Shown: positions 1 to 64,000 of the stretch, piece by piece
Layout of the letters: every line of letters starts with the position of its first letter
Numbering within the stretch: position 1 is the stretch's first letter
Assembly (NCBI RefSeq): GCF_016902445.1
Contig: NZ_JACSNX010000001.1
Coordinates: 1-64,000, forward strand
DNA: 64,000 nucleotides
Direction: 5' to 3'
Source of the DNA: Oscillibacter valericigenes
GTDB taxonomy: Bacteria; Bacillota; Clostridia; Oscillospirales; Oscillospiraceae
Made by a program: the position numbers and the translations under genes
The notes under the pieces: model-generated
Database searches by the model: none
What the model saw: only the letters and a program-made list of their open reading frames with translations
What the model was told of the DNA's origin: nothing

Positions 1-60
1 GAGGATGCGCCCCCCATCCGGCGTATCTGCCCAGCCATCAGCATAGCTATTTTCCCCCCC
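1..60 (-). repeat. Fragment of a dispersed non-coding repeat
   Basis: No gene is visible here. The reverse complement of bases 28-48 matches bases 62744-62764 at 19 of 21 positions, in both places close to C-rich or G-rich runs. The match suggests two copies of an intergenic element in opposite orientation. The window edge may cut the copy. Confidence 0.4.
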
Positions 61-87
61 GTCCAATGCCTCCAACCATATATTATA

Positions 88-121
88 TAAAAAACACCAG
101 GACCCGCCAAACGGCGGGTCC
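88..121 (-). terminator. Rho-independent terminator of the uvrD-nucleotidyltransferase unit
   Basis: Stem GGACCCGCC (100-108) pairs with GGCGGGTCC (113-121) around a 4-base loop. On the minus strand it is followed by GTGTTTTTTATA. It lies just past the stop of the gene at 130-798. Confidence 0.85.
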
Positions 122-129
122 CTTGTCGT

Positions 130-798
130 TTATGCTGGTCCGTACCGGCAGATCACGTCCCGGCACCAGGCAAGCAGCCGGTCTGTCAGGGCCGGCAGGT
201 CCTCCTGGCACTCCCCCGCTTTCAGGGCTTGGGCGGTCTGCAGGATCTCAAGGTCTCTTCCGGTCAGGCGCTGTGCCAGGTCCTCCCGCCGGCGGCAGTA
301 AGTCCCTTGCTCCAGGTACGCCTTGGCCTGCAGCAGGAACACCGCAGACTTGTAGGCCTCCGCCACCGCCTCCCGGCTCCTGCCGTGGAGAAAGTTGTGA
401 CAGCACAGGTGGTACAGCCCGCAGGCCCCGGTGTGGAGAGCCCGGCGGACGTCCTCCTCCCGCTCCGGCGGCAGCAGGTCTGTGAGGCGCCCGTACCAGT
501 CGGCGGTGTCATGGCGGAACTGGAACAGGTCCGCCGGATCCCAGGCCGCCAGCTCCGCCGCGCCGGAGACGAAGCCGCACAGCTTGTCCCGGTCCGGAAG
601 GTCCTGCACGGCCTTCCGGTAAGTCTCCAAATCCTGGAGAGCGCAGGCGTCCAGGATGCACACCACGTCGATGTCGCTGTCCGGTCCGGCCTCTCCCCTG
701 CCCCGGCTGCCCTGGAGGCCGACGTATCGGACCCGGTCCCCGAAGGCGGCCCGGACGGCCGCGATATATGTATTCATCCAGCTGTTTATGTCCAGCAT
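130..798 (-). CDS. Nucleotidyltransferase-domain protein (Pol beta superfamily)
   Basis: 222 aa. Residues about 27-45 carry GSRGRGEAGPDSDID, the GSx(n)DxD signature of Pol beta-type nucleotidyltransferases, which transfer NMP using two metal-binding aspartates. The rest is mostly helical and resembles the helical partner domain seen in stand-alone aminoglycoside- or protein-modifying members. The substrate cannot be read from the sequence. The start chosen is the ATG at 798, which shares one base with the uvrD stop (TGATG) and has GAGGAAA about 5 bases upstream. A GTG at 801 is the alternative. It is the last gene of the helicase transcript and is followed by a terminator. Confidence 0.75.
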   Translation of the reverse strand: MLDINSWMNTYIAAVRAAFGDRVRYVGLQGSRGRGEAGPDSDIDVVCILDACALQDLETYRKAVQDLPDRDKLCGFVSGAAELAAWDPADLFQFRHDTADWYGRLTDLLPPEREEDVRRALHTGACGLYHLCCHNFLHGRSREAVAEAYKSAVFLLQAKAYLEQGTYCRRREDLAQRLTGRDLEILQTAQALKAGECQEDLPALTDRLLAWCRDVICRYGPA

Positions 799-3269
799 CA
801 CAGTTTCCTCATATGGGCCCCGGCGGATTTCAGCATCAGCTTCTTCTTGCCTACATTGTCAAAGGCCACCTCCACCAGGGCATCGCCGCCCATGGGCCGG
901 ACGGAGAGCACCATGCCCTTCCCGAAGGCGGTGTGCTCCACCATGTCCCCCTGCTGCAGCTGCAGCAGAGTCGCCGCAGGGGCTGCGTTTTTCTGCAGGG
1001 ACTGCAGGGGCCGCTGGGCCGCATGGGCCGGGGCCCGGTAGCTGTGTACGCCGCCGCTGCTCCAGGAGCCGCCGGTGCGGGCGGAGGCGCCGCCCCAGCC
1101 CTCCTCGTACCGGTCGCCGCCGAAGGTGCTGTCGTGCTCCATACCGCCGAAGCGGGGCTCCGGCTTGCTCTCCCAGCGCATGTTCTCCTCCGGGATCTCG
1201 TCCAGGAACCGGGAGGCCCGGTTGGAGCTGGTGCGGCCGTACAGCATCCGCTGCCGGCAGTTGGTGAGAATCAGTTTCTCCTTGGCACGGGTCATGGCCA
1301 CGTAGCACAGCCGCCGCTCCTCCTCCAGCTCCTCCTGGTCGTACTGGGCAGAGGAGCCGGGGAAGATGCCCTCCTCCATGCCCACCACGTACACCACCGG
1401 GAACTCCAGCCCCTTGGCGGAGTGGATGGTCATCAGGGTAACGCAGTCGTCGCTGCCCTCCACACTGTCCAGGTCCGTGTACAGGGCGATCTCGTTCAGA
1501 AAGCCGGAGAGGGTGGCGTCCTCCGGGTCCTGCTCCAAAAAGCCCAGAATGTTGGACTTCAATTCCTGCACGTTCTCGATGCGGCCCCGGCTCTCCATGT
1601 CGTTCTTCTCCTCCAGGGCCCTCACATAGCCGGTCTGGTCACAGACGGCGTCGTAGAACTCCGGCAGGGCCAGCTCCGTGCCCTCCCGCCGCAGACCGTC
1701 GATCAGGTCGGCGAACTTCAGCAGCTTGGAGGCGGCGGATTTCAGCTCCGGGAACAAATCCGCGTTGCGGATGATCTCATACAGGGACGCCCCCTGGCTC
1801 TCCGCCAAGGCCCCCACCTTGTCCAGGGTGGTGGCGCCGATCCCCCGGGGCGGGTTGTTGATGACGCGCCGCAGCCGCAGGTCGTCCAGGGGGTTGTTCA
1901 GCACGCACAAATAGGCCAGCATATCCTTGACCTCCGCCCGGTCGAAGAACTTCATGCCCCCCACCACTTTATAGGGGATGCCGTTGCGCTTCATGGCGTA
2001 TTCCAGCTGGTTGGACTGGGCGTTCATCCGGTACAGCACCGCCGTGTCCCGGAAGCTCCGTCCCCGGTTCACCCCCATCAGGATGTCCCCGGCCACGTAG
2101 TTGGCCTCGTCGCTCTCGTTGAAGGTGGTCTTGATGGTAACCACGTCGCCGCCGCCGTTGTCGGTCCACAACGTCTTGCCCTTGCGGCCCTGGTTGTTGC
2201 GGATGACGGCGTTGGCCGCGTCCAGGATGTTCTGAGTGGAGCGGTAGTTCTGCTCCAGGCGGATGGTCCGGGCCTTGGGGTACTGCTCCTCGAAGTTCAA
2301 AATGTTCTCGATGTTGGCGCCCCGGAACCGGTAGATGGACTGGTCGTCGTCGCCCACCACGCAGAGGTTCTGGTACCCCCCCGCCAGCAGAGAGGTCAGC
2401 AGGTACTGCAGGTGATTGGTGTCCTGGTACTCGTCCACCAGCACGTAGCGGAACTTCCGCTGGTAGTAGTCCAGCACCTCGGGCTCCTGCTGCAGCAGCG
2501 TCACCGTATGGAAGATAATGTCGTCGAAGTCCAGGGCGTTGGCAGTGCGGAGCCGCTTCTCATAGGCGGCGTAGATCCTGGCGTAGTCCTTCATCCGCCA
2601 GTCGTTGGCGGCCTCCGCCCGCTTGGCGAAGTCCTCAATGGACTCGTACTGGTCCTTGGAGTGGCTGATGGCGGCCAGGACGCTCCGGGGCGGATACGTC
2701 TTTTCGTCCAGGTGCTTTTCCTTCAGCACGTCCTTGATGACCCGCTTGGAGTCATCGGTGTCGTAGATGGTGAAGTCCTTGTCGAACCCCAGCCGGTCAA
2801 TGTCCCGCCGCAGGATCCGCACGCAGGCGGAGTGGAAGGTGGAGGCCCAGATGTCGTTGGCATCCGGCCCCAGCCGGGCGGCCAGACGGTCCTTCAGCTC
2901 CCCCGCCGCCTTGTTGGTAAAGGTGATGGCGATGATCTCCCAGGGCCGGGGCACGTCCACGGCGCAGAGATGCCGGGCCCGGCGGACGTCCTCCTCCGTG
3001 GGCCGGGCCGGGAAGCTCTCCAGAAACTGCAGGTCCTCCTCCGTGGCCCAGACGGGCACCTCGTCGGAGTCGCTGCCCCGGCCGTAGGTGAGCAGATTGT
3101 ACACCCGCTGGATCAGCACCGTGGTCTTGCCGCTGCCGGCGCCGGCCAGCAGGAGGAGCGGCCCCTCCGTGGTCATGGCGGCCTGGCGCTGCATGGGGTT
3201 CAGCCGCTGGAGGTCCTGGGCGATGACCGCCTTCCGGGCGGCGATGTAGCGTTGCTTGAAGTCTTCCAT
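798..3269 (-). CDS. pcrA: ATP-dependent 3'-5' DNA helicase PcrA/UvrD
   Basis: 823 aa superfamily 1A helicase for nucleotide excision repair and removal of recombinase filaments and stalled replication forks. Visible motifs: Walker A GAGSGKTT (43-50), ITFTNKAAGELKDRL (motif Ia), VLVDEYQDTN (motif II), GDDDQSIYRFRGA (motif III), VTLMTIHSAKGLEFPVVYV (motif V) and AMTRAKEKL (motif VI). The C-terminus has the Tudor-like fold typical of PcrA (DMVEHTAFGKGMVL). About 50 residues are inserted between motifs I and Ia. The start is the ATG at 3269 with GGTGG just upstream; a TTG at 3296 in frame has no ribosome site. First gene of a two-gene operon. Confidence 0.95.
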   Translation of the reverse strand: MEDFKQRYIAARKAVIAQDLQRLNPMQRQAAMTTEGPLLLLAGAGSGKTTVLIQRVYNLLTYGRGSDSDEVPVWATEEDLQFLESFPARPTEEDVRRARHLCAVDVPRPWEIIAITFTNKAAGELKDRLAARLGPDANDIWASTFHSACVRILRRDIDRLGFDKDFTIYDTDDSKRVIKDVLKEKHLDEKTYPPRSVLAAISHSKDQYESIEDFAKRAEAANDWRMKDYARIYAAYEKRLRTANALDFDDIIFHTVTLLQQEPEVLDYYQRKFRYVLVDEYQDTNHLQYLLTSLLAGGYQNLCVVGDDDQSIYRFRGANIENILNFEEQYPKARTIRLEQNYRSTQNILDAANAVIRNNQGRKGKTLWTDNGGGDVVTIKTTFNESDEANYVAGDILMGVNRGRSFRDTAVLYRMNAQSNQLEYAMKRNGIPYKVVGGMKFFDRAEVKDMLAYLCVLNNPLDDLRLRRVINNPPRGIGATTLDKVGALAESQGASLYEIIRNADLFPELKSAASKLLKFADLIDGLRREGTELALPEFYDAVCDQTGYVRALEEKNDMESRGRIENVQELKSNILGFLEQDPEDATLSGFLNEIALYTDLDSVEGSDDCVTLMTIHSAKGLEFPVVYVVGMEEGIFPGSSAQYDQEELEEERRLCYVAMTRAKEKLILTNCRQRMLYGRTSSNRASRFLDEIPEENMRWESKPEPRFGGMEHDSTFGGDRYEEGWGGASARTGGSWSSGGVHSYRAPAHAAQRPLQSLQKNAAPAATLLQLQQGDMVEHTAFGKGMVLSVRPMGGDALVEVAFDNVGKKKLMLKSAGAHMRKL

Positions 3270-3311
3270 ATGTCCACCGTTCTCCGTTGATCTCAAAAAG
3301 TCTCGGCCCCT

Positions 3312-3340
3312 ATTTTACGGCAAAATCCCCCGCCGGTCAA
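3312..3340 (-). promoter_or_regulatory. Candidate sigma-A promoter of pcrA
   Basis: On the minus strand, TTGACC (3335-3340), 17-base spacer, TAAAAT (3312-3317), about 43 bases before the helicase start. Confidence 0.6.
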
Positions 3341-3390
3341 GGCGGGAAAGCGGCTGTTTCCAGTCTGCCGCTTTTGTTACCGATTTGAGG

Positions 3391-3452
3391 TTGACAAATG
3401 TCTACCTATCTGCTATGGTCAAATCAGAAGAATTGGTAGACATTCGTATACC
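3391..3452 (+). promoter_or_regulatory. blaI promoter with two putative BlaI operators
   Basis: TTGACA (3391-3396), 17-base spacer, TATGGT (3414-3419) preceded by TGC (extended -10). The dyad GACAaaTGTC (3393-3402) overlaps the -35 and resembles the TACAnnTGTA core of BlaI/MecI operators. A second dyad of the form GGTAnAC(n5)GTnTACC spans 3435-3452, next to the ribosome site. The two are also linked by a perfect inverted repeat, AATGTCTACC (3397-3406) and GGTAGACATT (3435-3444). The layout fits autorepression by the downstream BlaI protein. Confidence 0.7.
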
Positions 3453-3466
3453 ATGGAGGTGAGAAC

Positions 3467-3847
3467 ATGCGGGTCAATCTGTCCGACAGCGAGTGGAAGC
3501 TGATGAACCGGCTGTGGGAGCAGTCCCCCCGGACCATCATGGAGCTGACGGCGGCGGTGAAGGATGACACTGGCTGGAGCAAGAACACCGTCATCACCAT
3601 GCTGTCCCGTCTGGAGGCCAAGGGAGCCGTCCGGCACGAGGAGGGCGGCCGGGCCAAGCGGTACTTCCCGGCGGTGGATCGGGAGGACGCCGCAGCAGCG
3701 GAGACGGAGAGCTTCCTCTCCCGGGTCTACGGCGGCAGCCTGGGCCTGATGGTGAGCAACCTGGTGGAGAGCCACCAGCTGACGGCGGCGGACATCGCGG
3801 AGCTGTCCGCCATTCTGGAAAAGGCGGGAGGCGAGGAACATGCGTGA
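3467..3847 (+). CDS. blaI: BlaI/MecI/CopY-family transcriptional repressor
   Basis: 126 aa. An N-terminal winged helix (about 5-70, with LSDSEWKLMNRLWE and NTVITMLSRLEAKGAV) is followed by a short helical dimerisation region (about 75-120), the normal size and layout of BlaI. Family members repress their own operon and are inactivated when a partner M56 protease is activated. The usual Asn-Phe cleavage pair of staphylococcal BlaI is not obvious; NL is present at 98-99. The ribosome site is GGAGGTGAG and the start is ATG. The stop overlaps the start of the M56 gene by 8 bases, so translation is probably coupled. Whether the trigger is a beta-lactam is unknown; no beta-lactamase gene is nearby. 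Confidence 0.9.
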   Translation: MRVNLSDSEWKLMNRLWEQSPRTIMELTAAVKDDTGWSKNTVITMLSRLEAKGAVRHEEGGRAKRYFPAVDREDAAAAETESFLSRVYGGSLGLMVSNLVESHQLTAADIAELSAILEKAGGEEHA

Positions 3848-6800
3848 GATCCTGTTGACATCTTCCGTGCTGATCCTGGCGGTCCTGCTCTTGCGGCTGG
3901 CGTTCCGGGACCGGATCTCCCGCCGGGCGCAGTACGCCCTGTGGGGACTGGTGCTGCTCCGGCTGCTGGTGCCGGTGAGTTTGCCGGGAGTGGACTTCTC
4001 CGTCCTGTCGGCGGCGGAGCCGGTGGGACAGGCGGTGGCAGAGCGGCTGGAACAGCGGATGGTCTACGCCATGCCCACGGAAGTTTATGATTATGCGGAT
4101 CCGGGCCAATCGGGCGCCACAGAGCCATCCCCGGCGGCGGGCAACTTCGGTGTCACGGACGATTCCATGGATCTCGTTGACCGGACCTGGCACTCCAATC
4201 TGGCACCCGACGGCACCGTGCAGTCTGAATATTACTCCGGCGGGGTCATCATCGAAGGAGATCAGTCCACCCATTACTTCTTCATGCTGCCCATCTCGGA
4301 GCTGCTGACGATCCTCTGGCTGGCAGGTGTCGCCGGTATTGCGGTGTGGTTCCTGGTGACCAACCTGCGGTTCTGGCGAACGCTCCGGCGGACACGGACG
4401 CCTTACGCCGTGGAGGGCTGCAGGTATCCCGTGTACCTGGTGGCGGAAGGGCTCCCCTCCCCCTGCCTGTTCGGGCTCTTCCGGCCCGCCATCTACCTGA
4501 CGCCCGCCGCCGTGGCCTCCCCGGAGCGGCTGGGGCACGTGCTGGCCCATGAGACCGCCCACGCCCGGCACTTAGACCCCCTGTGGTCCCTCCTGCGGTG
4601 CGTGTGCCTGGCGGTGTACTGGTTCGACCCCCTGGTGTGGGCGGCCGCCGCTGTCTCCAAGACCGACGGGGAGCTGGCCTGCGACGAGGCCGCCATCCGG
4701 GCCCTGGGAGAGGACCAGCGCATCCCCTACGGCCGGACGCTGCTGTCCCTGATCCCGGTGCGGAAGGGGCCCGGCGCGCCGCTGCTGTCCGCCACCACCA
4801 TGACGGCGGGCAAGCGGCAGCTGAAGGACCGGATCACCCGCATCGCCCGGGGGAACCAGACCCGGGCGGCGGCGCTGTTCCTGGCCCTGGCCCTGGTCGC
4901 CGGGGTCTGCGCCGTCACCTTCACCGGGGCCAAGGCGGAGTCGGACCCTGTCCCCCTCACCGGCGACGAGCTGGCGTATTTCAATGAGGAGTTCTTCAAC
5001 AACGACACTGTGGACAACGTGGTGGGACTGAATATCCACAACCAGTTCCTCACCTCCCTCTATGAGCGGCCTGAGGACATCGACCTCTTTGAGCTGTTCT
5101 ACTGCGGCACCGGCCTGTCCGGCAGCATGAGCGACGAGGAACTCCGTCTGGTCTACGGGGACACTCTGGCGGATTGCGCCCGGTATAAAGCCACCACAGC
5201 CGATATGGATGGTATTTTGGAGGAATATATGGGCCTCACCGTGGCCGAGACCAGTGGCGTGGGACTGGAAAACTTCACGTATCTGCCGGATTATGACGCC
5301 TATTACTGGGCCCATGGGGATACCAACTACTTCCACAGTGTCCAGGTCACCGCCGGGGAGCGGGTGGGCAATACCATCCGATTGTACTACCCGGATACCT
5401 CCGCCCGCTATGACAGTGCGTGGCTGTGCGTGACCCTGGAGGCCCAGGACGACGGCTCCTACTGGTTCGTCTCCAACCTTCCCAGCGAGCAGCCCGCCAT
5501 CCCAACCGTATACCCGGAGGGGGATCCGGTGCTGACCATCCCCCTGACGGATCTCACGCCCTATGAGCCGGAAGCCGTGGAAGTCACCCGGCACACGGGC
5601 GACTGTGCGGAGCGGGGCGGCGGGTATGGCGTGGACAGCGAGGACGGTGGGCAGGTTTCCGTCTATATCTACCGTTCCACAGACGGCAACCTCTATGCTG
5701 CCGAAATCGTCGACATGGAAATCGGGCAGGGAGGGCGTGTGGACGTGTGGAATGTGGACTGCTTCTTCACCTTCCCGGAACACAACACGCTGAGTGCCAG
5801 TGATTCCAACGGCTACGCCGTCTCCGTGGACTTCTTCAAGGACCTGTTCGGCCACAACGGGCTGGTGCTCCATTACTCCGGCGAACTGGACGAACACACA
5901 AGCGTCACCTTCCACGACTACTACTATTTCGATTCCAACCGCAATCCCGTCCTGCTGGCCCGGGTCCACGGCGCGGAACCGGCGATCCTGGATCTGGACG
6001 GAGACGGGGCCAACGAACTGCTCTCCGACGATGACGGGATCTCCGGCGGCGCCCAGCTGGTGTTCCAGCGGGACGGGCAGCTGTACGAGGCGAATCTGAC
6101 GGACCTGCTGCAGGCGGCCTGGCCGGAGATGGCCTGGTGGGACTACAGCTCCATCGACACCAGCCGCCGGTGCCTCACCATCGTCGGCATGGTCCAGTAC
6201 GCTGACGGCGGGACGCCCTACCACTTCACCCGCTACCTCTACTTCGACGGGGAGAACATCCTGGTGTACCAGGACAACACCACCTATACAGACCACGTGG
6301 CCGACAACATCGACGTGCCGGAGGCGGTGCTCTCGGCGGCGAAGGACGCCGTCCTCTCCGCTCTGGACTACTGGCGCAGCCACACCGGCGCCATGGCCTA
6401 TGTAGACAGCCAGTGGCAGCAGACGGGTACTCAGGCGGAGTGGGACGACTGGCGGATCACGGAACTGGTGCTGACGGACACGGTGCCCGCCTACCCGGAG
6501 CTGGGGCTGCGGGTGTACGGCCTTCGCTATGAGTTCCACACCACCACGCCGGAAAACGTGATGCTGGCCGGCGGCATGTACATGGACGAGGATGGCTGGG
6601 TGGGCGGCCTCAACACCCTGCCCCCGGTACTGGTGTTCCACACCATGGCCAACAGCGGCCCCGTCCTGCTGCAGAGCTCCATTCCCAATGACGTGGGCCG
6701 GAGCAGCGACAACCCCATGTTCGCCGGTCTCATGGCCCAGGTGGCGCTGGAGAACGGCCTGCTGACCCCGTCGGAGGTGCGGGCGGAAGACCTCTACTAC

Positions 6801-8423
6801 ATGTTCTACAACGGCCAGGATGTATTTTTGAATCTCATCGGAGCCTTCCCCGTGGATGAGCAGAATGCGGCCCTGGATGCCATGGCAGAATACGCCGTGT
6901 CTGTGGCGAACACCGACGACGGCGGGCTGCTGGCAGACGGCCTGCAGCGGCTGGAGGAGTATGATGGCCTCTATGAGCTGACGGAGGATGGCGAAGCGGC
7001 ACACCAGCGGCTGCAAAGCGCCTGGACCCGGGCCCAGGCGGAGGCGGAGCGGCAATCGCTCCTGGCCGGCCAGGCCCAGGGGAAGGGCACGGTCTATGAG
7101 GCCAGCGGCCTCTCTCTGTGGGTGCCGGCGGGCTGGGCGGACATGGCGGTGGTCACCGCCCGGGATTCCGTCTGGTCCGGAGAATCCGTGCCGGGGTTTG
7201 ACGTCTACGAGCGTCTGGCCCACGACGCAGATCCCTACACCGGGCGGGTCTGGGATGTCCGGGCCCTCACCCGGACACAATTCCAGTCCGCCTTTGGGGA
7301 CGCGGACTGGTCGGAGATCCTGGGAGCTTCCAGCTATGTGATCGGCTCTGACGACACCTACATCTATCTCCTCTCCACCCCTACGGACGTACAGTTCCTG
7401 GTGGAGGATCCCACCAGCATGGCCCAGTATGCGCTGCTGCGGGACCAGTCCCAGGCGGTGCTGGAGGACTTCCTCTCCCGCAACGGCATCACCCCCAACC
7501 CGGACTGCCCGGATGCCGACGGGTGCTATGTGGGCTCCGCCTCCGCGGCCCCCAGTCCCGCCCGGCCCACGGAGGCGGACATTCAGGCGGCGATTTTGAA
7601 CCATCGGGTAAACGCCACCGCCCATCAGTATAACTTCTCCACAGAAGCTCACCGGGTGCTGGACGCTGTTCAGGACGGTAGCGTCTGCACGGTATACCTC
7701 CTGGTGTGGTACAGCGCCTATGAGCGCACCGCCACCGGCTGGCAGAGCGGCACCAACGGCCAGTTCCCCGCCGCCGTCACCTTCATCTGGCAAAACGGCG
7801 GCTGGGAGGTCACAGACTATCAGGAGCCCGCCTCCTACGCCACGGACCTGCGGACCATCTTCCCGGAGGAACTGGCGGACATGGTGGTAAACGACGACGA
7901 GGCCTGGGCGGCGCTTCAGGAGGAGTGCCGGGCCAAGGCGGAGGCGTATTTTGCGGAGCACCCGGTCTCTGCCTCCCTGCTGCAGTCCTCCAGCGCCCCG
8001 TCGGAGGAGGCCCTGCACGCCGCCATCCTCCACTATCAAAGCAGTATCCTGCCCATGGATTCCGACGGCTGTGCGGAGGCCCACCAGGTGCTGCAGGAGA
8101 CCTCCGGGCAGGACACCCACACCTTCCACCTGTTCGTCTACTGCACCAGCTTTCTTGAGGAAGACGGGTTCCCGGTACAGGACTGGTATTCCCTGTTCCC
8201 CGCCTCCATCACGTTCCGCTATGAAAACGGCAGCTGGCAGCCCGTGGGATCCTGGGGCTTTTACGGCAGCGACACCTTTGACCGCCCGGACCTGTTCCCC
8301 GACTTTCCAACCGAGACACTGGATCTCTATGTGAAGGACGGCGTCCAGACGGATCTTTTCAAGGAGCTCCATGCCGAACTCCGCGCAGAGTGCCTGCAAT
8401 CGGCGGAGGCGGAGTTTGCGTAA
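3840..8423 (+). CDS. Giant BlaR1-like M56 family metallopeptidase sensor
   Basis: 1527 aa, far longer than BlaR1/MecR1 (about 585-600). The N-terminal part is a typical M56 unit: membrane segments near 4-22, 33-50, 152-176, about 250-272 and 343-363, the zinc motif HETAH at 237-241, and a downstream ELACDEAA (278-285) likely to give the third ligand. After the last membrane segment about 1160 residues follow, predicted to be extracytoplasmic. I find no penicillin-binding SxxK/SxN/KTG domain there. The region has a calcium-binding-like LDLDGDGANE (about 715-725) and two related copies of a roughly 130-residue module at the C-terminus (about 1243-1375 and 1387-1527). It overlaps blaI by 8 bases and probably inactivates it upon signal. 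The ligand is unknown. Confidence 0.85.
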   Translation: MREILLTSSVLILAVLLLRLAFRDRISRRAQYALWGLVLLRLLVPVSLPGVDFSVLSAAEPVGQAVAERLEQRMVYAMPTEVYDYADPGQSGATEPSPAAGNFGVTDDSMDLVDRTWHSNLAPDGTVQSEYYSGGVIIEGDQSTHYFFMLPISELLTILWLAGVAGIAVWFLVTNLRFWRTLRRTRTPYAVEGCRYPVYLVAEGLPSPCLFGLFRPAIYLTPAAVASPERLGHVLAHETAHARHLDPLWSLLRCVCLAVYWFDPLVWAAAAVSKTDGELACDEAAIRALGEDQRIPYGRTLLSLIPVRKGPGAPLLSATTMTAGKRQLKDRITRIARGNQTRAAALFLALALVAGVCAVTFTGAKAESDPVPLTGDELAYFNEEFFNNDTVDNVVGLNIHNQFLTSLYERPEDIDLFELFYCGTGLSGSMSDEELRLVYGDTLADCARYKATTADMDGILEEYMGLTVAETSGVGLENFTYLPDYDAYYWAHGDTNYFHSVQVTAGERVGNTIRLYYPDTSARYDSAWLCVTLEAQDDGSYWFVSNLPSEQPAIPTVYPEGDPVLTIPLTDLTPYEPEAVEVTRHTGDCAERGGGYGVDSEDGGQVSVYIYRSTDGNLYAAEIVDMEIGQGGRVDVWNVDCFFTFPEHNTLSASDSNGYAVSVDFFKDLFGHNGLVLHYSGELDEHTSVTFHDYYYFDSNRNPVLLARVHGAEPAILDLDGDGANELLSDDDGISGGAQLVFQRDGQLYEANLTDLLQAAWPEMAWWDYSSIDTSRRCLTIVGMVQYADGGTPYHFTRYLYFDGENILVYQDNTTYTDHVADNIDVPEAVLSAAKDAVLSALDYWRSHTGAMAYVDSQWQQTGTQAEWDDWRITELVLTDTVPAYPELGLRVYGLRYEFHTTTPENVMLAGGMYMDEDGWVGGLNTLPPVLVFHTMANSGPVLLQSSIPNDVGRSSDNPMFAGLMAQVALENGLLTPSEVRAEDLYYMFYNGQDVFLNLIGAFPVDEQNAALDAMAEYAVSVANTDDGGLLADGLQRLEEYDGLYELTEDGEAAHQRLQSAWTRAQAEAERQSLLAGQAQGKGTVYEASGLSLWVPAGWADMAVVTARDSVWSGESVPGFDVYERLAHDADPYTGRVWDVRALTRTQFQSAFGDADWSEILGASSYVIGSDDTYIYLLSTPTDVQFLVEDPTSMAQYALLRDQSQAVLEDFLSRNGITPNPDCPDADGCYVGSASAAPSPARPTEADIQAAILNHRVNATAHQYNFSTEAHRVLDAVQDGSVCTVYLLVWYSAYERTATGWQSGTNGQFPAAVTFIWQNGGWEVTDYQEPASYATDLRTIFPEELADMVVNDDEAWAALQEECRAKAEAYFAEHPVSASLLQSSSAPSEEALHAAILHYQSSILPMDSDGCAEAHQVLQETSGQDTHTFHLFVYCTSFLEEDGFPVQDWYSLFPASITFRYENGSWQPVGSWGFYGSDTFDRPDLFPDFPTETLDLYVKDGVQTDLFKELHAELRAECLQSAEAEFA

Positions 8424-8474
8424 CCCCCAGTCTCCCCAATCTGCCGGAAGGGTCCCGATACCCGCAAGCAAAAA

Positions 8475-8505
8475 AGAACGCCCCCAGGTGGGGGCGTTCT
8501 CTTTT
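8475..8505. terminator. Bidirectional terminator between convergent genes
   Basis: An 11-bp perfect stem, 8475-8485 with 8490-8500, loop AGGT. It is followed by CTTTT on the plus strand and by a run of T on the minus strand (AAAAAA at 8470-8475). It serves the M56 gene and the DHHW gene. Confidence 0.85.
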
Positions 8506-8513
8506 GTGCGTAC

Positions 8514-9632
8514 TCACTGGGCCAGGAACACCAGGTTCCGGTCCGTGATGAAGTTGGGGACGCTGTACACCACGCAGATCTGGTCGATGCCGTTCTCCGC
8601 TGCGTACTGGGCGGGGGACAGCCGATAGTACCGCAGGTCCAGCAGGTGGACCTCGGCAAAGCTCTGGGCCAGGAAGGGGGCCAGAGCGTCGGAATAGGAG
8701 TCCCGGATCAGCAGGAGCCTGCCGCCGTCCCGGGCGTTCTCATTGCGGATGACGCACAGGGGCTGGTTGCCTCCCAGGAAGGAGGAGTACTTGTCCTTCT
8801 GGTCCAGATAGCTCCGGTCGTACAGCATACCGGGCTCCGGGGAGCCGGTGCGCCAGGAGGTGACGGTGAGGCCGTCCTCTTTCACCCAGTACTCCATGGT
8901 GTCCGGCGTCAGCCAGTGGATGCCGGACTGGGAGTACAGGGTCCCGTTGAAGTCCGTGCTGGCGGTCTCCGGTGTAAAGTCATTAGACTTTAGGGGCGCT
9001 CGTCCCAGGCTTTCCAGCAAGGCGTTGGCCCCGTAGAAGGCACCCAGGCTGGTCCAGTGGTGGTCCGTCCGGTAGAAGATGGGCTCGCCGGCGTGGGCCG
9101 TCAGGGCGGCGGAGAAGTCGATCAGAGGCAGGCCCGTGTCCGCCGCCTGGGCGAGATAGGCGTTCTGGTCCCAGGACGCCGCTCCCTCCGGCAGCTTGTC
9201 CCGCCACACCTCCGCCGCCGAGGGGATCAGCCCCAGGTACACGGGGACGTCCGTGTTCCCCGCCAGCTGGGTGACATACCCCAGGTTCGTCTCCTCCAGG
9301 CCGTCGGCAGGAGCGTCCACCTTGGAGATCAGCGTTTCATCCTCACAGAGGTAAATGTTATTGAACAGCCGCTTGCCGATGAGCTGCTCCGTCCGGGCCT
9401 TCAGGCCCGTCCACTCATCCCGCAGAGGGAACTGGTCTGCCACGTATTCCTCCACCTCCGAGGTGTAGGTGCCGTCCCGCAGCGCCTCCCAGGAGAATTC
9501 CGGCACCTGCTGCAAGGTCCGGTTCTCCACGTCGGACCGCTCCCGGTCCGGCAGCAGGAACTGCCACACCATCAATCCCCCCAGAAAGAGGCAGAACAGG
9601 GCTGTGATCAGCCGGGCATATGCTTTTGTCAT
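8514..9632 (-). CDS. DHHW-family protein (AlgX/AlgJ-like, surface polymer acylation partner)
   Basis: 372 aa. An N-terminal membrane anchor (about 8-27) precedes an extracytoplasmic SGNH-like domain. The family name motif DHHW is at 190-193 within TDHHWTSLGA, and a later RDSYSDALAPFL supplies the Asp/Ser region of SGNH hydrolase-like proteins. Such proteins work outside the membrane with an MBOAT acyltransferase to O-acylate a polysaccharide or teichoic acid. The gene lies 13 bases after the MBOAT gene, with its GAGGAGG site overlapping that gene's end, so the two are co-translated. The polymer acylated is not evident, since no polysaccharide synthase lies next to it. Confidence 0.85.
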   Translation of the reverse strand: MTKAYARLITALFCLFLGGLMVWQFLLPDRERSDVENRTLQQVPEFSWEALRDGTYTSEVEEYVADQFPLRDEWTGLKARTEQLIGKRLFNNIYLCEDETLISKVDAPADGLEETNLGYVTQLAGNTDVPVYLGLIPSAAEVWRDKLPEGAASWDQNAYLAQAADTGLPLIDFSAALTAHAGEPIFYRTDHHWTSLGAFYGANALLESLGRAPLKSNDFTPETASTDFNGTLYSQSGIHWLTPDTMEYWVKEDGLTVTSWRTGSPEPGMLYDRSYLDQKDKYSSFLGGNQPLCVIRNENARDGGRLLLIRDSYSDALAPFLAQSFAEVHLLDLRYYRLSPAQYAAENGIDQICVVYSVPNFITDRNLVFLAQ

Positions 9633-9645
9633 GATCTGCCTCCTC

Positions 9646-11073
9646 TCAGAACCGGAAATACAGGAAGGGGTTGTAGCTGCCGTCCACCAGATAGGCGGTG
9701 CACACCACCAGGGAAAGTCCCATGAGCACCGGGGTGAACAGGACCTCCGCCCGCCGGGGCAGCTTGGCCCACAGCCGCTGGCCCAGGGCGGTGGATGCCA
9801 GCACCAGGGCGATCAGCGTCACGGCATAGCTCCGCAGCCGGAAGCCGTCGGCAGCGCTCCACAGGGGCCCGCCGCCGAAGCAGGTGGCCAGGTAGTCCCC
9901 GCACACGGACAGGTCCACCATGGCGAAGAGACCCCAGCCCACGAACACCACGATGAGGGTGTAGAGGTGCTTGAGGACCTTCGGGGTCCTCTCCAGCACG
10001 CCCCGGAGGACGTACCGCTCCAAGATCAGCCAGGCGGCGAAGTACAGGCCCCACAGGACGAAGTTCCAGCTGGCTCCGTGCCAGAAGCCGGTGCAGAACC
10101 AGACGATGATGAGATTCCGGATGGTCTTGACGGTACCGCCCCGGTTGCCTCCCAGGGGGATATACAGGTAGTCCCGGAACCAGGTGGTCAGGGACATGTG
10201 CCACCGCCGCCAGAAGGTGCCCACCGAGTCGGCGCAGTAGGGGTGGTCGAAGTTCTCATTGAAGCGGAAGCCGAAGATGCGCCCCAGACCGATGGCCATG
10301 TCGGAGTAGCCGGAGAAGTCGAAGTAGATCTGGAAGCCGTAGGCGGCCAGGCCCAGCCAGCCCCCCAGGACCGTCAGCGTCCCGGCTCCCTGAGCCGCCA
10401 GGCACTCCTCCCACAGGGCGCCGATGGAGTTGGCCAGCAGCACCTTCTTGGCAAGGCCCACACAGAACCGCCGGGCGCCCAGGGCGAAGTTCTCCGACGT
10501 GTGGACCCGGTGCACCAGGTCCGCCGCCACCGTCTTGTACTGGACGATGGGCCCGGCGATCAGCTGGGGGAACATGGTGACGAAGGTGCCGAACTCCACC
10601 AGATTCCGCTGCACCGGCGCGTCTTTCCGGTATACATCGATGGTGTAGCTCATGGTCTGGAAGGTGTAAAAGGAGATGCCGATGGGCAGGGGCACGCCCC
10701 ACAGGGGGATGGTGACTCCCAAAAGCTCCACGCTCTTGGGGATCAGGATACCCGTCAGGGCGTACAGGTTCTCGGCAAAGAAGGTGCCGTACTTGAAGAA
10801 GAACAGCAGTGCCAGGTTGAAGATCACCGACTGCGCCACGAACCACCGGGCCTTTTTGTCATCGCTGCGGTACTTCTCTACCAGCAGGCCGTGGGTATAG
10901 TCGATGGCAATGGACACAAACATGATGACGATGTAGACCGGCTCTCCCCAGCCATAGAACAGCAGACTCACCAGCAGCAGGATGAAGTTCCGCCATTTCA
11001 GAGGCGCCAGGAAATACACCAGCAGCGTCAGCGGCAGATAGAGGAATAAAAAGGTCAGGCTGCTGAATACCAT
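9646..11073 (-). CDS. MBOAT family O-acyltransferase (AlgI/DltB-like)
   Basis: 475 aa multi-pass membrane enzyme that moves acyl groups across the membrane for attachment to a surface polymer. It has the MBOAT signatures FWRRWHMSLTTWFRDYLYIP and FWHGASWNFVLWGLYF; the His in the second (about residue 332) is the conserved catalytic one. The length matches AlgI (about 470-520). The ribosome site is GGGAGGGG and the start is ATG at 11073. It sits between a DUF4358 lipoprotein gene and a DHHW gene, an arrangement I recognise as recurrent in Clostridia. Confidence 0.93.
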   Translation of the reverse strand: MVFSSLTFLFLYLPLTLLVYFLAPLKWRNFILLLVSLLFYGWGEPVYIVIMFVSIAIDYTHGLLVEKYRSDDKKARWFVAQSVIFNLALLFFFKYGTFFAENLYALTGILIPKSVELLGVTIPLWGVPLPIGISFYTFQTMSYTIDVYRKDAPVQRNLVEFGTFVTMFPQLIAGPIVQYKTVAADLVHRVHTSENFALGARRFCVGLAKKVLLANSIGALWEECLAAQGAGTLTVLGGWLGLAAYGFQIYFDFSGYSDMAIGLGRIFGFRFNENFDHPYCADSVGTFWRRWHMSLTTWFRDYLYIPLGGNRGGTVKTIRNLIIVWFCTGFWHGASWNFVLWGLYFAAWLILERYVLRGVLERTPKVLKHLYTLIVVFVGWGLFAMVDLSVCGDYLATCFGGGPLWSAADGFRLRSYAVTLIALVLASTALGQRLWAKLPRRAEVLFTPVLMGLSLVVCTAYLVDGSYNPFLYFRF

Positions 11074-11106
11074 CGGCGTCCCCTCCCGGTTCTGTGTTTC
11101 ATCCGG

Positions 11107-11131
11107 CCGGCCGCGGCATTGCCGCGGCCGG
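11107..11131. other. Intercistronic GC hairpin
   Basis: Perfect 11-bp inverted repeat CCGGCCGCGGC / GCCGCGGCCGG with a 3-base loop, between the DUF4358 and MBOAT genes and without a T-run. It may stabilise the upstream mRNA or attenuate read-through. Confidence 0.5.
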
Positions 11132-11139
11132 TCTCCTTC

Positions 11140-11664
11140 TTATGCAAACTGGGCATTGAACTGCTCCGTGATCTCATCCTGATGCTCTGCCGTGGCGATC
11201 ATGGCCACATAGGTCCCGTGCTGGACAACCTGGGCGTCACTCCAGGTCTCCATGGACTCCGGATACCAGGCGCCGCCCTCTGCCTGGGCGTCCACCCGGT
11301 CCTGGAGGATGGAGGCGGCAGCGGCGGCGTCCTCCTCGGTGGCGCACTGGGCCAGGACGATCTCGTTCACCACGGCGCTCATCATGGGGGCCTTGGCGAT
11401 CAGCTGCTCCGTGGCCACATCCGCCAGACCGGGGTAGTAGCTCTCCAGCAGATCGCCTTCCACGTCCATCATCAGGATGTCCTCCTCGCCGCTGGAGGCA
11501 GCGTCCTCCGTCCAGCCGTATTCCTCTGCCAGACCGGCATAAAAGCTGGACAGGGACACTTCGGCGGTGTCGGCGGAGCCGTCGGAGGTTCCTCCGCAGG
11601 CAGTCAGCAGGCCCGCGGCCAGCAGCGCGGAAAGCGCCAGGGTCAAAAATCTCTTCATGTGCAT
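11140..11664 (-). CDS. DUF4358 lipoprotein
   Basis: 174 aa. The signal peptide ends in the lipobox LTAC (Cys about residue 23), followed by a Gly/Ser-rich linker and a single domain resembling DUF4358. It is predicted to be anchored on the outer face of the membrane. It is the first gene of the DUF4358-MBOAT-DHHW unit, so a role in surface polymer acylation is inferred from context alone. The start is ATG at 11664 with AAAGGAA upstream; an ATG at 11658 is almost as likely. The protein is acidic and has no other cysteine-rich or catalytic motif that I can see. Confidence 0.8.
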   Translation of the reverse strand: MHMKRFLTLALSALLAAGLLTACGGTSDGSADTAEVSLSSFYAGLAEEYGWTEDAASSGEEDILMMDVEGDLLESYYPGLADVATEQLIAKAPMMSAVVNEIVLAQCATEEDAAAAASILQDRVDAQAEGGAWYPESMETWSDAQVVQHGTYVAMIATAEHQDEITEQFNAQFA

Positions 11665-11779
11665 TGGATTCCTTTCTGAAGTTCTCGGGGAATACAGACG
11701 GGCCGTCCCGCCGAAAAGTTCCCTCCTGCCGCCAGTATTTCCAGATTTTTTTCTTTTAGCACAGAGCCTTCACCCGCAC

Positions 11780-11808
11780 TTGCAATTCCATGCCCCAGGC
11801 GGTATCAT
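11780..11808 (+). promoter_or_regulatory. Candidate promoter of the threonine aldolase-like gene
   Basis: TTGCAA (11780-11785), 17-base spacer, TATCAT (11803-11808), 35 bases before the ATG. The 11665-11843 gap is a divergent promoter region; I could not fix a matching minus-strand promoter. Confidence 0.55.
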
Positions 11809-11843
11809 GACACTATCACGATTGAAAAAGGCGGGAACACACA

Positions 11844-12866
11844 ATGTACAGTTTTCGGAACGATTACAGCGAAGGCGCCCACTTCAAAGTCCTCCAGGCC
11901 CTGGCGGATACCAACGCCGTCCAGACCGTGGGGTATGGCCTGGACCCGTACTGCCGGACCGCGGCGGACACGGTCCGCCGCCTCTGCGCGGCCCCGGACG
12001 CAGCCGTCCACTTTCTGGTGGGCGGGACCCAGGTGAATCTGGTGGCCGTCGACGCATTCCTGCAGTCCTATGAGGCGGTGATCGCCGCCCAGACCGGCCA
12101 CGTCAGCACCCATGAGACCGGGGCCATCGAAGCCACCGGCCACAAGGTCTGTATCGCGGAGAGTCCCGACGGCAAGCTGACCCCGGCTCTGATTGAATCC
12201 GTTCTGGCAGGCCACAACGGCACGGAACACATGGTGCTGCCCCGACTGGTGTACATCTCCGACACCACCGAGATCGGAACCCTCTACACAAAGGCGGAGC
12301 TGACCGCCCTGCGGCAGTGCTGCGATGCCCACGGCCTGTTCCTCTATCTGGACGGCGCCCGGCTGGGCTCCGCCCTCACCTCCCCCGACAACGACCTGAC
12401 CCTGCCGGATCTGGCCGCCCTTACCGACGGCTTCACCATCGGCGGCACGAAAAACGGCGCCCTGTTCGGGGAGGCTCTGGTGCTCACCCACCCCCTGCCC
12501 CACTTCCGCTGGCACATGAAGCAGCGGGGCGCCGTGCTGGCCAAGGGACGGCTGCTGGGCGTCCAGTTCCAGGCACTGCTGGAGGACGGCCTGTACTTCG
12601 ACCTGGCCCGCCACGCCAACCAGCTGGCCTTCCGGCTCCGGGACGGCATAACTGCCCTGGGATACCCCTTCCCTGTGAGCTCCCCCTCCAACCAGCAGTT
12701 CCCGGTGCTGCCCAATGAGACGGTGGCAAAGCTCCAGGAGATGGGCTATGAATTTGAGACCGACCACCCGGTAGATGCCGGCCACACCTGCATCCGCCTA
12801 GTGACCAGCTGGGCCACGCCGGAGTCGGCGGTGGAGGACTTCCTCCGGGACCTGTCCAAGTGCTGA
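11844..12866 (+). CDS. Low-specificity L-threonine aldolase family PLP enzyme
   Basis: 340 aa, aspartate aminotransferase fold. Family members cleave L-threonine or L-allo-threonine to glycine and acetaldehyde. GHVSTHETGAIE (residues 85-96) supplies the His that stacks on PLP, LYLDGARLGSAL (167-178) the Asp and Arg contacts, and IGGTKNGALFGE (199-210) the Schiff-base lysine K203. The length agrees with the family. It is monocistronic: its own promoter is upstream and a strong terminator lies just after the stop. The ribosome site (AAAAAGG) is modest. A role in beta-hydroxy amino acid cleavage other than threonine cannot be excluded. Confidence 0.88.
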   Translation: MYSFRNDYSEGAHFKVLQALADTNAVQTVGYGLDPYCRTAADTVRRLCAAPDAAVHFLVGGTQVNLVAVDAFLQSYEAVIAAQTGHVSTHETGAIEATGHKVCIAESPDGKLTPALIESVLAGHNGTEHMVLPRLVYISDTTEIGTLYTKAELTALRQCCDAHGLFLYLDGARLGSALTSPDNDLTLPDLAALTDGFTIGGTKNGALFGEALVLTHPLPHFRWHMKQRGAVLAKGRLLGVQFQALLEDGLYFDLARHANQLAFRLRDGITALGYPFPVSSPSNQQFPVLPNETVAKLQEMGYEFETDHPVDAGHTCIRLVTSWATPESAVEDFLRDLSKC

Positions 12867-12872
12867 ATCCCC

Positions 12873-12901
12873 AAGGGACCGCCTGTCGGCGGTCCCTTTT
12901 T
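12873..12901 (+). terminator. Rho-independent terminator
   Basis: An 11-bp stem, 12873-12883 with 12888-12898, 4-base loop, then TTTTTG. It ends the threonine aldolase-like transcript. Confidence 0.9.
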
Positions 12902-12951
12902 GTGTGGCGCATCCCCATCTGCCGGCCCGTTTGCCCTGTCAGACCCTTTAT

Positions 12952-13022
12952 CGTACTTTTGTTCGATTTATACTTGACAGAAACATTTGTTCGAGTTACA
13001 ATACGATTAGAACATAAGTTCG
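12952..13022 (+). promoter_or_regulatory. SOS-type promoter with three LexA-like boxes
   Basis: TTGACA (12974-12979), 17-base spacer, TACAAT (12997-13002). Three matches to the Gram-positive LexA box CGAACATATGTTCG surround it: 13009-13022 (AGAACATAAGTTCG, 12 of 14, with intact GAAC-N4-GTTC), 12980-12993 (11 of 14, between -35 and -10) and 12952-12965 (11 of 14, upstream). Occupancy by LexA would block the promoter. Confidence 0.8.
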
Positions 13023-13039
13023 AACAAGGAGGGTTTTCC

Positions 13040-13168
13040 ATGAGCGGCTGGACTTTCTTTTTTATTTTGGTAGGCGTGGTCTTTCTGACCTCTCAGCTCT
13101 TCCGGGTCATCGACGCCATCGAGCGCCCTGCCCGGCGCCACCCCCGGCGGCGGGCTGCCCTCCGGTAA
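13040..13168 (+). CDS. Small membrane peptide, predicted SOS-induced
   Basis: 42 aa. One hydrophobic helix at about 4-20 (WTFFFILVGVVFLTSQLF) is followed by a basic tail rich in Arg (RRHPRRRAALR). A strong ribosome site (AAGGAGGG) sits 6 bases before the ATG. It is the first gene behind three LexA-like boxes and ends one base before the start of the radical SAM gene. In Bacillus, SOS genes include small membrane peptides that stop cell division (YneA); this one shows no LysM domain or sequence likeness that I can see, so the parallel is by context only. It could instead be a leader that couples translation to the next gene. Confidence 0.6.
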   Translation: MSGWTFFFILVGVVFLTSQLFRVIDAIERPARRHPRRRAALR

Positions 13169-13169
13169 G

Positions 13170-14435
13170 ATGGATGTTCTGGAGAAGCTCACCATCCTGA
13201 CGGACGCGGCCAAGTACGACGCGGCCTGCACCTCCAGCGGCGGGGACCGGAAGGCCAGGGCGGGATGGATCGGCAACACCACCTCCTCCATCGCCGGTTG
13301 CTGCCACTCCTTTTCCGCTGACGGGCGGTGCGTGACGCTTTTGAAGGTGCTGCTGACCAACCGGTGCGTGTACGACTGCAAATACTGCGTCAACCGCCGC
13401 AGCAACGAGACGAAGCGGGCCATGTTCACCCCGGAGGAGCTGGCGGATCTCACCATCCAGTTCTACCGCCGGAATTATATCGAGGGACTGTTCCTCTCCT
13501 CCGGCGTGTACCGCTCCCCGGACTACACCACGGAGCTGATGATCCGGGCGCTGCGCATCCTGCGGGAGCAGTACCGCTTCAACGGCTACATCCACGCCAA
13601 GGCCATCCCCGGCACGGCGCCGGAGCTGGTGGAGCAGCTGGGATTCCTGGCGGACCGGCTCAGCGTCAACATCGAGCTGCCGTCGGAGGCGGGCCTCCGG
13701 GCCCTGGCCCCGGACAAGACGAAGCAGGCCATCCTGGCCCCTATGGGCCAGATCCGAGTGCGGGGACAGCAGAGCCGGGAGGAGCTGGTAAAATACCGTC
13801 ACGCCCCCAGGTTCGCCCCCGCCGGCCAGAGCACCCAGCTGATCGTGGGCGCCACGGCGGACACGGACTTTCACATCCTACGGCTGACCCAGGGGCTGTA
13901 TGACCGCTACCGGCTCAAACGGGTGTTCTATTCCGCCTACGTGCCGGTGGTGGAGCACGCCCTGCTCCCCGCGAAGGACACAAAGCCGCCCCTGCTGCGG
14001 GAGCATCGGCTGTACCAGGCGGACTGGCTGCTGCGGTTTTACGGCTTCCGGGCGGAGGAGCTGCTGGATGCAAGCCACCCGGACTTCAACCCCCAGGTGG
14101 ACCCCAAGTGCAGCTGGGCCCTCCGGCACCTGGACTTCTTCCCGGTGGAGGTGAACCGGGCGGACTATGAGGCCCTGCTGCGGATCCCCGGCGTGGGGAT
14201 GGTCTCCGCCAAGCGCATCCTGGTGTCCCGCCGGACCCGGAAGCTGCGGATCGAGGACCTGCCCAAGCTGGGAGTGGTGATGAAGCGGGCCCAGTATTTT
14301 CTCACCGCCTCCGGCCGCATGGCGGAAGGCCTGCGGTTCACCCCGGACAGCCTGCTGCGGAACCTGATCGCGGCGGAGCGGCCTTCCCTGCCCCAGCCGG
14401 AGCTGGAGCAGCTGTCCCTGTTCGCCCCTGTGTGA
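13170..14435 (+). CDS. Putative DNA modification/repair radical SAM protein
   Basis: 421 aa. The [4Fe-4S]/SAM motif CxxxCxxC is at C66, C70, C73 within NRCVYDCKYCVNRR. A helix-hairpin-helix-like segment, GVGMVSAKR (about 340-348), suggests DNA binding. This matches the family described as a radical SAM protein paired with a uracil-DNA glycosylase-like or DUF4130 partner, and that partner follows 13 bases downstream. The chemistry is unknown. The ATG at 13170 lies directly after the stop of the 42-aa peptide. The LexA-like boxes upstream support a role in DNA damage. Confidence 0.85.
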   Translation: MDVLEKLTILTDAAKYDAACTSSGGDRKARAGWIGNTTSSIAGCCHSFSADGRCVTLLKVLLTNRCVYDCKYCVNRRSNETKRAMFTPEELADLTIQFYRRNYIEGLFLSSGVYRSPDYTTELMIRALRILREQYRFNGYIHAKAIPGTAPELVEQLGFLADRLSVNIELPSEAGLRALAPDKTKQAILAPMGQIRVRGQQSREELVKYRHAPRFAPAGQSTQLIVGATADTDFHILRLTQGLYDRYRLKRVFYSAYVPVVEHALLPAKDTKPPLLREHRLYQADWLLRFYGFRAEELLDASHPDFNPQVDPKCSWALRHLDFFPVEVNRADYEALLRIPGVGMVSAKRILVSRRTRKLRIEDLPKLGVVMKRAQYFLTASGRMAEGLRFTPDSLLRNLIAAERPSLPQPELEQLSLFAPV

Positions 14436-14448
14436 GGGAGGTCTCCCC

Positions 14449-15306
14449 ATGACCGAGATGATCTATGAATACGACGGCAGCTTCGAGGGGCTCCTCACCT
14501 GCGTCTTTGAGAGCTATGCTCAAAAGGAAGTCCTCACCGCGATCACCTGCGGTGAGGACATTCAATCCACATTGTTTCCCGTGCGGACAGTGCTGACGGA
14601 CCGGGACCACGCCGCCCGGGTGTACCGGAAGGTGGTCAAGCTGTCTCCGGAGGCGGCGGACCTGCTGCGCCGTGGTTTTCTCACCTGCCTGCCGGAGCGG
14701 GAGATCCACCTGTACCGGCTGGTGGTGAAGCTGCTGGAGGAGGGGCCCCGGTTCCTCCGGGACCTGTCCGACGAGACGCTGTATCCGGTCCTGCGGGCGG
14801 TGCGGCACCTGAACGGCGAGGTCCATCAGTACAAGGGCTTCGTCCGTTTCTCCGACCTGGGAGGCGTTCTGGGCGGCGAGATCGAGCCGAAAAACCGGGT
14901 GCTGCCCCTGCTGCGGCAGCACTTCTGCGCCCGGTACCGGAACGAGCGGTTCTTTCTCTACGACCGCACCCACCGGGAGGCGCTGTTCTACGTCGCGGGC
15001 CGCTCCGCCATCCGGCCCCTGGAGCAGTTCCAGATGGCGCCGCCGGATGAGGCGGAGGCCCGCTATCGCCTGTTGTGGAAGCGGTTCTACGACACCATCG
15101 CCATCCGGGAGCGGGAGAACCCCCGCTGCCGCATGACCCACATGCCCAAGCGGTACTGGAACACCATGACGGAGTTCCAGGGAGAGGACTCCTTCAAAGC
15201 GAGAGAGCGTCCCGCAGCCGTTTCAGGCCCCGGCGCTCCAGCCGGGATACCTGCACCTGGGACACGCCCAGGATCCGGGCGGTCTGCTCCTGGGTCAGCC
15301 CCTTGA
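14449..15306 (+). CDS. DUF4130 (TIGR03915-like) DNA metabolism protein
   Basis: 285 aa. The start YEYDGSFEGLLTCVFESY and the C-terminal region with PKRYWNTMTEF match the DUF4130 family, which is found beside the radical SAM protein encoded just upstream and in some genomes fused to a uracil-DNA glycosylase-like domain. No glycosylase domain is present here. The ribosome site GGGAGG precedes the ATG at 14449. The last 45 or so residues (Pro/Gly/Ala-rich) lie beyond the usual end and overlap the 3' end of sigF on the other strand by 113 bases. This tail is probably read-through into antisense sequence rather than a folded domain. Confidence 0.82.
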   Translation: MTEMIYEYDGSFEGLLTCVFESYAQKEVLTAITCGEDIQSTLFPVRTVLTDRDHAARVYRKVVKLSPEAADLLRRGFLTCLPEREIHLYRLVVKLLEEGPRFLRDLSDETLYPVLRAVRHLNGEVHQYKGFVRFSDLGGVLGGEIEPKNRVLPLLRQHFCARYRNERFFLYDRTHREALFYVAGRSAIRPLEQFQMAPPDEAEARYRLLWKRFYDTIAIRERENPRCRMTHMPKRYWNTMTEFQGEDSFKARERPAAVSGPGAPAGIPAPGTRPGSGRSAPGSAP

Positions 15307-15898
15307 AGTACCGCAGGAGAATGGCCATCCGCTCCTTCTCCGGCAGCTGATCGATGGACTCCCGCAGGGCGATCCGCTCCACCATGCCCTCCTCCGGGGC
15401 CTCCGTGCCCAGCATGCCCTCCAGGGTGAGGCCATCGGCGGTCTCCCTCTGGAGAGACTCCGGCGTGTCCGTGGCGATCTCCACCTGGGCGATCTCCTCC
15501 GGCGTCAGGCCGGAGGCCTCCGACAGCTCGGAGAGCACCGGCTCCCGGCCCAGTGTCTGCCGCAGCCGCTCCCGAATGGTGTAAAGGGACTGCGCTTGCT
15601 CCCGCATGGTGCGCCCCACTTTCACCGCGCCGTCGTCCCGGAGGAAGCGGCGGATCTCCCCGGCGATCTTGGGCACTGCGTAGGTGGAGAAGCAGGTGCC
15701 GTAGTCGAAGTCGAACCCCTGCACCGCCTTCAGAAAGCCCAGGCACCCCAGCTGGTACAGGTCCTCCGGGTCCACGCCCCGGCCGTAGTAGCGCCGCACC
15801 ACGCTCCAAATCAGACCGTTGTTTTCGATCACCGCCCGCTCGCAGGCATCTCGGTCCCCCTCCTGGGCCGCCCGCAGCAGCTCCAGCGTGGCGCTCAT
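15194..15898 (-). CDS. sigF: RNA polymerase sigma-F factor, forespore-specific
   Basis: 234 aa sigma-70 family. Region 2 contains PEDLYQLGCLGFLKAVQGFDF and FSTYAVPKIAGEIRRFLRD; region 4 has the helix-turn-helix LTQEQTARILGVSQVQVSRLERR. The position after spoIIAA and spoIIAB identifies it as sigma-F rather than sigma-G. It directs early forespore transcription and is held inactive by SpoIIAB. The ATG overlaps the end of spoIIAB by 4 bases. Its 3' end overlaps the convergent DUF4130 gene by 113 bases, and no terminator is visible between them. Confidence 0.94.
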   Translation of the reverse strand: MSATLELLRAAQEGDRDACERAVIENNGLIWSVVRRYYGRGVDPEDLYQLGCLGFLKAVQGFDFDYGTCFSTYAVPKIAGEIRRFLRDDGAVKVGRTMREQAQSLYTIRERLRQTLGREPVLSELSEASGLTPEEIAQVEIATDTPESLQRETADGLTLEGMLGTEAPEEGMVERIALRESIDQLPEKERMAILLRYFKGLTQEQTARILGVSQVQVSRLERRGLKRLRDALSL

Positions 15899-16344
15899 GT
15901 CCCGCTCTTCAGCCGGGGTGCCAGCCGCTTGCGCATCACCACGGTAGTGCCCCGACCCGGCGTGGAGCGGACCACCAGCCTGTCCATAAAGCTCTCCATG
16001 ATGGTGAAGCCCATTCCGCTGCGCTCCTCCCCGCCGGTGGTGAACATGGGCTGGCGGGCCTTCTCCACATCGGGAATGCCCCGGCCGTGGTCCCGCACCG
16101 TCACCTCCAGCACCTGGTCCGGGCAGATCCGGACCTTCACCACCACCTGACCGATGGAGTCCGGATAGGCGTGGACGATGGCGTTGGTCACCGCCTCGCT
16201 GACGGCGGTCTTGATGTCCTCCAGCTCGTTGAGGGTGGGGTCCATCTGGGCGGCGAAGCAGGACACCGCCGCCCGGGCGAACCCCTCGTTGCTGCTGCGG
16301 CTGGGAAATGCCAGCGTGACTTCGTTGTTGGCTTTGGTCTTCAT
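15895..16344 (-). CDS. spoIIAB: Anti-sigma F factor and serine kinase SpoIIAB
   Basis: 149 aa GHKL-family ATPase. N-box EDIKTAVSEAVTNAIVHAY, G1 box VRDHGRGIPD and G2 box GMGFTIMESFMD are all present. It binds sigma-F and phosphorylates SpoIIAA, so release of sigma-F depends on dephosphorylated SpoIIAA in the forespore. The length matches the family. It lies 18 bases after spoIIAA and overlaps sigF by 4 bases. Confidence 0.95.
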   Translation of the reverse strand: MKTKANNEVTLAFPSRSSNEGFARAAVSCFAAQMDPTLNELEDIKTAVSEAVTNAIVHAYPDSIGQVVVKVRICPDQVLEVTVRDHGRGIPDVEKARQPMFTTGGEERSGMGFTIMESFMDRLVVRSTPGRGTTVVMRKRLAPRLKSGT

Positions 16345-16362
16345 GGTATGTACTCCCCCTTT

Positions 16363-16668
16363 TTATCGTATCGTCACCAGCCGGCCGATGCCGGCGGCGT
16401 CCAGGACCCGCCGGGCCTGCTGGGGCACGTTCCGCACCAGCAGGCTGCCGTCCAGCAGCTGCATCCGCTGCTGGGCCCGCAGGATCAGCGCGATGCCGGA
16501 GCTGTCCATGAACGTCACGCCGGAAAAGTCCAGCACCAGCTTCTTCGGCAGCGCCGCGTCAATGGCCAGCTCCAGCTCCCGGAGGGCGTCCCGGGCCCCG
16601 TGGTGGTCCAGCTCCCCCTTCAGTTCCAGCAGCAGATTCCGGTCTGCGCTTGTGGCTTCGATCTCCAT
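16363..16668 (-). CDS. spoIIAA: Anti-sigma F factor antagonist SpoIIAA
   Basis: 101 aa STAS-domain protein. The phosphorylation motif FMDSSGIAL (about 53-61) holds the serine that SpoIIAB phosphorylates. When dephosphorylated it binds SpoIIAB and frees sigma-F. The start is the ATG at 16668, with AAGGGG 5-10 bases upstream; an earlier in-frame start would add about 21 residues not seen in the family. It is the first gene of spoIIA. A minus-strand TATAAT-like element is near 16730, but I could not assign a sigma-H promoter or Spo0A boxes. Confidence 0.93.
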   Translation of the reverse strand: MEIEATSADRNLLLELKGELDHHGARDALRELELAIDAALPKKLVLDFSGVTFMDSSGIALILRAQQRMQLLDGSLLVRNVPQQARRVLDAAGIGRLVTIR

Positions 16669-16838
16669 TCGATCCCCTTCTTCCTTGTCGTTTGTGTACC
16701 AAGATACAGGGTACCCCGTTTTTCCTCCCATTATAAGGAAACGGGCCTTTCTTTTTTGTCGGAATCACGCCTCACTGCAAAATGTTCCGTTTCCACGCTT
16801 GCAGCAGCGTCTGCGGCGGGGTATCATGGAGGTATCTC

Positions 16839-17486
16839 ATGGGAAAGGCAGGCACATACATGAACATTTTACTGCTCAACGGCAGCTCCCGGCCAAACGG
16901 CTGCACCTACACGGCCCTGCGGGAGGTTGCGGACACGCTGGAAGCCGGCGGCGCGGAGACGGAGATCCTCTTCCTGGGCAGCGGTCCCATCCGGGACTGC
17001 ACCGCCTGCAGGACCTGTCAGAAGACACCGGGCCGGTGCGTATTTGACGACGACATCGTGAATCGGATCATCGAGAAGGCCCGGGCGGCGGACGGCTTCG
17101 TATTCGGCACGCCGGTGTACTACGCCCACCCCTCCGGCCGGGTCCTGTCGGTTTTGGACCGGGTGTTCTATGCCGGAAATGCGGCTTTTGCCCACAAACC
17201 CGGTGCCGCCATCGCCTCCGCCCGGCGGGCAGGCACCACCGCCTCTGTGGATGTGCTGAACAAATACTTCACCATCTCTCAAATGCCGGTGGTCTCCTCC
17301 ACCTACTGGAACATGGTCCACGGCAACACGCCGGAGGAGGTGCGCCAGGACGCGGAGGGGATGCAGACCATGCGGAATCTCGCCCGCAACCTGCTCTGGA
17401 TGATCCAGTGCATCCAGGCGGGAAAGGCCGCCGGCATCCAACCGCCCCAGGCTGAGCGGAGCGCCTGGACCAATTTTATCCGCTGA
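16839..17486 (+). CDS. Flavodoxin-fold NAD(P)H-dependent FMN reductase family protein
   Basis: About 215 aa. ILLLNGSSRPNGCTYTAL is the FMN phosphate-binding loop of the NADPH-dependent FMN reductase family. CTACRTCQKTPGRC is the cysteine-rich loop seen in iron-sulfur flavoproteins and related reductases, and VFGTPVYYAHPSG is the flavin-contact motif. The start is set at the ATG at 16839 because GGAGG lies 6 bases upstream; the ATG at 16860 (MNILLL) is closer to the usual family start, so the first 7 residues are uncertain. Substrate unknown. It is monocistronic, with a strong terminator after it. Confidence 0.85.
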   Translation: MGKAGTYMNILLLNGSSRPNGCTYTALREVADTLEAGGAETEILFLGSGPIRDCTACRTCQKTPGRCVFDDDIVNRIIEKARAADGFVFGTPVYYAHPSGRVLSVLDRVFYAGNAAFAHKPGAAIASARRAGTTASVDVLNKYFTISQMPVVSSTYWNMVHGNTPEEVRQDAEGMQTMRNLARNLLWMIQCIQAGKAAGIQPPQAERSAWTNFIR

Positions 17487-17493
17487 CATGCCA

Positions 17494-17527
17494 AAAGCCC
17501 CCGGAGGGAAATCCCTCCGGGGGCTTT
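17494..17527. terminator. Bidirectional terminator
   Basis: A perfect 15-bp stem, 17494-17508 with 17513-17527, begins with AAA and ends with TTT. It separates the plus-strand reductase from the minus-strand acetyltransferase. Confidence 0.88.
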
Positions 17528-17549
17528 GCCGGATCTCTCAGGATCAAAT

Positions 17550-17981
17550 CTATTGCTCCCAGATCATGGGCGTGTAGCGGATGCCGTCCGGCGACAGCTG
17601 TTCCTCCGCCGTGGGTGAAAAGCCCAGATGCCGGTAGACCTCCACCGCATAGGGGGAGCTGTGGACTGTCACCCGGTCCCAGCCGTCTGCCGACAGATAT
17701 GCCTGGAACAGCTTGCGGCCGATGCCCTGCCGGTGAAACGATGGCTCCACGAAAAACAGGGCGATATGGTCCCCCTCCGCCGCCAGGACGCCCAAGAGCT
17801 GATGCCTCTCCCAGGCGCCAAATACTGTTAAGTATTTTACCTGTTCAGTATTTGAGATATAAGTGTAAAAGGCCTCCACACCCTTCGGCGGATAGTCTGG
17901 AGCCTCAAATTCCTGAAACACCCGCCAGCAGAGGTCCATGGCCGCCGGAAGCTCCGGCTCCCGGATCCTCCGGATCTCCAT
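17550..17981 (-). CDS. GNAT family N-acetyltransferase
   Basis: 143 aa, a single GNAT domain. FFVEPSFHRQGIGRKLFQAY (about 77-96) carries the acetyl-CoA-binding Q/RxxGxG/A loop, and the late VEVYRHLGF is the family's C-terminal motif. Substrate unknown. The start is set at the ATG at 17981 with AGGTG 4 bases upstream; an ATG at 17993 overlaps the previous stop (ATGA) and would add 4 residues. Last gene of the VOC - TudS-like - GNAT run. Confidence 0.85.
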   Translation of the reverse strand: MEIRRIREPELPAAMDLCWRVFQEFEAPDYPPKGVEAFYTYISNTEQVKYLTVFGAWERHQLLGVLAAEGDHIALFFVEPSFHRQGIGRKLFQAYLSADGWDRVTVHSSPYAVEVYRHLGFSPTAEEQLSPDGIRYTPMIWEQ

Positions 17982-17989
17982 GGCGCACC

Positions 17990-18538
17990 TCATGCTCCCA
18001 AAAGCGCCTGCACTGCGGCCAGCGCATCCGGGGCGGACGGCTTGATGCCGATCACCGGCACAGTCAGCTCCGCCTCCTCCAGCGCCGTTTGCAGGGCGGC
18101 GATAAACACTCCCCGGCCGGGCAGCTCCCGGTCCAGGTCCGAGGTGGTGTTCACCCCGCAACAGGGGGAGCGGTCGACGCCCACGATGCCCAGCACTGTG
18201 AAGCCGTGCTTCCGGTACTCCCGGATCTGCCGGATCACCTGAGCCGTCAGCTCCCGCAGCCGGGCGGCAGCCTCCGGCTGGCCCATGGCCCGGCGGATGC
18301 GGGTGTTCTCCACCACCACGGGCCGCTCCCCGCCTTTGGGATCTCCCCGGTCCAGCCCCAGGCAGCACAGCTCCGGGCAGGGCATCTGCACCACGCCCGC
18401 CTGGGCGTCCAGGGCGGCCTGCAGAATCTCCCGGTGGGCCGCCGGCACCTCGGCAGTGCCGTCGGATATGGCGTTCTGATTCAGCAGGCAGTGGGCCAGG
18501 AAAATGACCCGCCTGCTTCTCCCGTCGGTAAACATCAT
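17990..18538 (-). CDS. TudS-related (DUF523-like) putative desulfidase, CD3072 type
   Basis: 182 aa. Cysteines lie in LAHCLLNQNA, MPCPELCCLGLDRG and DRSPCCGVNTTSD, the pattern of DUF523/TudS proteins, in which three Cys hold a [4Fe-4S] cluster. TudS removes sulfur from thiouracil; the related CD3072 group has no proven substrate. The start is one of two adjacent ATG codons (18538 or 18535) after AAAGGAGAG. It overlaps the downstream acetyltransferase region by 4 bases if that gene starts at 17993. Confidence 0.78.
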   Translation of the reverse strand: MMFTDGRSRRVIFLAHCLLNQNAISDGTAEVPAAHREILQAALDAQAGVVQMPCPELCCLGLDRGDPKGGERPVVVENTRIRRAMGQPEAAARLRELTAQVIRQIREYRKHGFTVLGIVGVDRSPCCGVNTTSDLDRELPGRGVFIAALQTALEEAELTVPVIGIKPSAPDALAAVQALLGA

Positions 18539-18587
18539 ATCTCTCCTTTCAGCGGGGAGGATCTCTCTCCCCGCGCCCGCAGCGCTC

Positions 18588-19055
18588 TCAGCGCAGACAG
18601 CCGGTGACGAATTTCAGGGGCACCTCCATCCGCGCGGCGATCTGCTCCGGCGTCATGCCCTGGTCCCGGAACCGGCGGCACACGGCCTTCATGTTCTCCC
18701 CGATCTCCAGGATATGGCGGTCCGGGTCGTAGAGCCGCACCACCCGCTGGCCCCAGCGGTGCTCCAGCGGCGGGTGGACGTAGGCGATGTCCGGGCGTGC
18801 GGCCAGCCGGGTCAGGAAGCCGTCAAAGTCGTCCTCCTCAAAGTAGACCTCACTGTCACCACCGCCGAAGCGGATCTCTTCCGCCGCTTTTCCCAGGAAA
18901 CCCGCCCAGGTGTCCAGTGTCTGAAGGCACAGTCCGCCGGTGAGGGTCACGTTGGCGCCGAAGTCCATCACCACATGGAGCCCCAGCACCTCCCGGTAAA
19001 AGGCCTTGGACCGCTCCATATCCCGGACTGCCAGCAGGGGATTTTTCAGCTTCAT
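18588..19055 (-). CDS. VOC family (glyoxalase/bleomycin resistance-like) protein
   Basis: 155 aa. It begins NPLLAVRDMERSKAFYREVL, the usual first beta-alpha unit of the vicinal oxygen chelate fold, and later has LYDPDRHILEIGE with the C-terminal metal-ligand Glu. A helical extension of about 30 residues ends the protein. The ribosome site GAGGAGA precedes the ATG at 19055. Function could be an isomerase, lyase or binding protein; the sequence does not decide. First gene of a three-gene minus-strand run. Confidence 0.82.
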   Translation of the reverse strand: MKLKNPLLAVRDMERSKAFYREVLGLHVVMDFGANVTLTGGLCLQTLDTWAGFLGKAAEEIRFGGGDSEVYFEEDDFDGFLTRLAARPDIAYVHPPLEHRWGQRVVRLYDPDRHILEIGENMKAVCRRFRDQGMTPEQIAARMEVPLKFVTGCLR

Positions 19056-19098
19056 CTTCGTCTCCTCTCTCCGCGGCGCTCTGCCGCTCCTTGTTGAA

Positions 19099-19134
19099 AA
19101 AACGCCCCTGGGAGATGCTCCGCAGGGGCGTTTT
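19099..19134 (-). terminator. Terminator of the valS operon
   Basis: AAAACGCCCCTG (19099-19110) pairs with CAGGGGCGTTTT (19123-19134). On the minus strand the stem ends in TTTT followed by TTCAA. Confidence 0.85.
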
Positions 19135-19162
19135 GTCGCTGCATGTTCGATGTGCCGGGGCG

Positions 19163-21799
19163 TTACGCCTGCATGGCCTTGGCGGATTCCTCCAGCTTGG
19201 CGATGAGCTCCTGGTACTTGGCAGCCTTCTCCCGCTCGGCGTTCACCACCGCCTCCGGAGCACGGGAGACGAACTTCTCGTTGGAGAGCTTCTGCTCCAC
19301 GCTCCGCAGGCCGTTCTGGGCCTTCTCGATCTCCTTGCGGATCCGCTCCAGCTCGGCGGCGATGTCCACCAGCTCCCGCAGGGGCAGATAGGCCGTGGCG
19401 TTGTGGGTGACGGCGGTCACCATGCCGGATACGTCCGCCGGGGCGGCGTCGGCGAACTTCACGTCGCTGGCATAGGCCAGCCGCTGGATGAAGTGGCTGC
19501 CCTGGGCGTAGACGTCCGGGGTGGCGGTGACGATCAGCACCTCCGCCTTCTTGGAGGGGGGCACGTTCATCTCCGCCCGGCGGGCCCGGATGGCCTTGAT
19601 GGTGTCCATGACTGCCTCCATGGCGGCCTCCTCCGCCGGGAAGGACAGGTCCGCCCGGTACTCCGGCCACCGGGAGGTCATGATGAACTGGTCCTCGTGG
19701 GGCAGGGCCTGGTAGATCTCCTCCGTGATGAAGGGCATGAAGGGGTGCAGCAGCTTCAGCAGCTCCGTCAGCACGTAGCAGAGCACGTTCTGGGCCACCA
19801 GCTTGGCATCCTCGTCCTCTCCCTGGAGGCGGGTCTTTGTCAGCTCGATATACCAGTCGCAGTAGGTGTCCCACAGGAAGTCATAGACCTTGGCGGAGGC
19901 CACGCCGATCTCGTAGGCGTCCAGGTTCTCCGTGACCTCCTTCACCAGCGTGTTCAGCTTGGAGAGGACCCACTTGTCCTCTGGCGCCAGGGCGTCCGCC
20001 GCAGGCAGCTCACACTTGTCGATGGTGAGGTTCATCATCACGAAGCGGCTGGCGTTCCAGATCTTGTTGGCGAAGTTCCGCATGGCCTCGCACTTCTCGG
20101 TGTAGAACCGGGTGTCGTTGCCCGGGGAGTTGCCGGTGATGAGGTTGAAGCGCAGGGCATCGGCGCCGTACTTCTCCGCCATCTCCAGCGGGTCGATGCC
20201 GTTGCCCAGGGACTTGGACATCTTGCGGCCCTTGTCGTCCCGCACCAGGCCGTGGATCAGCACGGTGTGGAAGGGGATCTTGTGCATCTGCTCGCAGCCG
20301 GAGAAGATCATCCGGGCCACCCAGAAGAAGATGATGTCATAGCCGGTGACCATGACGGAGGTGGGATAGTAGAAGTCCAGGTCCGCCGTCTGCTCCGGCC
20401 AGCCCAGGGTGGAGAAGGGCCACAGGGCACTGGAGAACCAGGTGTCCAGCACGTCCGGATCCCGGGTCAGGTGGGTGGAGCCGCATTTCTCGCACTTTGT
20501 GGGGTCCTCCCGGGAGACGTTGATGTGGCCGCAGTCGTCGCAGTACCAGGCGGGGATCTGGTGGCCCCACCACAGCTGGCGGGAGATGCACCAGTCGTGG
20601 ACGTTCTCCATCCAGTTGGTGTAGGTCTTGGCGAACCGCTCGGGGACGAACTTCACCTCGCCCTCACGGACCACCCGCAGGGCCTCCTTGGCCAGGGGCT
20701 CCATCTTCACGAACCACTGGGCGGAGATCAGGGGCTCCACGTCGTTGTGGCAGCGGTAGCAGGTGCCCACGTTGTGGCTGTAGGGCTCGGTCTTCACCAG
20801 ATACCCCTGCTCCTCCAGGTCCTTCACGATCTGCTTGCGGCACTCGTACCGGTCCATCCCGTTGTAGGGGCCGCCGTTCTCGTTGATCCTGCCGTCGTCG
20901 CCGATGCAGCGGATGACCTCCAGATTGTGGCGCAGGCCCACCTCGAAGTCGTTGGGGTCGTGGGCGGGGGTCATCTTCACGGCGCCGGTGCCGAAGCCCA
21001 GCTCCACGTAGTCGTCCGCCACGATGGGGATCTCCCGGTTCATGATGGGCAGGATGCAGGTCTTGCCGACGAGGTCCTTGAACCGCTCGTCCTCCGGGTT
21101 CACGGCCACGCCGGTGTCGCCCATCATGGTCTCGGGACGGGTGGTGGCCACCACCAGGTCGCCGGAGCCGTCAGAGAGCGGGTAGCGGATATGCCACAGG
21201 TGGCCGGGCTTGTCCACGTACTCCACCTCGGCGTCGGACAGGGCGGTGATGCAGTGGGGGCACCAGTTGATGATGCGGCTGCCCTTGTAGATCAGGCCCT
21301 TGTCGTACAGCTCGCAGAAGGTCTCCCGCACGGCCTTGGAGCAGCCCTCGTCCATGGTGAAGCGGGAGCGGCTCCAGTCGCAGGAGACGCCCATCTTCTT
21401 CTGCTGCTCCACGATCCGGTTGCCGTAGGCCTCCTTCCACTTCCACACCCGCTGGAGGAACTTCTCCCGGCCCAGGTCATAGCGGGTCAGGCCCTCCTTG
21501 GTGCGCAGCTCCTCCTCCACCTTGATCTGGGTGGCGATGCCGGCGTGGTCCGTGCCGGGGACCCACAGCGTGGAGTAGCCCTGCATCCGCTTGAAGCGGG
21601 TCAGGATGTCCTGCAGGGTGCAGTCCAGGGCGTGGCCCATGTGGAGCTGGCCCGTGACGTTGGGAGGCGGCATGACGATGGAAAAGGGCTTTTTCCTGGG
21701 ATCCGGATCCCCGTTGAAGCAGTCGTTATCCTCCCACATCTGGTAGATGCGGGACTCCACCTGCTGGGGTTCATACACCTTGGGCAGTTCTTTCTTCAT
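19163..21799 (-). CDS. valS: Valine--tRNA ligase
   Basis: 878 aa class I synthetase. It has the HIGH-type motif [15 protein letters not shown] near the N-terminus, the KMSKS motif in [13 protein letters not shown], and an editing domain in between ([15 protein letters not shown]). The C-terminal coiled-coil arm ([20 protein letters not shown]) is typical of ValRS. The start is the ATG at 21799 with AAAGGAGAG upstream; an in-frame start 11 codons earlier is less likely. It is the third gene behind a T-box leader, so transcription should respond to uncharged tRNA-Val. Confidence 0.96.
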
Positions 21800-21824
21800 A
21801 GTGACTCTCCTTTTGCTCCGTGCG

Positions 21825-22334
21825 TCAGACACGCTGATACGGTTTTTCGCATTTTTCAGACAGGAACTTCCGCAGCTCCTCCGGGTCCCGGCCGGGCACG
21901 TCGTCCAGCTTCACGATGAGGCTGGCCGTGGGGTCCAGGAACAAAAAGTCATATCCCCGGTAATAGACCAGGGCGTAGATCTTGTCGTAGTTGTGTCGGA
22001 CCTTCTTATTGCCGATCACCTCGTACAGGCAGCTGTCCATAAACTGGATCTTTCCGCTGTACACCATCCGCATCCGGGCGATGGCGGCGCTGGCCACGTT
22101 GGGGATCAGGCCGGCGATCAGGAATAAGATGCCGATCACCGTGTAGCCGAACCGCTCAAAGGACATGCCGTCCGCCAGGATATCCTCCGCCACGGTCCAG
22201 GTGCGCCAGACACCCACCGCCAGAAAGATCACCCGATAAATCAGCATCTGTTTGCGCCGGAACAGCTTCTCCGACACGGTGTACAGCGCCAGCAGCTGCC
22301 GGTAATCCAATTTCATTTCTGCTTCAAATCTCAT
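21825..22334 (-). CDS. YcxB-like membrane protein
   Basis: 169 aa. Two hydrophobic segments (about 30-48 and 63-82) are followed by a basic/aromatic C-terminal domain with [19 protein letters not shown], resembling the YcxB-like domain of Firmicute membrane proteins of unknown function. It overlaps the acetyltransferase stop by 4 bases (ATGA) and lies 25 bases before valS, so it is co-transcribed under the T-box. There is no known link to valine or tRNA charging. Confidence 0.7.
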
Positions 22335-22801
22335 GTGTTCTCTCCCTTATGATCCTCTCTGTCTGTAAAATCCAGACGCATCCGAATGTGGGGAATGCCG
22401 TCCTCCAGAAATTCCCCGGACACCTGGCGGAATCCTGCCTTTTCATACAGTCCCCGTGCGTAGGTCTGCGCCTCCAGCTGGACTGCATCTGCCCGGCAGA
22501 CCGTCCGGGCCAGCCGGATCCCCTCCTGCAGGAGCCGGGATGCCAGCCCGCAGTGCCGCTTTACTGCGATCACCCGGCCAATGGCGGCGTCGGGAAATGC
22601 TTTGCCTGGAGGCAGCACCCGAAGATACGCCTGGATCCCGTTCTCATCTGCAAGCCAGATATGCCAGGCATCCCGGTCATATTCGTCCATCTCCTGATAG
22701 GGGCACTTCTGCTCCACCACAAAGACAGAGATCCGCAGCTTGGCGAGATCCAGCAGCTCGTCTGCCGTCAGATCCCGAAAGTGCCTGATGATCAGTTGCA
22801 T
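22331..22801 (-). CDS. ElaA-like GNAT family acetyltransferase
   Basis: 156 aa. It resembles ElaA: LAKLRISVFVVEQKCPYQEMD near the N-terminus and AIGRVIAVKRHCGLASRLLQ as the acetyl-CoA loop, then LEAQTYARGLYEKAGF. The substrate of this family is not established. A GAGGAGG site lies 8 bases before the ATG at 22801. It is the first gene after the T-box terminator. Confidence 0.85.
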   Translation of the reverse strand: MQLIIRHFRDLTADELLDLAKLRISVFVVEQKCPYQEMDEYDRDAWHIWLADENGIQAYLRVLPPGKAFPDAAIGRVIAVKRHCGLASRLLQEGIRLARTVCRADAVQLEAQTYARGLYEKAGFRQVSGEFLEDGIPHIRMRLDFTDREDHKGENT

Positions 22802-22833
22802 GGCTTTGTCCTCCTCACGGGCCGGCAGCACGC

Positions 22834-23090
22834 AAAAACGCCCCGAGCCTTTCGGCTCAGGGCGAACATTCTGTCCGTGGTACCACCTGAATTCGGGTAA
22901 AACCGCACTCTGGGGCGCTGAAAGCGCCTGCCCCGGTAACGGTGGGCAGCCGCCGGGGCTTACTGACACTTCAGCTCCGGTGCTCCGGGACGACTTCTCC
23001 GGCGGCATTGGGAGAACTCACACCAGCCGTTCTCTCTCTTGGCCGCTGCCCGCCGGGTACTGCTTCCCTTCCTCGCAGTTTCCGATATAC
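22834..23090 (-). promoter_or_regulatory. T-box leader (probably tRNA-Val responsive)
   Basis: The T-box sequence AGGTGGTACCACGG is on the minus strand at 22875-22888. It is followed by a terminator stem (22839-22849 with 22854-22864, one mismatch) ending in TTTTT at 22834-22838. Upstream is a structured stem I region with AGAGAGAGAAC...GTTCTC, and GTC triplets at 22992-22994 and 22989-22991 that could serve as a valine specifier. The assignment to valine rests on the valS gene in the operon. Confidence 0.88.
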
Positions 23091-23096
23091 TGTTAC

Positions 23097-23125
23097 AGTA
23101 TAATATACCCGGTTTTGATTGTCAA
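23097..23125 (-). promoter_or_regulatory. Promoter of the T-box/valS operon
   Basis: On the minus strand, TTGACA (23120-23125), 17-base spacer, TATACT (23097-23102). Confidence 0.8.
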
Positions 23126-23141
23126 GCCAAGGAAAATTAGA

Positions 23142-23240
23142 AATTAGGAATTGATGTGTTCCGCCGCAGGCGGGTCGATTTGAATGAGTCCGGCTCTGCC
23201 GGACACCACAATTCCTAACACCTAATTCCTAACTCCTAAC
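23142..23240. repeat. Intergenic hairpin repeat, copy 1
   Basis: AATTAGGAATT-type arms flank a core with GTTCCGCCGCAGGCGG and GTCCGGCTCTGCCGGACACC. The same layout recurs at 57019-57141. Arms on the two sides are complementary (ATTAGGAATT against AATTCCTAA). It lies between the T-box promoter and the sigE stop. Confidence 0.75.
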
Positions 23241-23251
23241 CCTCAGCCCTG

Positions 23252-23956
23252 TCAGCTCAGCCGCAGGATCTCCTTTTTCAGCCGGTTGATGATGCGCTTT
23301 TCCAGCCGGGAGATGTAGCTCTGGGAGATGCCCAGCTGGTCCGCCACCTCCTTCTGGGTCTGCTCCTTCCCGCCTCCCAGGCCGAACCGCAGGGTGATGA
23401 TCTGCTTTTCCCGGGGCGAAAGGACACTGATGGCCGCCGCCAGCAGGTCCCGTTCCACGTCCTCCTCAATGGGGCGCATCACCACGTCGGCATCGGTGCC
23501 CAGCACGTCGGAGAGCAGCAGCTCGTTGCCGTCCCAGTCGGTGTTCAGGGGCTCATCGAAGGAGACCTCCCCCTTCCGTCCGGCGTTTTTCCGCAGGTAC
23601 ATCAGGATCTCGTTCTCGATGCACCGGGAGGCGTAAGTGGCCAGCTTGATGTTCTTGTCCGTCCGGTAGGTGCCCACCGCCTTGATGAGCCCGATGGTGC
23701 CGATAGAGATCAGATCCTCGATGTTGATGCCGGTGTTCTCGAACCGCCGGGCGATGTACACCACCAGCCGCAGATTATGTTCGATGAGCTCCTTCCGGGC
23801 GTCCTCGTCCCCGATCTGCTCCAGCAGCACTGCCTCCCGCTCCCGGCTCAGGGGCGGGGGCAGCGTGTCGCTGCCCCCGATGTAGTGCACTTCTGCCGGC
23901 GGCAGCAGGCCGATCCGCTCCAGCAGCCGCCGCCACGGTTCCTTCCAGTTTTTCAT
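23252..23956 (-). CDS. sigE: RNA polymerase sigma-E factor, mother-cell specific
   Basis: 234 aa. A pro-sequence-like N-terminus with [20 protein letters not shown] and [13 protein letters not shown] precedes regions 2 ([35 protein letters not shown]) and 4 ([20 protein letters not shown]). It directs early mother-cell transcription after SpoIIGA removes the pro-sequence. The ATG at 23956 has AAGGAGAAG upstream. It follows spoIIGA, as in other spore formers. Confidence 0.95.
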
Positions 23957-24830
23957 GCGCTCTTCTCCTTCCCGCCGCGCCGCCCCACAGGGCGCTGTAC
24001 CCGGTCCCCAGATCAGTGGGGGACAGGGCCACCGGCAGCCCGGCGTACCGCTCCCCCGCAACTTCCGTCCAATCGCTGCGCACCGCCAGCAGCAGTCCGC
24101 CGTCCACCCCCACCGCATGGTAGGGGATCAGCCGGAACCGCAGATCCGGCGCCGCCCGCAGCAGAGGCTCCAGCAGCTCTGCCGGACGCTCCAGCGCCGG
24201 AGAGGACAGCAGCTGCCGGACCTGCCGCGGCAGCGCGCCGTCCAGCCGCCCTGGAGACACCACCAGCACCAGCTGGCCGGACACCGGGTCCCGGAGGGAA
24301 TTCCCCGTGTCGCAAAAGGCGGTGAAGGCCGTCTCCCGGCCGCCGAGGCACACCCGGGCCGGCACCAGCTGCCCCCGGATGCCCTTTCCGGCCGCCGCCC
24401 GGAACACCACCGTCAGCACCAGATAGGCCGCGGCGGAGGCGATCAGCAGGACCCTGGCGTCCACGTCCGTGTAGAACACGCCGTTCACCACCGGTACCCC
24501 GCCACCGGCCAGCAGGCCCAGAGCCAGCACACAGCCCGCCAGGGCGCAGGAGACGGCGAAGAGCAGCAGTGTCAGCCGCAGCAGCTTCTCCTCCCCGCCG
24601 TAGGCCGTCAGCGCCAGCAGCACCCCCGCCGCCAGCTTCACCGGCGTGGCGGCAAGAAAGCCCAGCCCCGGCAGGAACACCGCCACGGCATAGGCGCCCC
24701 CCAGCAGCCCCGCCAGCAGATACCGGCCCCGCCGGAGGGGGATCCCCGCCAGCCGGCCCACGGAGAGCACCAGCAGGTAGTCCATCAGCGCATTCAGCAC
24801 GAACACGCTGTCCACATACACCACGGTCAA
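23775..24830 (-). CDS. spoIIGA: Sigma-E processing peptidase SpoIIGA
   Basis: 351 aa as an open frame. Five or so membrane segments fill residues 1-150; the C-terminal aspartic protease-like domain carries [18 protein letters not shown], whose DTGN is the catalytic Asp motif. It cleaves pro-sigma-E at the septum. The likely start is TTG at 24830. The conserved end of the family is near YSALW (about residue 284); the remaining 65 or so residues are Ala/Gly/Arg-rich, overlap the sigE start by 182 bases and look like read-through in the wrong frame. Either the stop has been lost or there is a frameshift near 23975. Confidence 0.88.
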
Positions 24831-24862
24831 GCCCGCCGCCCCCTCTCCGTCCCGCGGAACAT

Positions 24863-24868
24863 ATTATA
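24863..24868 (-). promoter_or_regulatory. Possible -10 element of the spoIIG promoter
   Basis: TATAAT on the minus strand, about 33 bases before the TTG start of spoIIGA. A good -35 or clear Spo0A box was not found; spoIIG promoters in Bacillus have a wide spacer and rely on Spo0A. Confidence 0.35.
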
Positions 24869-24895
24869 GGGCAGGCCGTCGGGAAAACCCGTCGC

Positions 24896-24928
24896 AAAAA
24901 GGAGGCGTGTCTGAAAAGACACGCCTCC
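24896..24928 (-). terminator. Terminator after the ECF/anti-sigma operon
   Basis: GGAGGCGTGTC (24901-24911) pairs with GACACGCCTCC (24918-24928); on the minus strand it is followed by TTTTTG. Confidence 0.88.
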
Positions 24929-24946
24929 CCGCAGCTCATCTGGGTT

Positions 24947-25531
24947 TCACCGGAATTGAAGAAAGATGTCTGGTTCGCCCCGCATTTCCACCGTATAGGG
25001 CCGGTCCCGCTCCAGGCCCTCCAGGCTGACGGCCTGGCCGGGCAGCGCCGTCACCTCCAGCACCAGTTCCCCTTTCTCATCCCGGAACCGCAAGTCCGCT
25101 GGCTGTTCACAGTGGGCATCCAGGATCACCTCCCGCCGGTGGAAGATGCTGTCGAACACCACGGGTTCCTCCGCCTGCCGCCACTGGTCCGTCTCTTCGG
25201 CGGTCACCCGGCTGAGCACGATCTGGCGGGGCGGATAATTCTCCGCAAAATACTGCCAGCCGCAGAAGGCGGCAAAGCACACTGCCAGTGTGGCCAGCAC
25301 CGCCAGCACCGTCCGCAGGAACACCTTTTTCTGATACACATAAAAGGGGGACTCCGCCCGGATCACGGGTCTTTCCTCCACATGGACCTGACTGCGCATC
25401 CGCTCCGCCGCCCGGGCACAATCCGGGCACTCCGCCAGGTGCTGCCGCACCAGCTCTGCCGTCACAGGGCTGCAGAGCTCATCCTGATACAGGGGCAGCA
25501 GATCCCGGATCACCTCACATTGCATAGTCAT
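24947..25531 (-). CDS. Zinc-finger (zf-HC2) anti-sigma factor
   Basis: 194 aa. The N-terminus has the anti-sigma zinc motif HxxxCxxC in QHLAECPDC, preceded by CEVIRDLLPLYQDELC. One membrane helix (about 72-92) and an extracytoplasmic C-terminal domain follow. It probably holds the ECF sigma factor encoded just upstream and releases it on an envelope signal. The start overlaps the sigma stop (ATGA). Confidence 0.88.
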   Translation of the reverse strand: MTMQCEVIRDLLPLYQDELCSPVTAELVRQHLAECPDCARAAERMRSQVHVEERPVIRAESPFYVYQKKVFLRTVLAVLATLAVCFAAFCGWQYFAENYPPRQIVLSRVTAEETDQWRQAEEPVVFDSIFHRREVILDAHCEQPADLRFRDEKGELVLEVTALPGQAVSLEGLERDRPYTVEMRGEPDIFLQFR

Positions 25532-26019
25532 TCCTCCAATCGTTCCGCCAGCATCACCTTGGCTCGATAGTAAGTGACCCTGGCCCAGTTTTCCGTCCGG
25601 CCAAAGATCTCGCCGATCTCCCGAAAGCTCAGCTCCGACAGCGCCCGCAGCAGAAAGATCTCCCGATAGGGCTCCCGCAGGCTGTGGATGGCCTTGTGGA
25701 TGGACACGTAGGCGTCCCGCCGCAGGAGGGAGATCTCCGGTATCCCGTCGTTCTCCGGCGCCGCCCGCTCCAACTCCTCCATGGGCAGCGTGGGATGGCG
25801 TTTTTGGTGCTTCAGGTGGTCATAGTACAGGTGCTTGGCGATCTGGCACAGCCAGACAGACCGCTTGCAGGCCCCATTGTAGCGTCTGATGGACCGGATC
25901 GCCTGGTAAAAGGTCTCCTGAGTCAGTTCCTCCGCCAGATCCGGGTCACCGGTGAGGCACACCAGGAACCGCTTCACCTCATCCGCATACTGCTGATAGA
26001 TCTCATCCACAGGTTCCAT
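25528..26019 (-). CDS. ECF-type RNA polymerase sigma factor
   Basis: 163 aa. Region 2 includes GDPDLAEELTQETFYQAIRS and region 4 includes LSFREIGEIFGRTENWARVT, with the short linker of ECF factors. The start is set at the ATG at 26019 because AAGGGGG ends 6 bases before it; ATG 26025 is directly against that site. It is co-transcribed and translationally coupled with a zf-HC2 anti-sigma factor. The regulon cannot be deduced apart from a candidate self-promoter. Confidence 0.9.
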   Translation of the reverse strand: MEPVDEIYQQYADEVKRFLVCLTGDPDLAEELTQETFYQAIRSIRRYNGACKRSVWLCQIAKHLYYDHLKHQKRHPTLPMEELERAAPENDGIPEISLLRRDAYVSIHKAIHSLREPYREIFLLRALSELSFREIGEIFGRTENWARVTYYRAKVMLAERLEE

Positions 26020-26052
26020 CCGCATCCCCCCTTCCCCGCTCTCTGCTGATAA

Positions 26053-26079
26053 ATCGACACGCTCCCTCGATTCGTTACA
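26053..26079 (-). promoter_or_regulatory. Candidate autoregulated ECF promoter
   Basis: On the minus strand, TGTAAC (26074-26079) and TGTCGAT (26053-26059) with a 14-base gap. This resembles TGTAAC/CGTC-type promoters of ECF sigma factors more than a sigma-A promoter, and lies about 34 bases before the sigma gene. Confidence 0.45.
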
Positions 26080-26090
26080 GCTCCCTGAAA

Positions 26091-26122
26091 AAAATCCCTC
26101 CGGGAAGACGCTTCCCGGAGGG
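26091..26122 (-). terminator. Terminator after the DUF951/small peptide genes
   Basis: CCCTCCGGGAAG (26096-26107) pairs with CTTCCCGGAGGG (26111-26122); on the minus strand it is followed by ATTTTTTTC. Confidence 0.9.
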
Positions 26123-26134
26123 CAATGCCGCCTG

Positions 26135-26233
26135 TTACAGCAGGGATAAGTAAGGGATGATCAGCGACGCCAGCATGGAGATCACCAGGATGATCACCAG
26201 GACAGCCGCAAACACCCGGTGCTTGTTGCTCAT
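26135..26233 (-). CDS. 32-aa membrane peptide downstream of DUF951
   Basis: MSNKHRVFAAVL is followed by a single long hydrophobic helix (about 7-27) and ends YLSLL. The ATG overlaps the stop of the DUF951 gene (ATGA), and a terminator follows, so it is a real coupled gene rather than a chance frame. The positively charged N-terminus predicts an N-in orientation. Function unknown. Confidence 0.7.
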   Translation of the reverse strand: MSNKHRVFAAVLVIILVISMLASLIIPYLSLL

Positions 26234-26421
26234 TTCGGTCCCTCCTCTGTCAAGATCCGGCGGATGCTCTTTTCCGCCTTGCTGCGGGGCAGCATCAGCT
26301 CATGCCCGCAGCCCAGACATTTGAGCTTGATGTCCATGCCCACCCGCAGGATCTCCCACTGGGTGCTGCCGCAGGGGTGGGCCTTTTTCAGCTCCACTTT
26401 GTCGTGCAGATGCAGGTCCAT
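26230..26421 (-). CDS. DUF951 family protein
   Basis: 63 aa. It has the family pattern VELKKAHPCGSTQWEILRVG followed by KCLGCGHELMLPR, with three Cys that may bind zinc. Widespread in Firmicutes, with a nucleic-acid-related role suspected but not shown. The start is the ATG at 26421, 6 bases after AAGGAGG. It lies divergent from the S1-domain gene. Confidence 0.88.
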   Translation of the reverse strand: MDLHLHDKVELKKAHPCGSTQWEILRVGMDIKLKCLGCGHELMLPRSKAEKSIRRILTEEGPK

Positions 26422-26516
26422 TGTCATCCTCCTTGTCAAAGCAGCCCGCCGGGCTGCATATCATAACGGTATGGAACAAAACGCCGCCTCCGCGGCAGAT
26501 AGGATGCGATCGCCAT

Positions 26517-27452
26517 ATGCCGGAAAACAAACTGTATCCGCCGGAGGGCCTGCGCCCTCCCTCCTCGTTCACCATGCAGGGCCTGCGGGAGGCTCTGGAA
26601 CAGGGCACGGTGCTGGAGGACACGGCCCTCCGGTGCGATGCCGGACACGACCTTCTCTTCTCCCTGGGCGGCATCCGGGGCCGGATGCCCCGGACGGAGG
26701 TCCTCGCCCCCTGGATCAGCGGGGCACAGCGGGACATCGCCGTTCTCTCCCGGGTGGGAAAGCCCACCTGCTTTCAGGTGTCGGCCCTGCAGGCCGACGA
26801 AAAGGGGGCGCCTCTGGCGATCCTCTCCCGCCGGGCCGTCCAGGAGCGGGCCATGGACTTCTTCCTGGAGCACCTGTGCCCCGGGTCCGTGGTGGCCACC
26901 GTGGTGACCCACCTGGAGTCCTTCGGCGCCTTCCTGGACATCGGCTGCGGCATCGTGGCCATGCTGCCCATCGAGTACATCTCCGTCTCCCGCATCTCCC
27001 ACCCGAGGGAGCGGTTCCAGCCGGGACAGAGGATCCTGGCGGCAGTCCGGTCCGTGGACCTGGAAAAACGCCGCTTCACCATGACCCACAAGGAGCTGCT
27101 GGGCACCTGGATGGAGAACGCCAGCTGGTTCTCCCCCGGGGAGACGGTGCGGGGCGTGGTCCGCAGCGTAAAGGAGTACGGCAGCTTCATCGAACTGGCC
27201 CCCAATCTCTCCGGTCTGGCGGACGCCCGGACCGATCTGCAGCAGGGAGACGGCGTCTCCGTCTACATCAAGTCCATCCGCCCGGAGCGGATGAAGATCA
27301 AGCTGCAGGTCATTGAGAAGCTGCCGCCCCGGGAGGCGCCGGAGCCTCTGCGGTATCAGATCACCGACGGCGTGCTGGACCGGTGGGTCTACTCCCCGCC
27401 CGGGTATGAAAAGGAGCCGGTGGGGACGGTGTTCACGGCTGCGGGCCCTTGA
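26517..27452 (+). CDS. S1 RNA-binding domain protein (RpsA-like)
   Basis: 311 aa. Two clear S1 domains: about 122-192 (GSVVATVVTHLESFGAFLDI) and 206-266 (GETVRGVVRSVKEYGSFIEL). A degenerate S1-like unit fills about 25-105. Such short S1 proteins in Clostridia are annotated as 30S protein S1-like, and may help mRNA binding or RNA turnover. The ribosome site is weak. The 3' end overlaps rarA on the other strand by 20 bases. Confidence 0.85.
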   Translation: MPENKLYPPEGLRPPSSFTMQGLREALEQGTVLEDTALRCDAGHDLLFSLGGIRGRMPRTEVLAPWISGAQRDIAVLSRVGKPTCFQVSALQADEKGAPLAILSRRAVQERAMDFFLEHLCPGSVVATVVTHLESFGAFLDIGCGIVAMLPIEYISVSRISHPRERFQPGQRILAAVRSVDLEKRRFTMTHKELLGTWMENASWFSPGETVRGVVRSVKEYGSFIELAPNLSGLADARTDLQQGDGVSVYIKSIRPERMKIKLQVIEKLPPREAPEPLRYQITDGVLDRWVYSPPGYEKEPVGTVFTAAGP

Positions 27453-28701
27453 TCTCGTCCCAGTACCGCTTGGCGGCCTGCTCCGTCTTGTTGTCGCCGT
27501 ATTCGTAGTACTGGACGCCCAGCAGGGCGTCGGGCAGATACTGCTGCCGCACCCAGTGGCGGGGGAAGTTGTGGGGGTACAGGTACCCCTGCTCCCGCTC
27601 CATGCCGGTGGAGTCCGCGTGGACGTTCTGCAGCTCCCGGGGCACATCCCCGGTGCGGCCTGCCTTCACGTCCGCCCAAGCCTTGCCGATGCTGGCCGCC
27701 ACGCTGTTGGACTTGGGGGCCGTGGCCAGCAGAACGGCCGCCTGGGCCAGGGGCAGCTGCGCCTCCGGCAGCCCCAGCTGCATGGCGGTGTCCACGCAGG
27801 CCTTCACGATGGAGACTGCCTGGGGGTATGCCATCCCCACATCCTCGCTGGCGGAGCACAGCAGCCTCCGGCAGGGAGTGATCAGGTCCCCCGCCTCCAG
27901 GAACCGGGCCAGGTAGTGGAGGGCCGCGTCCGGGTCGCTGCCCCGGAGGGACTTCATCAGGGCGGAGGCGGCGTCGTACATGGCGTCACCGCCCTTGTCG
28001 TACCGCATGGCGCTGCGCTGAGCCACCTGCTCCGCGTCGGCCAGGGTCAGCGTCAGCCTGCCGTCCTTGGGCAGGGCTGCCTGACAGAGGAGCTCCACCG
28101 CGTTGATGGCCTTGCGGACATCGCCGCCGCAGGCGGTGGCGATCTGCCGGGGCACCGCCTGCTCCCAGTCCAGGGGCAGGGGTGCCCGGTCCTGCTCGAT
28201 CTTCAGGGCCCGGAGGACGGCGGGCTCCACCTCCTCCGGGGACACGGCCTTGAACTCAAACACCGTGCTGCGGGACAGCAGCGCGCCGTAGACATAGAAG
28301 TACGGATTCTCGGTGGTGGAGGCGATGAGGGTCAGAGACCCGTTCTCCATGAACTCCAGCAGGCTCTGCTGCTGCTTTTTGTTGAAGTACTGGATCTCGT
28401 CCAGGTACAGCAGGATGCCTCCCGGGGCCAGCAGGGTCCCCACGTCGGCGATGATGTCCTTCACATCCTGGAGGGACGCGGTGGTGGCGTTGAGCCGGTG
28501 GAGGGTCTTGTTGGTCTGCCGGGCGATGATGTTGGCGATGGTGGTCTTGCCGGTGCCGGAGGGGCCGTAGAACACCATGTTGGCCTCGGTCCCGCTGTCG
28601 ATGAGCCGGCGGAGCACCGCGCCCTTTGCCAGCAGGTGCCGCTGGCCCACCACCTCGTCCAATGTCTTTGGGCGGATCTCGTCCGCCAGAGGCCGCTGCA
28701 T
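27433..28701 (-). CDS. rarA: Replication-associated recombination protein RarA (MgsA)
   Basis: 422 aa AAA+ ATPase of the clamp-loader clade. It has Walker A GPSGTGKTT (about 46-54), Walker B LLYLDEIQYF, sensor 1 LIASTTENP, and the C-terminal tetramerisation domain with SEDVGMAYPQA and YLYPHNFPRHWV. It acts at stalled forks in the SSB/RecA network. The start is ATG at 28701. A TGGTATAAT extended -10 lies about 45 bases upstream. Confidence 0.95.
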   Translation of the reverse strand: MQRPLADEIRPKTLDEVVGQRHLLAKGAVLRRLIDSGTEANMVFYGPSGTGKTTIANIIARQTNKTLHRLNATTASLQDVKDIIADVGTLLAPGGILLYLDEIQYFNKKQQQSLLEFMENGSLTLIASTTENPYFYVYGALLSRSTVFEFKAVSPEEVEPAVLRALKIEQDRAPLPLDWEQAVPRQIATACGGDVRKAINAVELLCQAALPKDGRLTLTLADAEQVAQRSAMRYDKGGDAMYDAASALMKSLRGSDPDAALHYLARFLEAGDLITPCRRLLCSASEDVGMAYPQAVSIVKACVDTAMQLGLPEAQLPLAQAAVLLATAPKSNSVAASIGKAWADVKAGRTGDVPRELQNVHADSTGMEREQGYLYPHNFPRHWVRQQYLPDALLGVQYYEYGDNKTEQAAKRYWDEIKGPQP

Positions 28702-28745
28702 GGCGGCACCCCCCTTCCCTGTCGGGTTTCAAATTCGGAATTTTT

Positions 28746-28751
28746 ATTATA
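28746..28751 (-). promoter_or_regulatory. Extended -10 element of rarA
   Basis: TATAAT preceded by TATGG on the minus strand; no good -35 hexamer at 17 bases, so an extended -10 promoter is suggested. Confidence 0.5.
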
Positions 28752-28787
28752 CCATAGCCCGCCGGAAATTTCCACCCGGAAAACGCT

Positions 28788-28819
28788 GAAAAGCCGGGAA
28801 GACAGCTGTCTTCCCGGCT
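28788..28819 (-). terminator. Terminator of the peptidase operon
   Basis: Self-complementary stem, 28792-28805 with 28806-28819; on the minus strand it is followed by TTTTC. Confidence 0.82.
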
Positions 28820-28828
28820 CTGTTTCGG

Positions 28829-29902
28829 TCAGCCCACCGTTTTCCAGTGCTTGTCTACGTGGTTGAGGATCTCGCAGCCGGTCTCCGTCACCAGCACCAG
28901 GTCCTCCACCCGGACGCCGAACTCGCCGGGCAGATACACGCCGGGCTCGATGGAGAAGATCATGCCGGGCTTGGCCACCAGGGGCGTGGTGGCGCTGACG
29001 TCCCCCTTCTCGTGGTCCGTCTGGCCGATGAAGTGGCCCAGCCGATGGGTGAAGAACTCCCCGTAGCCGGCGGCGGCGATGTGGTCCCGGGCGGCCTTGT
29101 CCAGGTCCTTCAGGGCCACGCCGGGGCGGATCAGGGACTCCGCCTTCTCGTTGGCCTCCCGCACCAGGTCGTGGATGGCGGCGTACTTGGGGTCCGCCGT
29201 CTTGCAGAAGAAGGTCCGGGTCATGTCGGAGCAGTACCGGCTCTTCCGGCAGCCCATGTCAATGACGATGCAGTCCCCGGCCTGCAGACGGGTCTGGTCC
29301 GCCTCGTGGTGGGGGTCCGCGGCGTGGGCGCCGTAGGAGACGATGGGCAGGAAGGATGTGGAGTCGCAGCCCTCGGCGGCGTACTGGCCGACGATGTAGT
29401 CGGCCACCTCCCGCTCGGTCATGCCCTCTTTCATGTAGGCGGCGGCCCGCTCCATCACCACGTCGTTGATCCGGGAGGCCTCCCGCATCAGATCCCGCTC
29501 CACCGCGTCCTTGCAGGCCCGGGCGTCGTCCACGCAGTCGGAGGCCAGGACGTACCGGCAGCTGGGGTTGTGGGCCATCAGGGGCAGCAGGAACCGGGCG
29601 GGCCAGTCCTTGTCCACGCCCATGTCCTTTTCCCCGTCCACAGCCTGGGCCAGGATAGTAAGATAGTCGTCTGTGTCGGAGAACCACACCTGCTCCCAGG
29701 GTGCCTCCGGCACCGGGAAGAGCTTGTTGAGAAACAGCTTGTGCTGTCCGTCCTTCCGCAGATAGAGGGCGTAGAGCCGCTCAAAGGGGAACACGTCGTA
29801 GCCCGTCAGATACCAGATGCTGTCCGGGTCGGACACCAGAATCTGCTCCAGGCCCATCTGCTCCATGGCAGCCAGTACTCTCTTGATCCGTTCCTCGTAC
29901 AT
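28829..29902 (-). CDS. M24 family Xaa-Pro peptidase
   Basis: 357 aa. The N-terminal creatinase-like domain (IWYLTGYDVFPFERLYAL) is followed by a pita-bread catalytic domain. Metal ligands are visible in CIVIDMGCRKSRYCSDMTRT (two Asp), HRLGHFIG (His), FSIEPGVYL (Glu) and VRVEDLVLV (Glu). It probably cleaves Xaa-Pro di- or oligopeptides. It lies 4 bases after pepT in a peptidase operon. Confidence 0.9.
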   Translation of the reverse strand: MYEERIKRVLAAMEQMGLEQILVSDPDSIWYLTGYDVFPFERLYALYLRKDGQHKLFLNKLFPVPEAPWEQVWFSDTDDYLTILAQAVDGEKDMGVDKDWPARFLLPLMAHNPSCRYVLASDCVDDARACKDAVERDLMREASRINDVVMERAAAYMKEGMTEREVADYIVGQYAAEGCDSTSFLPIVSYGAHAADPHHEADQTRLQAGDCIVIDMGCRKSRYCSDMTRTFFCKTADPKYAAIHDLVREANEKAESLIRPGVALKDLDKAARDHIAAAGYGEFFTHRLGHFIGQTDHEKGDVSATTPLVAKPGMIFSIEPGVYLPGEFGVRVEDLVLVTETGCEILNHVDKHWKTVG

Positions 29903-29906
29903 GATC

Positions 29907-31163
29907 TCAGCCCTCTTTCTTTTTGATGATGGTCCCCACCAGCTCCGGGGAGACCAGTGCTTTCACGGTCTTGACACCGGTCTTCAGGGATTCCACCGGC
30001 GCGTACTCATACCGTCCGTGGGCGTTATGGCCCGCGCTGGGCAGGTTGGGGCACAGCAGGCCCTTATAGGTCAGCATGCTGCCGTCGGTGCCGCCCCGGA
30101 TGGGAGAGTGGGTGGGGTGCTCGACGCCGGCGGCCTTCATGGCGGCCTCCGCCAGCTCGATGATCTCCATGTGGTCCTTCAGCACCTCGTACATGTTGTA
30201 GTACTGGTCCTGGGTGTCCACCACGGCGGTGCCGCCGCCCCAACGGCGGTCGATCTGCTCCGCGGCCTTGTCCATCATGGCCTTGCGCTCCTGGAACCGC
30301 TTCATGTCGTGGTCCCGGACGATATACTCCAGGGTGGCCCGCTCCGCCTTGCCGTGCATCTCCTGCAGGTGGAAGAAGCCCTCGTACCCCTCCGTGTGGG
30401 CGGGGGTCTCCAGCGCCGGCAGCAGGGCGTTGTACTCCATGGCGATCAGCAGGGCGTTGCGCATCTTGTCCTTGGAAGTGCCCGGGTGGATGCTGAAGCC
30501 GTTGATGGTCACCACGGTCTTGGCGGCGTTGAAGGTCTCGTACTCATAGTCGGTGATGTCGCCGCCGTCCAGGGTGTAGGCAAAGTCCGCGCCGAAGCCG
30601 GCCACGTCGAAGAAGCTGGCGCCCATGCCGATCTCCTCGTCCGGGGTGAAGCCCAGGCAGATCCTGCCGTGGGGAGCCTTCTCCGCCAGCAGCTCCTCCA
30701 CCGCCTGGAGGATGATGGCGATGCCCGCCTTGTCGTCCGCCCCCAGCAGGGTAGTGCCGTCGGTGCAGACCAGATCCTGGCCCACGAATTTCTGCAGCTC
30801 CGGGAACTGGGCGGCCTCCATGACGATGTTCTGCTCCCGGTTCAGCACCACGTCCCCGCCGGTGTAGTGGATGATCTGGGGCTTCACGTCCTTGCCGGTC
30901 ATGTCCGGTGTGGTGTCCATGTGGGCGATGAGGCCGATGGCGGGCAGATGCTCGCACCCCGGCGTGGCGGGCAGGGTGGCGTAGACGTAGCACTTGTCGT
31001 CGTACCGGGCGTTTTCGATGCCCAGGCCCCGGAGCTCCTCCACCAGCAGCCTGGCCATGTCGAACTGGCGGTCCGTGCTGGGGGTGACGGTGCGGCCGGC
31101 GTGGTAGTCGCTTTCGCTGTATACCTTGGCGTAGCGGATGAGACGGTCAACAACGGTATCCAT
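29907..31163 (-). CDS. pepT: Peptidase T (tripeptide aminopeptidase)
   Basis: 418 aa M20B metallopeptidase. GLIAHMDTTPD (His ligand and catalytic Asp), LLGADDKAGI (bridging Asp) and LGFTPDEEIG (catalytic Glu and ligand) are in the usual order; the late NAHGRYEY completes the set. It removes the N-terminal residue from tripeptides in the cytoplasm. The length is normal. It lies 11 bases after the M29 gene. Confidence 0.94.
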   Translation of the reverse strand: MDTVVDRLIRYAKVYSESDYHAGRTVTPSTDRQFDMARLLVEELRGLGIENARYDDKCYVYATLPATPGCEHLPAIGLIAHMDTTPDMTGKDVKPQIIHYTGGDVVLNREQNIVMEAAQFPELQKFVGQDLVCTDGTTLLGADDKAGIAIILQAVEELLAEKAPHGRICLGFTPDEEIGMGASFFDVAGFGADFAYTLDGGDITDYEYETFNAAKTVVTINGFSIHPGTSKDKMRNALLIAMEYNALLPALETPAHTEGYEGFFHLQEMHGKAERATLEYIVRDHDMKRFQERKAMMDKAAEQIDRRWGGGTAVVDTQDQYYNMYEVLKDHMEIIELAEAAMKAAGVEHPTHSPIRGGTDGSMLTYKGLLCPNLPSAGHNAHGRYEYAPVESLKTGVKTVKALVSPELVGTIIKKKEG

Positions 31164-31174
31164 GTGGTTCCTCC

Positions 31175-32302
31175 TTATTCTTCACTGGAGAGCAGATTCT
31201 CCGGATTCAGGCATTTCAATTCGTCCAGCACGAAGAGGCCGTCCTTGCGGATGAGCACGTCGTCGAACCAGATCTCGCCCCCGCCGTACTCCGGCGTCTG
31301 GATCTGGATCAGGTCCCAGTGGACGGCGGAGTGGTTGCCGTTGGAGGCGTTGTCGTAGCTGTTGCCGGGGGTTAGGTGGAAGCTGCCGGCGATCTTCTCG
31401 TCGAACAGGATGTCCCCGATGGGGTGGTTGATCTCCGGGTTCACACCGAAGGCGAACTCGCCGATGTACCGGGCGCCCTCGTCGATGTCCAGGATCTCGT
31501 TCATATAGTCCGTGTTGTTGCTGGTGGCCTTGACGATCTTGCCGTCCCGGAACTCCAGGTACACGTCCCGGAACAAAAAGCCGTCATAGGGGGACGGCAC
31601 GTTGTAGGTGATGTGGCCGTTGACGGAGTCCTTCACCGGGGAGGTATAGATCTCGCCGTCGGGGATGTTCCGGTTGCCGTGCATGCCGAAGCTGGGGATG
31701 CCCTTGATGGAGAAGGTGATGTCCGTGCCGGGCGCGACGATGCGGACCTTGTCGGTCCTGGCCATCAGGTCCTGGAGGGGCTGCATGGCCCGGCCCATCT
31801 TGTCGTAGTCCACCAGGCAGGCCCGGAAGTAGAAGTCCTCATACTCCTCCGTGGAGACGCCGGCCAGCTGGGCCATGGCGTCGTTGGGGTACCGGAGCAC
31901 GGACCACTTGGTGTGGTTGCACCGCTCCGCCAGATGGATGGGGCCCCAGTAGTACTGGCGGTAGCGCTTCTGGGCCTCGTCGGAGACGTTGTGCCACATG
32001 CTGATGTTGGTGGTGGCCCGGATGTCGATGTAGGCGTCCATGTCCCGCATCCTGGCAAGCTCATAGGAGGCGATCTCCTCCATGTGCTCCGCGTCGGCGC
32101 CCTGGACCAGGGCGCCCTCCACGGCGTAGTCAAAGATGTGGACAAAGGGCTTGCCGCCCACGGCGTAGGCCTCCTGCACCAGGGCCTTCATCAGGCCCGT
32201 CTCGCTGCCGTGGAGCTCGATCAGGATCTTCTCGCCCTTCTCCAGGCCCACGGCGCTGCGGATCAGGAACTGGGCGAATTTTCGAATACGGGGATCTTCC
32301 AT
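31175..32302 (-). CDS. M29 family aminopeptidase
   Basis: 375 aa, similar to AmpS/PepS thermophilic-type aminopeptidases. It begins with KFAQFLIRSAVGLEKGEKIL, has GEFAFGVNPEIN and a conserved end HWDLIQIQTPEYGGGEIWFD, with the Glu/His/Asp residues that bind two metals in this family. Cytoplasmic. It is the first gene of the three-peptidase run, preceded by the symporter gene and a terminator, and has the site AAAGGAAAGTGAGGAA upstream. Confidence 0.9.
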   Translation of the reverse strand: MEDPRIRKFAQFLIRSAVGLEKGEKILIELHGSETGLMKALVQEAYAVGGKPFVHIFDYAVEGALVQGADAEHMEEIASYELARMRDMDAYIDIRATTNISMWHNVSDEAQKRYRQYYWGPIHLAERCNHTKWSVLRYPNDAMAQLAGVSTEEYEDFYFRACLVDYDKMGRAMQPLQDLMARTDKVRIVAPGTDITFSIKGIPSFGMHGNRNIPDGEIYTSPVKDSVNGHITYNVPSPYDGFLFRDVYLEFRDGKIVKATSNNTDYMNEILDIDEGARYIGEFAFGVNPEINHPIGDILFDEKIAGSFHLTPGNSYDNASNGNHSAVHWDLIQIQTPEYGGGEIWFDDVLIRKDGLFVLDELKCLNPENLLSSEE

Positions 32303-32351
32303 GGTGTGTTCCTCACTTTCCTTTCAGTCGTTGCGGATGTCCGCACATAAG

Positions 32352-32385
32352 AAAAAGCGGGGCAGAAGATCGTCTTCCGCCCCGC
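32352..32385 (-). terminator. Terminator between symporter and peptidases
   Basis: GCGGGGC-A-GAAGA pairs with TCTTC-C-GCCCCGC (32357-32385, one mismatch); on the minus strand it is followed by TTTTTC. It may allow partial read-through into the peptidase genes, since I see no good promoter in the 50 bases after it. Confidence 0.82.
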
Positions 32386-32391
32386 GTGGGA

Positions 32392-33804
32392 TCAGTTGTC
32401 CTGGTACAGGGCCTCCAGGGACCGCTTGGGATCGTTGCACCGGGTCACAGCGCTGACCACCAGGATGGCGATGACCGAGGCGGGCACCGCCACGATGGCG
32501 CACTGGATGCCGTAGGGCGTGCCCATCAGGGTCCAGATGATGGTGGCCAGGCCGCCCACCAGGATGCCGGCCATGCCGCCGGCGGGGGTCACCTTCTTGG
32601 AGAAGAGGGCGAACAGGATGGCCGGGGTGATGGCGGCGCCGTACATGGTATAGGCCGTCATCTGCAGGGACAGCACCGTGGGGAAGTACAGGGTCAGCGC
32701 CACGGCGATGAAGCTGAACACCACGATGGTAGCCCGCAGGACCAGCATCTTCTGCTTGTCGGTGGCCTTGGTGTTGATGTACCGCTGATAGACGTCGTTG
32801 GTCAGGTTGGTGGCGGAGGAGAGCAGATAGCTGTCCGCCGTGGTGACGATGAAGGCCATGCAGGCGCACATCACCAGCGCGCCGAATACCAGGGGCAGAT
32901 AATCCACAGCCACCTGGAAGATGACGTTGGAGGGCGTCTCCAGCGTGGGATACAGCTTGGCCGCCTGGGTGACGATCAGCACGATGCTGATGATGACCAG
33001 GATCTCACCGATGAACATGCCGATGTTGGACTTCTTGGCCTCGTCGCTGTTCTTGGCGGAGGCGAACCGCTGCAGCATGTTCTGGTCACCCAGCATCAGC
33101 GCCAGAGAGGGCAGGAAGTAGCCCAGCAGCTCCCAGCCGGACATGCCGCCGGTAATGGTCATCTTCTCCGGAGGCAGGGTAGCGCCCTGGGCGGAGGCTG
33201 CCGCCATCAGGATGGGGATGGCGGCAAAGAAGCCGCCCACCATCAGCAGGGCGCTGACAGCGTCGGAGTAGGCCACGGACACCAGGCCGCCGCCCACGGT
33301 GATCACGGCGATGATGATGGTGCAGATGGCCAGCGCCACGCCGTGGGAGATCTCCACACCGCTGGAAGAGCACAGCAGCACGATGATGTCCGCCGCTGCC
33401 TTCAGCTGGGTGGCCAGCACGCCCACGTAGGCCAGCATGACGCACAGGGCGGAGATGATGCTGGCGGCCTTGCCGTAGCGGGCCTCCATGATCTCCGGCA
33501 CTGTGACCTTATTGGACTTGCGGACCTTTCCGGCGATGAAGTACAGCAGGATGATGCCGATGGGGGGCGCCGCGAAGGTGATGAGGCCCACCCAGGGGCC
33601 GCCGGTGTACACCACGCTGGCGGAGCCGGTGATGCCGCCGCCGCCGCACCAGGTGGCCAGCAGCGTGCCCACCAGAACGATGAAGGGGATCCGGTGTCCG
33701 CCGGTCACCATATCATCAGAGGTCTTGACCTTCTTATGGGCCACAATCAGCCCGAAGATCATGAGCAGCACCAGATAGGCGCCGATCGCTACGATATATG
33801 CCAT
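32392..33804 (-). CDS. Sodium:solute symporter (SSS family)
   Basis: 470 aa with about 13 hydrophobic segments in the LeuT-like layout of the SSS family. LATWCGGGGITGSASVVYTG (TM2 region) and VTTADSYLLSSATNLTND (TM9 region) are family signatures. The substrate (an amino acid, pantothenate, or similar) cannot be read. Its own promoter is upstream and a terminator follows. Neighbouring peptidases suggest uptake of an amino acid or peptide-derived compound. Confidence 0.88.
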   Translation of the reverse strand: MAYIVAIGAYLVLLMIFGLIVAHKKVKTSDDMVTGGHRIPFIVLVGTLLATWCGGGGITGSASVVYTGGPWVGLITFAAPPIGIILLYFIAGKVRKSNKVTVPEIMEARYGKAASIISALCVMLAYVGVLATQLKAAADIIVLLCSSSGVEISHGVALAICTIIIAVITVGGGLVSVAYSDAVSALLMVGGFFAAIPILMAAASAQGATLPPEKMTITGGMSGWELLGYFLPSLALMLGDQNMLQRFASAKNSDEAKKSNIGMFIGEILVIISIVLIVTQAAKLYPTLETPSNVIFQVAVDYLPLVFGALVMCACMAFIVTTADSYLLSSATNLTNDVYQRYINTKATDKQKMLVLRATIVVFSFIAVALTLYFPTVLSLQMTAYTMYGAAITPAILFALFSKKVTPAGGMAGILVGGLATIIWTLMGTPYGIQCAIVAVPASVIAILVVSAVTRCNDPKRSLEALYQDN

Positions 33805-33844
33805 ATCTTCTCCTTCTCCTTTTCACACAGGGAATAATATAGAA

Positions 33845-33873
33845 ATATTACTCTTTCCGCGAAACAATGTCAA
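33845..33873 (-). promoter_or_regulatory. Promoter of the symporter gene
   Basis: On the minus strand, TTGACA (33868-33873), 17-base spacer, TAATAT (33845-33850). Confidence 0.75.
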
Positions 33874-33913
33874 GCTGTATCTCGAAAAGCCTCGTCCGCC
33901 GCCGCAGCCCCGA

Positions 33914-33942
33914 TTGCGTGTCCCGCCGCCGCATGGTATACT
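33914..33942 (+). promoter_or_regulatory. Promoter of the DUF6064-like gene
   Basis: TTGCGT (33914-33919), 17-base spacer, TATACT (33937-33942), preceded by ATGG. Confidence 0.55.
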
Positions 33943-33976
33943 GTGCCTGAACACATCAGGCTGAGGAGGCGGCGGG

Positions 33977-34570
33977 ATGGACGTGCAGGTGTTCTGGGAA
34001 GCTATCAGTGCCTATAACCGGCAGACTGCGGCGGTGCAGGCCGTTCTGCTGACCTTTCTGCTGGGGATGACGGCACTCTCCTACGCCGGAAAAGTCCGCT
34101 GGGCGGCCAAGTGTGCCCTGGGCGTCGTCCACCTGTTCCTCGCCGCCGTCTTTTTTGCCCGGTACGGAAGGGCTCCCATCCAGCTGTTCTTCGCTCTCCC
34201 CCTTTTTCTGGCCTGCGGGCTCCTGTTCCTGTATGAGTGCCGGCACTGCCGGAGCGACGAGCTGGCGCGCCCGGACCTGCCCCGGACTGTGCTGCTGATC
34301 CTGTGTCTGTCCTATCCGCTCTGCTCCCTTCTGGCCGGAAATGCCTTTCCGCAGATGGTGACATCCATCATGCCCTGTCCTGTGGTCAGCTTCGGGATCG
34401 TCGTCTACAGCGGATATACCCGGAAAAACAGACTGCTGCTGGCACTGCTGACCCTCTGGGGGCTGACGGGGATCAAGTCCCTGCTGTTCCATGTCTATGA
34501 GGACCTCATCCTCCTGCTCTGCGGTCTGTACGGCGCGCGGCAGCTGCTGCTGGAGCGCCGGAGAAGCTGA
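33977..34570 (+). CDS. Multi-pass membrane protein, DUF6064-like
   Basis: 197 aa with about six hydrophobic segments. The start VFWEAISAYNRQTAAVQAVL resembles DUF6064 proteins, and the late TLWGLTGIKSLLFHVYEDLILLLCGL fits the same pattern. Function unknown. The ribosome site GAGGCGG precedes the ATG. It stands alone with its own promoter, 73 bases before nth. Confidence 0.6.
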   Translation: MDVQVFWEAISAYNRQTAAVQAVLLTFLLGMTALSYAGKVRWAAKCALGVVHLFLAAVFFARYGRAPIQLFFALPLFLACGLLFLYECRHCRSDELARPDLPRTVLLILCLSYPLCSLLAGNAFPQMVTSIMPCPVVSFGIVVYSGYTRKNRLLLALLTLWGLTGIKSLLFHVYEDLILLLCGLYGARQLLLERRRS

Positions 34571-34643
34571 CGCCCGGCGGAAACCGAATTTTTTCTGGCT
34601 TTTTGCCGGGGATTGTGGTATTCTGTCGTCTGAGGTGAATGAC

Positions 34644-35291
34644 ATGATATCCAAAGCCGCAGTGAACCGCATCATCGAGACGCTGAAGGGCATCTACCCG
34701 GACGGGCTGTGCTCCTTGCAGTATGAAAAGGACTATGAGCTGCTGTTCGCGGTACGGCTCTCCGCCCAGTGCACCGACGAGCGGGTCAACAAGGTGACGC
34801 CGGCGCTGTACGCCCGCTTCCCCACTCTGGAGAGCTTCGCGGAGGCGGATCCGAAAGAGGTGGGCGCGTACATCCACTCCTGCGGCTTCTACAACGGCAA
34901 GGCCCGGGACATCGTGGCCTGCGCCCAGAAGCTGGTGAACGAGTACGGCGGCAAGGTCCCCGGCACCATGGAGGAGCTGACGGGCCTGCCCGGCGTGGGC
35001 CGCAAGACGGCGAACCTGATCCTGGGGGACGTGTTCGGCCAGCCCGCCTACGTCTGTGACACCCACTGCATCCGCATCACCGGGCGGCTGGGCATCACCG
35101 ACGGGTCCAAGGACCCCCTCCAGGTGGAGCGGCAGCTGCGAGAGCGCATCCCGCCCAAGGAGTCCAACAACTTCTGCCACCGGATGGTGCTCTTCGGCCG
35201 GGACACCTGCACCGCCCACTCTCCCAAGTGCGACGGCTGTCCCCTGGCAAAGGACTGCGGCACCGCCAAGGCCGCCGCCAAAAAGAAATAA
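34644..35291 (+). CDS. nth: Endonuclease III
   Basis: 215 aa DNA glycosylase/AP lyase removing oxidised pyrimidines. The helix-hairpin-helix LPGVGRKTAN has the catalytic Lys K121, the catalytic Asp is D139 in VCDTHCIR, and the C-terminal [4Fe-4S] loop is C-x6-C-x2-C-x5-C in CTAHSPKCDGCPLAKDC. The start is ATG at 34644 with GAGGTGA upstream. A strong terminator follows. Confidence 0.96.
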   Translation: MISKAAVNRIIETLKGIYPDGLCSLQYEKDYELLFAVRLSAQCTDERVNKVTPALYARFPTLESFAEADPKEVGAYIHSCGFYNGKARDIVACAQKLVNEYGGKVPGTMEELTGLPGVGRKTANLILGDVFGQPAYVCDTHCIRITGRLGITDGSKDPLQVERQLRERIPPKESNNFCHRMVLFGRDTCTAHSPKCDGCPLAKDCGTAKAAAKKK

Positions 35292-35303
35292 AGACCTCCG
35301 CTG

Positions 35304-35332
35304 GTGCCTGCGCTCTGCGCAGGCACTTTTTT
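35304..35332 (+). terminator. Terminator of nth
   Basis: GTGCCTGCGC (35304-35313) pairs with GCGCAGGCAC (35317-35326), then TTTTTT. Confidence 0.92.
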
Positions 35333-35390
35333 GCGTCCGCGCTCATATACTGAGACGAGAACCATCCAACAGACGGCACAAGGAGGCACT

Positions 35391-35651
35391 ATGGACGAAC
35401 AGACGGCCCGTATGATCCAGCAGCTGAAAAGCAATCCCGCCATGCTGCAGGCACTGATGCAGTCCCGGGACGGGCAGGACCTGCTGCGGATGCTCTCCGG
35501 CGGCGACCAGGGGGCGTCCCTTCAGCGGGCGGCCCAGTCCGCCGCCAAGGGCAACCCGGCGGAGATGGTCCGTATGGTGAATCAGCTGATGCAGAGCCCG
35601 GACGGCGCGGCATTGGTCGACCGCATCAGCAAGGCCATGAACGGCCGGTAA
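35391..35651 (+). CDS. Small conserved-looking helical protein (cassette gene 1)
   Basis: 86 aa, no membrane segment. The N-terminal half contains QQLKSNPAMLQALMQSRDGQ and the second half NPAEMVRMVNQLMQSPDGAA, so it looks like an internal repeat of a short helical motif. A strong AAGGAGG site precedes the ATG. First of three tightly spaced genes (29 and 3 bases between them). I do not recognise a named family. Confidence 0.7.
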   Translation: MDEQTARMIQQLKSNPAMLQALMQSRDGQDLLRMLSGGDQGASLQRAAQSAAKGNPAEMVRMVNQLMQSPDGAALVDRISKAMNGR

Positions 35652-35679
35652 GCAGGAGACCGGAAAGGGGGCGGGCGCG

Positions 35680-36108
35680 ATGGCGGAATTCGACGACAAA
35701 CTGAACAGCATCCTCTCCAACCCGGACGCCATGGCCCAGATCATGCAGCTGGCCCAGTCCCTCTCCGGCAGCACGGAGGGCGGCGGGTCCGCCGGCGGGC
35801 CGCCCCCTCCCCCGCCCCAGGCCGGGAGCTTTGCCGCAGGACAGGGCCAGCAGGCCTTCCAGGCGCCGCCGGCATCCGGCGGCGATCCGCTCTCCGCCCT
35901 GGCCGGCGGACTGGACCCCCAGCTGCTGCTGCGCTTTCTGCCCCTGCTCCGGGAGCTGGGCGGGCAGCAGGACTCCAACGCCCGGCAGCTGCTGTACGCC
36001 CTGCGGCCCTATCTCAAGCCGGAGCGGCAGGAAAAGGTGGAGCGGGCGCTGCAGCTGGCCCGGCTGTTCCACCTGGGCCGGAAATTTCTGACCGGACGGG
36101 AGGGATGA
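35680..36108 (+). CDS. Low-complexity protein with helical ends (cassette gene 2)
   Basis: 142 aa. The N-terminus (KLNSILSNPDAMAQIMQLAQ) shares the NPDAMAQIM-type pattern with the first cassette gene. A Gly/Pro/Ala linker with six consecutive prolines (about 41-46) joins it to a C-terminal helical domain (LLLRFLPLLRELGG ... LLYALRPYLKPERQEKVERAL). No membrane segment is clear. Function unknown. Confidence 0.68.
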   Translation: MAEFDDKLNSILSNPDAMAQIMQLAQSLSGSTEGGGSAGGPPPPPPQAGSFAAGQGQQAFQAPPASGGDPLSALAGGLDPQLLLRFLPLLRELGGQQDSNARQLLYALRPYLKPERQEKVERALQLARLFHLGRKFLTGREG

Positions 36109-36111
36109 GCC

Positions 36112-36498
36112 ATGTACAACCGCTACATCCGAAACGATCAGGGCACCTATACCCGCATCCCGGAGGAAGACCCCCGGCAGTCCCAGGGGACGTCTCCCCC
36201 GCCCGGTCATTCAGGGTCTGGAAGTGCCGGCAGCAGCGGACAGGCGCCTCCCCACCGGGAGGACCGCCCTCCCCCGCCGCCACGCCAGGACGCTCCGCCG
36301 CCCGGGCGAGATCCCCCTCCCTCCGGCGGAGAGGGGCAGGACAGCCTCACCGGCCTGCTCCGGCATCTGCTGGACCAGTTCCGCCTGAACAGCGTGGACA
36401 CCGGGGATCTGCTGCTTCTGGCCATTCTCTTCTTCCTCTTTCGGGAGGGTGCGGACGACGAGCTGCTGGCGGCCCTGGGACTGCTGCTGATCTTATGA
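36112..36498 (+). CDS. Proline-rich protein with C-terminal hydrophobic end (cassette gene 3)
   Basis: 128 aa. It begins MYNRYIRNDQGTYTRIPEED, then has about 45 residues rich in Pro, Gly and Ser, then a conserved-looking end DSLTGLLRHLLDQFRLNSVD and TGDLLLLAILFFLFREGADD followed by a hydrophobic tail. The two hydrophobic stretches may form a hairpin in the membrane. It starts 3 bases after the previous stop, with GGGAGGGATGAGCC as ribosome site. Confidence 0.68.
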   Translation: MYNRYIRNDQGTYTRIPEEDPRQSQGTSPPPGHSGSGSAGSSGQAPPHREDRPPPPPRQDAPPPGRDPPPSGGEGQDSLTGLLRHLLDQFRLNSVDTGDLLLLAILFFLFREGADDELLAALGLLLIL

Positions 36499-36511
36499 CA
36501 TCTGCCAAAAC

Positions 36512-36538
36512 GGCCCCGGCGGGACCTCCGCCGGGGCC
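36512..36538 (+). terminator. GC hairpin after the cassette
   Basis: GGCCCCGGCGG (36512-36522) pairs with CCGCCGGGGCC (36528-36538). There is no T-run, so termination is uncertain. A near-identical stem recurs at 36711-36733. Confidence 0.5.
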
Positions 36539-36657
36539 GCAGCTTGTCGAAAAAGTCTTTTCGACAAGCTGCGGCTGCTTGCGATTTCCAGAACTTTGAA
36601 AAGTTCTGGAAATCGGTTGAATGGAAACGAAAGACACCCTTCCTGGGTTTCTTTCGT
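36536..36657. repeat. Array of three further perfect or near-perfect hairpins
   Basis: Hairpin 1: 18-bp perfect arms 36536-36553 / 36558-36575. Hairpin 2: 16-bp perfect arms 36582-36597 / 36600-36615. Hairpin 3: 13-bp arms 36627-36639 / 36645-36657 with one mismatch. No coding signal. They sit in the gap between convergent genes and resemble a REP-type cluster. Confidence 0.7.
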
Positions 36658-36710
36658 AGCTATCTTCCTTCCCGTCTCCCAGAATTTCCGGGTTTATCGA
36701 CAGTCTGCAG

Positions 36711-36733
36711 CCCCGGCGGGATCTCCGCCGGGG
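36711..36733. terminator. GC hairpin, possible terminator of the wecB operon
   Basis: CCCCGGCGG (36711-36719) pairs with CCGCCGGGG (36725-36733), just past the stop of the minus-strand gene. No T-run on either side. Confidence 0.4.
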
Positions 36734-36751
36734 CCGTTTCCGTATCCTTAT

Positions 36752-37501
36752 TCAGGTGTCCAGCAGCACCGTGCCGTCCGGCAGGATGAACCGGTCTGCC
36801 GAGGGGACGCTCAGATCCACGGTCAGGGAGGCCATGCGGTAGATGGTCTCCCCCTCCAGCAGCCGCTCCGAGGCCACCAGGAGGCCCGTCTCCACGCCGA
36901 CCCAGTACCGCTGGGTGTAGCCGTCGGGGTCCTCCACCGTCTCCACATAGATGCAGTTCACATCGGAGACGCTGCGGTAGTCCGCGGCGGCGATGTCCTC
37001 CACCGGCAGCTCCAGAATTGTCTCGTAGGTGGGGATGGCCTGCTCGTCATCTGGGGAGATCTCCCCCGCCGGGCCGCTGTAGACCGTGCTCTCGCTGTTG
37101 TACCAGATATAGGTGGTCTCCCCGTCCGTGATGGTGTGGCGGACCTGACCGTCCGACAGGGTCCGGTCCGTCCGGGTCCAGCGTCCGCTGACCGTCACCG
37201 TGGTCTCAAAGGAGCCGCTGCCGCCGCTCCACACCTGCTCCACCCGGATGGCCCGGCTGTACTGCTCCGGCCGGGACAGGGTGGCGATGGCGGTCTGCAC
37301 CGTCTCCGGCGTCACGGCGATCACCGTCAGGGCATCCTCTCCCGCAGAGGCATCCGGATCAGTCTGTCCGGACGTGCTGTTCTCCGCCGGCAGGGTGATG
37401 CGGGAGGAGCGGCGCAGGCTGTTGCTGAACATCAGGACCAGGACCATCACTACCAGAATGATAAAGCCGATGGCCACCCGGTTCATCTTCCGTTTTTCCA
37501 T
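36752..37501 (-). CDS. Membrane-anchored protein of unknown function
   Basis: 249 aa. One N-terminal membrane helix (about 7-24), a Ser/Thr/Gly linker and an extracytoplasmic domain of about 200 residues with several aromatic-rich strands (TTYIWYNSESTVY; GYTQRYWVGVETGLL). The layout resembles outer-membrane-lipoprotein-sorting-like folds of Gram-positives, but I cannot name the family. It lies 35 bases after wecB and ends that operon. The start is ATG at 37501 with GGAGGGCGGC upstream. Confidence 0.7.
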   Translation of the reverse strand: MEKRKMNRVAIGFIILVVMVLVLMFSNSLRRSSRITLPAENSTSGQTDPDASAGEDALTVIAVTPETVQTAIATLSRPEQYSRAIRVEQVWSGGSGSFETTVTVSGRWTRTDRTLSDGQVRHTITDGETTYIWYNSESTVYSGPAGEISPDDEQAIPTYETILELPVEDIAAADYRSVSDVNCIYVETVEDPDGYTQRYWVGVETGLLVASERLLEGETIYRMASLTVDLSVPSADRFILPDGTVLLDT

Positions 37502-37536
37502 GCCGCCCTCCTTTCTCCCCCGGAAACGCCGCAGGG

Positions 37537-38685
37537 TCAGGTGCCGAATTCCACCGGCCGCTCCGGCCGCAGGCCGAACTTCCACTCGATGGCGTCAGCA
37601 ATGCGGCGGCAGGCCTGTCCGTCGCCGTAGGGGTTCACGGCGTGGGCCATGGCGTCATAGGCGCTCTTGTCCCGGATCAGCCGTTCCGCCATGGTGACGA
37701 TGTCATCCTGCACCACGCCGCAGAGCTTCACAGTGCCGGCGGCCACCGCCTCCGGCCGCTCCGTCTCCCGGCGCATCACCAGCACCGGCTTGCCCAGGGC
37801 GGGGGCCTCCTCCTGAAGACCGCCGGAGTCTGTCAGCACCAGATAGGACCGGGCCATGAGGTTGTGCATCTCGTCCGCCGGCAGGGGATCGATGAGATGG
37901 ACCCGGGGGGCGCCCCGGAGGTAGGTGTCCACCGCCTCCCGCACCACCGGGCTCAGATGCACCGGATACACCAGCTCCACGTCCCGGTTCTCCTCGGCGA
38001 TCTGCCGCAGGGCCAGCATGATGCTGCGCATGGGCTCGCCGTAGTTCTCCCGCCGGTGGCAGGTGACCAGGACGATCTTCTTCTCCCCATAGGGCAGGTG
38101 GTTCAGTTCGTCGGTGGAAAAGCGGTAGTCCTCCCGGACGGTTGTCTTCAGGGCATCGATGACGGTGTTGCCGGTGACGAACAGCCCCTCGGTGATGCCC
38201 TCCCGCTCCAGATTGGCCCGGTTGTTGGCGGTGGGGCAGAAATACAGGTCCGCGATGGCGGACACCAGCTTGCGGTTCATCTCCTCTGGAAAGGGAGAAT
38301 ACTTGTCATACGTTCTCAGGCCAGCCTCCACATGCCCTACCGGCACCTGGTGGTAAAAGGCGGACAGGGCCCCGGCAAAGGTGGTGGACGTGTCCCCGTG
38401 GACCAGGATCATATCCGGCTCCAGGGCGTCGATGGCCGCATCCATGCCGGTGAGGCACTTGCTGGTGATGGTGGACAGCGTCTGCCGGGGGGTCATGATG
38501 TCCAGATCCCAGTCCGGCTTCACATGAAAGACCTCCAGCACGCTGTCCAGCATCTGCCGGTGCTGGGCGGTGACGCAGCAGAGGCTCTCGATCCCCTCGC
38601 GGCGGCCCAGCTCCTGGACCAGGGGGCACATCTTGATGGCCTCCGGCCGGGTGCCGAAGACGCTCATGATCCGAATCTTTTTCAT
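37537..38685 (-). CDS. wecB: UDP-N-acetylglucosamine 2-epimerase (non-hydrolysing)
   Basis: 382 aa. It converts UDP-GlcNAc to UDP-ManNAc for teichoic acid or polysaccharide linkage units. Family motifs: FGTRPEAIKM near the start, LVHGDTSTT, VGHVEAGLRTYD, TCHRRENYGEP and LTDSGGLQEEAP. The length is normal. It starts directly at the wecA stop, so translation is coupled. Confidence 0.94.
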   Translation of the reverse strand: MKKIRIMSVFGTRPEAIKMCPLVQELGRREGIESLCCVTAQHRQMLDSVLEVFHVKPDWDLDIMTPRQTLSTITSKCLTGMDAAIDALEPDMILVHGDTSTTFAGALSAFYHQVPVGHVEAGLRTYDKYSPFPEEMNRKLVSAIADLYFCPTANNRANLEREGITEGLFVTGNTVIDALKTTVREDYRFSTDELNHLPYGEKKIVLVTCHRRENYGEPMRSIMLALRQIAEENRDVELVYPVHLSPVVREAVDTYLRGAPRVHLIDPLPADEMHNLMARSYLVLTDSGGLQEEAPALGKPVLVMRRETERPEAVAAGTVKLCGVVQDDIVTMAERLIRDKSAYDAMAHAVNPYGDGQACRRIADAIEWKFGLRPERPVEFGT

Positions 38686-39828
38686 TTATTTCTCCGCCTT
38701 TCCGCCGTCCTCCGGGGTCTTGTCCCCATGCTCTGCATGGTGGCCGTGCTCCTTCAGCTCTTCCAGCTCCTCGTGGAGCTCCTCCTTGACCTCCTTGGGG
38801 AACACCACCCGGGCAGCCACCACCGCCACGATGCACAGCACCAAAAACAGCAGCATGGCCCGGCCCTCGCCGCTGGTGGTCAGCACCACAGCGGAGAGGC
38901 CCAGGATGGCGGAGATCACGTACAGCGTGGCCACCGCCTGCTTCTGGTTCAGGCCCATGTCGATGAGCCGGTGGTGGATGTGGCTCCGGTCGGCATGCAT
39001 GGGGCTCTGTCCGTGGGCGATGCGGCGGATGAAGGCAAAGGCTGTGTCAAAGATGGGCAGTCCCAAAATCAGGAAGGGCACCGCAAAGGAGATGATGGCA
39101 TAGAACTTGAACAGCCCCTCGATGGACATGGTTGCCAGAATATAGCCCAAAAAGGTGGCGCCGGTGTCCCCCATGAACATCTTGGCGGGGTTCATGTTGT
39201 AGGGCATGAAGCCCACACAGGCTCCCACCAGGGCAGCCATCACCACCGCCACCTGGAACTGGCCCCCGATGAGGGCGATCACCAGCACGGTGGTGGCGGA
39301 GATGGCAGAGACGCCGTTGGCCAGGCCGTCCAGGCCGTCGATCAGGTTCACAGAGTTGGTGATGGCAACGATCCACAGCACCGTCAGGGGGATGGAGAGA
39401 TTCCCCAGCACCCAGTAGGCGTTGTCGGAAAAGATATTGGGATTAGAGAACGCCTGGATCGTCACCCCGTTCAGGGCCGGGATCAGGGCCGCCACGATCT
39501 GCACCACGAATTTCAGCAGAGCGGGCAGGGCCATGATGTCATCCACCACACCCAGCACAACGATGATGACCGCTCCCAGCAGGATGCTGCGCATCTCCGC
39601 CGTGATCTCCACGAACAGCAGGATGCTGACCATAAATCCAATGAAGATGGCCAGGCCTCCCAGCCGGGGGATCGGCACCTTGTGCATCCGACGGGCGTCC
39701 TTGGGCACGTCGATGGCCCCCACCTTGTAGGCAAAGGTCTTGACGATGGGCGTTGTCAGGAAGCTGACGATCAGCGCCACCAGCAGTGCCAGCAGCGTGT
39801 AGGCGATCAGCCGGTTTTCGATCAGCAT
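38686..39828 (-). CDS. wecA: Undecaprenyl-phosphate GlcNAc-1-phosphate transferase (WecA/TagO-like)
   Basis: 380 aa, MraY/WecA family with about 10-11 membrane helices. GVVDDIMALPALLKF (Mg-binding DD), NSVNLIDGLDGLANG, FMGDTGATFLGY and the cytoplasmic HADRSHIHHRLID are the family motifs. It starts lipid-linked polymer synthesis by moving GlcNAc-1-P to undecaprenyl phosphate. The last 40 or so residues form a charged tail rich in Glu, His and Lys (EELEELKEHGHHAEHGDK), longer than in TagO. It is followed immediately by wecB and lies 13 bases after trpS. Confidence 0.92.
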   Translation of the reverse strand: MLIENRLIAYTLLALLVALIVSFLTTPIVKTFAYKVGAIDVPKDARRMHKVPIPRLGGLAIFIGFMVSILLFVEITAEMRSILLGAVIIVVLGVVDDIMALPALLKFVVQIVAALIPALNGVTIQAFSNPNIFSDNAYWVLGNLSIPLTVLWIVAITNSVNLIDGLDGLANGVSAISATTVLVIALIGGQFQVAVVMAALVGACVGFMPYNMNPAKMFMGDTGATFLGYILATMSIEGLFKFYAIISFAVPFLILGLPIFDTAFAFIRRIAHGQSPMHADRSHIHHRLIDMGLNQKQAVATLYVISAILGLSAVVLTTSGEGRAMLLFLVLCIVAVVAARVVFPKEVKEELHEELEELKEHGHHAEHGDKTPEDGGKAEK

Positions 39829-39841
39829 GATGTCTCCTCCA

Positions 39842-40849
39842 TCACCGGGGCAGGAAGCCCACTTTCTTGTAGACTTTGTTCAGGGTCCGGTTCGCCACAT
39901 AGGCCGCCTTCTCCGCGCCGGCGCGGTAGACGCTCTCCAGATAGGTCTTGTCCGCCAGCAGGCGCTCCGTCTCCTCCCGGATGGGGCGCAGCAGCTCCAC
40001 CACAGCCTCGCCCACCGCCTGCTTGAAGTCGCCGTACCCGCGGCCGGCGAACTCCTGTTCGATGGTCTCAAAGCTCTTGCCGGTGGCCACGGCGTAGATC
40101 TGCATCAGGTTGGACACGCCGGGCTTATTGGCCGGGTCGAAGCGGACGCAGGCCTCGGAGTCCGTCACGGCCTTCTTGAACTTGCGCATGATGTCCTCGG
40201 GCTTTTCCAGCATGTAGACGCAGCCGTTGGGGTCCTTGTCGGACTTGCTCATCTTCTTCTCCGGGCTGGTGAGGCTCATGACCCGGGCGCCCACCTGAGG
40301 AATGTAGGGCTCCGGCAGCTTGAACACGTCGCCGTAGATGCCGTTGAACCGGGTGGCGATGTCCCGGCAGATCTCCACGTGCTGCTTCTGGTCGCCGCCC
40401 ACCGGCACCAGATCCGCCTGGTACAGCAGGATGTCCGCCGCCATCAGAGCCGGGTAGGTGAAAAGGCCCGCGTTGATGTTGTCCGCGTTCTTGGCGGACT
40501 TGTCCTTGAACTGGGTCATGCGGCTGAGCTCGCCGAACATGGTGTAGCAGTCCAGCACCCACCCCAGCTGGGCGTGGGCGGGCACGTGGGACTGGACGAA
40601 GAGCACGTTCTTCTCCGGGTCCAAGCCGCTGGCGATGTAGGCCGCCACCTGGGTCAGGGTGTGCCGCCGCAGCTCGGCGGGCACCTGCCGCACCGTGATG
40701 GTGTGCATGTCCGCCAGCATATAGTAGCAGTCGTACTCATCCGCCAGGGCCGCCCAGTTCTTGATGGCCCCCAGATAGGAGCCCAGGGTCAGGTCGCCGG
40801 AGGGCTGGATGCCGCTCAAAATCCTCTTTTTCTGTACTTCGTTTTCCAT
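39842..40849 (-). CDS. trpS: Tryptophan--tRNA ligase
   Basis: 335 aa class I synthetase. SGIQPSGDLTLGSYLGAIKN contains the HIGH-equivalent, GGDQKQHVE contacts tryptophan, and KKMSKSDKDP is the KMSKS loop. The length is normal. It has its own strong promoter and no T-box or trp attenuator visible in the 65-base leader. It heads an operon with wecA and wecB. Confidence 0.96.
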   Translation of the reverse strand: MENEVQKKRILSGIQPSGDLTLGSYLGAIKNWAALADEYDCYYMLADMHTITVRQVPAELRRHTLTQVAAYIASGLDPEKNVLFVQSHVPAHAQLGWVLDCYTMFGELSRMTQFKDKSAKNADNINAGLFTYPALMAADILLYQADLVPVGGDQKQHVEICRDIATRFNGIYGDVFKLPEPYIPQVGARVMSLTSPEKKMSKSDKDPNGCVYMLEKPEDIMRKFKKAVTDSEACVRFDPANKPGVSNLMQIYAVATGKSFETIEQEFAGRGYGDFKQAVGEAVVELLRPIREETERLLADKTYLESVYRAGAEKAAYVANRTLNKVYKKVGFLPR

Positions 40850-40914
40850 ATCTTTACACCTCAGGATCTCACACGGCCGGGACGCTTCCCCCGCCGTGGC
40901 AATATACGGAGATT

Positions 40915-40943
40915 ATTGTACCACGCTCCGGCAAAAAGTGCAA
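40915..40943 (-). promoter_or_regulatory. Promoter of trpS-wecA-wecB
   Basis: On the minus strand, TTGCAC (40938-40943), 17-base spacer, TACAAT (40915-40920). Confidence 0.72.
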
Positions 40944-40963
40944 TCTCTGTTTCCGCCAGGGCC

Positions 40964-40992
40964 TTGTCTTCCCGGGGCAGATGTGATAGGAT
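40964..40992 (+). promoter_or_regulatory. Candidate promoter of the cyclase-family gene
   Basis: TTGTCT (40964-40969), 17-base spacer, TAGGAT (40987-40992). Confidence 0.45.
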
Positions 40993-41039
40993 GGAGCCAT
41001 CTAAAAATCGCGCTGGGCGCGTTTTGGGAGGAAGCTGTT

Positions 41040-41597
41040 ATGAAAATCGACATCACGCTGAAGATCACACCCAAAATGGCCTCGGATGCACAGGGCCACG
41101 AGCAGAAGGTGCTGGTTGGCCACCTAGGCACCCATTTCGATGTGATGGACAAGGAATTTCCCTTGGAGTACACCGAACGGCCCGGCGTGGCTTTCGATGT
41201 CAGCAGCGTGACGGACCGGGACATCGACTGTCCGGACCTGGAGCTGGACCGGGTGGAGCCGGGGATGTTCGTGGCTTTTTACTCCGGCTTCGCGGAGGAA
41301 CCCGGCTACGGCACCCGGGAATACTTCCACGACCACCCCCAGCTGTCGGATACCCTGATCGACGCCTTGGTGGCAAAGGGCGTCTCCATCATCGGTCTGG
41401 ACTTCGCCGGGGTCCGGCGGGGCAGGGAGCACACGCCCAAGGACCAGTTCTGCGCCGACCACGGGGTGTTCGTTGTGGAGAACCTGTACAATCTCAAGGC
41501 GGTGTTGAACGCCGGCGGGCGCTTCACTGCCCACACCTACCCCATGAACTACGCGGAGATGTCGGGCCTTCCCTGCCGTGTGGTGGCGGAGGTCTGA
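41040..41597 (+). CDS. Cyclase family protein (kynurenine formamidase-like)
   Basis: 185 aa, somewhat shorter than usual (about 200-220). GHLGTHFDVMDKEFP corresponds to the metal-binding HxGTHxDxP region, although the spacing is changed and the following Pro/His pattern is not fully kept. GLDFAGVRRGREHTPKDQF and VVENLYNL are also family-like. Members hydrolyse formamides or cyclise polyketide-like substrates; function here is unknown. A GGGAGGAAG site precedes the ATG at 41040. Confidence 0.78.
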   Translation: MKIDITLKITPKMASDAQGHEQKVLVGHLGTHFDVMDKEFPLEYTERPGVAFDVSSVTDRDIDCPDLELDRVEPGMFVAFYSGFAEEPGYGTREYFHDHPQLSDTLIDALVAKGVSIIGLDFAGVRRGREHTPKDQFCADHGVFVVENLYNLKAVLNAGGRFTAHTYPMNYAEMSGLPCRVVAEV

Positions 41598-41617
41598 CTT
41601 CCAGGCGCATTTCCCCC

Positions 41618-41700
41618 GGGCGGCAGATTGCCGCCCCTACGGCGTTGGAAGGGACCTTTCCGCCATCGAAAAGCGGGCCGGCACACAGGCCGGCCCCTAC
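41618..41700. repeat. Pair of related GC hairpins each followed by CTAC
   Basis: GGGCGGC (41618-41624) / GCCGCCC (41630-41636) then CTAC, and GGGCCGGC (41675-41682) / GCCGGCCC (41689-41696) then CCTAC. The two units look like copies of one short mobile-type repeat in the gap between two plus-strand genes. Confidence 0.55.
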
Positions 41701-41727
41701 ACACGATCCCAAAAGGAGCTGTCCGCC

Positions 41728-41934
41728 ATGACATCCCCCTTCTGCACCTGCCAAAACACCGCCTGCCGCTGCCATCCGGCCAACCACGACCAGGGGTGCG
41801 ATCTGTGCATCCAGAAGGAGCTGCGGAAGGGCGAGATCCCCAGCTGCTTCTTCAACCTGGTGATCTGGCCCGGAGAGACCGTGGAGGACTGCACCCTAGC
41901 GGCCTTCGCCCGCCGGGTGCTGGAACAGACATAG
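41728..41934 (+). CDS. Cys-rich small protein, DUF6485-like
   Basis: 68 aa. SPFCTCQNTACRCHPANHDQ then GCDLCIQKE and IPSCFFN give six or more Cys and a His placed as for one or two zinc sites, as in the DUF6485 family. Function unknown. AAAAGGAGC precedes the ATG at 41728. Confidence 0.75.
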   Translation: MTSPFCTCQNTACRCHPANHDQGCDLCIQKELRKGEIPSCFFNLVIWPGETVEDCTLAAFARRVLEQT

Positions 41935-41970
41935 CTGCCTCTGAAACGTCCACAGACAGATAAAAACGAA

Positions 41971-42020
41971 AAGATAAGAGATAAAAGATCGTTTTGTCCG
42001 GATCTTTTATCTCTTATCTT
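41971..42020. repeat. Perfect 20-bp inverted repeat (gataagag family)
   Basis: Arms 41971-41990 and 42001-42020 are perfectly complementary, with a 10-base loop. The sequence is AT-rich and unlike its surroundings. A related element lies at 43084-43165 on the other side of gpsA. It could act as a terminator for gpsA. Confidence 0.8.
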
Positions 42021-42058
42021 TTATCTCCCCGCAGAGCCATTCAGGGGGCAGGCCGTTC

Positions 42059-43063
42059 TCACGGCCGTACAGTCTCCAGCAGCTCGTCCTTTTTGGCCCG
42101 GGTCATCAGCTCTGTCACCACGTTCTTCACCTGCTTGCCCTCATAGAGGACCTCATAGGCGCAGCGGCTGATGGGCATCTCCACGCCTGCCCGCTGGCTC
42201 AGCTGATGGATGCTCAGGGCGGCGAAGTAGCCCTCCACCACGGCGCCCACCTCTTTCATGGCTTCCTGGGGCGTTTTTCCCTGGCCGATCAGGATGCCCG
42301 CCCGGCGGTTCCGGGAGTGCATGGAGGTGCAGGTGACGATCAGGTCTCCCATGCCGGCCAGGCCCCCGAAGGTCTGCCGGGAACCGCCCAGCTTCTCTCC
42401 CAGGCGGGTGATCTCCGCCATGGCCCGGGTCATCAGCAAAGCCTTGGTGTTGTCCTGATAGCCCAGTCCGTCGCACACGCCGCAGCTGAGGGCGATGACG
42501 TTCTTCAGCGCGCCGGCCAGCTCCACGCCCACGATGTCTCCGCTGGTGTAGACCCGGAAATAGTCGTTCATAAAGGCATCCTGGGCAAAGCGGGCAGCAT
42601 CTGCGTCCCGGCAGGCCGCCACGCAGCCGGTGGGCATGCGGATGCCCACCTCCTCCGCATGGGAGGGGCCGGAGAGCGCCACCACGGGGCAGAGGTTCCC
42701 GGTCTCCTCCCCGATCACCTGGCTGAGGCGCAGGTTGGTGTCCCGCTCGATGCCCTTGGAGACGGACACCACCACGCTCTTCTCCGTGAGATAGGGGGCC
42801 ATTTTTTTCGCCGTCTCCCGGACGGCAAAGGAGGGTGGCGCGCTGACAACCAGATCCGCCCCCTTCAGGCAGTCCAAATCTCCCGTGATGCGGAGCGCCT
42901 CCGACAGATAAACCCCTTTCAGCAGCGGGTTTTCCCGGGTCCGGACCATCTCCGCCGCCTTGGCGGGGTTGTGGGACCAGAGGTACGTCTCATGGCCGTT
43001 GTCACACAGGATCTGGCTGAGGGCCGTGCCCCAGCCGCCGGAACCCAACACAACTGCTTTCAT
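42059..43063 (-). CDS. gpsA: Glycerol-3-phosphate dehydrogenase [NAD(P)+]
   Basis: 334 aa. Reduces dihydroxyacetone phosphate to sn-glycerol-3-phosphate for phospholipids. It has the Rossmann motif VLGSGGWGTALS (5-16), VSVSKGIERDT, LSGPSHAEEV, the catalytic Lys in ELAGALKNVIALSCG, and GLAGMGDLIVTCTS. AAGGGGG precedes the ATG. Downstream of der and plsY; glycerol-3-phosphate made here is the substrate of PlsY. Confidence 0.96.
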   Translation of the reverse strand: MKAVVLGSGGWGTALSQILCDNGHETYLWSHNPAKAAEMVRTRENPLLKGVYLSEALRITGDLDCLKGADLVVSAPPSFAVRETAKKMAPYLTEKSVVVSVSKGIERDTNLRLSQVIGEETGNLCPVVALSGPSHAEEVGIRMPTGCVAACRDADAARFAQDAFMNDYFRVYTSGDIVGVELAGALKNVIALSCGVCDGLGYQDNTKALLMTRAMAEITRLGEKLGGSRQTFGGLAGMGDLIVTCTSMHSRNRRAGILIGQGKTPQEAMKEVGAVVEGYFAALSIHQLSQRAGVEMPISRCAYEVLYEGKQVKNVVTELMTRAKKDELLETVRP

Positions 43064-43083
43064 CTTGAAATCCCCCTTTTTGG

Positions 43084-43165
43084 AGATAAGAGATAAAAGT
43101 GATGAGATAAAAGATCTTCCATCCTCCAGGCTATCTCTTATCTTTTATCCTTTAACTTTTATCTT
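43084..43165. repeat. AT-rich gataaaag repeat between plsY and gpsA
   Basis: Several copies of GAGATAA/GATAAAAG on one side face ATCTCTTATCTTTTATC on the other. Related to 41971-42020. The plsY stop and its last codons (KKDKS) lie inside it. Confidence 0.7.
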
Positions 43166-43865
43166 TTTTGCGGTGTATGCTGAATTTGTTCTCATTGCCG
43201 TGGATGAGCCGGGCGATGTTGCCCCGATGCTTCCACAGCACCAGTCCGCCCAGGATGAACGCCAGGATCACAATGACCGGATCCGGATAGAAGTACCAGG
43301 TGGCAAAGGGAAAGCTGGCCCCTGCCCAGACGGATCCCAGGGACACATACTTCGTCAGCAGGAACAGGATCAGAAAGCCCGCCCAGACCACCAGGCCGAT
43401 GCGCCAGTCGATCATCCAGACGATGGTGCCGCCGGAGAGGATGCCCTTGCCCCCCTTGAAGTGGAACATGCAGGGGAACATGTGGCCCAGCAGGCAGAGC
43501 ACGGCGGCCCAGTACTCGCCGAACAGCGCCCACATGGCGCTGATCTGCGCACTGGCCGCGTAGCCATTGGCCCCGGCGGCCGTACCCAGGAGCCAGCTGC
43601 CCAGCAGCACCGCCACAACGGCCTTCAGCACGTCGCACAGGATCACCACAAGCGTCAGCGGGCCGCCGAAGGTGCGGTAGAAGTTGGTGAGACCGGCGTT
43701 GCCGCTGCCGTGGTTGCGGACATCGTCCCGCAGGATGTACTTGGAGACGATGACGGCCCCGTTGAAGCAGCCGCAGAAATAGGCGATCACCGCCACGAGA
43801 AGAATGCCGAGGGGGTCAGGCCCCGTGACGGCGTTGGGGTCCAGATAGAAGGAATCCAGCATCAC
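43152..43865 (-). CDS. plsY: Glycerol-3-phosphate acyltransferase PlsY
   Basis: 237 aa membrane enzyme that acylates glycerol-3-phosphate with acyl-phosphate. The motifs HGSGNAGLTNFYRTFG (motif 1), HMFPCMFHFKGGKG (motif 2) and the C-terminal KHRGNIARLIHGNENKF (motif 3) are in the usual order, in a five-helix protein. The start is near 43865, one base after the der stop. The C-terminal KDKS comes from repeat DNA. Confidence 0.93.
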   Translation of the reverse strand: MMLDSFYLDPNAVTGPDPLGILLVAVIAYFCGCFNGAVIVSKYILRDDVRNHGSGNAGLTNFYRTFGGPLTLVVILCDVLKAVVAVLLGSWLLGTAAGANGYAASAQISAMWALFGEYWAAVLCLLGHMFPCMFHFKGGKGILSGGTIVWMIDWRIGLVVWAGFLILFLLTKYVSLGSVWAGASFPFATWYFYPDPVIVILAFILGGLVLWKHRGNIARLIHGNENKFSIHRKKDKS

Positions 43866-43866
43866 T

Positions 43867-45192
43867 TCACTCCTCCTTCTCGCCGCGCTGGCGGATGGAG
43901 AGGATGATGGGGGTGCCCTCCAGGCCGAAGGTGTTCCGCAGGCAGTTCTCCAGATACCGCTGGTAGGAGAAGTGGAACAGCCGGGCGTCGTTGCAGAACA
44001 CCACGAAGTGGGGCGGCCGGATGCCCACCTGGGTCATGTAGTAGATCTTCAGCCGGCGGCCCTTGTCGGAGGGGGGCTGGACCCGGGTCTGGGCATCCGC
44101 CAGGACGGAGTTCAGCATACCGGTGGTAATGCGGGTGCTGGCCTGGTTGGAGACGTAGTCGATCAGCTCGAACAGCCGGTCCACCCGCTGCCCGGTCTTG
44201 GCGGAGATGAACAGGATGGGGGCATAGGTCATGAAGGCCAGGCCGTTGCGGACTTCCTCCCGCATCTTGTCCATGGTCTTGCCGTCCTTTTCGATCAGGT
44301 CCCACTTGTTCACCACGATGATGCTGGCCTTGCCGGCCTCATGGGCCAGACCCGCCACCTTGGTATCCTGCTCCGTGACGCCCTCGGTGGCATCGATCAG
44401 GATGAGGCACACATCGCTGCGCTCGATGGCCATGGTGGCCCGGAGGACGGAGTACTTCTCGATGTCCTCCTCCACCTTGGACTTGCGGCGGATGCCGGCG
44501 GTGTCGATGAACACGAACCTGCCCTGGTCGTTTTCAAAATAGGAGTCGATAGCGTCCCGGGTGGTGCCGGCCACGTTGGAGACGATGACCCGCTCCTCCC
44601 CCAGGATCCGGTTCACCAGAGAGGACTTGCCGGCGTTTGGCTTGCCGATGACGGCCACTTTGATGGCGTCATCCTCTTCCTCTTCTTCCTCCTCCGGCGG
44701 GAAGTACTGGAGACAGGCGTCCAACAGATCGCCGGTGCCGTGGCCGTGGACGGCGGAGACGGCGATGGGGTCTCCCAGTCCCAGGTTGTAGAACTCGTAA
44801 AAGTCCGGGTCCGGGGCCCCGGTGGAGTCCATCTTGTTCACCGCCAGCACGATGGGCTTGCCGCTGCGCAGCAGCATGTTCGCCACCTCCTGGTCGGAGG
44901 CGGTGAGACCTGTACGGACATCCGTCAGAAAAATGATGACGGTGGCGTTTTCAATGGCGATCTGGGCCTGGTCCCGCATGAAGGACAGGATCTGGTCATC
45001 GGTCCGGGGCTCGATACCGCCGGTGTCCACCAGGATAAAGGACCGGCCGTTCCAGTCCGTCTCCCCATAGATGCGGTCCCGGGTGACGCCCGGCGTGTCC
45101 TCCACGATGGAGAGGCGCTTTCCGATGAGCTTGTTGAACAGCATGGACTTGCCCACATTGGGCCGGCCCACGATGGCGACGATGGGTTTCAC
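43867..45192 (-). CDS. der: Ribosome biogenesis GTPase Der (EngA)
   Basis: 441 aa with two tandem G domains: GRPNVGKS (8-15), DTPGVTRDR and NKMD in the first; GKPNAGKS (about 183-190), DTAGIRRKSK and NKWD in the second. A C-terminal KH-like domain follows. It acts in 50S assembly. An acidic linker with runs of Glu (EEEEEEEDD) joins the domains. First gene of der-plsY-gpsA. Confidence 0.97.
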   Translation of the reverse strand: MKPIVAIVGRPNVGKSMLFNKLIGKRLSIVEDTPGVTRDRIYGETDWNGRSFILVDTGGIEPRTDDQILSFMRDQAQIAIENATVIIFLTDVRTGLTASDQEVANMLLRSGKPIVLAVNKMDSTGAPDPDFYEFYNLGLGDPIAVSAVHGHGTGDLLDACLQYFPPEEEEEEEDDAIKVAVIGKPNAGKSSLVNRILGEERVIVSNVAGTTRDAIDSYFENDQGRFVFIDTAGIRRKSKVEEDIEKYSVLRATMAIERSDVCLILIDATEGVTEQDTKVAGLAHEAGKASIIVVNKWDLIEKDGKTMDKMREEVRNGLAFMTYAPILFISAKTGQRVDRLFELIDYVSNQASTRITTGMLNSVLADAQTRVQPPSDKGRRLKIYYMTQVGIRPPHFVVFCNDARLFHFSYQRYLENCLRNTFGLEGTPIILSIRQRGEKEE

Positions 45193-45246
45193 CTCTCGCG
45201 CACTTCCCTTCTTGATTCAATCATACTTACAGACATACTCGGTCAT

Positions 45247-45275
45247 ATTATACCCGCTGATCGGCGGAATGGCAA
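45247..45275 (-). promoter_or_regulatory. Promoter of der-plsY-gpsA
   Basis: On the minus strand, TTGCCA (45270-45275), 17-base spacer, TATAAT (45247-45252). Confidence 0.75.
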
Positions 45276-45310
45276 GTCATCCCCCGATTTTTAACACTGC
45301 CCAAGCGCAG

Positions 45311-45342
45311 AAAAAGGGAGGGAAGATCTGCTCTTCCCTCCC
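45311..45342 (-). terminator. Terminator of yceD-rpmF
   Basis: GGGAGGGAAGA (45316-45326) pairs with TCTTCCCTCCC (45332-45342); on the minus strand it is followed by TTTTTC. Confidence 0.92.
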
Positions 45343-45359
45343 GATCCATAGGACACTTC

Positions 45360-45554
45360 TTATTTCGCCACCACGGACTTGACAACCTTGACCTCGCGGC
45401 CGTTGTAAGTACCGCACTCCTGGCACATTCTGTGAGGCAGGTGCAGCGCACCGCATTTCGGGCATTTGACGAGGCCGGGAGCCGCCAGCTTCCAGTGGGA
45501 GCTGCGGCGCTTGTCGCGTCTAGCTTTGGATACTTTTCCCTTAGGTACTGCCAT
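45360..45554 (-). CDS. rpmF: 50S ribosomal protein L32
   Basis: 64 aa. The start MAVPKGKVSKARRDKRRSSH is diagnostic. Four Cys in CPKCG and CQECG form the zinc ribbon of the zinc-containing L32 form. GGAGGTGTCACA precedes the ATG at 45554. It follows yceD, as in most bacteria. Confidence 0.97.
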   Translation of the reverse strand: MAVPKGKVSKARRDKRRSSHWKLAAPGLVKCPKCGALHLPHRMCQECGTYNGREVKVVKSVVAK

Positions 45555-45606
45555 TGTGACACCTCCTTGATCTTTCAAAGGCAGCGGAGTCGCCCCCGGC
45601 CCTGAT

Positions 45607-46113
45607 TCATTCGTTCTCTCTGTTCTCCAAAAGCTTTGCCAGGACTGCCAGCCGGGGATCCGTCTCTTTCCCGCAGGAGCAGGGGCCGAGGTTCAGGTCG
45701 GCACCGCACCGGGGACACAGCCCTTTGCAATCTTCCGAACACAATGTCTTGGTGTCCATTCCAAGGATGAACGCCGTGCGCGCCAGATCGCCCGCGTCTA
45801 CCTCCCCATCCTCCAGCAGGACGATCTCGTCGTTGTCCTCGTTCTGGAGCTCCTCTGCCAGCAGGCAGCGGAAGGGAATGATCTTGTCCTGGAGAAATTC
45901 CTTGCCGCACCGGTCGCAGACCGCGTCCAGCGTGGTCCGGGCCGTCAGCTCCAGCTCCAGGAGATCTGCGGTGTTGGTCACCGCGCCCTCCACCGCCACA
46001 GGGCGGCTGATGGGATGCCGCCCGGCGAATTCCACATCGGACAGGTCCATGGAAAACCGGAAGTCCAGACGCTTGCCGGGGGCGTGCAGAATGGGTCTTA
46101 CATCTATACGCAT
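45607..46113 (-). CDS. yceD: YceD/DUF177 family protein
   Basis: 168 aa. It has the DUF177 core CDRCGKEFLQDKI and a C-terminal CSEDCKGLCPRCGADLNLGP with four Cys that probably bind zinc. In other bacteria YceD is linked to 23S rRNA accumulation and is co-transcribed with rpmF, as here. GAGGTAGC precedes the ATG. Confidence 0.92.
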   Translation of the reverse strand: MRIDVRPILHAPGKRLDFRFSMDLSDVEFAGRHPISRPVAVEGAVTNTADLLELELTARTTLDAVCDRCGKEFLQDKIIPFRCLLAEELQNEDNDEIVLLEDGEVDAGDLARTAFILGMDTKTLCSEDCKGLCPRCGADLNLGPCSCGKETDPRLAVLAKLLENRENE

Positions 46114-46140
46114 AAGCTACCTCGTAATGACACGAATAGT

Positions 46141-46169
46141 ATTATAAGGGATGGATACCCGGATGTCAA
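46141..46169 (-). promoter_or_regulatory. Consensus promoter of yceD-rpmF
   Basis: On the minus strand, TTGACA (46164-46169), 17-base spacer, TATAAT (46141-46146): a full consensus match, fitting a ribosomal protein operon. Confidence 0.85.
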
Positions 46170-46229
46170 ACAATTTTTTCATGTTTTTGCCGTTCCGGGC
46201 CAAATTTTTTCCGGCAGCGGGAAAACCGG

Positions 46230-46703
46230 TCAGGAGTCCCGCTCCTCCCGCCGTCTCTGCCAGCCGGTCAGGTCGATGCCCAGGATCACATTCCGGAAGC
46301 CCTCCTGGAGCCGGGCGTAGCTGGTGATGTCATAGGCATCCTTGGGCCGGCGTGCATTCCAGGCATCCCGCAGCTGCTCCGCCAGCTCCCGGCACATCGG
46401 CTCCTCCAGCCCCAGCAGCATGGGAGAGAGATAGGTCACCAGCATCTGCTTTTCCCGGGCCTGGACCATGCCCCGGTTCCAGGGGCGCTGGCGCTTCCAG
46501 CCCGCCTCCAGGACGTCCAGCAGCTGTTCCGCCAGGCTCCGGCGCCCGGCAGGATCTTCCGCCGTCTCCCGGACGGCATCCATGTACAGGGGACCGAACC
46601 GCTCCGTATATTCCCGGAAGGCGGCCGTGTACTCCCGGCGGGTAAATCGCTCATTGTAATAGGGCGCCTCCTGCACGGCGGCGCACAGCTCCTCTGCCTT
46701 CAC
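46230..46703 (-). CDS. Helical cytoplasmic protein of unknown function
   Basis: 157 aa. The start is GTG at 46703, overlapping the previous stop (GTGA), with AGGAGGAG upstream. It is predicted to be all-helical, rich in Arg and Glu, with several Trp and Tyr (YYNERFTRREYTAAFREYTE; RPWNRGMVQAREKQML). No catalytic motif or known family is recognised. It is translated in step with the small membrane protein upstream. Confidence 0.65.
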   Translation of the reverse strand: MKAEELCAAVQEAPYYNERFTRREYTAAFREYTERFGPLYMDAVRETAEDPAGRRSLAEQLLDVLEAGWKRQRPWNRGMVQAREKQMLVTYLSPMLLGLEEPMCRELAEQLRDAWNARRPKDAYDITSYARLQEGFRNVILGIDLTGWQRRREERDS

Positions 46704-47014
46704 GTCCCGTCTCCTCCTCTGTCCGCGTCCGCATCGGTGTCTGTCTTTTCCGGCAGAGTGTCGTCCCGGGTCCAGGTATCCGGGTCGTCCTTGTGGGCCT
46801 TGGCATACTGGTATGCCTTCCACTCCCGCCACAGGATCACCGCGCCCGCCGCGGCGAATACCGCGCCCGCCGCTCCGTTCAAAAGTACATTTTCCGCCGT
46901 CCCGTCCCAAAGGCCCCGCATCAGGCGGTAGGCCAGATACAGCAGATAGCCTCCAGCCAGGACCCGGAAGTAGTTCACCCAGCCCCGCTGCTTGTTTCCG
47001 TCACGCTGTGCCAT
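46700..47014 (-). CDS. Small two-helix membrane protein
   Basis: 104 aa. Two hydrophobic segments (about 17-32 and 43-62: NGAAGAVFAAAGAVILW) followed by an acidic tail (DTDADADRGGDG). Function unknown. It forms a two-gene unit with the GTG-started gene downstream. Confidence 0.68.
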   Translation of the reverse strand: MAQRDGNKQRGWVNYFRVLAGGYLLYLAYRLMRGLWDGTAENVLLNGAAGAVFAAAGAVILWREWKAYQYAKAHKDDPDTWTRDDTLPEKTDTDADADRGGDGT

Positions 47015-47057
47015 ATGCTCAGTTTCTCCTTGCTGATCCGAAAAATTCTCCCGCCGC

Positions 47058-47086
47058 TTTACAACCGGCCGGTAAACGGGTATGAT
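47058..47086 (+). promoter_or_regulatory. Promoter of the pseudouridine synthase gene
   Basis: TTTACA (47058-47063), 17-base spacer, TATGAT (47081-47086). Confidence 0.65.
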
Positions 47087-47121
47087 GATGGTATCGATCT
47101 CTACACATACCGGAGGATGCC

Positions 47122-48084
47122 ATGCGGGAACTCACCATTGGAAAAAACGACGCCGGACAGCGGCTGGACCGCTTTGTGGCCAAAAGCCTGCCCCTGCTGC
47201 CCCCTGCCCTGCTGCAGAAGTACATCCGTCTGAAGCGGATCAAGGTCAACGGGAAGGGCTCCAAGCGGGACACCCGGCTGCTTGCCGGCGATACTTTACA
47301 ATTATATATCAACGATGAGTTCTTTGACAAGCCCTCTGAGGAAAACATGTTTTTGACCGTGTTCCGCCCTCAGCTGGACATCGTGTACGAGGATGAGAAC
47401 CTGCTGCTGGTGAACAAGCGGCCGGGCCTGGTGGTCCACGCCGACGAGACGGAGAAGGTCAACACCCTCATCAACCACATCCAGGCGTACCTGTACCAGA
47501 AAAAGGAGTGGAATCCCAGGTGGGAGAACGCCTTCGCCCCGGCCCTGTGCAACCGGATCGACCGGAACACCGGCGGCATCGTCATCGCCGCCAAGAACGC
47601 CGAGACCCTGCGGATCATGAACGAGAAGATCAAGGCCCACGAGGTGGAGAAGTCCTATCTCTGTATCACCGTGGGCCGGCCCAGGCCGGCGGAGGGAAAG
47701 ATCGAGGGCTTTCTATTAAAGGATGAGGCCAAAAAGCAGGTGGCCTTCTACCGCCGTCCTGTCCCCGGCGGCAAGACCGCCGTGACCCTCTACCGGACGC
47801 TGGAGACCCGTGGTCCCCTGTCCCTGGTGGAGTGCCGTCTGCTCACCGGCCGGACCCACCAGATCCGGGTGTCCATGGCGGAGATCGGCTGTCCTCTGCT
47901 GGGGGACGGCAAGTACGGCCGCGGCGACGTGAACCGCCGCTACGGCGAGACCCGCCAGGCCCTGTACTCCTACAAGCTGGCCTTTCCCTTCCCCACGGAC
48001 GCGGGGATGCTGAACTACCTGCGGGGCAGAGAATTCACCGTGTCGGAGGTGCCCTTCCGGGACCGGTATTTTTCCGTGCCCTGA
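47122..48084 (+). CDS. RluA family pseudouridine synthase
   Basis: 320 aa. An N-terminal S4 RNA-binding domain (RLDRFVAKSLPLLPPALLQK) precedes the catalytic domain with NRIDRNTGGIVIAAKN, whose Asp is catalytic, and LLTGRTHQIRVSMAEIGCPL. It modifies uridines in rRNA or tRNA; which site cannot be told between RluC, RluD and relatives. Single gene with its own promoter. Confidence 0.92.
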   Translation: MRELTIGKNDAGQRLDRFVAKSLPLLPPALLQKYIRLKRIKVNGKGSKRDTRLLAGDTLQLYINDEFFDKPSEENMFLTVFRPQLDIVYEDENLLLVNKRPGLVVHADETEKVNTLINHIQAYLYQKKEWNPRWENAFAPALCNRIDRNTGGIVIAAKNAETLRIMNEKIKAHEVEKSYLCITVGRPRPAEGKIEGFLLKDEAKKQVAFYRRPVPGGKTAVTLYRTLETRGPLSLVECRLLTGRTHQIRVSMAEIGCPLLGDGKYGRGDVNRRYGETRQALYSYKLAFPFPTDAGMLNYLRGREFTVSEVPFRDRYFSVP

Positions 48085-48133
48085 CCGCGGGGCAAAAATT
48101 CCTGTAAAAGCAGGGTGAAATCTCTGATTTTAC

Positions 48134-48162
48134 TTGACTTTTTGTTTCATATCGGATATAGT
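48134..48162 (+). promoter_or_regulatory. Promoter of potABCD
   Basis: TTGACT (48134-48139), 17-base spacer, TATAGT (48157-48162). A small hairpin GAAATT-GCTG-AATTTC at 48165-48180 starts a leader of about 90 bases before potA. Confidence 0.72.
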
Positions 48163-48258
48163 TTGAAATTGCTGAATTTCGACGAGAAAGGTTCCCCCTC
48201 AACAGAGAAAAGAGGCGTTTCATTGTAATCCATATTATTATGAAATGGGGGAGGATAC

Positions 48259-49476
48259 ATGTCCAAAGAGTTGATCCGTCTGCGGAACATCCGCATGGCG
48301 TTTGACGACGAAGTGGTTCTCAACGATTTAAACCTCTATATCAATGACAAAGAATTCCTCACACTGCTTGGACCCAGCGGCTGCGGCAAGACCACGACGC
48401 TGCGTATTATCGGCGGCTTCACGACCCCTGTGTCGGGAGACGTCCTGTTCGACGGTGTGAGGATTAATGACGTTCCGCCCTATCGGCGGCAGATCAACAC
48501 CGTGTTCCAGAAGTACGCCCTGTTCCCTCACATGAATGTCTTTGAAAACGTGGCCTTTGGCCTGCGGATGCCCAAGGTGGAGGAGCAGAAGGACGAAAAC
48601 GGAAAGGTCATCAGCCGCCGGAAGGTCAAGCTGTCTGAAAAGGAGATCCAGGACCGGGTCATGGAGATGCTGGAGACCGTCAGCCTCAAGGGCTTTGAGA
48701 CCCGCAAGCCCGACGCCCTCTCCGGCGGCCAGCAGCAGCGGGTGGCCATCGCCCGGGCCCTGGTGAATCGGCCCAAGGTGCTGCTGCTGGACGAGCCTCT
48801 GGGCGCCCTGGACCTGAAGCTGCGGAAGGATATGCAGCTGGAGCTGAAGAAGATCCAGCAGCAGGTGGGCATCACCTTTATCTATGTGACCCACGACCAG
48901 GAGGAGGCCCTGACCATGTCCGACACCATCGTGGTGATGGACAAGGGCTGCATTCAGCAGATCGGCACGCCGGAGGACATCTACAACGAGCCCAAGAACG
49001 CCTTCGTGGCGGACTTCATCGGCGAGTCCAACATCATCGACGGCGTCATGGTCCGGGACAAGCTGGTGAAGATGTACGGCCGGGAGTTCCCCTGCCTGGA
49101 CGGCGGCTTTGCCGAGAACGAGCCGGTGGACGTGGTCATCCGGCCCGAGGACATCGACATCGTCCCCGTGGACCAGGGCCAGCTGGTGGGCACGGTCACC
49201 TCCGTCACCTTCAAGGGGATGCAGTACGACATCATCGTGGACTTCCGGGGCTTCAAGTGGCTGATCCAGACCACGGACCACTCCCCCGTGGGCGCCCGGA
49301 TCGGCGTGAAGATCGACCCCGACGGGTTCCACATTATGAAGAAGAGCCAGTACTCCGGCATGTTCGGCGACTACAGCTCCTACAGTGACGAGTATGACGA
49401 GCTCTCCGACGCGGAGGCTCTGGACGAGGACGAGGGCGCTGAGGAGGAGCGCCGGGAGGAAGGCTATGCGGAATAA
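48259..49476 (+). CDS. potA: Spermidine/putrescine ABC transporter ATP-binding protein PotA
   Basis: 405 aa. Walker [10 protein letters not shown], signature [15 protein letters not shown], Walker [13 protein letters not shown] and H-loop YVTHDQEEA, then a TOBE domain. Two features differ from typical PotA (about 350-380 aa): an insertion of about 25 charged residues after [11 protein letters not shown], and an acidic tail of about 30 residues ([17 protein letters not shown]). Energises polyamine import. GGGGGAGG precedes the ATG. Confidence 0.94.
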
Positions 49477-50290
49477 GTGGATCGCCGCCCCCTATGTGGG
49501 CTGGATGGCCTTTTTCGTGGTAGCCCCTCTGATCGTGGTGCTGATATACGCCTTCACCCGGGAGTCTGCCGACGGCAGCTGGTTCATCACCCTGGATAAT
49601 TTTGAGGGAATGATGGGCTATGCTTCGGTGTTCGGACGCTCCTTCCTGCTGGCCGGCATCGCCACGCTGGTCTGTATCCTGCTGGGGTATCCCATGGCCT
49701 ATTTCCTGGCCCGGGAGCGGGGCCGTCTGCGGAGCATGGCCACCCTGCTGATCATGCTGCCCATGTGGATGAACTTCCTGCTGCGAACCTATTCCTGGGT
49801 GTTCCTTCTGGAGCGCAACGGATTTTTCAACTCCCTGCTCTCCGCCATCGGCCTGCCGAAGCTGGACATCATCAACACCTCCGGCGCGGTGGTGCTGGGC
49901 ATGGTGTACAACTTCCTGCCCTTCATGGTGCTGCCCATCTTCTCGGTCATTGTGAAGATCGACTCCCGGGTCATCGAGGCAGCCCAGGACCTGGGTGCCA
50001 ACAGCGTGCAGGTGTTCCGGCGGGTGATCTTCCCGCTGTCTCTGCCGGGCGTTCTCTCCGGCGTGACCATGGTGCTGATCCCCTCGGTGTCCACCTTCGT
50101 CATCTCCCGCCTGCTGGGCGGCGGCAAGAGCCTGCTGCTGGGCGATCTCATTGAGATGCAGTTCCTGGGGGCCGCCTACAACCCCCATCTGGGCTCTGCC
50201 ATCTCCCTGGTGATGATGGTCATCGTTCTGGTCTGCATGGGGGTCATGAACCGCTTCGGCGAGGGTGAAGAGGAGGCGGTGCTGCTGTGA
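49466..50290 (+). CDS. potB: Spermidine/putrescine ABC transporter permease PotB
   Basis: 274 aa, six membrane helices. The EAA loop is [20 protein letters not shown], which docks on PotA. The start is the ATG at 49466, inside the potA end (11-base overlap), with GGGAGGAAGG upstream. Confidence 0.93.
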
Positions 50291-51168
50291 AAAAGAACGG
50301 TGTGCTTTCCCGCCTGTTTCTGGCGCTGGTCTTTCTCTTTCTCTATGCGCCTATTTTCGTGCTGATCGTCTTTTCCTTCAATGACTCCAAGTCCAACGCG
50401 GTCTGGGGTGGCTTCACCCTGGACTGGTATGCCGAGCTGCTGAACAACCGGACCGTGCTGGAGGCGCTGCAGACCACCCTTCTGGTCTCTGTGCTGGCGA
50501 CGCTCATCGCCACAGTGGTGGGCACTGCGGCAGCCATCGGCTTTTCCAGCATGAAGCGCCGGGCCCGGGGGCTGTATATGGCTGTGAACAACATCCCCCT
50601 GACCAACGCGGACATCATCACAGGCGTATCCATGATGCTGCTGTTCGTATTTGCCGGACAGGCGCTGGCGGATTTCTCCGGCTGGCTGAACAACCAGGAG
50701 TGGGCCGTCAATGCCAATCTGTGGTTCGATTTCAGCTTCAATCTGGGCTTTCTCACCCTGCTGATCGCCCATATCACCTTTGACATCCCCTATGTGATCG
50801 TGGCCGTGCTGCCCAAGATCCGGCAGCTGGATCCCAACCTGGCGGAAGCGGCCCTGGACCTGGGCGCCACCCGGTGGACCGCTTTCCGCAAGGTGGTGCT
50901 GCCGGAGCTGATGCCCGGCATCGTCAACGGCCTTCTGATCGCCTTTACCATGAGCATCGATGACTTTGTCATCAGCTATTTCACTGCCGGCAGCCAGGTG
51001 TCCACGCTCTCCATGGTGGTATACTCCATGGTGCGCCGCCGGGTGAGCCCGGAGATCAATGCCCTGTCCACGCTGATGTTTGCAGCGGTGCTGATCCTGC
51101 TGGTGGTCATCAACCTGCGGCAGTCCCGGCAGGACGCCCGCCGCGGACGGCGGGCCCTCCGGCCCTGA
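50287..51168 (+). CDS. potC: Spermidine/putrescine ABC transporter permease PotC
   Basis: 293 aa, six membrane helices with the EAA loop EAALDLGATRWTAFRKVVLP. It starts at GTG, overlapping the potB stop (GTGA). A charged Arg-rich C-terminus (RQSRQDARRGRRALRP) extends the protein. Forms the channel with PotB. Confidence 0.93.
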   Translation: MKKNGVLSRLFLALVFLFLYAPIFVLIVFSFNDSKSNAVWGGFTLDWYAELLNNRTVLEALQTTLLVSVLATLIATVVGTAAAIGFSSMKRRARGLYMAVNNIPLTNADIITGVSMMLLFVFAGQALADFSGWLNNQEWAVNANLWFDFSFNLGFLTLLIAHITFDIPYVIVAVLPKIRQLDPNLAEAALDLGATRWTAFRKVVLPELMPGIVNGLLIAFTMSIDDFVISYFTAGSQVSTLSMVVYSMVRRRVSPEINALSTLMFAAVLILLVVINLRQSRQDARRGRRALRP

Positions 51169-51240
51169 ATCCCTTCCGGTCACACGGGCTTCGGCCCTGG
51201 TGATAGAGTTTCCAAATCTGAAAGGAGAACGAGAAAGAAA

Positions 51241-52338
51241 TTGAAAAAGACTCTGGCACTCATGTTGAGCCTGGCCATGGCGGCCAGCCTCCTGTCCGGC
51301 TGCGTCAGCTCCCGCGGGGAGTCCGACAGCGCGGACAGCAGCTCCGACGGGACCCAGCAGACCTCCGGCGGAGTGGTGAATGTCTACAACTGGGGTGAGT
51401 ACATCGACATGTCCGTATTGGAGGACTTCGAGGCGGCCACCGGCATCCATGTCAACTACCAGATGTACGACAGCAATGAGACCATGTACGGCAAGATCGC
51501 CGGCGGCGGCGCGGATTACGATGTGGTGATCCCCTCCGACTATATGATCGCCCGGATGATCGAGGAGGACATGCTGGAGCCTCTGAACTTTGACAATATC
51601 CCCAACTTTGCGGATATCGACCCCGAACTGAAGAACCCCGAGTACGACCCGGAGAATCTGTACTCCGTGCCCTACATGTGGGGCCTGATGGGCGTCATCT
51701 ACAACAAGACCATGGTGGATGAGGCGGATCTGGGCAGTTGGGATCTGATGTGGAACGAAAAGTACGCCGACGACATCGTGATGATCGACAACTCCCGGGA
51801 CGCCATCGGTATCGCCCTCAAGCGGCTTGGCTACTCCTACAACACCACGGACACCGCCCAGATCACGGAGGCCGTCGACACACTGGTGCAGCAGAAGCCC
51901 ATTCTCCAGGGCTATGCCATGGATGAGATCTTCGGCAAGATGGAGGGCGCCAACGCCGCCATCGGCACCTATTACTACGGCGATTACCTGACCATGCTGG
52001 AGAACAACCCCGATCTGGGCTTCTATATCCCCGAGGAGGGCACCAACATCTATGTGGACGCCATGTGCATCCTGAAGGACGCCCCCAACAAGGAGAACGC
52101 CGAGGCCTTCATCAACTACATGTGCTCCACCGAGGCGGGCCTGAAGAACTGTGAGGAGATCTGGTATTCCACTCCCCTGCTGAGCGTGCGGGAGGAGCTG
52201 GACCCGGAGGTAGCGAATGATCCTCTGGCCTACCCGGATTCCTCCATTATGGCCCAGTGCGAGAGCTACGCCGGTCTGCCCCAGAATATTCTGGACCTGT
52301 ACGACAGCGAGTGGACCCGGCTGAAGTCCGCCAACTGA
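51241..52338 (+). CDS. potD: Spermidine/putrescine-binding lipoprotein PotD
   Basis: 365 aa. Signal peptide with lipobox LLSGC (Cys about 21), a Ser/Asp-rich linker, then a family 1 solute-binding domain starting VVNVYNWGEYIDMSVLEDFE, diagnostic of PotD/PotF. The polyamine-contact acidic and aromatic residues cannot be fixed without alignment. It starts at TTG; the AAAGGAG site is unusually far (about 13 bases) upstream, so expression may be tempered. Confidence 0.93.
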   Translation: MKKTLALMLSLAMAASLLSGCVSSRGESDSADSSSDGTQQTSGGVVNVYNWGEYIDMSVLEDFEAATGIHVNYQMYDSNETMYGKIAGGGADYDVVIPSDYMIARMIEEDMLEPLNFDNIPNFADIDPELKNPEYDPENLYSVPYMWGLMGVIYNKTMVDEADLGSWDLMWNEKYADDIVMIDNSRDAIGIALKRLGYSYNTTDTAQITEAVDTLVQQKPILQGYAMDEIFGKMEGANAAIGTYYYGDYLTMLENNPDLGFYIPEEGTNIYVDAMCILKDAPNKENAEAFINYMCSTEAGLKNCEEIWYSTPLLSVREELDPEVANDPLAYPDSSIMAQCESYAGLPQNILDLYDSEWTRLKSAN

Positions 52339-52363
52339 CCAGGCCGTGAGGCATTGACCCAAG

Positions 52364-52392
52364 GGGTCCGCCGGGCTTCCGGCGGACCCTTT
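52364..52392 (+). terminator. Terminator of potABCD
   Basis: GGGTCCGCCGG (52364-52374) pairs with CCGGCGGACCC (52379-52389), then TTTC. The short T-run may allow read-through to the thioesterase gene. Confidence 0.7.
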
Positions 52393-52413
52393 CACTTGAA
52401 CAAGGAGGCAGCT

Positions 52414-52812
52414 ATGATCATCATTGGAACCAAATGTCAGCTGGAGGCCACCGTCACCCAGGAGCTGACCGCCGCCCATGTGGGCTCCGGCGCCCTGCCG
52501 GTGTTCGGCACCCCCTACATGTCTGCCCTGATGGAGAACGCCGCGATGACCTGCCTCCAGAGCTTTCTGGAGGAGGGCCAGGGCAGCGTGGGAACGCATC
52601 TGGATATCTCTCACGACGCTCCCACTCCCATCGGTATGAAGGTATGGGCAGAGGCGGAAATCACCGGCGTGTCGGAAAACGGCAAGATGGTGGACTTCGC
52701 GGTGAAGGCCTGGGATGAGGCCGGGCCCATCGGCAGCGGCACCCATACGCGGGCTATCATCAAGAATGAAAAGTTTTTAGCCAAATGCAATGGCAAGCTG
52801 GAGAAGAAGTGA
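52414..52812 (+). CDS. FlK-like thioesterase family protein
   Basis: 132 aa hot-dog fold. FGTPYMSALMENAAMTCL supplies the Thr and Glu, and VGTHLDISHDAPTPIGM the His, that form the Thr-Glu-His set of fluoroacetyl-CoA thioesterase-type enzymes. In gut Clostridia such proteins probably hydrolyse other acyl-CoAs. AAGGAGGCAGCT precedes the ATG. It lies between the pot terminator and its own terminator. Confidence 0.85.
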   Translation: MIIIGTKCQLEATVTQELTAAHVGSGALPVFGTPYMSALMENAAMTCLQSFLEEGQGSVGTHLDISHDAPTPIGMKVWAEAEITGVSENGKMVDFAVKAWDEAGPIGSGTHTRAIIKNEKFLAKCNGKLEKK

Positions 52813-52833
52813 TCCTTTTCCCAGGAATCACAT

Positions 52834-52864
52834 GAGGGAGGACCCGGAATGGGTCCTCCCTCTT
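52834..52864 (+). terminator. Terminator of the thioesterase gene
   Basis: AGGGAGGACCC (52835-52845) pairs with GGGTCCTCCCT (52851-52861), then CTTCG. A second stem, GGCCGCCG (52899-52906) / CGGCGGCC (52909-52916), lies on the polC side. Confidence 0.75.
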
Positions 52865-52974
52865 CGTTTCTATGGCAGTGCCATGGGGGAAATCTATGGG
52901 CCGCCGTTCGGCGGCCACGAGGCGTCTGCTGTCCAGCGGGGATGCACCCCAACGCGTCTCTGCGGGAGCAGGGA

Positions 52975-55900
52975 TCAAAACAGCGTCAGCTGGCTGGTCT
53001 CCGCCATGCCGGCGAAGGCACCCAGCGCCTTCAGCTGCTCGATGTGGGTCTTGGACAGCTTGTTGCAGCACATGGCGAATTCCTCGATGGAGACGAACTG
53101 CTTCCCCTTTCGCTTCTCCACCGTGTCGATGGCCGCCGCCTCGCCCAGGCCGTGGACGGTGGTGAAGGGCGGCAGCAGGCCGTTCTCCGTCACCTTGAAC
53201 TTGGTGGCGTCGGACTCGTAGATGCTGATGGTGTCGAAGTGGAAGCCCCGCAGGTAGAACTCGTAGCACACCTCCAGGGTGGTCAGCAGGTTCTGCTCCA
53301 CCGCCGTGGCGTCCTTGTTGTTCTCGATCTCCCGGATCTTCCGCTTCACCGCCTCTTTGCCGGCGCAGCAGTACTCCGCGTCAAAGGCCTTGGCCCGGAC
53401 GGAGAAGAACGTGGCGTAGAAGGCCAGGGGCTCATGGACCTTGTACCAGGCGATGCGGAAGGCCATCATCACGTAGGCCACGGCGTGGGCCTTGGGGAAG
53501 AGATACCCGATCTTGGCCAGGGACTCGATGTACCACTCGGGCACGTCGTGGTCCCGCATGGCCTCCACCCAGCCCTCGTCAAAGCCGCCCTTCTTCACCT
53601 TGCCCTTTCGGACCTTCTCCATGATCTTGAAGCTCATCTTGGGGTCCAGGCCCTTGGAGATCAGGTACAGCATGATGTCGTCACGGCAGCCCACCGTCTC
53701 CAGAACGGAGGCGGTGCCGCTGACGATCAGGTCCCGGGCGTTGCCCAGCCACACGTCCGTGCCGTGGGAGAAGCCGGAGAGCCGCACCAGGGTGTTGAAG
53801 TCCTTGGGCTGGGTATCCACCAGCATCTGCCGGGTGAAGCGGGTGTTGAACTCCGGGATGGCTACGGCGCCGGTGGGGCCCAGGATCTCGTCGTTCTCGT
53901 ACCCCAGCACCTTGCTGGAGGTGAAGATGGACATGGTGTCCGGGTCGTCCAGCGGGATGTCGTGAGGGTCCACGCCGGTGAGGTCCTGCATCATGCGGAC
54001 CATGGTGGGATCATCGTGTCCCAGCATGTCCAGCTTTAAGAGGTTGGCCTCCATGGAGTGATATTCAAAGTGGGTGGTGACGGTGTCGGAGTCGTCGGCG
54101 TCCGCCGGGTGCTGGACCGGGCAGAAATCCTCCATGTCCATGTCGTCGGGGACCACCACCAGGCCGCCGGGGTGCTGGCCGGTGGTCCGGCGGGTGCCCA
54201 CGCAGCCCAGGGTCAGGCGGTTCTCCTCCGCCCGGCCCACGGTCATGCCGTTCTCCTCCAGATACTTCTTCACGAAGCCGTAGGCGGTCTTTTCCGCCAG
54301 GGTACCGATGGTTCCGGCCCGGAACACCTGAGTCTCGCCGAACATCTCGATGGCGTGGCGGTGGGCCCGGGCCTGGTACTCGCCGGAGAAGTTCAGGTCG
54401 ATATCCGGCACCTTGCCGCCGCCGAAGCCCAGGAACGTCTCAAAGGGGATGTCGAAGCCATCCTTGATGTATTTCGTGCCGCACACCGGGCACACCTTGT
54501 CCGGCATATCCGCGCCGCAGCCGTAAGAGCCGTCCTGGATGAACTCGGAGTGCTTGCAGCTGGGACAGCGGTAGTGGGGCGGGAGGCTGTTCACCTCCGT
54601 GATGCCGGACATGTAGGCCACCAGGGACGAGCCCACGGAGCCACGGGAGCCCACCAGGTAGCCGTTCTCCAGGGACCGCTGCACCAGCTTCTGGGCGGAC
54701 ATGTACACCACGTCGTACTTGCCCAGAATGCCGCCCAGCTCCACATTCAGCCGGTCCACGATCAGCTTCGGCGGGTCCTCGCCGTAGAGGGCGTGGACCT
54801 TGTTCCACACCAGGGAGTTCAGCTCCTCCTCAGAGTTCTCCAGCCGGGGCGGGAACAGGTCCTCCGGCAGCAGGGGGAAGGTCTCCACCTGGTCGGCGAT
54901 GGCCTGGGTGTTGGTGACCACCACCTCGTAGGCCTTCTCCTTCCCCAGATAGGCGAACTCCTCCAGCATCTCATCGGTGGTCTTGAAGTAGATGGGCAGC
55001 GGGGCGTTGGCATCCGGGAACTTCTTGGACGCCAGCAGGATGTGGCGGTAGGTCTCGTCCTCCGGCTCCCGGAAGTGGACGTCGCCGGTGGCGCAGACGG
55101 GCTTGCCCAGCTCCTCCCCCAGCCGGACGATGGTACGGTTGAACTCCCGCAGCTCCTCCTCCGACTGGACGTCGCCGTTGCGGAGCATAAAGGCGTTGTT
55201 GCACAGGGGCTGGATCTCCAGATAGTCGTAGAAGGAGGCGATGCGCTTCAGCTCCTCCCAGTCCTTGTGGTCCGCCACAGCCCGGAACAGCTCGCCGGCC
55301 TCGCAGGCGGAGCCCACGATGATGCCCTCCCGGTGCTCCAGCAGCAGGCTCTTGGGGATGGTGGGCACCCGCTTGAAGTACTTCAGGTTGGAGGCGGAGA
55401 TCATCTGGTACAGGTTCTTCAGTCCCACCTTGTTCCGGGCGATGAGGATGATGTGCTTGGGGAAGCGGTTGGTCTTGCTGCCCAGGGGCCGCAGCTTCTC
55501 CATTTCCCTGTTCACCGCCTGGAGGGTATGGATGCCCCGCTGGTGGAGCATCTTCCAGAAGGGGATCAGCATATAGCCCACGGTGGCGGCGTCGTCGCTG
55601 GCCCGGTGGTGGTTGAAGGTGGGCAGCTCCAGCCGGTCCGCCACGATGTCCAGCTTGTACTTTCCCAGGTCCGGCAGCAGGTTCTGCGCCAGGATCAGGG
55701 AGTCCACATAGGTGGGCGAGAAGTCCAGCCCCACCTTCCGGCACCCCGCCCGGATAAAGCCGATGTCGAACTCGGCGTTGTGGGCCGCCAGAGGCCGGCC
55801 GTCCACGAACTTCAGAAATTCCGCCAGGGCCTCCTTCAGCTGGGGAGCGTCCTTCAGCATGTCGTCAGTGATGCCGGTGAGGCCGATGATCTCCGGCGTC

Positions 55901-56982
55901 AGCCGCCGGTTGGGGTTGACGAAGGTCTGGAACCGGTCGGTGATCTCGCCGTTTTTCAGCACCACGGCGCCGATCTCCGTGATGGCCTCCCGGTCCACCT
56001 TGAGGCCGGTGGTCTCGATGTCAAAACACACGAACTCCCCGTCCAGGGAACAGTCCTGGGGGCCGTGGACCACCACCCGGTCGTCGATGTTGTTGACGAA
56101 GTACCCCTCCACGCCATAGAGGATCTTGATCTTGTCCCCGGCGGCGTGCCAGGCGTCCGGGAAGGACTGGGCCACGCCGTGGTCCGTGATGGCGATGGCC
56201 GGGTGGCCCCACCGGATGGCCTGCTGGACCACCTCTTTCGTGTCCGTCAGGGCGTCCATGTTGCTCATCTTGGTGTGGAGGTGCAGCTCCACCCGCTTTT
56301 CCGGGGCGGTATCCTGCCGCTCGGCGTGCTCCGCCAGCTGGATGTGGTAGGGGTTCAGCTGGATGTCCTTGCCGTCCCAGGTGGGCTCCATCTTGCCCTG
56401 GACGCACAGCCACATGCCGGGCTTGATGGCACTCTCCAGCCCCTGGGCCTCTTTCTCCGTCAGGTTCTTCTGGACGGTGACGGAGTTGGTGTAATCCGTC
56501 ATGTCGAAGCTCAGGCGCCACATGCCGGGGCGCCGGGTCTCCCGGCACTCGAAGGCGAACACCTTCCCCGCCACGGTGGCATTCCCCATCTTCAGGTCCA
56601 GGATCTTCATGGGCACCGGCTGGACCCGGATGGGGCGGCCCATCAGGACCTTGCCGGGGGCGGCCTTCTCCCCCTTGCCGCCGGAGGGCGCCGCCGGAGC
56701 GGACACCGGATGCCCCCCCGCAGGTGCGGCATGGGAGGACGGAGCCTTGCAGATGACCTCCACCGTCACCTTCTGGAAGCCGTAGATCCCCATCAGCAGC
56801 CGCTTCAGCTCCTCCAGCTCCGCCTCCCCCAGTTCGAACCGGGTGGTGAGCCGCAGGGCCAGGGACATGCTGGTCTGGTCGATACAGGCGCCGTTCACCA
56901 CTGCGCCGGCCAAACGAAGCCGCAGCTCCCCGGAGAGCTGCAGCTCGGTAAACATTTCAAAAAAGGGTATATCTCTTGACAT
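52975..56982 (-). CDS. polC: DNA polymerase III subunit alpha, PolC type
   Basis: 1335 aa, somewhat shorter than B. subtilis PolC (1437). Order of domains: N-terminal domain with a disordered Ala/Pro/Gly linker (about 80-110), OB fold, PHP domain (VELHLHTKMSNMDALTD) interrupted by the DEDDh 3'-5' exonuclease (FVCFDIETTGLKVDREA ... HNAEFDIGFI ... HHRASDDAATVGYM), then the C-family polymerase core with a zinc-binding YRCPSCKHSEF and KVCPVCG and KVPDIDLNFSGEYQ. The start is ATG at 56982 with AAGGTGG upstream; a GTG three codons earlier is unlikely. Confidence 0.97.
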   Translation of the reverse strand: MSRDIPFFEMFTELQLSGELRLRLAGAVVNGACIDQTSMSLALRLTTRFELGEAELEELKRLLMGIYGFQKVTVEVICKAPSSHAAPAGGHPVSAPAAPSGGKGEKAAPGKVLMGRPIRVQPVPMKILDLKMGNATVAGKVFAFECRETRRPGMWRLSFDMTDYTNSVTVQKNLTEKEAQGLESAIKPGMWLCVQGKMEPTWDGKDIQLNPYHIQLAEHAERQDTAPEKRVELHLHTKMSNMDALTDTKEVVQQAIRWGHPAIAITDHGVAQSFPDAWHAAGDKIKILYGVEGYFVNNIDDRVVVHGPQDCSLDGEFVCFDIETTGLKVDREAITEIGAVVLKNGEITDRFQTFVNPNRRLTPEIIGLTGITDDMLKDAPQLKEALAEFLKFVDGRPLAAHNAEFDIGFIRAGCRKVGLDFSPTYVDSLILAQNLLPDLGKYKLDIVADRLELPTFNHHRASDDAATVGYMLIPFWKMLHQRGIHTLQAVNREMEKLRPLGSKTNRFPKHIILIARNKVGLKNLYQMISASNLKYFKRVPTIPKSLLLEHREGIIVGSACEAGELFRAVADHKDWEELKRIASFYDYLEIQPLCNNAFMLRNGDVQSEEELREFNRTIVRLGEELGKPVCATGDVHFREPEDETYRHILLASKKFPDANAPLPIYFKTTDEMLEEFAYLGKEKAYEVVVTNTQAIADQVETFPLLPEDLFPPRLENSEEELNSLVWNKVHALYGEDPPKLIVDRLNVELGGILGKYDVVYMSAQKLVQRSLENGYLVGSRGSVGSSLVAYMSGITEVNSLPPHYRCPSCKHSEFIQDGSYGCGADMPDKVCPVCGTKYIKDGFDIPFETFLGFGGGKVPDIDLNFSGEYQARAHRHAIEMFGETQVFRAGTIGTLAEKTAYGFVKKYLEENGMTVGRAEENRLTLGCVGTRRTTGQHPGGLVVVPDDMDMEDFCPVQHPADADDSDTVTTHFEYHSMEANLLKLDMLGHDDPTMVRMMQDLTGVDPHDIPLDDPDTMSIFTSSKVLGYENDEILGPTGAVAIPEFNTRFTRQMLVDTQPKDFNTLVRLSGFSHGTDVWLGNARDLIVSGTASVLETVGCRDDIMLYLISKGLDPKMSFKIMEKVRKGKVKKGGFDEGWVEAMRDHDVPEWYIESLAKIGYLFPKAHAVAYVMMAFRIAWYKVHEPLAFYATFFSVRAKAFDAEYCCAGKEAVKRKIREIENNKDATAVEQNLLTTLEVCYEFYLRGFHFDTISIYESDATKFKVTENGLLPPFTTVHGLGEAAAIDTVEKRKGKQFVSIEEFAMCCNKLSKTHIEQLKALGAFAGMAETSQLTLF

Positions 56983-57018
56983 AGACGCCACCTTGTTAAA
57001 CAGGAATCAGGTACCAAA

Positions 57019-57141
57019 GAATTAGGAATTAGAAGTTAGGAATTAGGAATTATTGTGGTGTTCCGCCGCAGGCGGAACGATCTCAAATCGTCCGGCTTTG
57101 CCGGACACCGAAATTCCTAATTCCTCATTCCTAACTCCTCA
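57019..57141. repeat. Intergenic hairpin repeat, copy 2
   Basis: ATTAGGAATT-type arm (57019-57052), core with TTCCGCCGCAGGCGGAA and GTCCGGCTTTGCCGGACACC, then the complementary AATTCCTAATTCCTCATTCC arm. Copy 1 is at 23142-23240. It fills the gap between ispG and polC. Confidence 0.8.
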
Positions 57142-58179
57142 TTACAGTTTTTCGATCTCCTCCATCAGCTTGTCCACAAGCTGTTCCTGGGGCACTTTGT
57201 AAAGGATTTCTCCTTTCCTGAAAAGCAGCCCCTCCCCCTTGCCGCCGGCGATGCCGATGTCCGCCGCGGCCGCCTCTCCGGGGCCGTTGACGGCGCAGCC
57301 CATGACAGCCACGGTGATGTTCTTCGTGCAGTTCATGAGACGGCGCTCCACCTCCTCCGCCATGGGGATCAGGTCGATGCGGGTGCGGCCGCAGGTGGGG
57401 CAGGCGATGAGGTTCACACCCTCCTTGCGGAGCCCGGCGGCCTTCAGGATCTTTTTGGCGGCGTAGATCTCCTCCACCGGGTCGGCGGTCAGCGTCACCC
57501 GGATGGTATCGCCGATGCCCAGGCACAGCAGGCCGCCGATGCCCATGGCGGACTTGATGATCCCCATGGAGGGGGTGCCCGCCTCCGTCACCCCCAGGTG
57601 GAGGGGGTAGTCCGTCCGCTCGGCCAGCAGCCGGTAGGCCGCCATAGTCAGGGGCACGTCGGAGCACTTGACGGAGATGCAGATGTCGTCAAAATCGAAC
57701 TTGTTCAGAAGGGCCACGTGGCCCATGGCGCTCTCCACCAACGCCTCGGCGGTGACGCCGCCGTACTTGGCCCGGAGCTCTTTTTCCAGGGACCCGCCGT
57801 TGACGCCGATGCGGATGGGGATGTTCTTTTGGCGGCAGATATCCGCCACCGCCTTCACCTTCTCCTCCCCGCCGATGTTGCCGGGGTTGATGCGGATGGC
57901 GTCGATGCCCCGCTCCGCGCACTCCAGGGCGTATTTGTAGTTGAAGTGGATGTCCGCGATCAGGGGGATGGAGATCCGGGCCTTGATCTGATCCACCGCC
58001 TCCGCCGCCGCCTGATCCGGAATAGCCACCCGGACGATCTCGCAGCCCGCCGCCTCCAGTGCGTGGATCTGGGCCACGGTGGCCGCCACATCGTCGGTCT
58101 TGGTGTTGCACATGGACTGGATGGACACCGGAGCGCCGCCGCCCACGGCCACGTCCCCCACCATCAAACGCTTTGTCAT
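57142..58179 (-). CDS. ispG: 4-hydroxy-3-methylbut-2-en-1-yl diphosphate synthase (flavodoxin) IspG
   Basis: 345 aa, sixth enzyme of the MEP isoprenoid pathway, converting MEcPP to HMBPP with a [4Fe-4S] cluster. TIM barrel with VSIQSMCNTKTDD at the N-terminus; cluster cysteines in ACPTCGRTRID and MGCAVNGPGEA. The start is ATG at 58179, overlapping the stop of the acetyltransferase gene (ATGA). Confidence 0.96.
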   Translation of the reverse strand: MTKRLMVGDVAVGGGAPVSIQSMCNTKTDDVAATVAQIHALEAAGCEIVRVAIPDQAAAEAVDQIKARISIPLIADIHFNYKYALECAERGIDAIRINPGNIGGEEKVKAVADICRQKNIPIRIGVNGGSLEKELRAKYGGVTAEALVESAMGHVALLNKFDFDDICISVKCSDVPLTMAAYRLLAERTDYPLHLGVTEAGTPSMGIIKSAMGIGGLLCLGIGDTIRVTLTADPVEEIYAAKKILKAAGLRKEGVNLIACPTCGRTRIDLIPMAEEVERRLMNCTKNITVAVMGCAVNGPGEAAAADIGIAGGKGEGLLFRKGEILYKVPQEQLVDKLMEEIEKL

Positions 58180-58694
58180 GTCGCTTCCTCCCGAATCAGG
58201 GCGTAGATGCAGGCGTCCAGCATCTCGCCGTTTTTGCACACGCACTGCCGGAGGGTGCCCTCCAGCGTGAAGCCCGCCTTCTCCAGCACCCGGCGGGAGG
58301 CCAGATTACGGGCGTAGGGCTCGGCGTAGATGCGGACGATGTCCCACGTCCCGAACCCCTCCCGGCACATTTCCGCCACGGCAGAGGTCATCAGGCCCCG
58401 GCCCCAGAAGGGCTCCGCCAGCCAGTATCCCAGCTCCGCGCTCCTGCGGTACACGTCGCTCCCCAGGGTCAGGCTGATGCTGCCCACAGCAGCGCCGTCC
58501 ACCTCGATGGCCCGTGCCAGCTGGCCCCGGCCCTCCTGCCGGACGCAGTGCTCCACAAAGGAGACCGCGTCCCGCCGGCTGTACGGCCAGGGGAACACGT
58601 CCCGCAGATTGGCCGCGATCTTCTCATTATTGGCATACCGGGCCACATCGGCGGCATCCGAGAGCCGCCAGGGCCGCAGGCTCAGATCCGTCAT
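58176..58694 (-). CDS. RimJ/RimL-type GNAT acetyltransferase
   Basis: 172 aa. LRPWRLSDAADVARYANNEK is the typical start, ELGYWLAEPFWGRGLMTSAV the acetyl-CoA loop and NLASRRVLEKAGFTLEGTLR the C-terminal motif. Family members acetylate N-termini or small molecules; substrate unknown. The start is ATG at 58694 with GGAGG 9 bases upstream. It is inserted between rseP and ispG. Confidence 0.88.
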   Translation of the reverse strand: MTDLSLRPWRLSDAADVARYANNEKIAANLRDVFPWPYSRRDAVSFVEHCVRQEGRGQLARAIEVDGAAVGSISLTLGSDVYRRSAELGYWLAEPFWGRGLMTSAVAEMCREGFGTWDIVRIYAEPYARNLASRRVLEKAGFTLEGTLRQCVCKNGEMLDACIYALIREEAT

Positions 58695-58708
58695 CACAGA
58701 CCGCCTCC

Positions 58709-59779
58709 CTATCCGAACAGCTTGAACACGTCGTTGAAGGTGACCACCAGCATGAAGCCCATCAGAGCCACGAAGCCCACGGTGTTCACCGCCATCTCAT
58801 ACTTCTCCGGGATCTTCTTCCGGAACAGCTTCATGGCGATCTCATCGATGATGAGGAAGAAGATCTTGCCGCCGTCCAGAGCCGGGATGGGCAGCATGTT
58901 CATCACCGCCAGGTTCACCGCCAGCATGGCCCCGAAGTAGAGGATGTTCTCCACCGCAGCGGCAAAGGTCTCCGACGCGGTGCCCACCTGGGTGATGGTG
59001 GACACGATGCCCACCGGGCCGCTGAGGTCGTCCATGCCCGCCTGACCCGTCACCAGCATCTGCAGGCTCAGCCGGACGATGCGGACAAAGTCGATGGTGT
59101 TCAGCCAGCTGGTCTTGAGAAGTGTCCAGAGGTTGGCCTCCTCCACCTGATCGCCGGCGATATAGATGCCGTAGCCCTGGTAGGTCTCCCCCTCCGTGCC
59201 GGTGTAGGTGCCCCAGGTGATGTCGTTCAGCTCCACCTTCTCACTGTCCCGCAGGACCACCAGGTCCATGGGCTGGCCCTGGTGCAGGCTCATCAGCAAT
59301 GACACGTCGCTGTACAGATACACCCGCTCGCCGTTGATCTCGTAGAAGATGTCCCCGGCCTGGAGGGTCTGCCCGTTCTGCTGTTCAAACTCCGGCGCCG
59401 TACCGGCGGCTGCCGGGATCAGGAACCCCGCCGCACCGCTGTACACCGCCAGAATGATGAGGAACCCCGCCAGAAAGTTCATGAAGGATCCGGCGGCGAA
59501 GATCACCGCCTTCTTGAAAAAGCCCTGGCGGCCCAAGGACCGCTCATCACCGGACTCCTCGTCCTCCCCCTCCATGGCGCAGAAGCCGCCGATGGGCAGC
59601 AGCCGGAGGGAGTACTGGGTCTCCGCTGTCTCCTTGTGCCAGATCAGGGGGCCCATGCCGATGGAGAACTCGTTGACCCGCACGCCGCAGAGCTTCGCGG
59701 CGGCAAAGTGACCGAACTCATGGACGGCGATCAATACGCCGAAGATCAGAATGGCTGCCAGGATATACACGATGATCAT
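58709..59779 (-). CDS. rseP: RIP metalloprotease RseP (site-2 protease)
   Basis: 356 aa intramembrane zinc protease. HEFGH at 20-24 in TM1, one PDZ-like domain (about 125-190) and NMLPIPALDGGKI with the third ligand Asp. It cleaves transmembrane anti-sigma factors or signal peptide remnants. A candidate substrate in this window is the single-pass zf-HC2 anti-sigma factor, but nothing here proves this. Confidence 0.94.
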   Translation of the reverse strand: MIIVYILAAILIFGVLIAVHEFGHFAAAKLCGVRVNEFSIGMGPLIWHKETAETQYSLRLLPIGGFCAMEGEDEESGDERSLGRQGFFKKAVIFAAGSFMNFLAGFLIILAVYSGAAGFLIPAAAGTAPEFEQQNGQTLQAGDIFYEINGERVYLYSDVSLLMSLHQGQPMDLVVLRDSEKVELNDITWGTYTGTEGETYQGYGIYIAGDQVEEANLWTLLKTSWLNTIDFVRIVRLSLQMLVTGQAGMDDLSGPVGIVSTITQVGTASETFAAAVENILYFGAMLAVNLAVMNMLPIPALDGGKIFFLIIDEIAMKLFRKKIPEKYEMAVNTVGFVALMGFMLVVTFNDVFKLFG

Positions 59780-59811
59780 GGAAAAACTCCCGTCAAATTA
59801 TAGAATGTCGC

Positions 59812-60957
59812 CTATGCCCGGGCCAGCACCGCCTGCCGGGCCGCCTGGTCCGCCGCCAGGATGTCCTCCAGCGACGGGTCCTGTTGGACGGCCACCGCCG
59901 CCCGGGCCGCCTCCACCAGGCGGGGGATGTCGGAAAAGCCGATCTTCTCCGCCAGGAACAGACCCACCGCCTCCTCGTTGGCGCCGTTGAGGATGGCGCA
60001 GGCGGTGCCGCCCTCCTCTGCCGCCTCCTCCGCCAGACGCAGGCAGGGAAACACGTCCCGGTCCGGCTGGGCGAAGGTCAGCGGCGGGCAGGCCAGCAGA
60101 TCCAGAGGCTCCGCCGGATTGTCCGCCCGATGGGGCCAGGTCATGGCGTAGCGGATGGGCAGCCGCATATCCGGCGTGCCCAGCTGGGCCAGCACGGCCC
60201 CGTCCCGGTACTCCACCAGGGAGTGGACGATGCTCTGCCGGTGGATCACCACCGACACCTGCTCCAGGGGCAGGCGATAGAGCCGCATGGCCTCGATGAC
60301 CTCCAGGCCCTTGTTCATCAGCGTGGCGCAGTCCACGGTGATCTTGGGGCCCATGGTCCAGTTGGGGTGGCAGAGGGCGTCCGCTCTGGTCATTTTGCCC
60401 ACTTCCTCTGCCATCATGCCGTAAAAAGGCCCGCCGGAGCAGGTGAGGATCAATCGTTTGATCTCCCGCCGGTCGGCGCAGCCCTGGAGGCACTGGAAGA
60501 TGGCGGAGTGCTCCGAATCCACCGGCACGATCTCCGCCCCGTATGTATCCGCCGCGTCCATCACCAGCTGGCCGGCGCAGACCAGCGTCTCCTTATTGGC
60601 CAGGGCGATGCGCTTCTTCTCCCGGATGGCGGCCAGGGTGGGCTTCAGCCCCACCATACCCACCACGGCGGTGACCACCGTGTCCGCCTCGGGGCAGACG
60701 GCGGCCTCCAGCAGGGCCTCCGGCCCGCCCAGGACGCGGATGTCCGTGTCCGCTAGGCGCACCGCCAGGTCCTTTGCCGCCGCCTCGTCTGTCAGCACCG
60801 CCAGCCGGGGGCGGAATTTTCTCGCCTGGGCCTCCAGCCGCTCCGCGTTGGAATTGGCCGTGAGGGCGGCCACCCGCAGCCCCAGCTGCTCCGCCACGTC
60901 CAGCGTCTGCCGCCCGATGGAGCCGGTGGCCCCTAAAATCGAAATCGTCTTGCTCAT
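59812..60957 (-). CDS. dxr: 1-deoxy-D-xylulose 5-phosphate reductoisomerase
   Basis: 381 aa, second enzyme of the MEP pathway (DXP to MEP, NADPH). NADPH motif ILGATGSIGRQTLDV (7-21), ANKETLVCAGQ, IVPVDSEHSAIFQCL with metal ligands, and CSGGPF. Normal length. It lies between cdsA and rseP. Confidence 0.97.
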   Translation of the reverse strand: MSKTISILGATGSIGRQTLDVAEQLGLRVAALTANSNAERLEAQARKFRPRLAVLTDEAAAKDLAVRLADTDIRVLGGPEALLEAAVCPEADTVVTAVVGMVGLKPTLAAIREKKRIALANKETLVCAGQLVMDAADTYGAEIVPVDSEHSAIFQCLQGCADRREIKRLILTCSGGPFYGMMAEEVGKMTRADALCHPNWTMGPKITVDCATLMNKGLEVIEAMRLYRLPLEQVSVVIHRQSIVHSLVEYRDGAVLAQLGTPDMRLPIRYAMTWPHRADNPAEPLDLLACPPLTFAQPDRDVFPCLRLAEEAAEEGGTACAILNGANEEAVGLFLAEKIGFSDIPRLVEAARAAVAVQQDPSLEDILAADQAARQAVLARA

Positions 60958-61014
60958 AGCACTATCCTATTCCCAATAGCTGAAAACAATCCTAAACCTT
61001 CTCAGAGAGCCTGT

Positions 61015-61899
61015 TCAGAACAGCTGCAGGGCCAGCCACACGAAGGGCGCCACGAAGGTGACGGAGTCAAACCGGTCCAGGATGCCGCCGTGGCCCGGCA
61101 GCAGGTTGCCGTAATCCTTGACGCCGAACTCCCGCTTGATGACAGAGAAACTCAGATCGCCGATCTGGCTGATGATACTGCCGATGATGCCCAGCACAAA
61201 GACCGCCGCCCAGGAGAGCTGCGGACCACCCGCCATCTCGATTGGCGGATAGACGTCCACGGAAAGCACGATGCTGTCAGCAATCAGCTTGAAGAGCGTC
61301 ATCCCGATAACACCGCCGATCAGGCCGCCGATGGCGCCCTCCACCGTCTTTTTCGGGCTGACCTTGGGGGCCAGCTTGTGCTTGCCGCACAGCATCCCGG
61401 CAAAGAGGGCGAAGGTGTCAGACCCAAAGGAGATGGCAAGAGGCAGAAACACCAGGGCCGGTCCCAGGTTCCCCAGCAGCCGCAGCCGCAGCAGGCAGGA
61501 GAGCATCAGGGGAAACACCAGCCCTGCGAAAATTGCGCAGGTGACAGCGGCAAAGGGGATGCCCTTCTCCTCGTCATACCGGTGGATGGCCAGGGCGAAG
61601 ATCACGAAGATGAACACCGCTCCCAGCAGGGCGGCAAAAGGCAGCACCGGAAGGGCGGTCAGCGCCGCGTTGGCGATGGACTCCTCCAGATACACACACA
61701 CCGGAACCAGGGCCGCGGCAATCACCGCCAGGAGGATCAGGGGCCTGCCCTTCTCCCCCGCCGCGGCGCGCATCAGCTCCCAGGCGCCGATGGCGCACAT
61801 GGCCGCCAGCAGAAGCATGGTGGCCCAGGACGGCGCCCAGCCTAAAATCAGGATTAGAAGCGGCAGGCCCACCACGGCCACCATCACACGCTTGAACAT
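61015..61899 (-). CDS. cdsA: Phosphatidate cytidylyltransferase
   Basis: 294 aa membrane enzyme making CDP-diacylglycerol. About eight membrane helices and the C-terminal signature SVIKREFGVKDYGNLLPGHG followed by GILDRFDS, with the conserved Lys and Asp residues. SPKKTVEGAIGG is the upstream conserved loop. Confidence 0.95.
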   Translation of the reverse strand: MFKRVMVAVVGLPLLILILGWAPSWATMLLLAAMCAIGAWELMRAAAGEKGRPLILLAVIAAALVPVCVYLEESIANAALTALPVLPFAALLGAVFIFVIFALAIHRYDEEKGIPFAAVTCAIFAGLVFPLMLSCLLRLRLLGNLGPALVFLPLAISFGSDTFALFAGMLCGKHKLAPKVSPKKTVEGAIGGLIGGVIGMTLFKLIADSIVLSVDVYPPIEMAGGPQLSWAAVFVLGIIGSIISQIGDLSFSVIKREFGVKDYGNLLPGHGGILDRFDSVTFVAPFVWLALQLF

Positions 61900-61935
61900 T
61901 GCATCAACCCTCTTCTTCTCAATGTCTGTAAAGGA

Positions 61936-62682
61936 TCATTTCTTCACACCGCCGAACCGCCGGTCCCGGTGATGGTAGGCTGCGATAGCCCGGTCCAGCT
62001 CCGCCTCGTCGAAGTCCGGCCACAGCACATCGGTGAAGTAGAACTCACTGTAGGCGCACTGCCACAGGAGGAAGTTGGAGAGGCGCAGCTCCCCGCTGGG
62101 GCGGATGATAAGCTCCGGGTCCGGGATGCCGGCGGAGTCCAGGTAAGTGGAAAACAGGGCGTCGTCCAGGTCCTCCGGTTTCCGCTCCCCTGCGGCACAG
62201 TCCGCGGCAAACCGCCGGACCGCCCGCAGGATCTCGTCCCGGCCGCCGTAGTTCAGGCACACGTTGGCCTGGAAGTCGTCTTTTGACAGGTGCTCCGTGA
62301 TCTCGTCGGTCTCCCGGGCCAGGGCCCGCAGCTCCGGGGAGATGGGCGTCATGTCGCCGAAGAAATGGAGGCGGATGTGGTCCTTCTCCATGGTGTCCAC
62401 CGCCTCCAGCAGATACCGCTTCAGCAGGGCCATGATGGCGGCGACCTCTGTTTCCGACCGCTTCCAGTTTTCCGTGGAAAAGGCGTAGACGGTCAGGTAT
62501 TTCACGCCGATGTTCTTGCAGTAGGTGGCGATGCGGCGGAACGTCTCCGCTCCCGCCTTGTGGCCGGCGGTGCGGGGCAGGCCCCGCTTCGTGGCCCAGC
62601 GGCCGTTGCCGTCCATGATGATCGCAATGTGGCGGGGAGGCGGCAGGACCTGGCCCGCCGAGGCGTTGATAATCTCTTGCAT
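61936..62682 (-). CDS. uppS: Isoprenyl transferase (undecaprenyl diphosphate synthase)
   Basis: 248 aa. cis-Prenyltransferase making the C55 lipid carrier. HIAIIMDGNGRWATKRGLPR has the catalytic Asp, YLTVYAFSTENWKR the second motif, and DPELIIRPSGELRLSNFLLW with SEFYFTDVLWPDF the later ones. The start is set at the ATG at 62682; an ATG at 62697 has no ribosome site. It heads the uppS-cdsA-dxr-rseP-ispG-polC run. Confidence 0.95.
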   Translation of the reverse strand: MQEIINASAGQVLPPPRHIAIIMDGNGRWATKRGLPRTAGHKAGAETFRRIATYCKNIGVKYLTVYAFSTENWKRSETEVAAIMALLKRYLLEAVDTMEKDHIRLHFFGDMTPISPELRALARETDEITEHLSKDDFQANVCLNYGGRDEILRAVRRFAADCAAGERKPEDLDDALFSTYLDSAGIPDPELIIRPSGELRLSNFLLWQCAYSEFYFTDVLWPDFDEAELDRAIAAYHHRDRRFGGVKK

Positions 62683-62697
62683 GATGGATTCTCTCAT

Positions 62698-63075
62698 TTC
62701 AAAATGGATTGTTGGGGATGCGTCCCATTGGACGTGGAATGGCAGCTATGGTGATAGCTGGGCAATGCACCCCCCATTTCTCTTTTGGTCTTGCCAAAAG
62801 AGAAACGGGCCGTGCACGGTCCAAAGAGAAAAAACGCTTTGGTCGCAACTTTGCACGTACGTGCAAAGTTGCTGTACGGGGGTCGGCGTGAGATGGTGCC
62901 TGCAGGGTCGCGATGGCTCCCCGACGGGCGCGGCGGGGTGCCGCAGAAACTTGACAGTTGATTCCCGCAACGCAGGTGCGGAGGTCAGCGGGGTGCAAGA
63001 ACGCATTTGACCTGTTTCTCTTTCCGCGCGTTCCGCTTCGCTACGCGCTGCTCGGACGGGCGTGGAAGATGCAGC
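62698..63075. other. Non-coding region with perfect palindromes
   Basis: No gene is visible in this 378-base stretch. It holds TTTCTCTTTTGG (62777-62788) / CCAAAAGAGAAA (62794-62805), a 28-base perfect palindrome (62845-62872, arm GCAACTTTGCACGT), and a copy of the element seen at the window start (62744-62764). Base use differs from the flanking genes. It could be an RNA gene, a transposon remnant or a protein-binding site. Confidence 0.6.
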
Positions 63076-63363
63076 TCAGTCCGCCTTGTTCCACCAGCGG
63101 TCGGTCTTCCAGGCAAAATGGAAGCCGCAGGCGCGGCAGTATTGGGTCTCCTCCATGGGAAACCAGGGCAGGATGAAGCGTCCACAGTTGGGGCAGCGGA
63201 GATGGCGCAGTTCGATTCCCGAGAAGACGGCTGCTGCTACAACGCCCAAGGCCAGGAACACCAGCCCCAGTCTGCCCCGCACGCCGCCCGCCAGACACAA
63301 GGGAAAAACAGTCGCAAACAGTGTTCCTCTGGCTACTGAATACCATTTCTTTTCCAGTTTCAT
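63076..63363 (-). CDS. Small membrane protein with zinc ribbon
   Basis: 95 aa. Two hydrophobic segments (about 12-27 and 32-48) are followed by a ribbon CPNCG ... CRACG (about 57-80) and an aromatic end (FHFAWKTDRWWN). Function unknown. It starts 16 bases after the previous gene. Confidence 0.72.
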   Translation of the reverse strand: MKLEKKWYSVARGTLFATVFPLCLAGGVRGRLGLVFLALGVVAAAVFSGIELRHLRCPNCGRFILPWFPMEETQYCRACGFHFAWKTDRWWNKAD

Positions 63364-63379
63364 AGAACCCTCTTCTTTC

Positions 63380-63862
63380 TTAAGCGGGCGGCAGGGCCAG
63401 CAGGGCGTTCAGCTGTTCCATAGCCGCCGCCAAGTCACAGCCTTTCAGCTGATAGCAGGCGTAGCCCAAGCTCAGGTCCCTCAGGTACAGGGGCGTGTAC
63501 AGCAAGCCGTCGGAGCGCAGACTGAACGCGGCGTCCAGTATACCTTGGTTTCCCTCCACGTGGTTGAGCCAGAGGTTGTAGACCTGCTGGTCCCCGGACC
63601 AGGAGATATTCCGCTGGCGGCCGCAGAAAGAGACGGTGCCCGTCTCCAGCTCCGCCAGCAGCGGCGCGATCTCCGCCTGGTCAGGGCGGGCCTCCAGTGT
63701 ACGGCGGAGGTCCCCCACAAAGGCAGTGACATAGAACTCTGTGGCCCGGTCCGAGTGGGCAAACTCCCGAAAAGGCACCGGCCGCAGCAAAACCGCCAGC
63801 GTCACCGCCAGCAGGACCAGGCACCCCAGTCCCCGGCTGTGTTTCTCCATCCAGCGTCCCAT
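63380..63862 (-). CDS. Membrane-anchored protein of unknown function
   Basis: 160 aa. One N-terminal membrane helix (about 12-26) and an extracytoplasmic domain with two Cys. The start is ATG at 63862 with AAAGGGGA upstream. No known family recognised. It forms a pair with the zinc-ribbon protein. Confidence 0.68.
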   Translation of the reverse strand: MGRWMEKHSRGLGCLVLLAVTLAVLLRPVPFREFAHSDRATEFYVTAFVGDLRRTLEARPDQAEIAPLLAELETGTVSFCGRQRNISWSGDQQVYNLWLNHVEGNQGILDAAFSLRSDGLLYTPLYLRDLSLGYACYQLKGCDLAAAMEQLNALLALPPA

Positions 63863-64000
63863 GCAGATTTTCCCCTTTCTACAGCTCTCCCAGTCTCCGC
63901 CCAGCCAGCGGCAGCGGAAATCGGAGCTGGTCAATGCGATGGCCACCCCGACGAGGTCCGCACCATCCGCCACGGGACGGCAGTATCAGGAATCGCAGAA
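63863..64000. other. Upstream region, nothing recognised
   Basis: Presumed promoter region of the 63862 gene or the end of a neighbour cut by the window edge. No clear promoter or coding signal. Confidence 0.3.

Follow-up and report, generated by a model that had tools for sequence, protein, structure and literature searches.

A putative LexA-controlled repair operon in Oscillibacter valericigenes, with a leading membrane peptide before a radical SAM-DUF4130 gene pair

Gene pairs of the kind described here have been linked to the SOS response before. CAC3344 of Clostridium acetobutylicum is presumably a TIGR03915 protein, and COG4277 is taken here to be the radical SAM family of the present locus. 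For the CAC3343-CAC3344 operon, regulation by LexA was assigned from footprint analysis combined with expression data, so that control of the radical SAM-DUF4130 pair by LexA is an existing prediction and not a new one (PMC3828012); the available text of that paper mentions neither a leading peptide nor a triple operator. SOS regulation of a COG1573-COG4277 operon was inferred in Bacteroidetes by comparative genomics, with Verrucomicrobia and Alphaproteobacteria also cited (PMC8565304). This too is a two-gene operon under LexA-type motifs, with a protein of the uracil-DNA glycosylase superfamily, but its LexA motifs are different, no peptide is mentioned in the available part of the source, and the DUF4130 protein of the present locus has no uracil-DNA glycosylase (UDG) domain. 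DUF4130 has been linked to SplB-like radical SAM photolyases and UDGs in a figure legend (PMC3765255), the radical SAM protein vnz_31145 of Streptomyces venezuelae is listed with a LexA site (PMC9380542), and in Acinetobacter Tol 5 a gene bearing the name of the pair's family was upregulated at 8% relative humidity (PMC13130816), each according to the portion of the paper available. The terms sought for this system are not mentioned in a study of the SOS meta-regulon of the gut (PMC3998124). Small membrane proteins that block late steps of division are described, in the accessible part of one source, as a widespread SOS mechanism (PMC13396833).

The DNA analysed, here called the window, is a stretch of 64,000 nucleotides of Oscillibacter valericigenes (contig NZ_JACSNX010000001.1, positions 1 to 64,000). 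The first-pass annotation had described three LexA-like boxes, with 12, 11 and 11 of 14 matches, around a TTGACA-17-TACAAT promoter, followed by three closely spaced genes. Both parts of this description hold at the same places, and the intergenic gaps are 1 and 13 nt. The promoter elements and the Shine-Dalgarno-like sequence were read from the sequence. The features are as follows.

12952..12965, + strand: LexA-like operator 1, CGTACTTTTGTTCG, 11 of 14 matches, 5' of the -35 element
12974..12979, + strand: -35 element, TTGACA
12980..12993, + strand: LexA-like operator 2, GAAACATTTGTTCG, 11 of 14 matches, occupying the spacer, with the core AACATTTGTTCG
12997..13002, + strand: -10 element, TACAAT, with a 17-nt spacer to the -35 element
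13009..13022, + strand: LexA-like operator 3, AGAACATAAGTTCG, 12 of 14 matches, just past the -10 element and over the expected transcription start
13026..13033, + strand: Shine-Dalgarno-like sequence of the peptide gene, AAGGAGGG
13040..13168, + strand: single-span membrane peptide of 42 amino acids, basic at its C-terminal tail; its gene is conserved and shows purifying selection
13170..14435, + strand: radical SAM protein TIGR03916, 421 amino acids, 646.2 bits (cut-off 343.5)
14449..15306, + strand: TIGR03915/DUF4130 protein, 285 amino acids, TIGR03915 216.2 bits (cut-off 112.25), PF13566 153.8 (cut-off 27)

Five matches to the LexA pattern at no more than three mismatches were found in the window, compared with an expectation of 1.00 (sd 1.10), and one of 100 shuffles reached this number. 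Three of the five fall within 71 bases at the promoter. Over the whole genome the same loose pattern gave 67 matches per strand, against 31 for a reversed control pattern, and a single box at this threshold is therefore weak evidence. The weight of the argument rests on the clustering of the boxes, on their likeness to the recA, uvrB and lexA boxes of the same genome and on their conservation, and not on pattern counts.

A single LexA of the genome exceeds the family cut-off, and the box GGAACAAATGTTTG ends 58 nt before its match. There is likewise a single recA over the cut-off, and its operon is preceded by the box CGAACAAATGTTTG. This run of genes reads DUF1385-prmC-recA-recX behind one LexA-like box (G000 C23, locus L100); DUF1385 was named by Pfam, prmC and recX by eye from the translation. 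The LexA-type operators at the promoter match those of recA, uvrB and lexA. Loose LexA-like sites at nine other places in the genome were examined, and the next gene was given a Pfam name in four cases. The site at uvrB is convincing and one lying 357 nt from a gene for a UvrD-type helicase is possible; the remaining seven are within open reading frames or before genes without an evident link to SOS. The boxes could belong to another repressor with a similar palindrome, a reading that can draw on the in silico nature of the evidence and on the three boxes themselves, which fit CGAACNNNNGTTCG at 8 or 9 of its 10 fixed positions. It is made highly improbable by the 12-mer AACATTTGTTCG, which has exactly three copies in the 2.84-Mb assembly, in operator 2, before uvrB (identified by Pfam) and in the box of the recA operon, and nowhere else; the reversed control of the 12-mer has no copy.

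The first-pass annotation had made conservation of the boxes upstream of orthologues a check on its reading, and the boxes are indeed conserved. The orthologue set comprised 80 named loci of 291 confirmed, and together with the window 81. A site had to match CGAACNNNNGTTCG at 8 or more of its 10 fixed positions, and the family loci were searched over 300 nt upstream. Loci with a short upstream region or with N were dropped, which removed one of the 81 loci of the family and two of the 66 of the phylum. The Oscillospiraceae loci, window included, had at least one site in 66 of 80 cases, at least two in 63 and at least three in 36, while the control upstream regions, taken from other open reading frames of the same loci, gave 15, 1 and 0 of 285. 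Shuffles gave 12.2 loci with a site. For the phylum, 66 loci were read from a radical SAM profile search of 299 genomes, and a site within 150 nt was present in 42 of 64; the controls had one in 2 of 60 cases, and shuffles gave 1.1. The Fisher p values (1e-43 for at least one site, 1e-53 for at least two sites, 3e-14 for the phylum) overstate the significance because the loci are related. In an even draw from the family, with no control of its own, 44 of 60 upstream regions had a site no more than 350 nt away; these were the 60 upstream regions of 65 matches over the cut-off, with G000, G408, G365, G429, G333 and partial matches left out.

No site was found in 14 of the 80 family loci and 22 of the 64 phylum loci. 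Thirteen of these 14 lack the peptide and five lack a DUF4130 match. Close to the radical SAM gene of L064, L067, L068, L069 and L070, the sites read for example CGAACGATCGTTAG or CTAACGATCGTTCG, and the LexA motif of that group may be a shifted one. The loci L049, L050, L052, L053 and L055 have a radical SAM gene with no downstream DUF4130 match, operator or peptide, and L052 and L053 have an upstream open reading frame that by eye resembles a dUTPase. L050 and L044 share the bin label E0_RM__bin177, so that at least one genome bin holds both types of locus.

The geometry of the promoter is conserved together with the boxes. A pair of -35 and -10 elements scoring at least 10 of 12 was found in 57 of the 58 loci with the peptide, at a spacing of 17 in 56 of the 57. 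With a looser threshold for the boxes, 7 of 10 positions as against 8 of 10 in the conservation counts, all 57 have operators in the spacer and at or after the -10 element, and in 36 of the 58 a site precedes the -35 element. As judged from the sequence, the radical SAM-DUF4130 operon is very probably controlled by LexA.

The first-pass annotation had also proposed that the small peptide is part of the system, and the analysis bears this out, since the peptide is encoded by a conserved gene that is tied to the operon. An open reading frame for the peptide lies between the operators and the radical SAM gene in 58 of 81 loci, a divergent subfamily included; the count comes from a regular-expression search, which gave a later in-frame start at some loci and was corrected by eye (L055 was a false positive and L065 had been missed). 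The peptides follow a pattern close to MTGWTFFF, a hydrophobic span, QLFRxIDxIERP and a basic tail. By the positive-inside rule, a basic tail is expected to lie in the cytoplasm. In 50 loci, with the divergent subfamily left out, pN/pS was 0.31 in the peptide frame; the other two frames gave 0.95 and 1.94. Variation was greatest at the third codon position. The peptide is thus a real gene under purifying selection. It has no family match in Pfam or NCBIfam, and a protein search with it gave 111 relatives at E of 0.01 or below, none with a precomputed Pfam domain. Pusillibacter faecalis has a hypothetical protein, WP_256315625.1, in the same position and gene order.

The operators are on the promoter side of the peptide gene in 57 of the 58 loci that have it, the exception being L022, with the peptide and no operator site. 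The 23 loci without the peptide comprise 10 with a site near the radical SAM gene, 13 with none and none with distal sites only; four of the 10 have an extra site just past the -130 divide. The operators thus lie beyond the peptide gene where it is present and are never distal only where it is absent, which places the gene within the operon, between the switch and the pair. A search of 200 family genomes gave seven peptide matches in six genomes, including that of the window. The best match in all six is directly upstream of the radical SAM gene; the seventh, which is weak, is elsewhere. In the family draw, an open reading frame with a membrane span was found at this place in only 9 of 60 loci. 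The peptide therefore belongs to part of the family.

The function of the peptide can be read in several ways. TisB and DinQ are membrane toxins controlled by LexA, and type I toxins are free-standing. A toxin of the TisB/DinQ kind within a LexA-controlled repair operon, which would lower the membrane energy and not block division, agrees with the length of 42 amino acids, the one hydrophobic span, the basic tail and the LexA-type promoter. This is nevertheless rather unlikely, as no Rfam match was found in 12700-15500 and the peptide hardly occurs away from the pair, which is not the pattern of free-standing type I toxins. The linkage to the radical SAM gene would instead suit a small peptide that regulates the radical SAM and DUF4130 proteins or anchors them to the membrane, for example by holding them close to the machinery of replication or division. 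Thirteen of the 58 loci with the peptide (L020, L032-L034, L036, L038-L041, L045, L047, L048 and L057) encode a longer form of it, rich in Trp at the C-terminal end, whose reading frame extends 22 nt into the radical SAM gene, an overlap that suggests translational coupling. Against an anchor or regulator stands the low count in the family draw; most radical SAM loci of the family have no peptide, so that it is not needed for the pair, and such a role is on the doubtful side.

The combination of a LexA-type promoter and a short single-span membrane protein, with the span taken from hydropathy only, is that expected of an SOS division inhibitor. Because small membrane proteins that block division are widespread in SOS responses according to the accessible part of PMC13396833, a delay of division is the first choice for the peptide, and by this analogy it may act so, a possibility somewhat short of an even chance. 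With YneA, SidA and SosA, as far as they are covered there, it shares SOS-type control and the form of a small integral membrane protein (PMC13396833). It differs from them in lying in one operon with repair genes and in its basic tail, expected in the cytoplasm, and a role in division would be ascribed to it by likeness. YneA has an extracellular LysM domain, and the peptide, with no family match, has none. Titles and the openings of abstracts in the accessible literature gave no description of the peptide, though a nameless peptide cannot be searched by name. The core of the system, an SOS-linked pair, is known. The peptide between the operators and the pair and the three-operator promoter are in no listing found, and the peptide is new as far as the literature search goes.

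The radical SAM protein has the CX3CX2C motif at C66, C70 and C73, present in 70 of 70 aligned sequences, and three further near-invariant cysteines, C20, C45 and C54. Its C-terminal stretch has a weak match to helix-hairpin-helix profiles. A search against sequences of solved structures found nothing beyond weak, partial similarity to RuvA (E 0.0012) and a ComEA-like protein (E 0.0051), both C-terminal, and the predicted model is poor (pLDDT 64.2). SplB is likewise a radical SAM enzyme of DNA repair. The protein of the window scores in its own family, TIGR03916, and no SplB model is among the family matches listed for it.

The family domain of the DUF4130 protein covers residues 6-243 and is followed by a tail that overlaps a convergent sigma-factor gene. 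The overlap comprises the last 113 bases of the open reading frame (15194-15306), the sigma-factor gene being at 15194-15898 on the - strand, and is annotated in the same way in Pusillibacter faecalis. The convergent genes in 15194-16731 are of sporulation type and read as spoIIAA-spoIIAB-sigF, with STAS, ATPase and sigma-70 domains. The predicted fold of the DUF4130 protein appears to resemble DHH-DHHA1 (RecJ/Cdc45) proteins, a likeness of fold only. A relation by sequence profile finds no support, since hhalign against 13 DHHA1-family proteins of relatives gave a probability below 1% and neither DHH nor DHHA1 is among the Pfam families listed for 31 members. As for relatives of solved structure, the best hit had an E of 0.17, and a match to ribosomal L30 in another search (E 0.004) was not believed.

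The two proteins occur together far beyond expectation. DUF4130 is present in 64 of the 65 genomes with a radical SAM protein over the cut-off, where 14.6 would be expected among the 299 genomes. On two alphaproteobacterial plasmids, of Agrobacterium and Leisingera, a gene for a DUF4130-UdgX fusion comes after that for the radical SAM protein, the UDG domain being found in L177 and L178. The plasmid loci share the TIGR03916 family and the TIGR03915 domain with the window, but their DUF4130 proteins are fused to a UdgX-type uracil-DNA-binding domain; the protein of the window has no UDG domain in Pfam or NCBIfam and is not a UdgX fusion of the TIGR03914 type. Five DUF4130 genes that lie away from a radical SAM gene were examined (L289-L293), and the start could be located by motif in three of them. 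At the threshold of 8 of 10 positions, a site precedes the family match of L289 by about 45 nt and another precedes the gene of L290 by about 120 nt. The palindrome is poor in both cases, and L291, L292 and L293 have no site.

That the pair serves DNA modification or defence instead of repair is improbable, as a comparison of the three proteins with the PADLOC models gave no match and damage-type operators are common before the radical SAM gene across the phylum. A LexA-controlled repair operon is favoured as the probable explanation of the locus. LexA would bind the three operators, which extend from above the -35 element to the transcription start, and hold the operon silent. DNA damage would lead to cleavage of LexA and turn on the three genes together. 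The radical SAM and DUF4130 proteins would form a single DNA-repair unit, in which the helix-hairpin-helix-like end could seat the radical SAM enzyme on damaged DNA and the DUF4130 protein, with its predicted DHH-DHHA1 (RecJ/Cdc45-like) fold without the sequence motifs of those proteins, could present or hold the DNA strand. The radical chemistry may reverse or convert damage to a base, perhaps of a kind connected with uracil or abasic sites. The leading peptide would enter the membrane, where a delay of division during repair is its likeliest action. In a more far-reaching and speculative form of the LexA-controlled repair operon, the peptide founds a new SOS checkpoint lineage of the Oscillospiraceae, with repair and arrest both arising from a single transcript. 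DUF4130 would then be a minimal fold of the RecJ/Cdc45 (DHH-DHHA1) kind that lacks the metal site and holds the DNA for its partner, a radical SAM enzyme of lesion repair that would carry a second iron-sulphur site (C20, C45, C54).

TIGR03916 and TIGR03915 form a widespread pair of undescribed chemistry, with a radical SAM member over the cut-off in 65 of 299 genomes drawn from the phylum. The LexA-type operators before the pair across much of the phylum indicate when the pair should act, and the linked peptide is a candidate for a checkpoint protein of the SOS response in the Oscillospiraceae, a family of gut bacteria.
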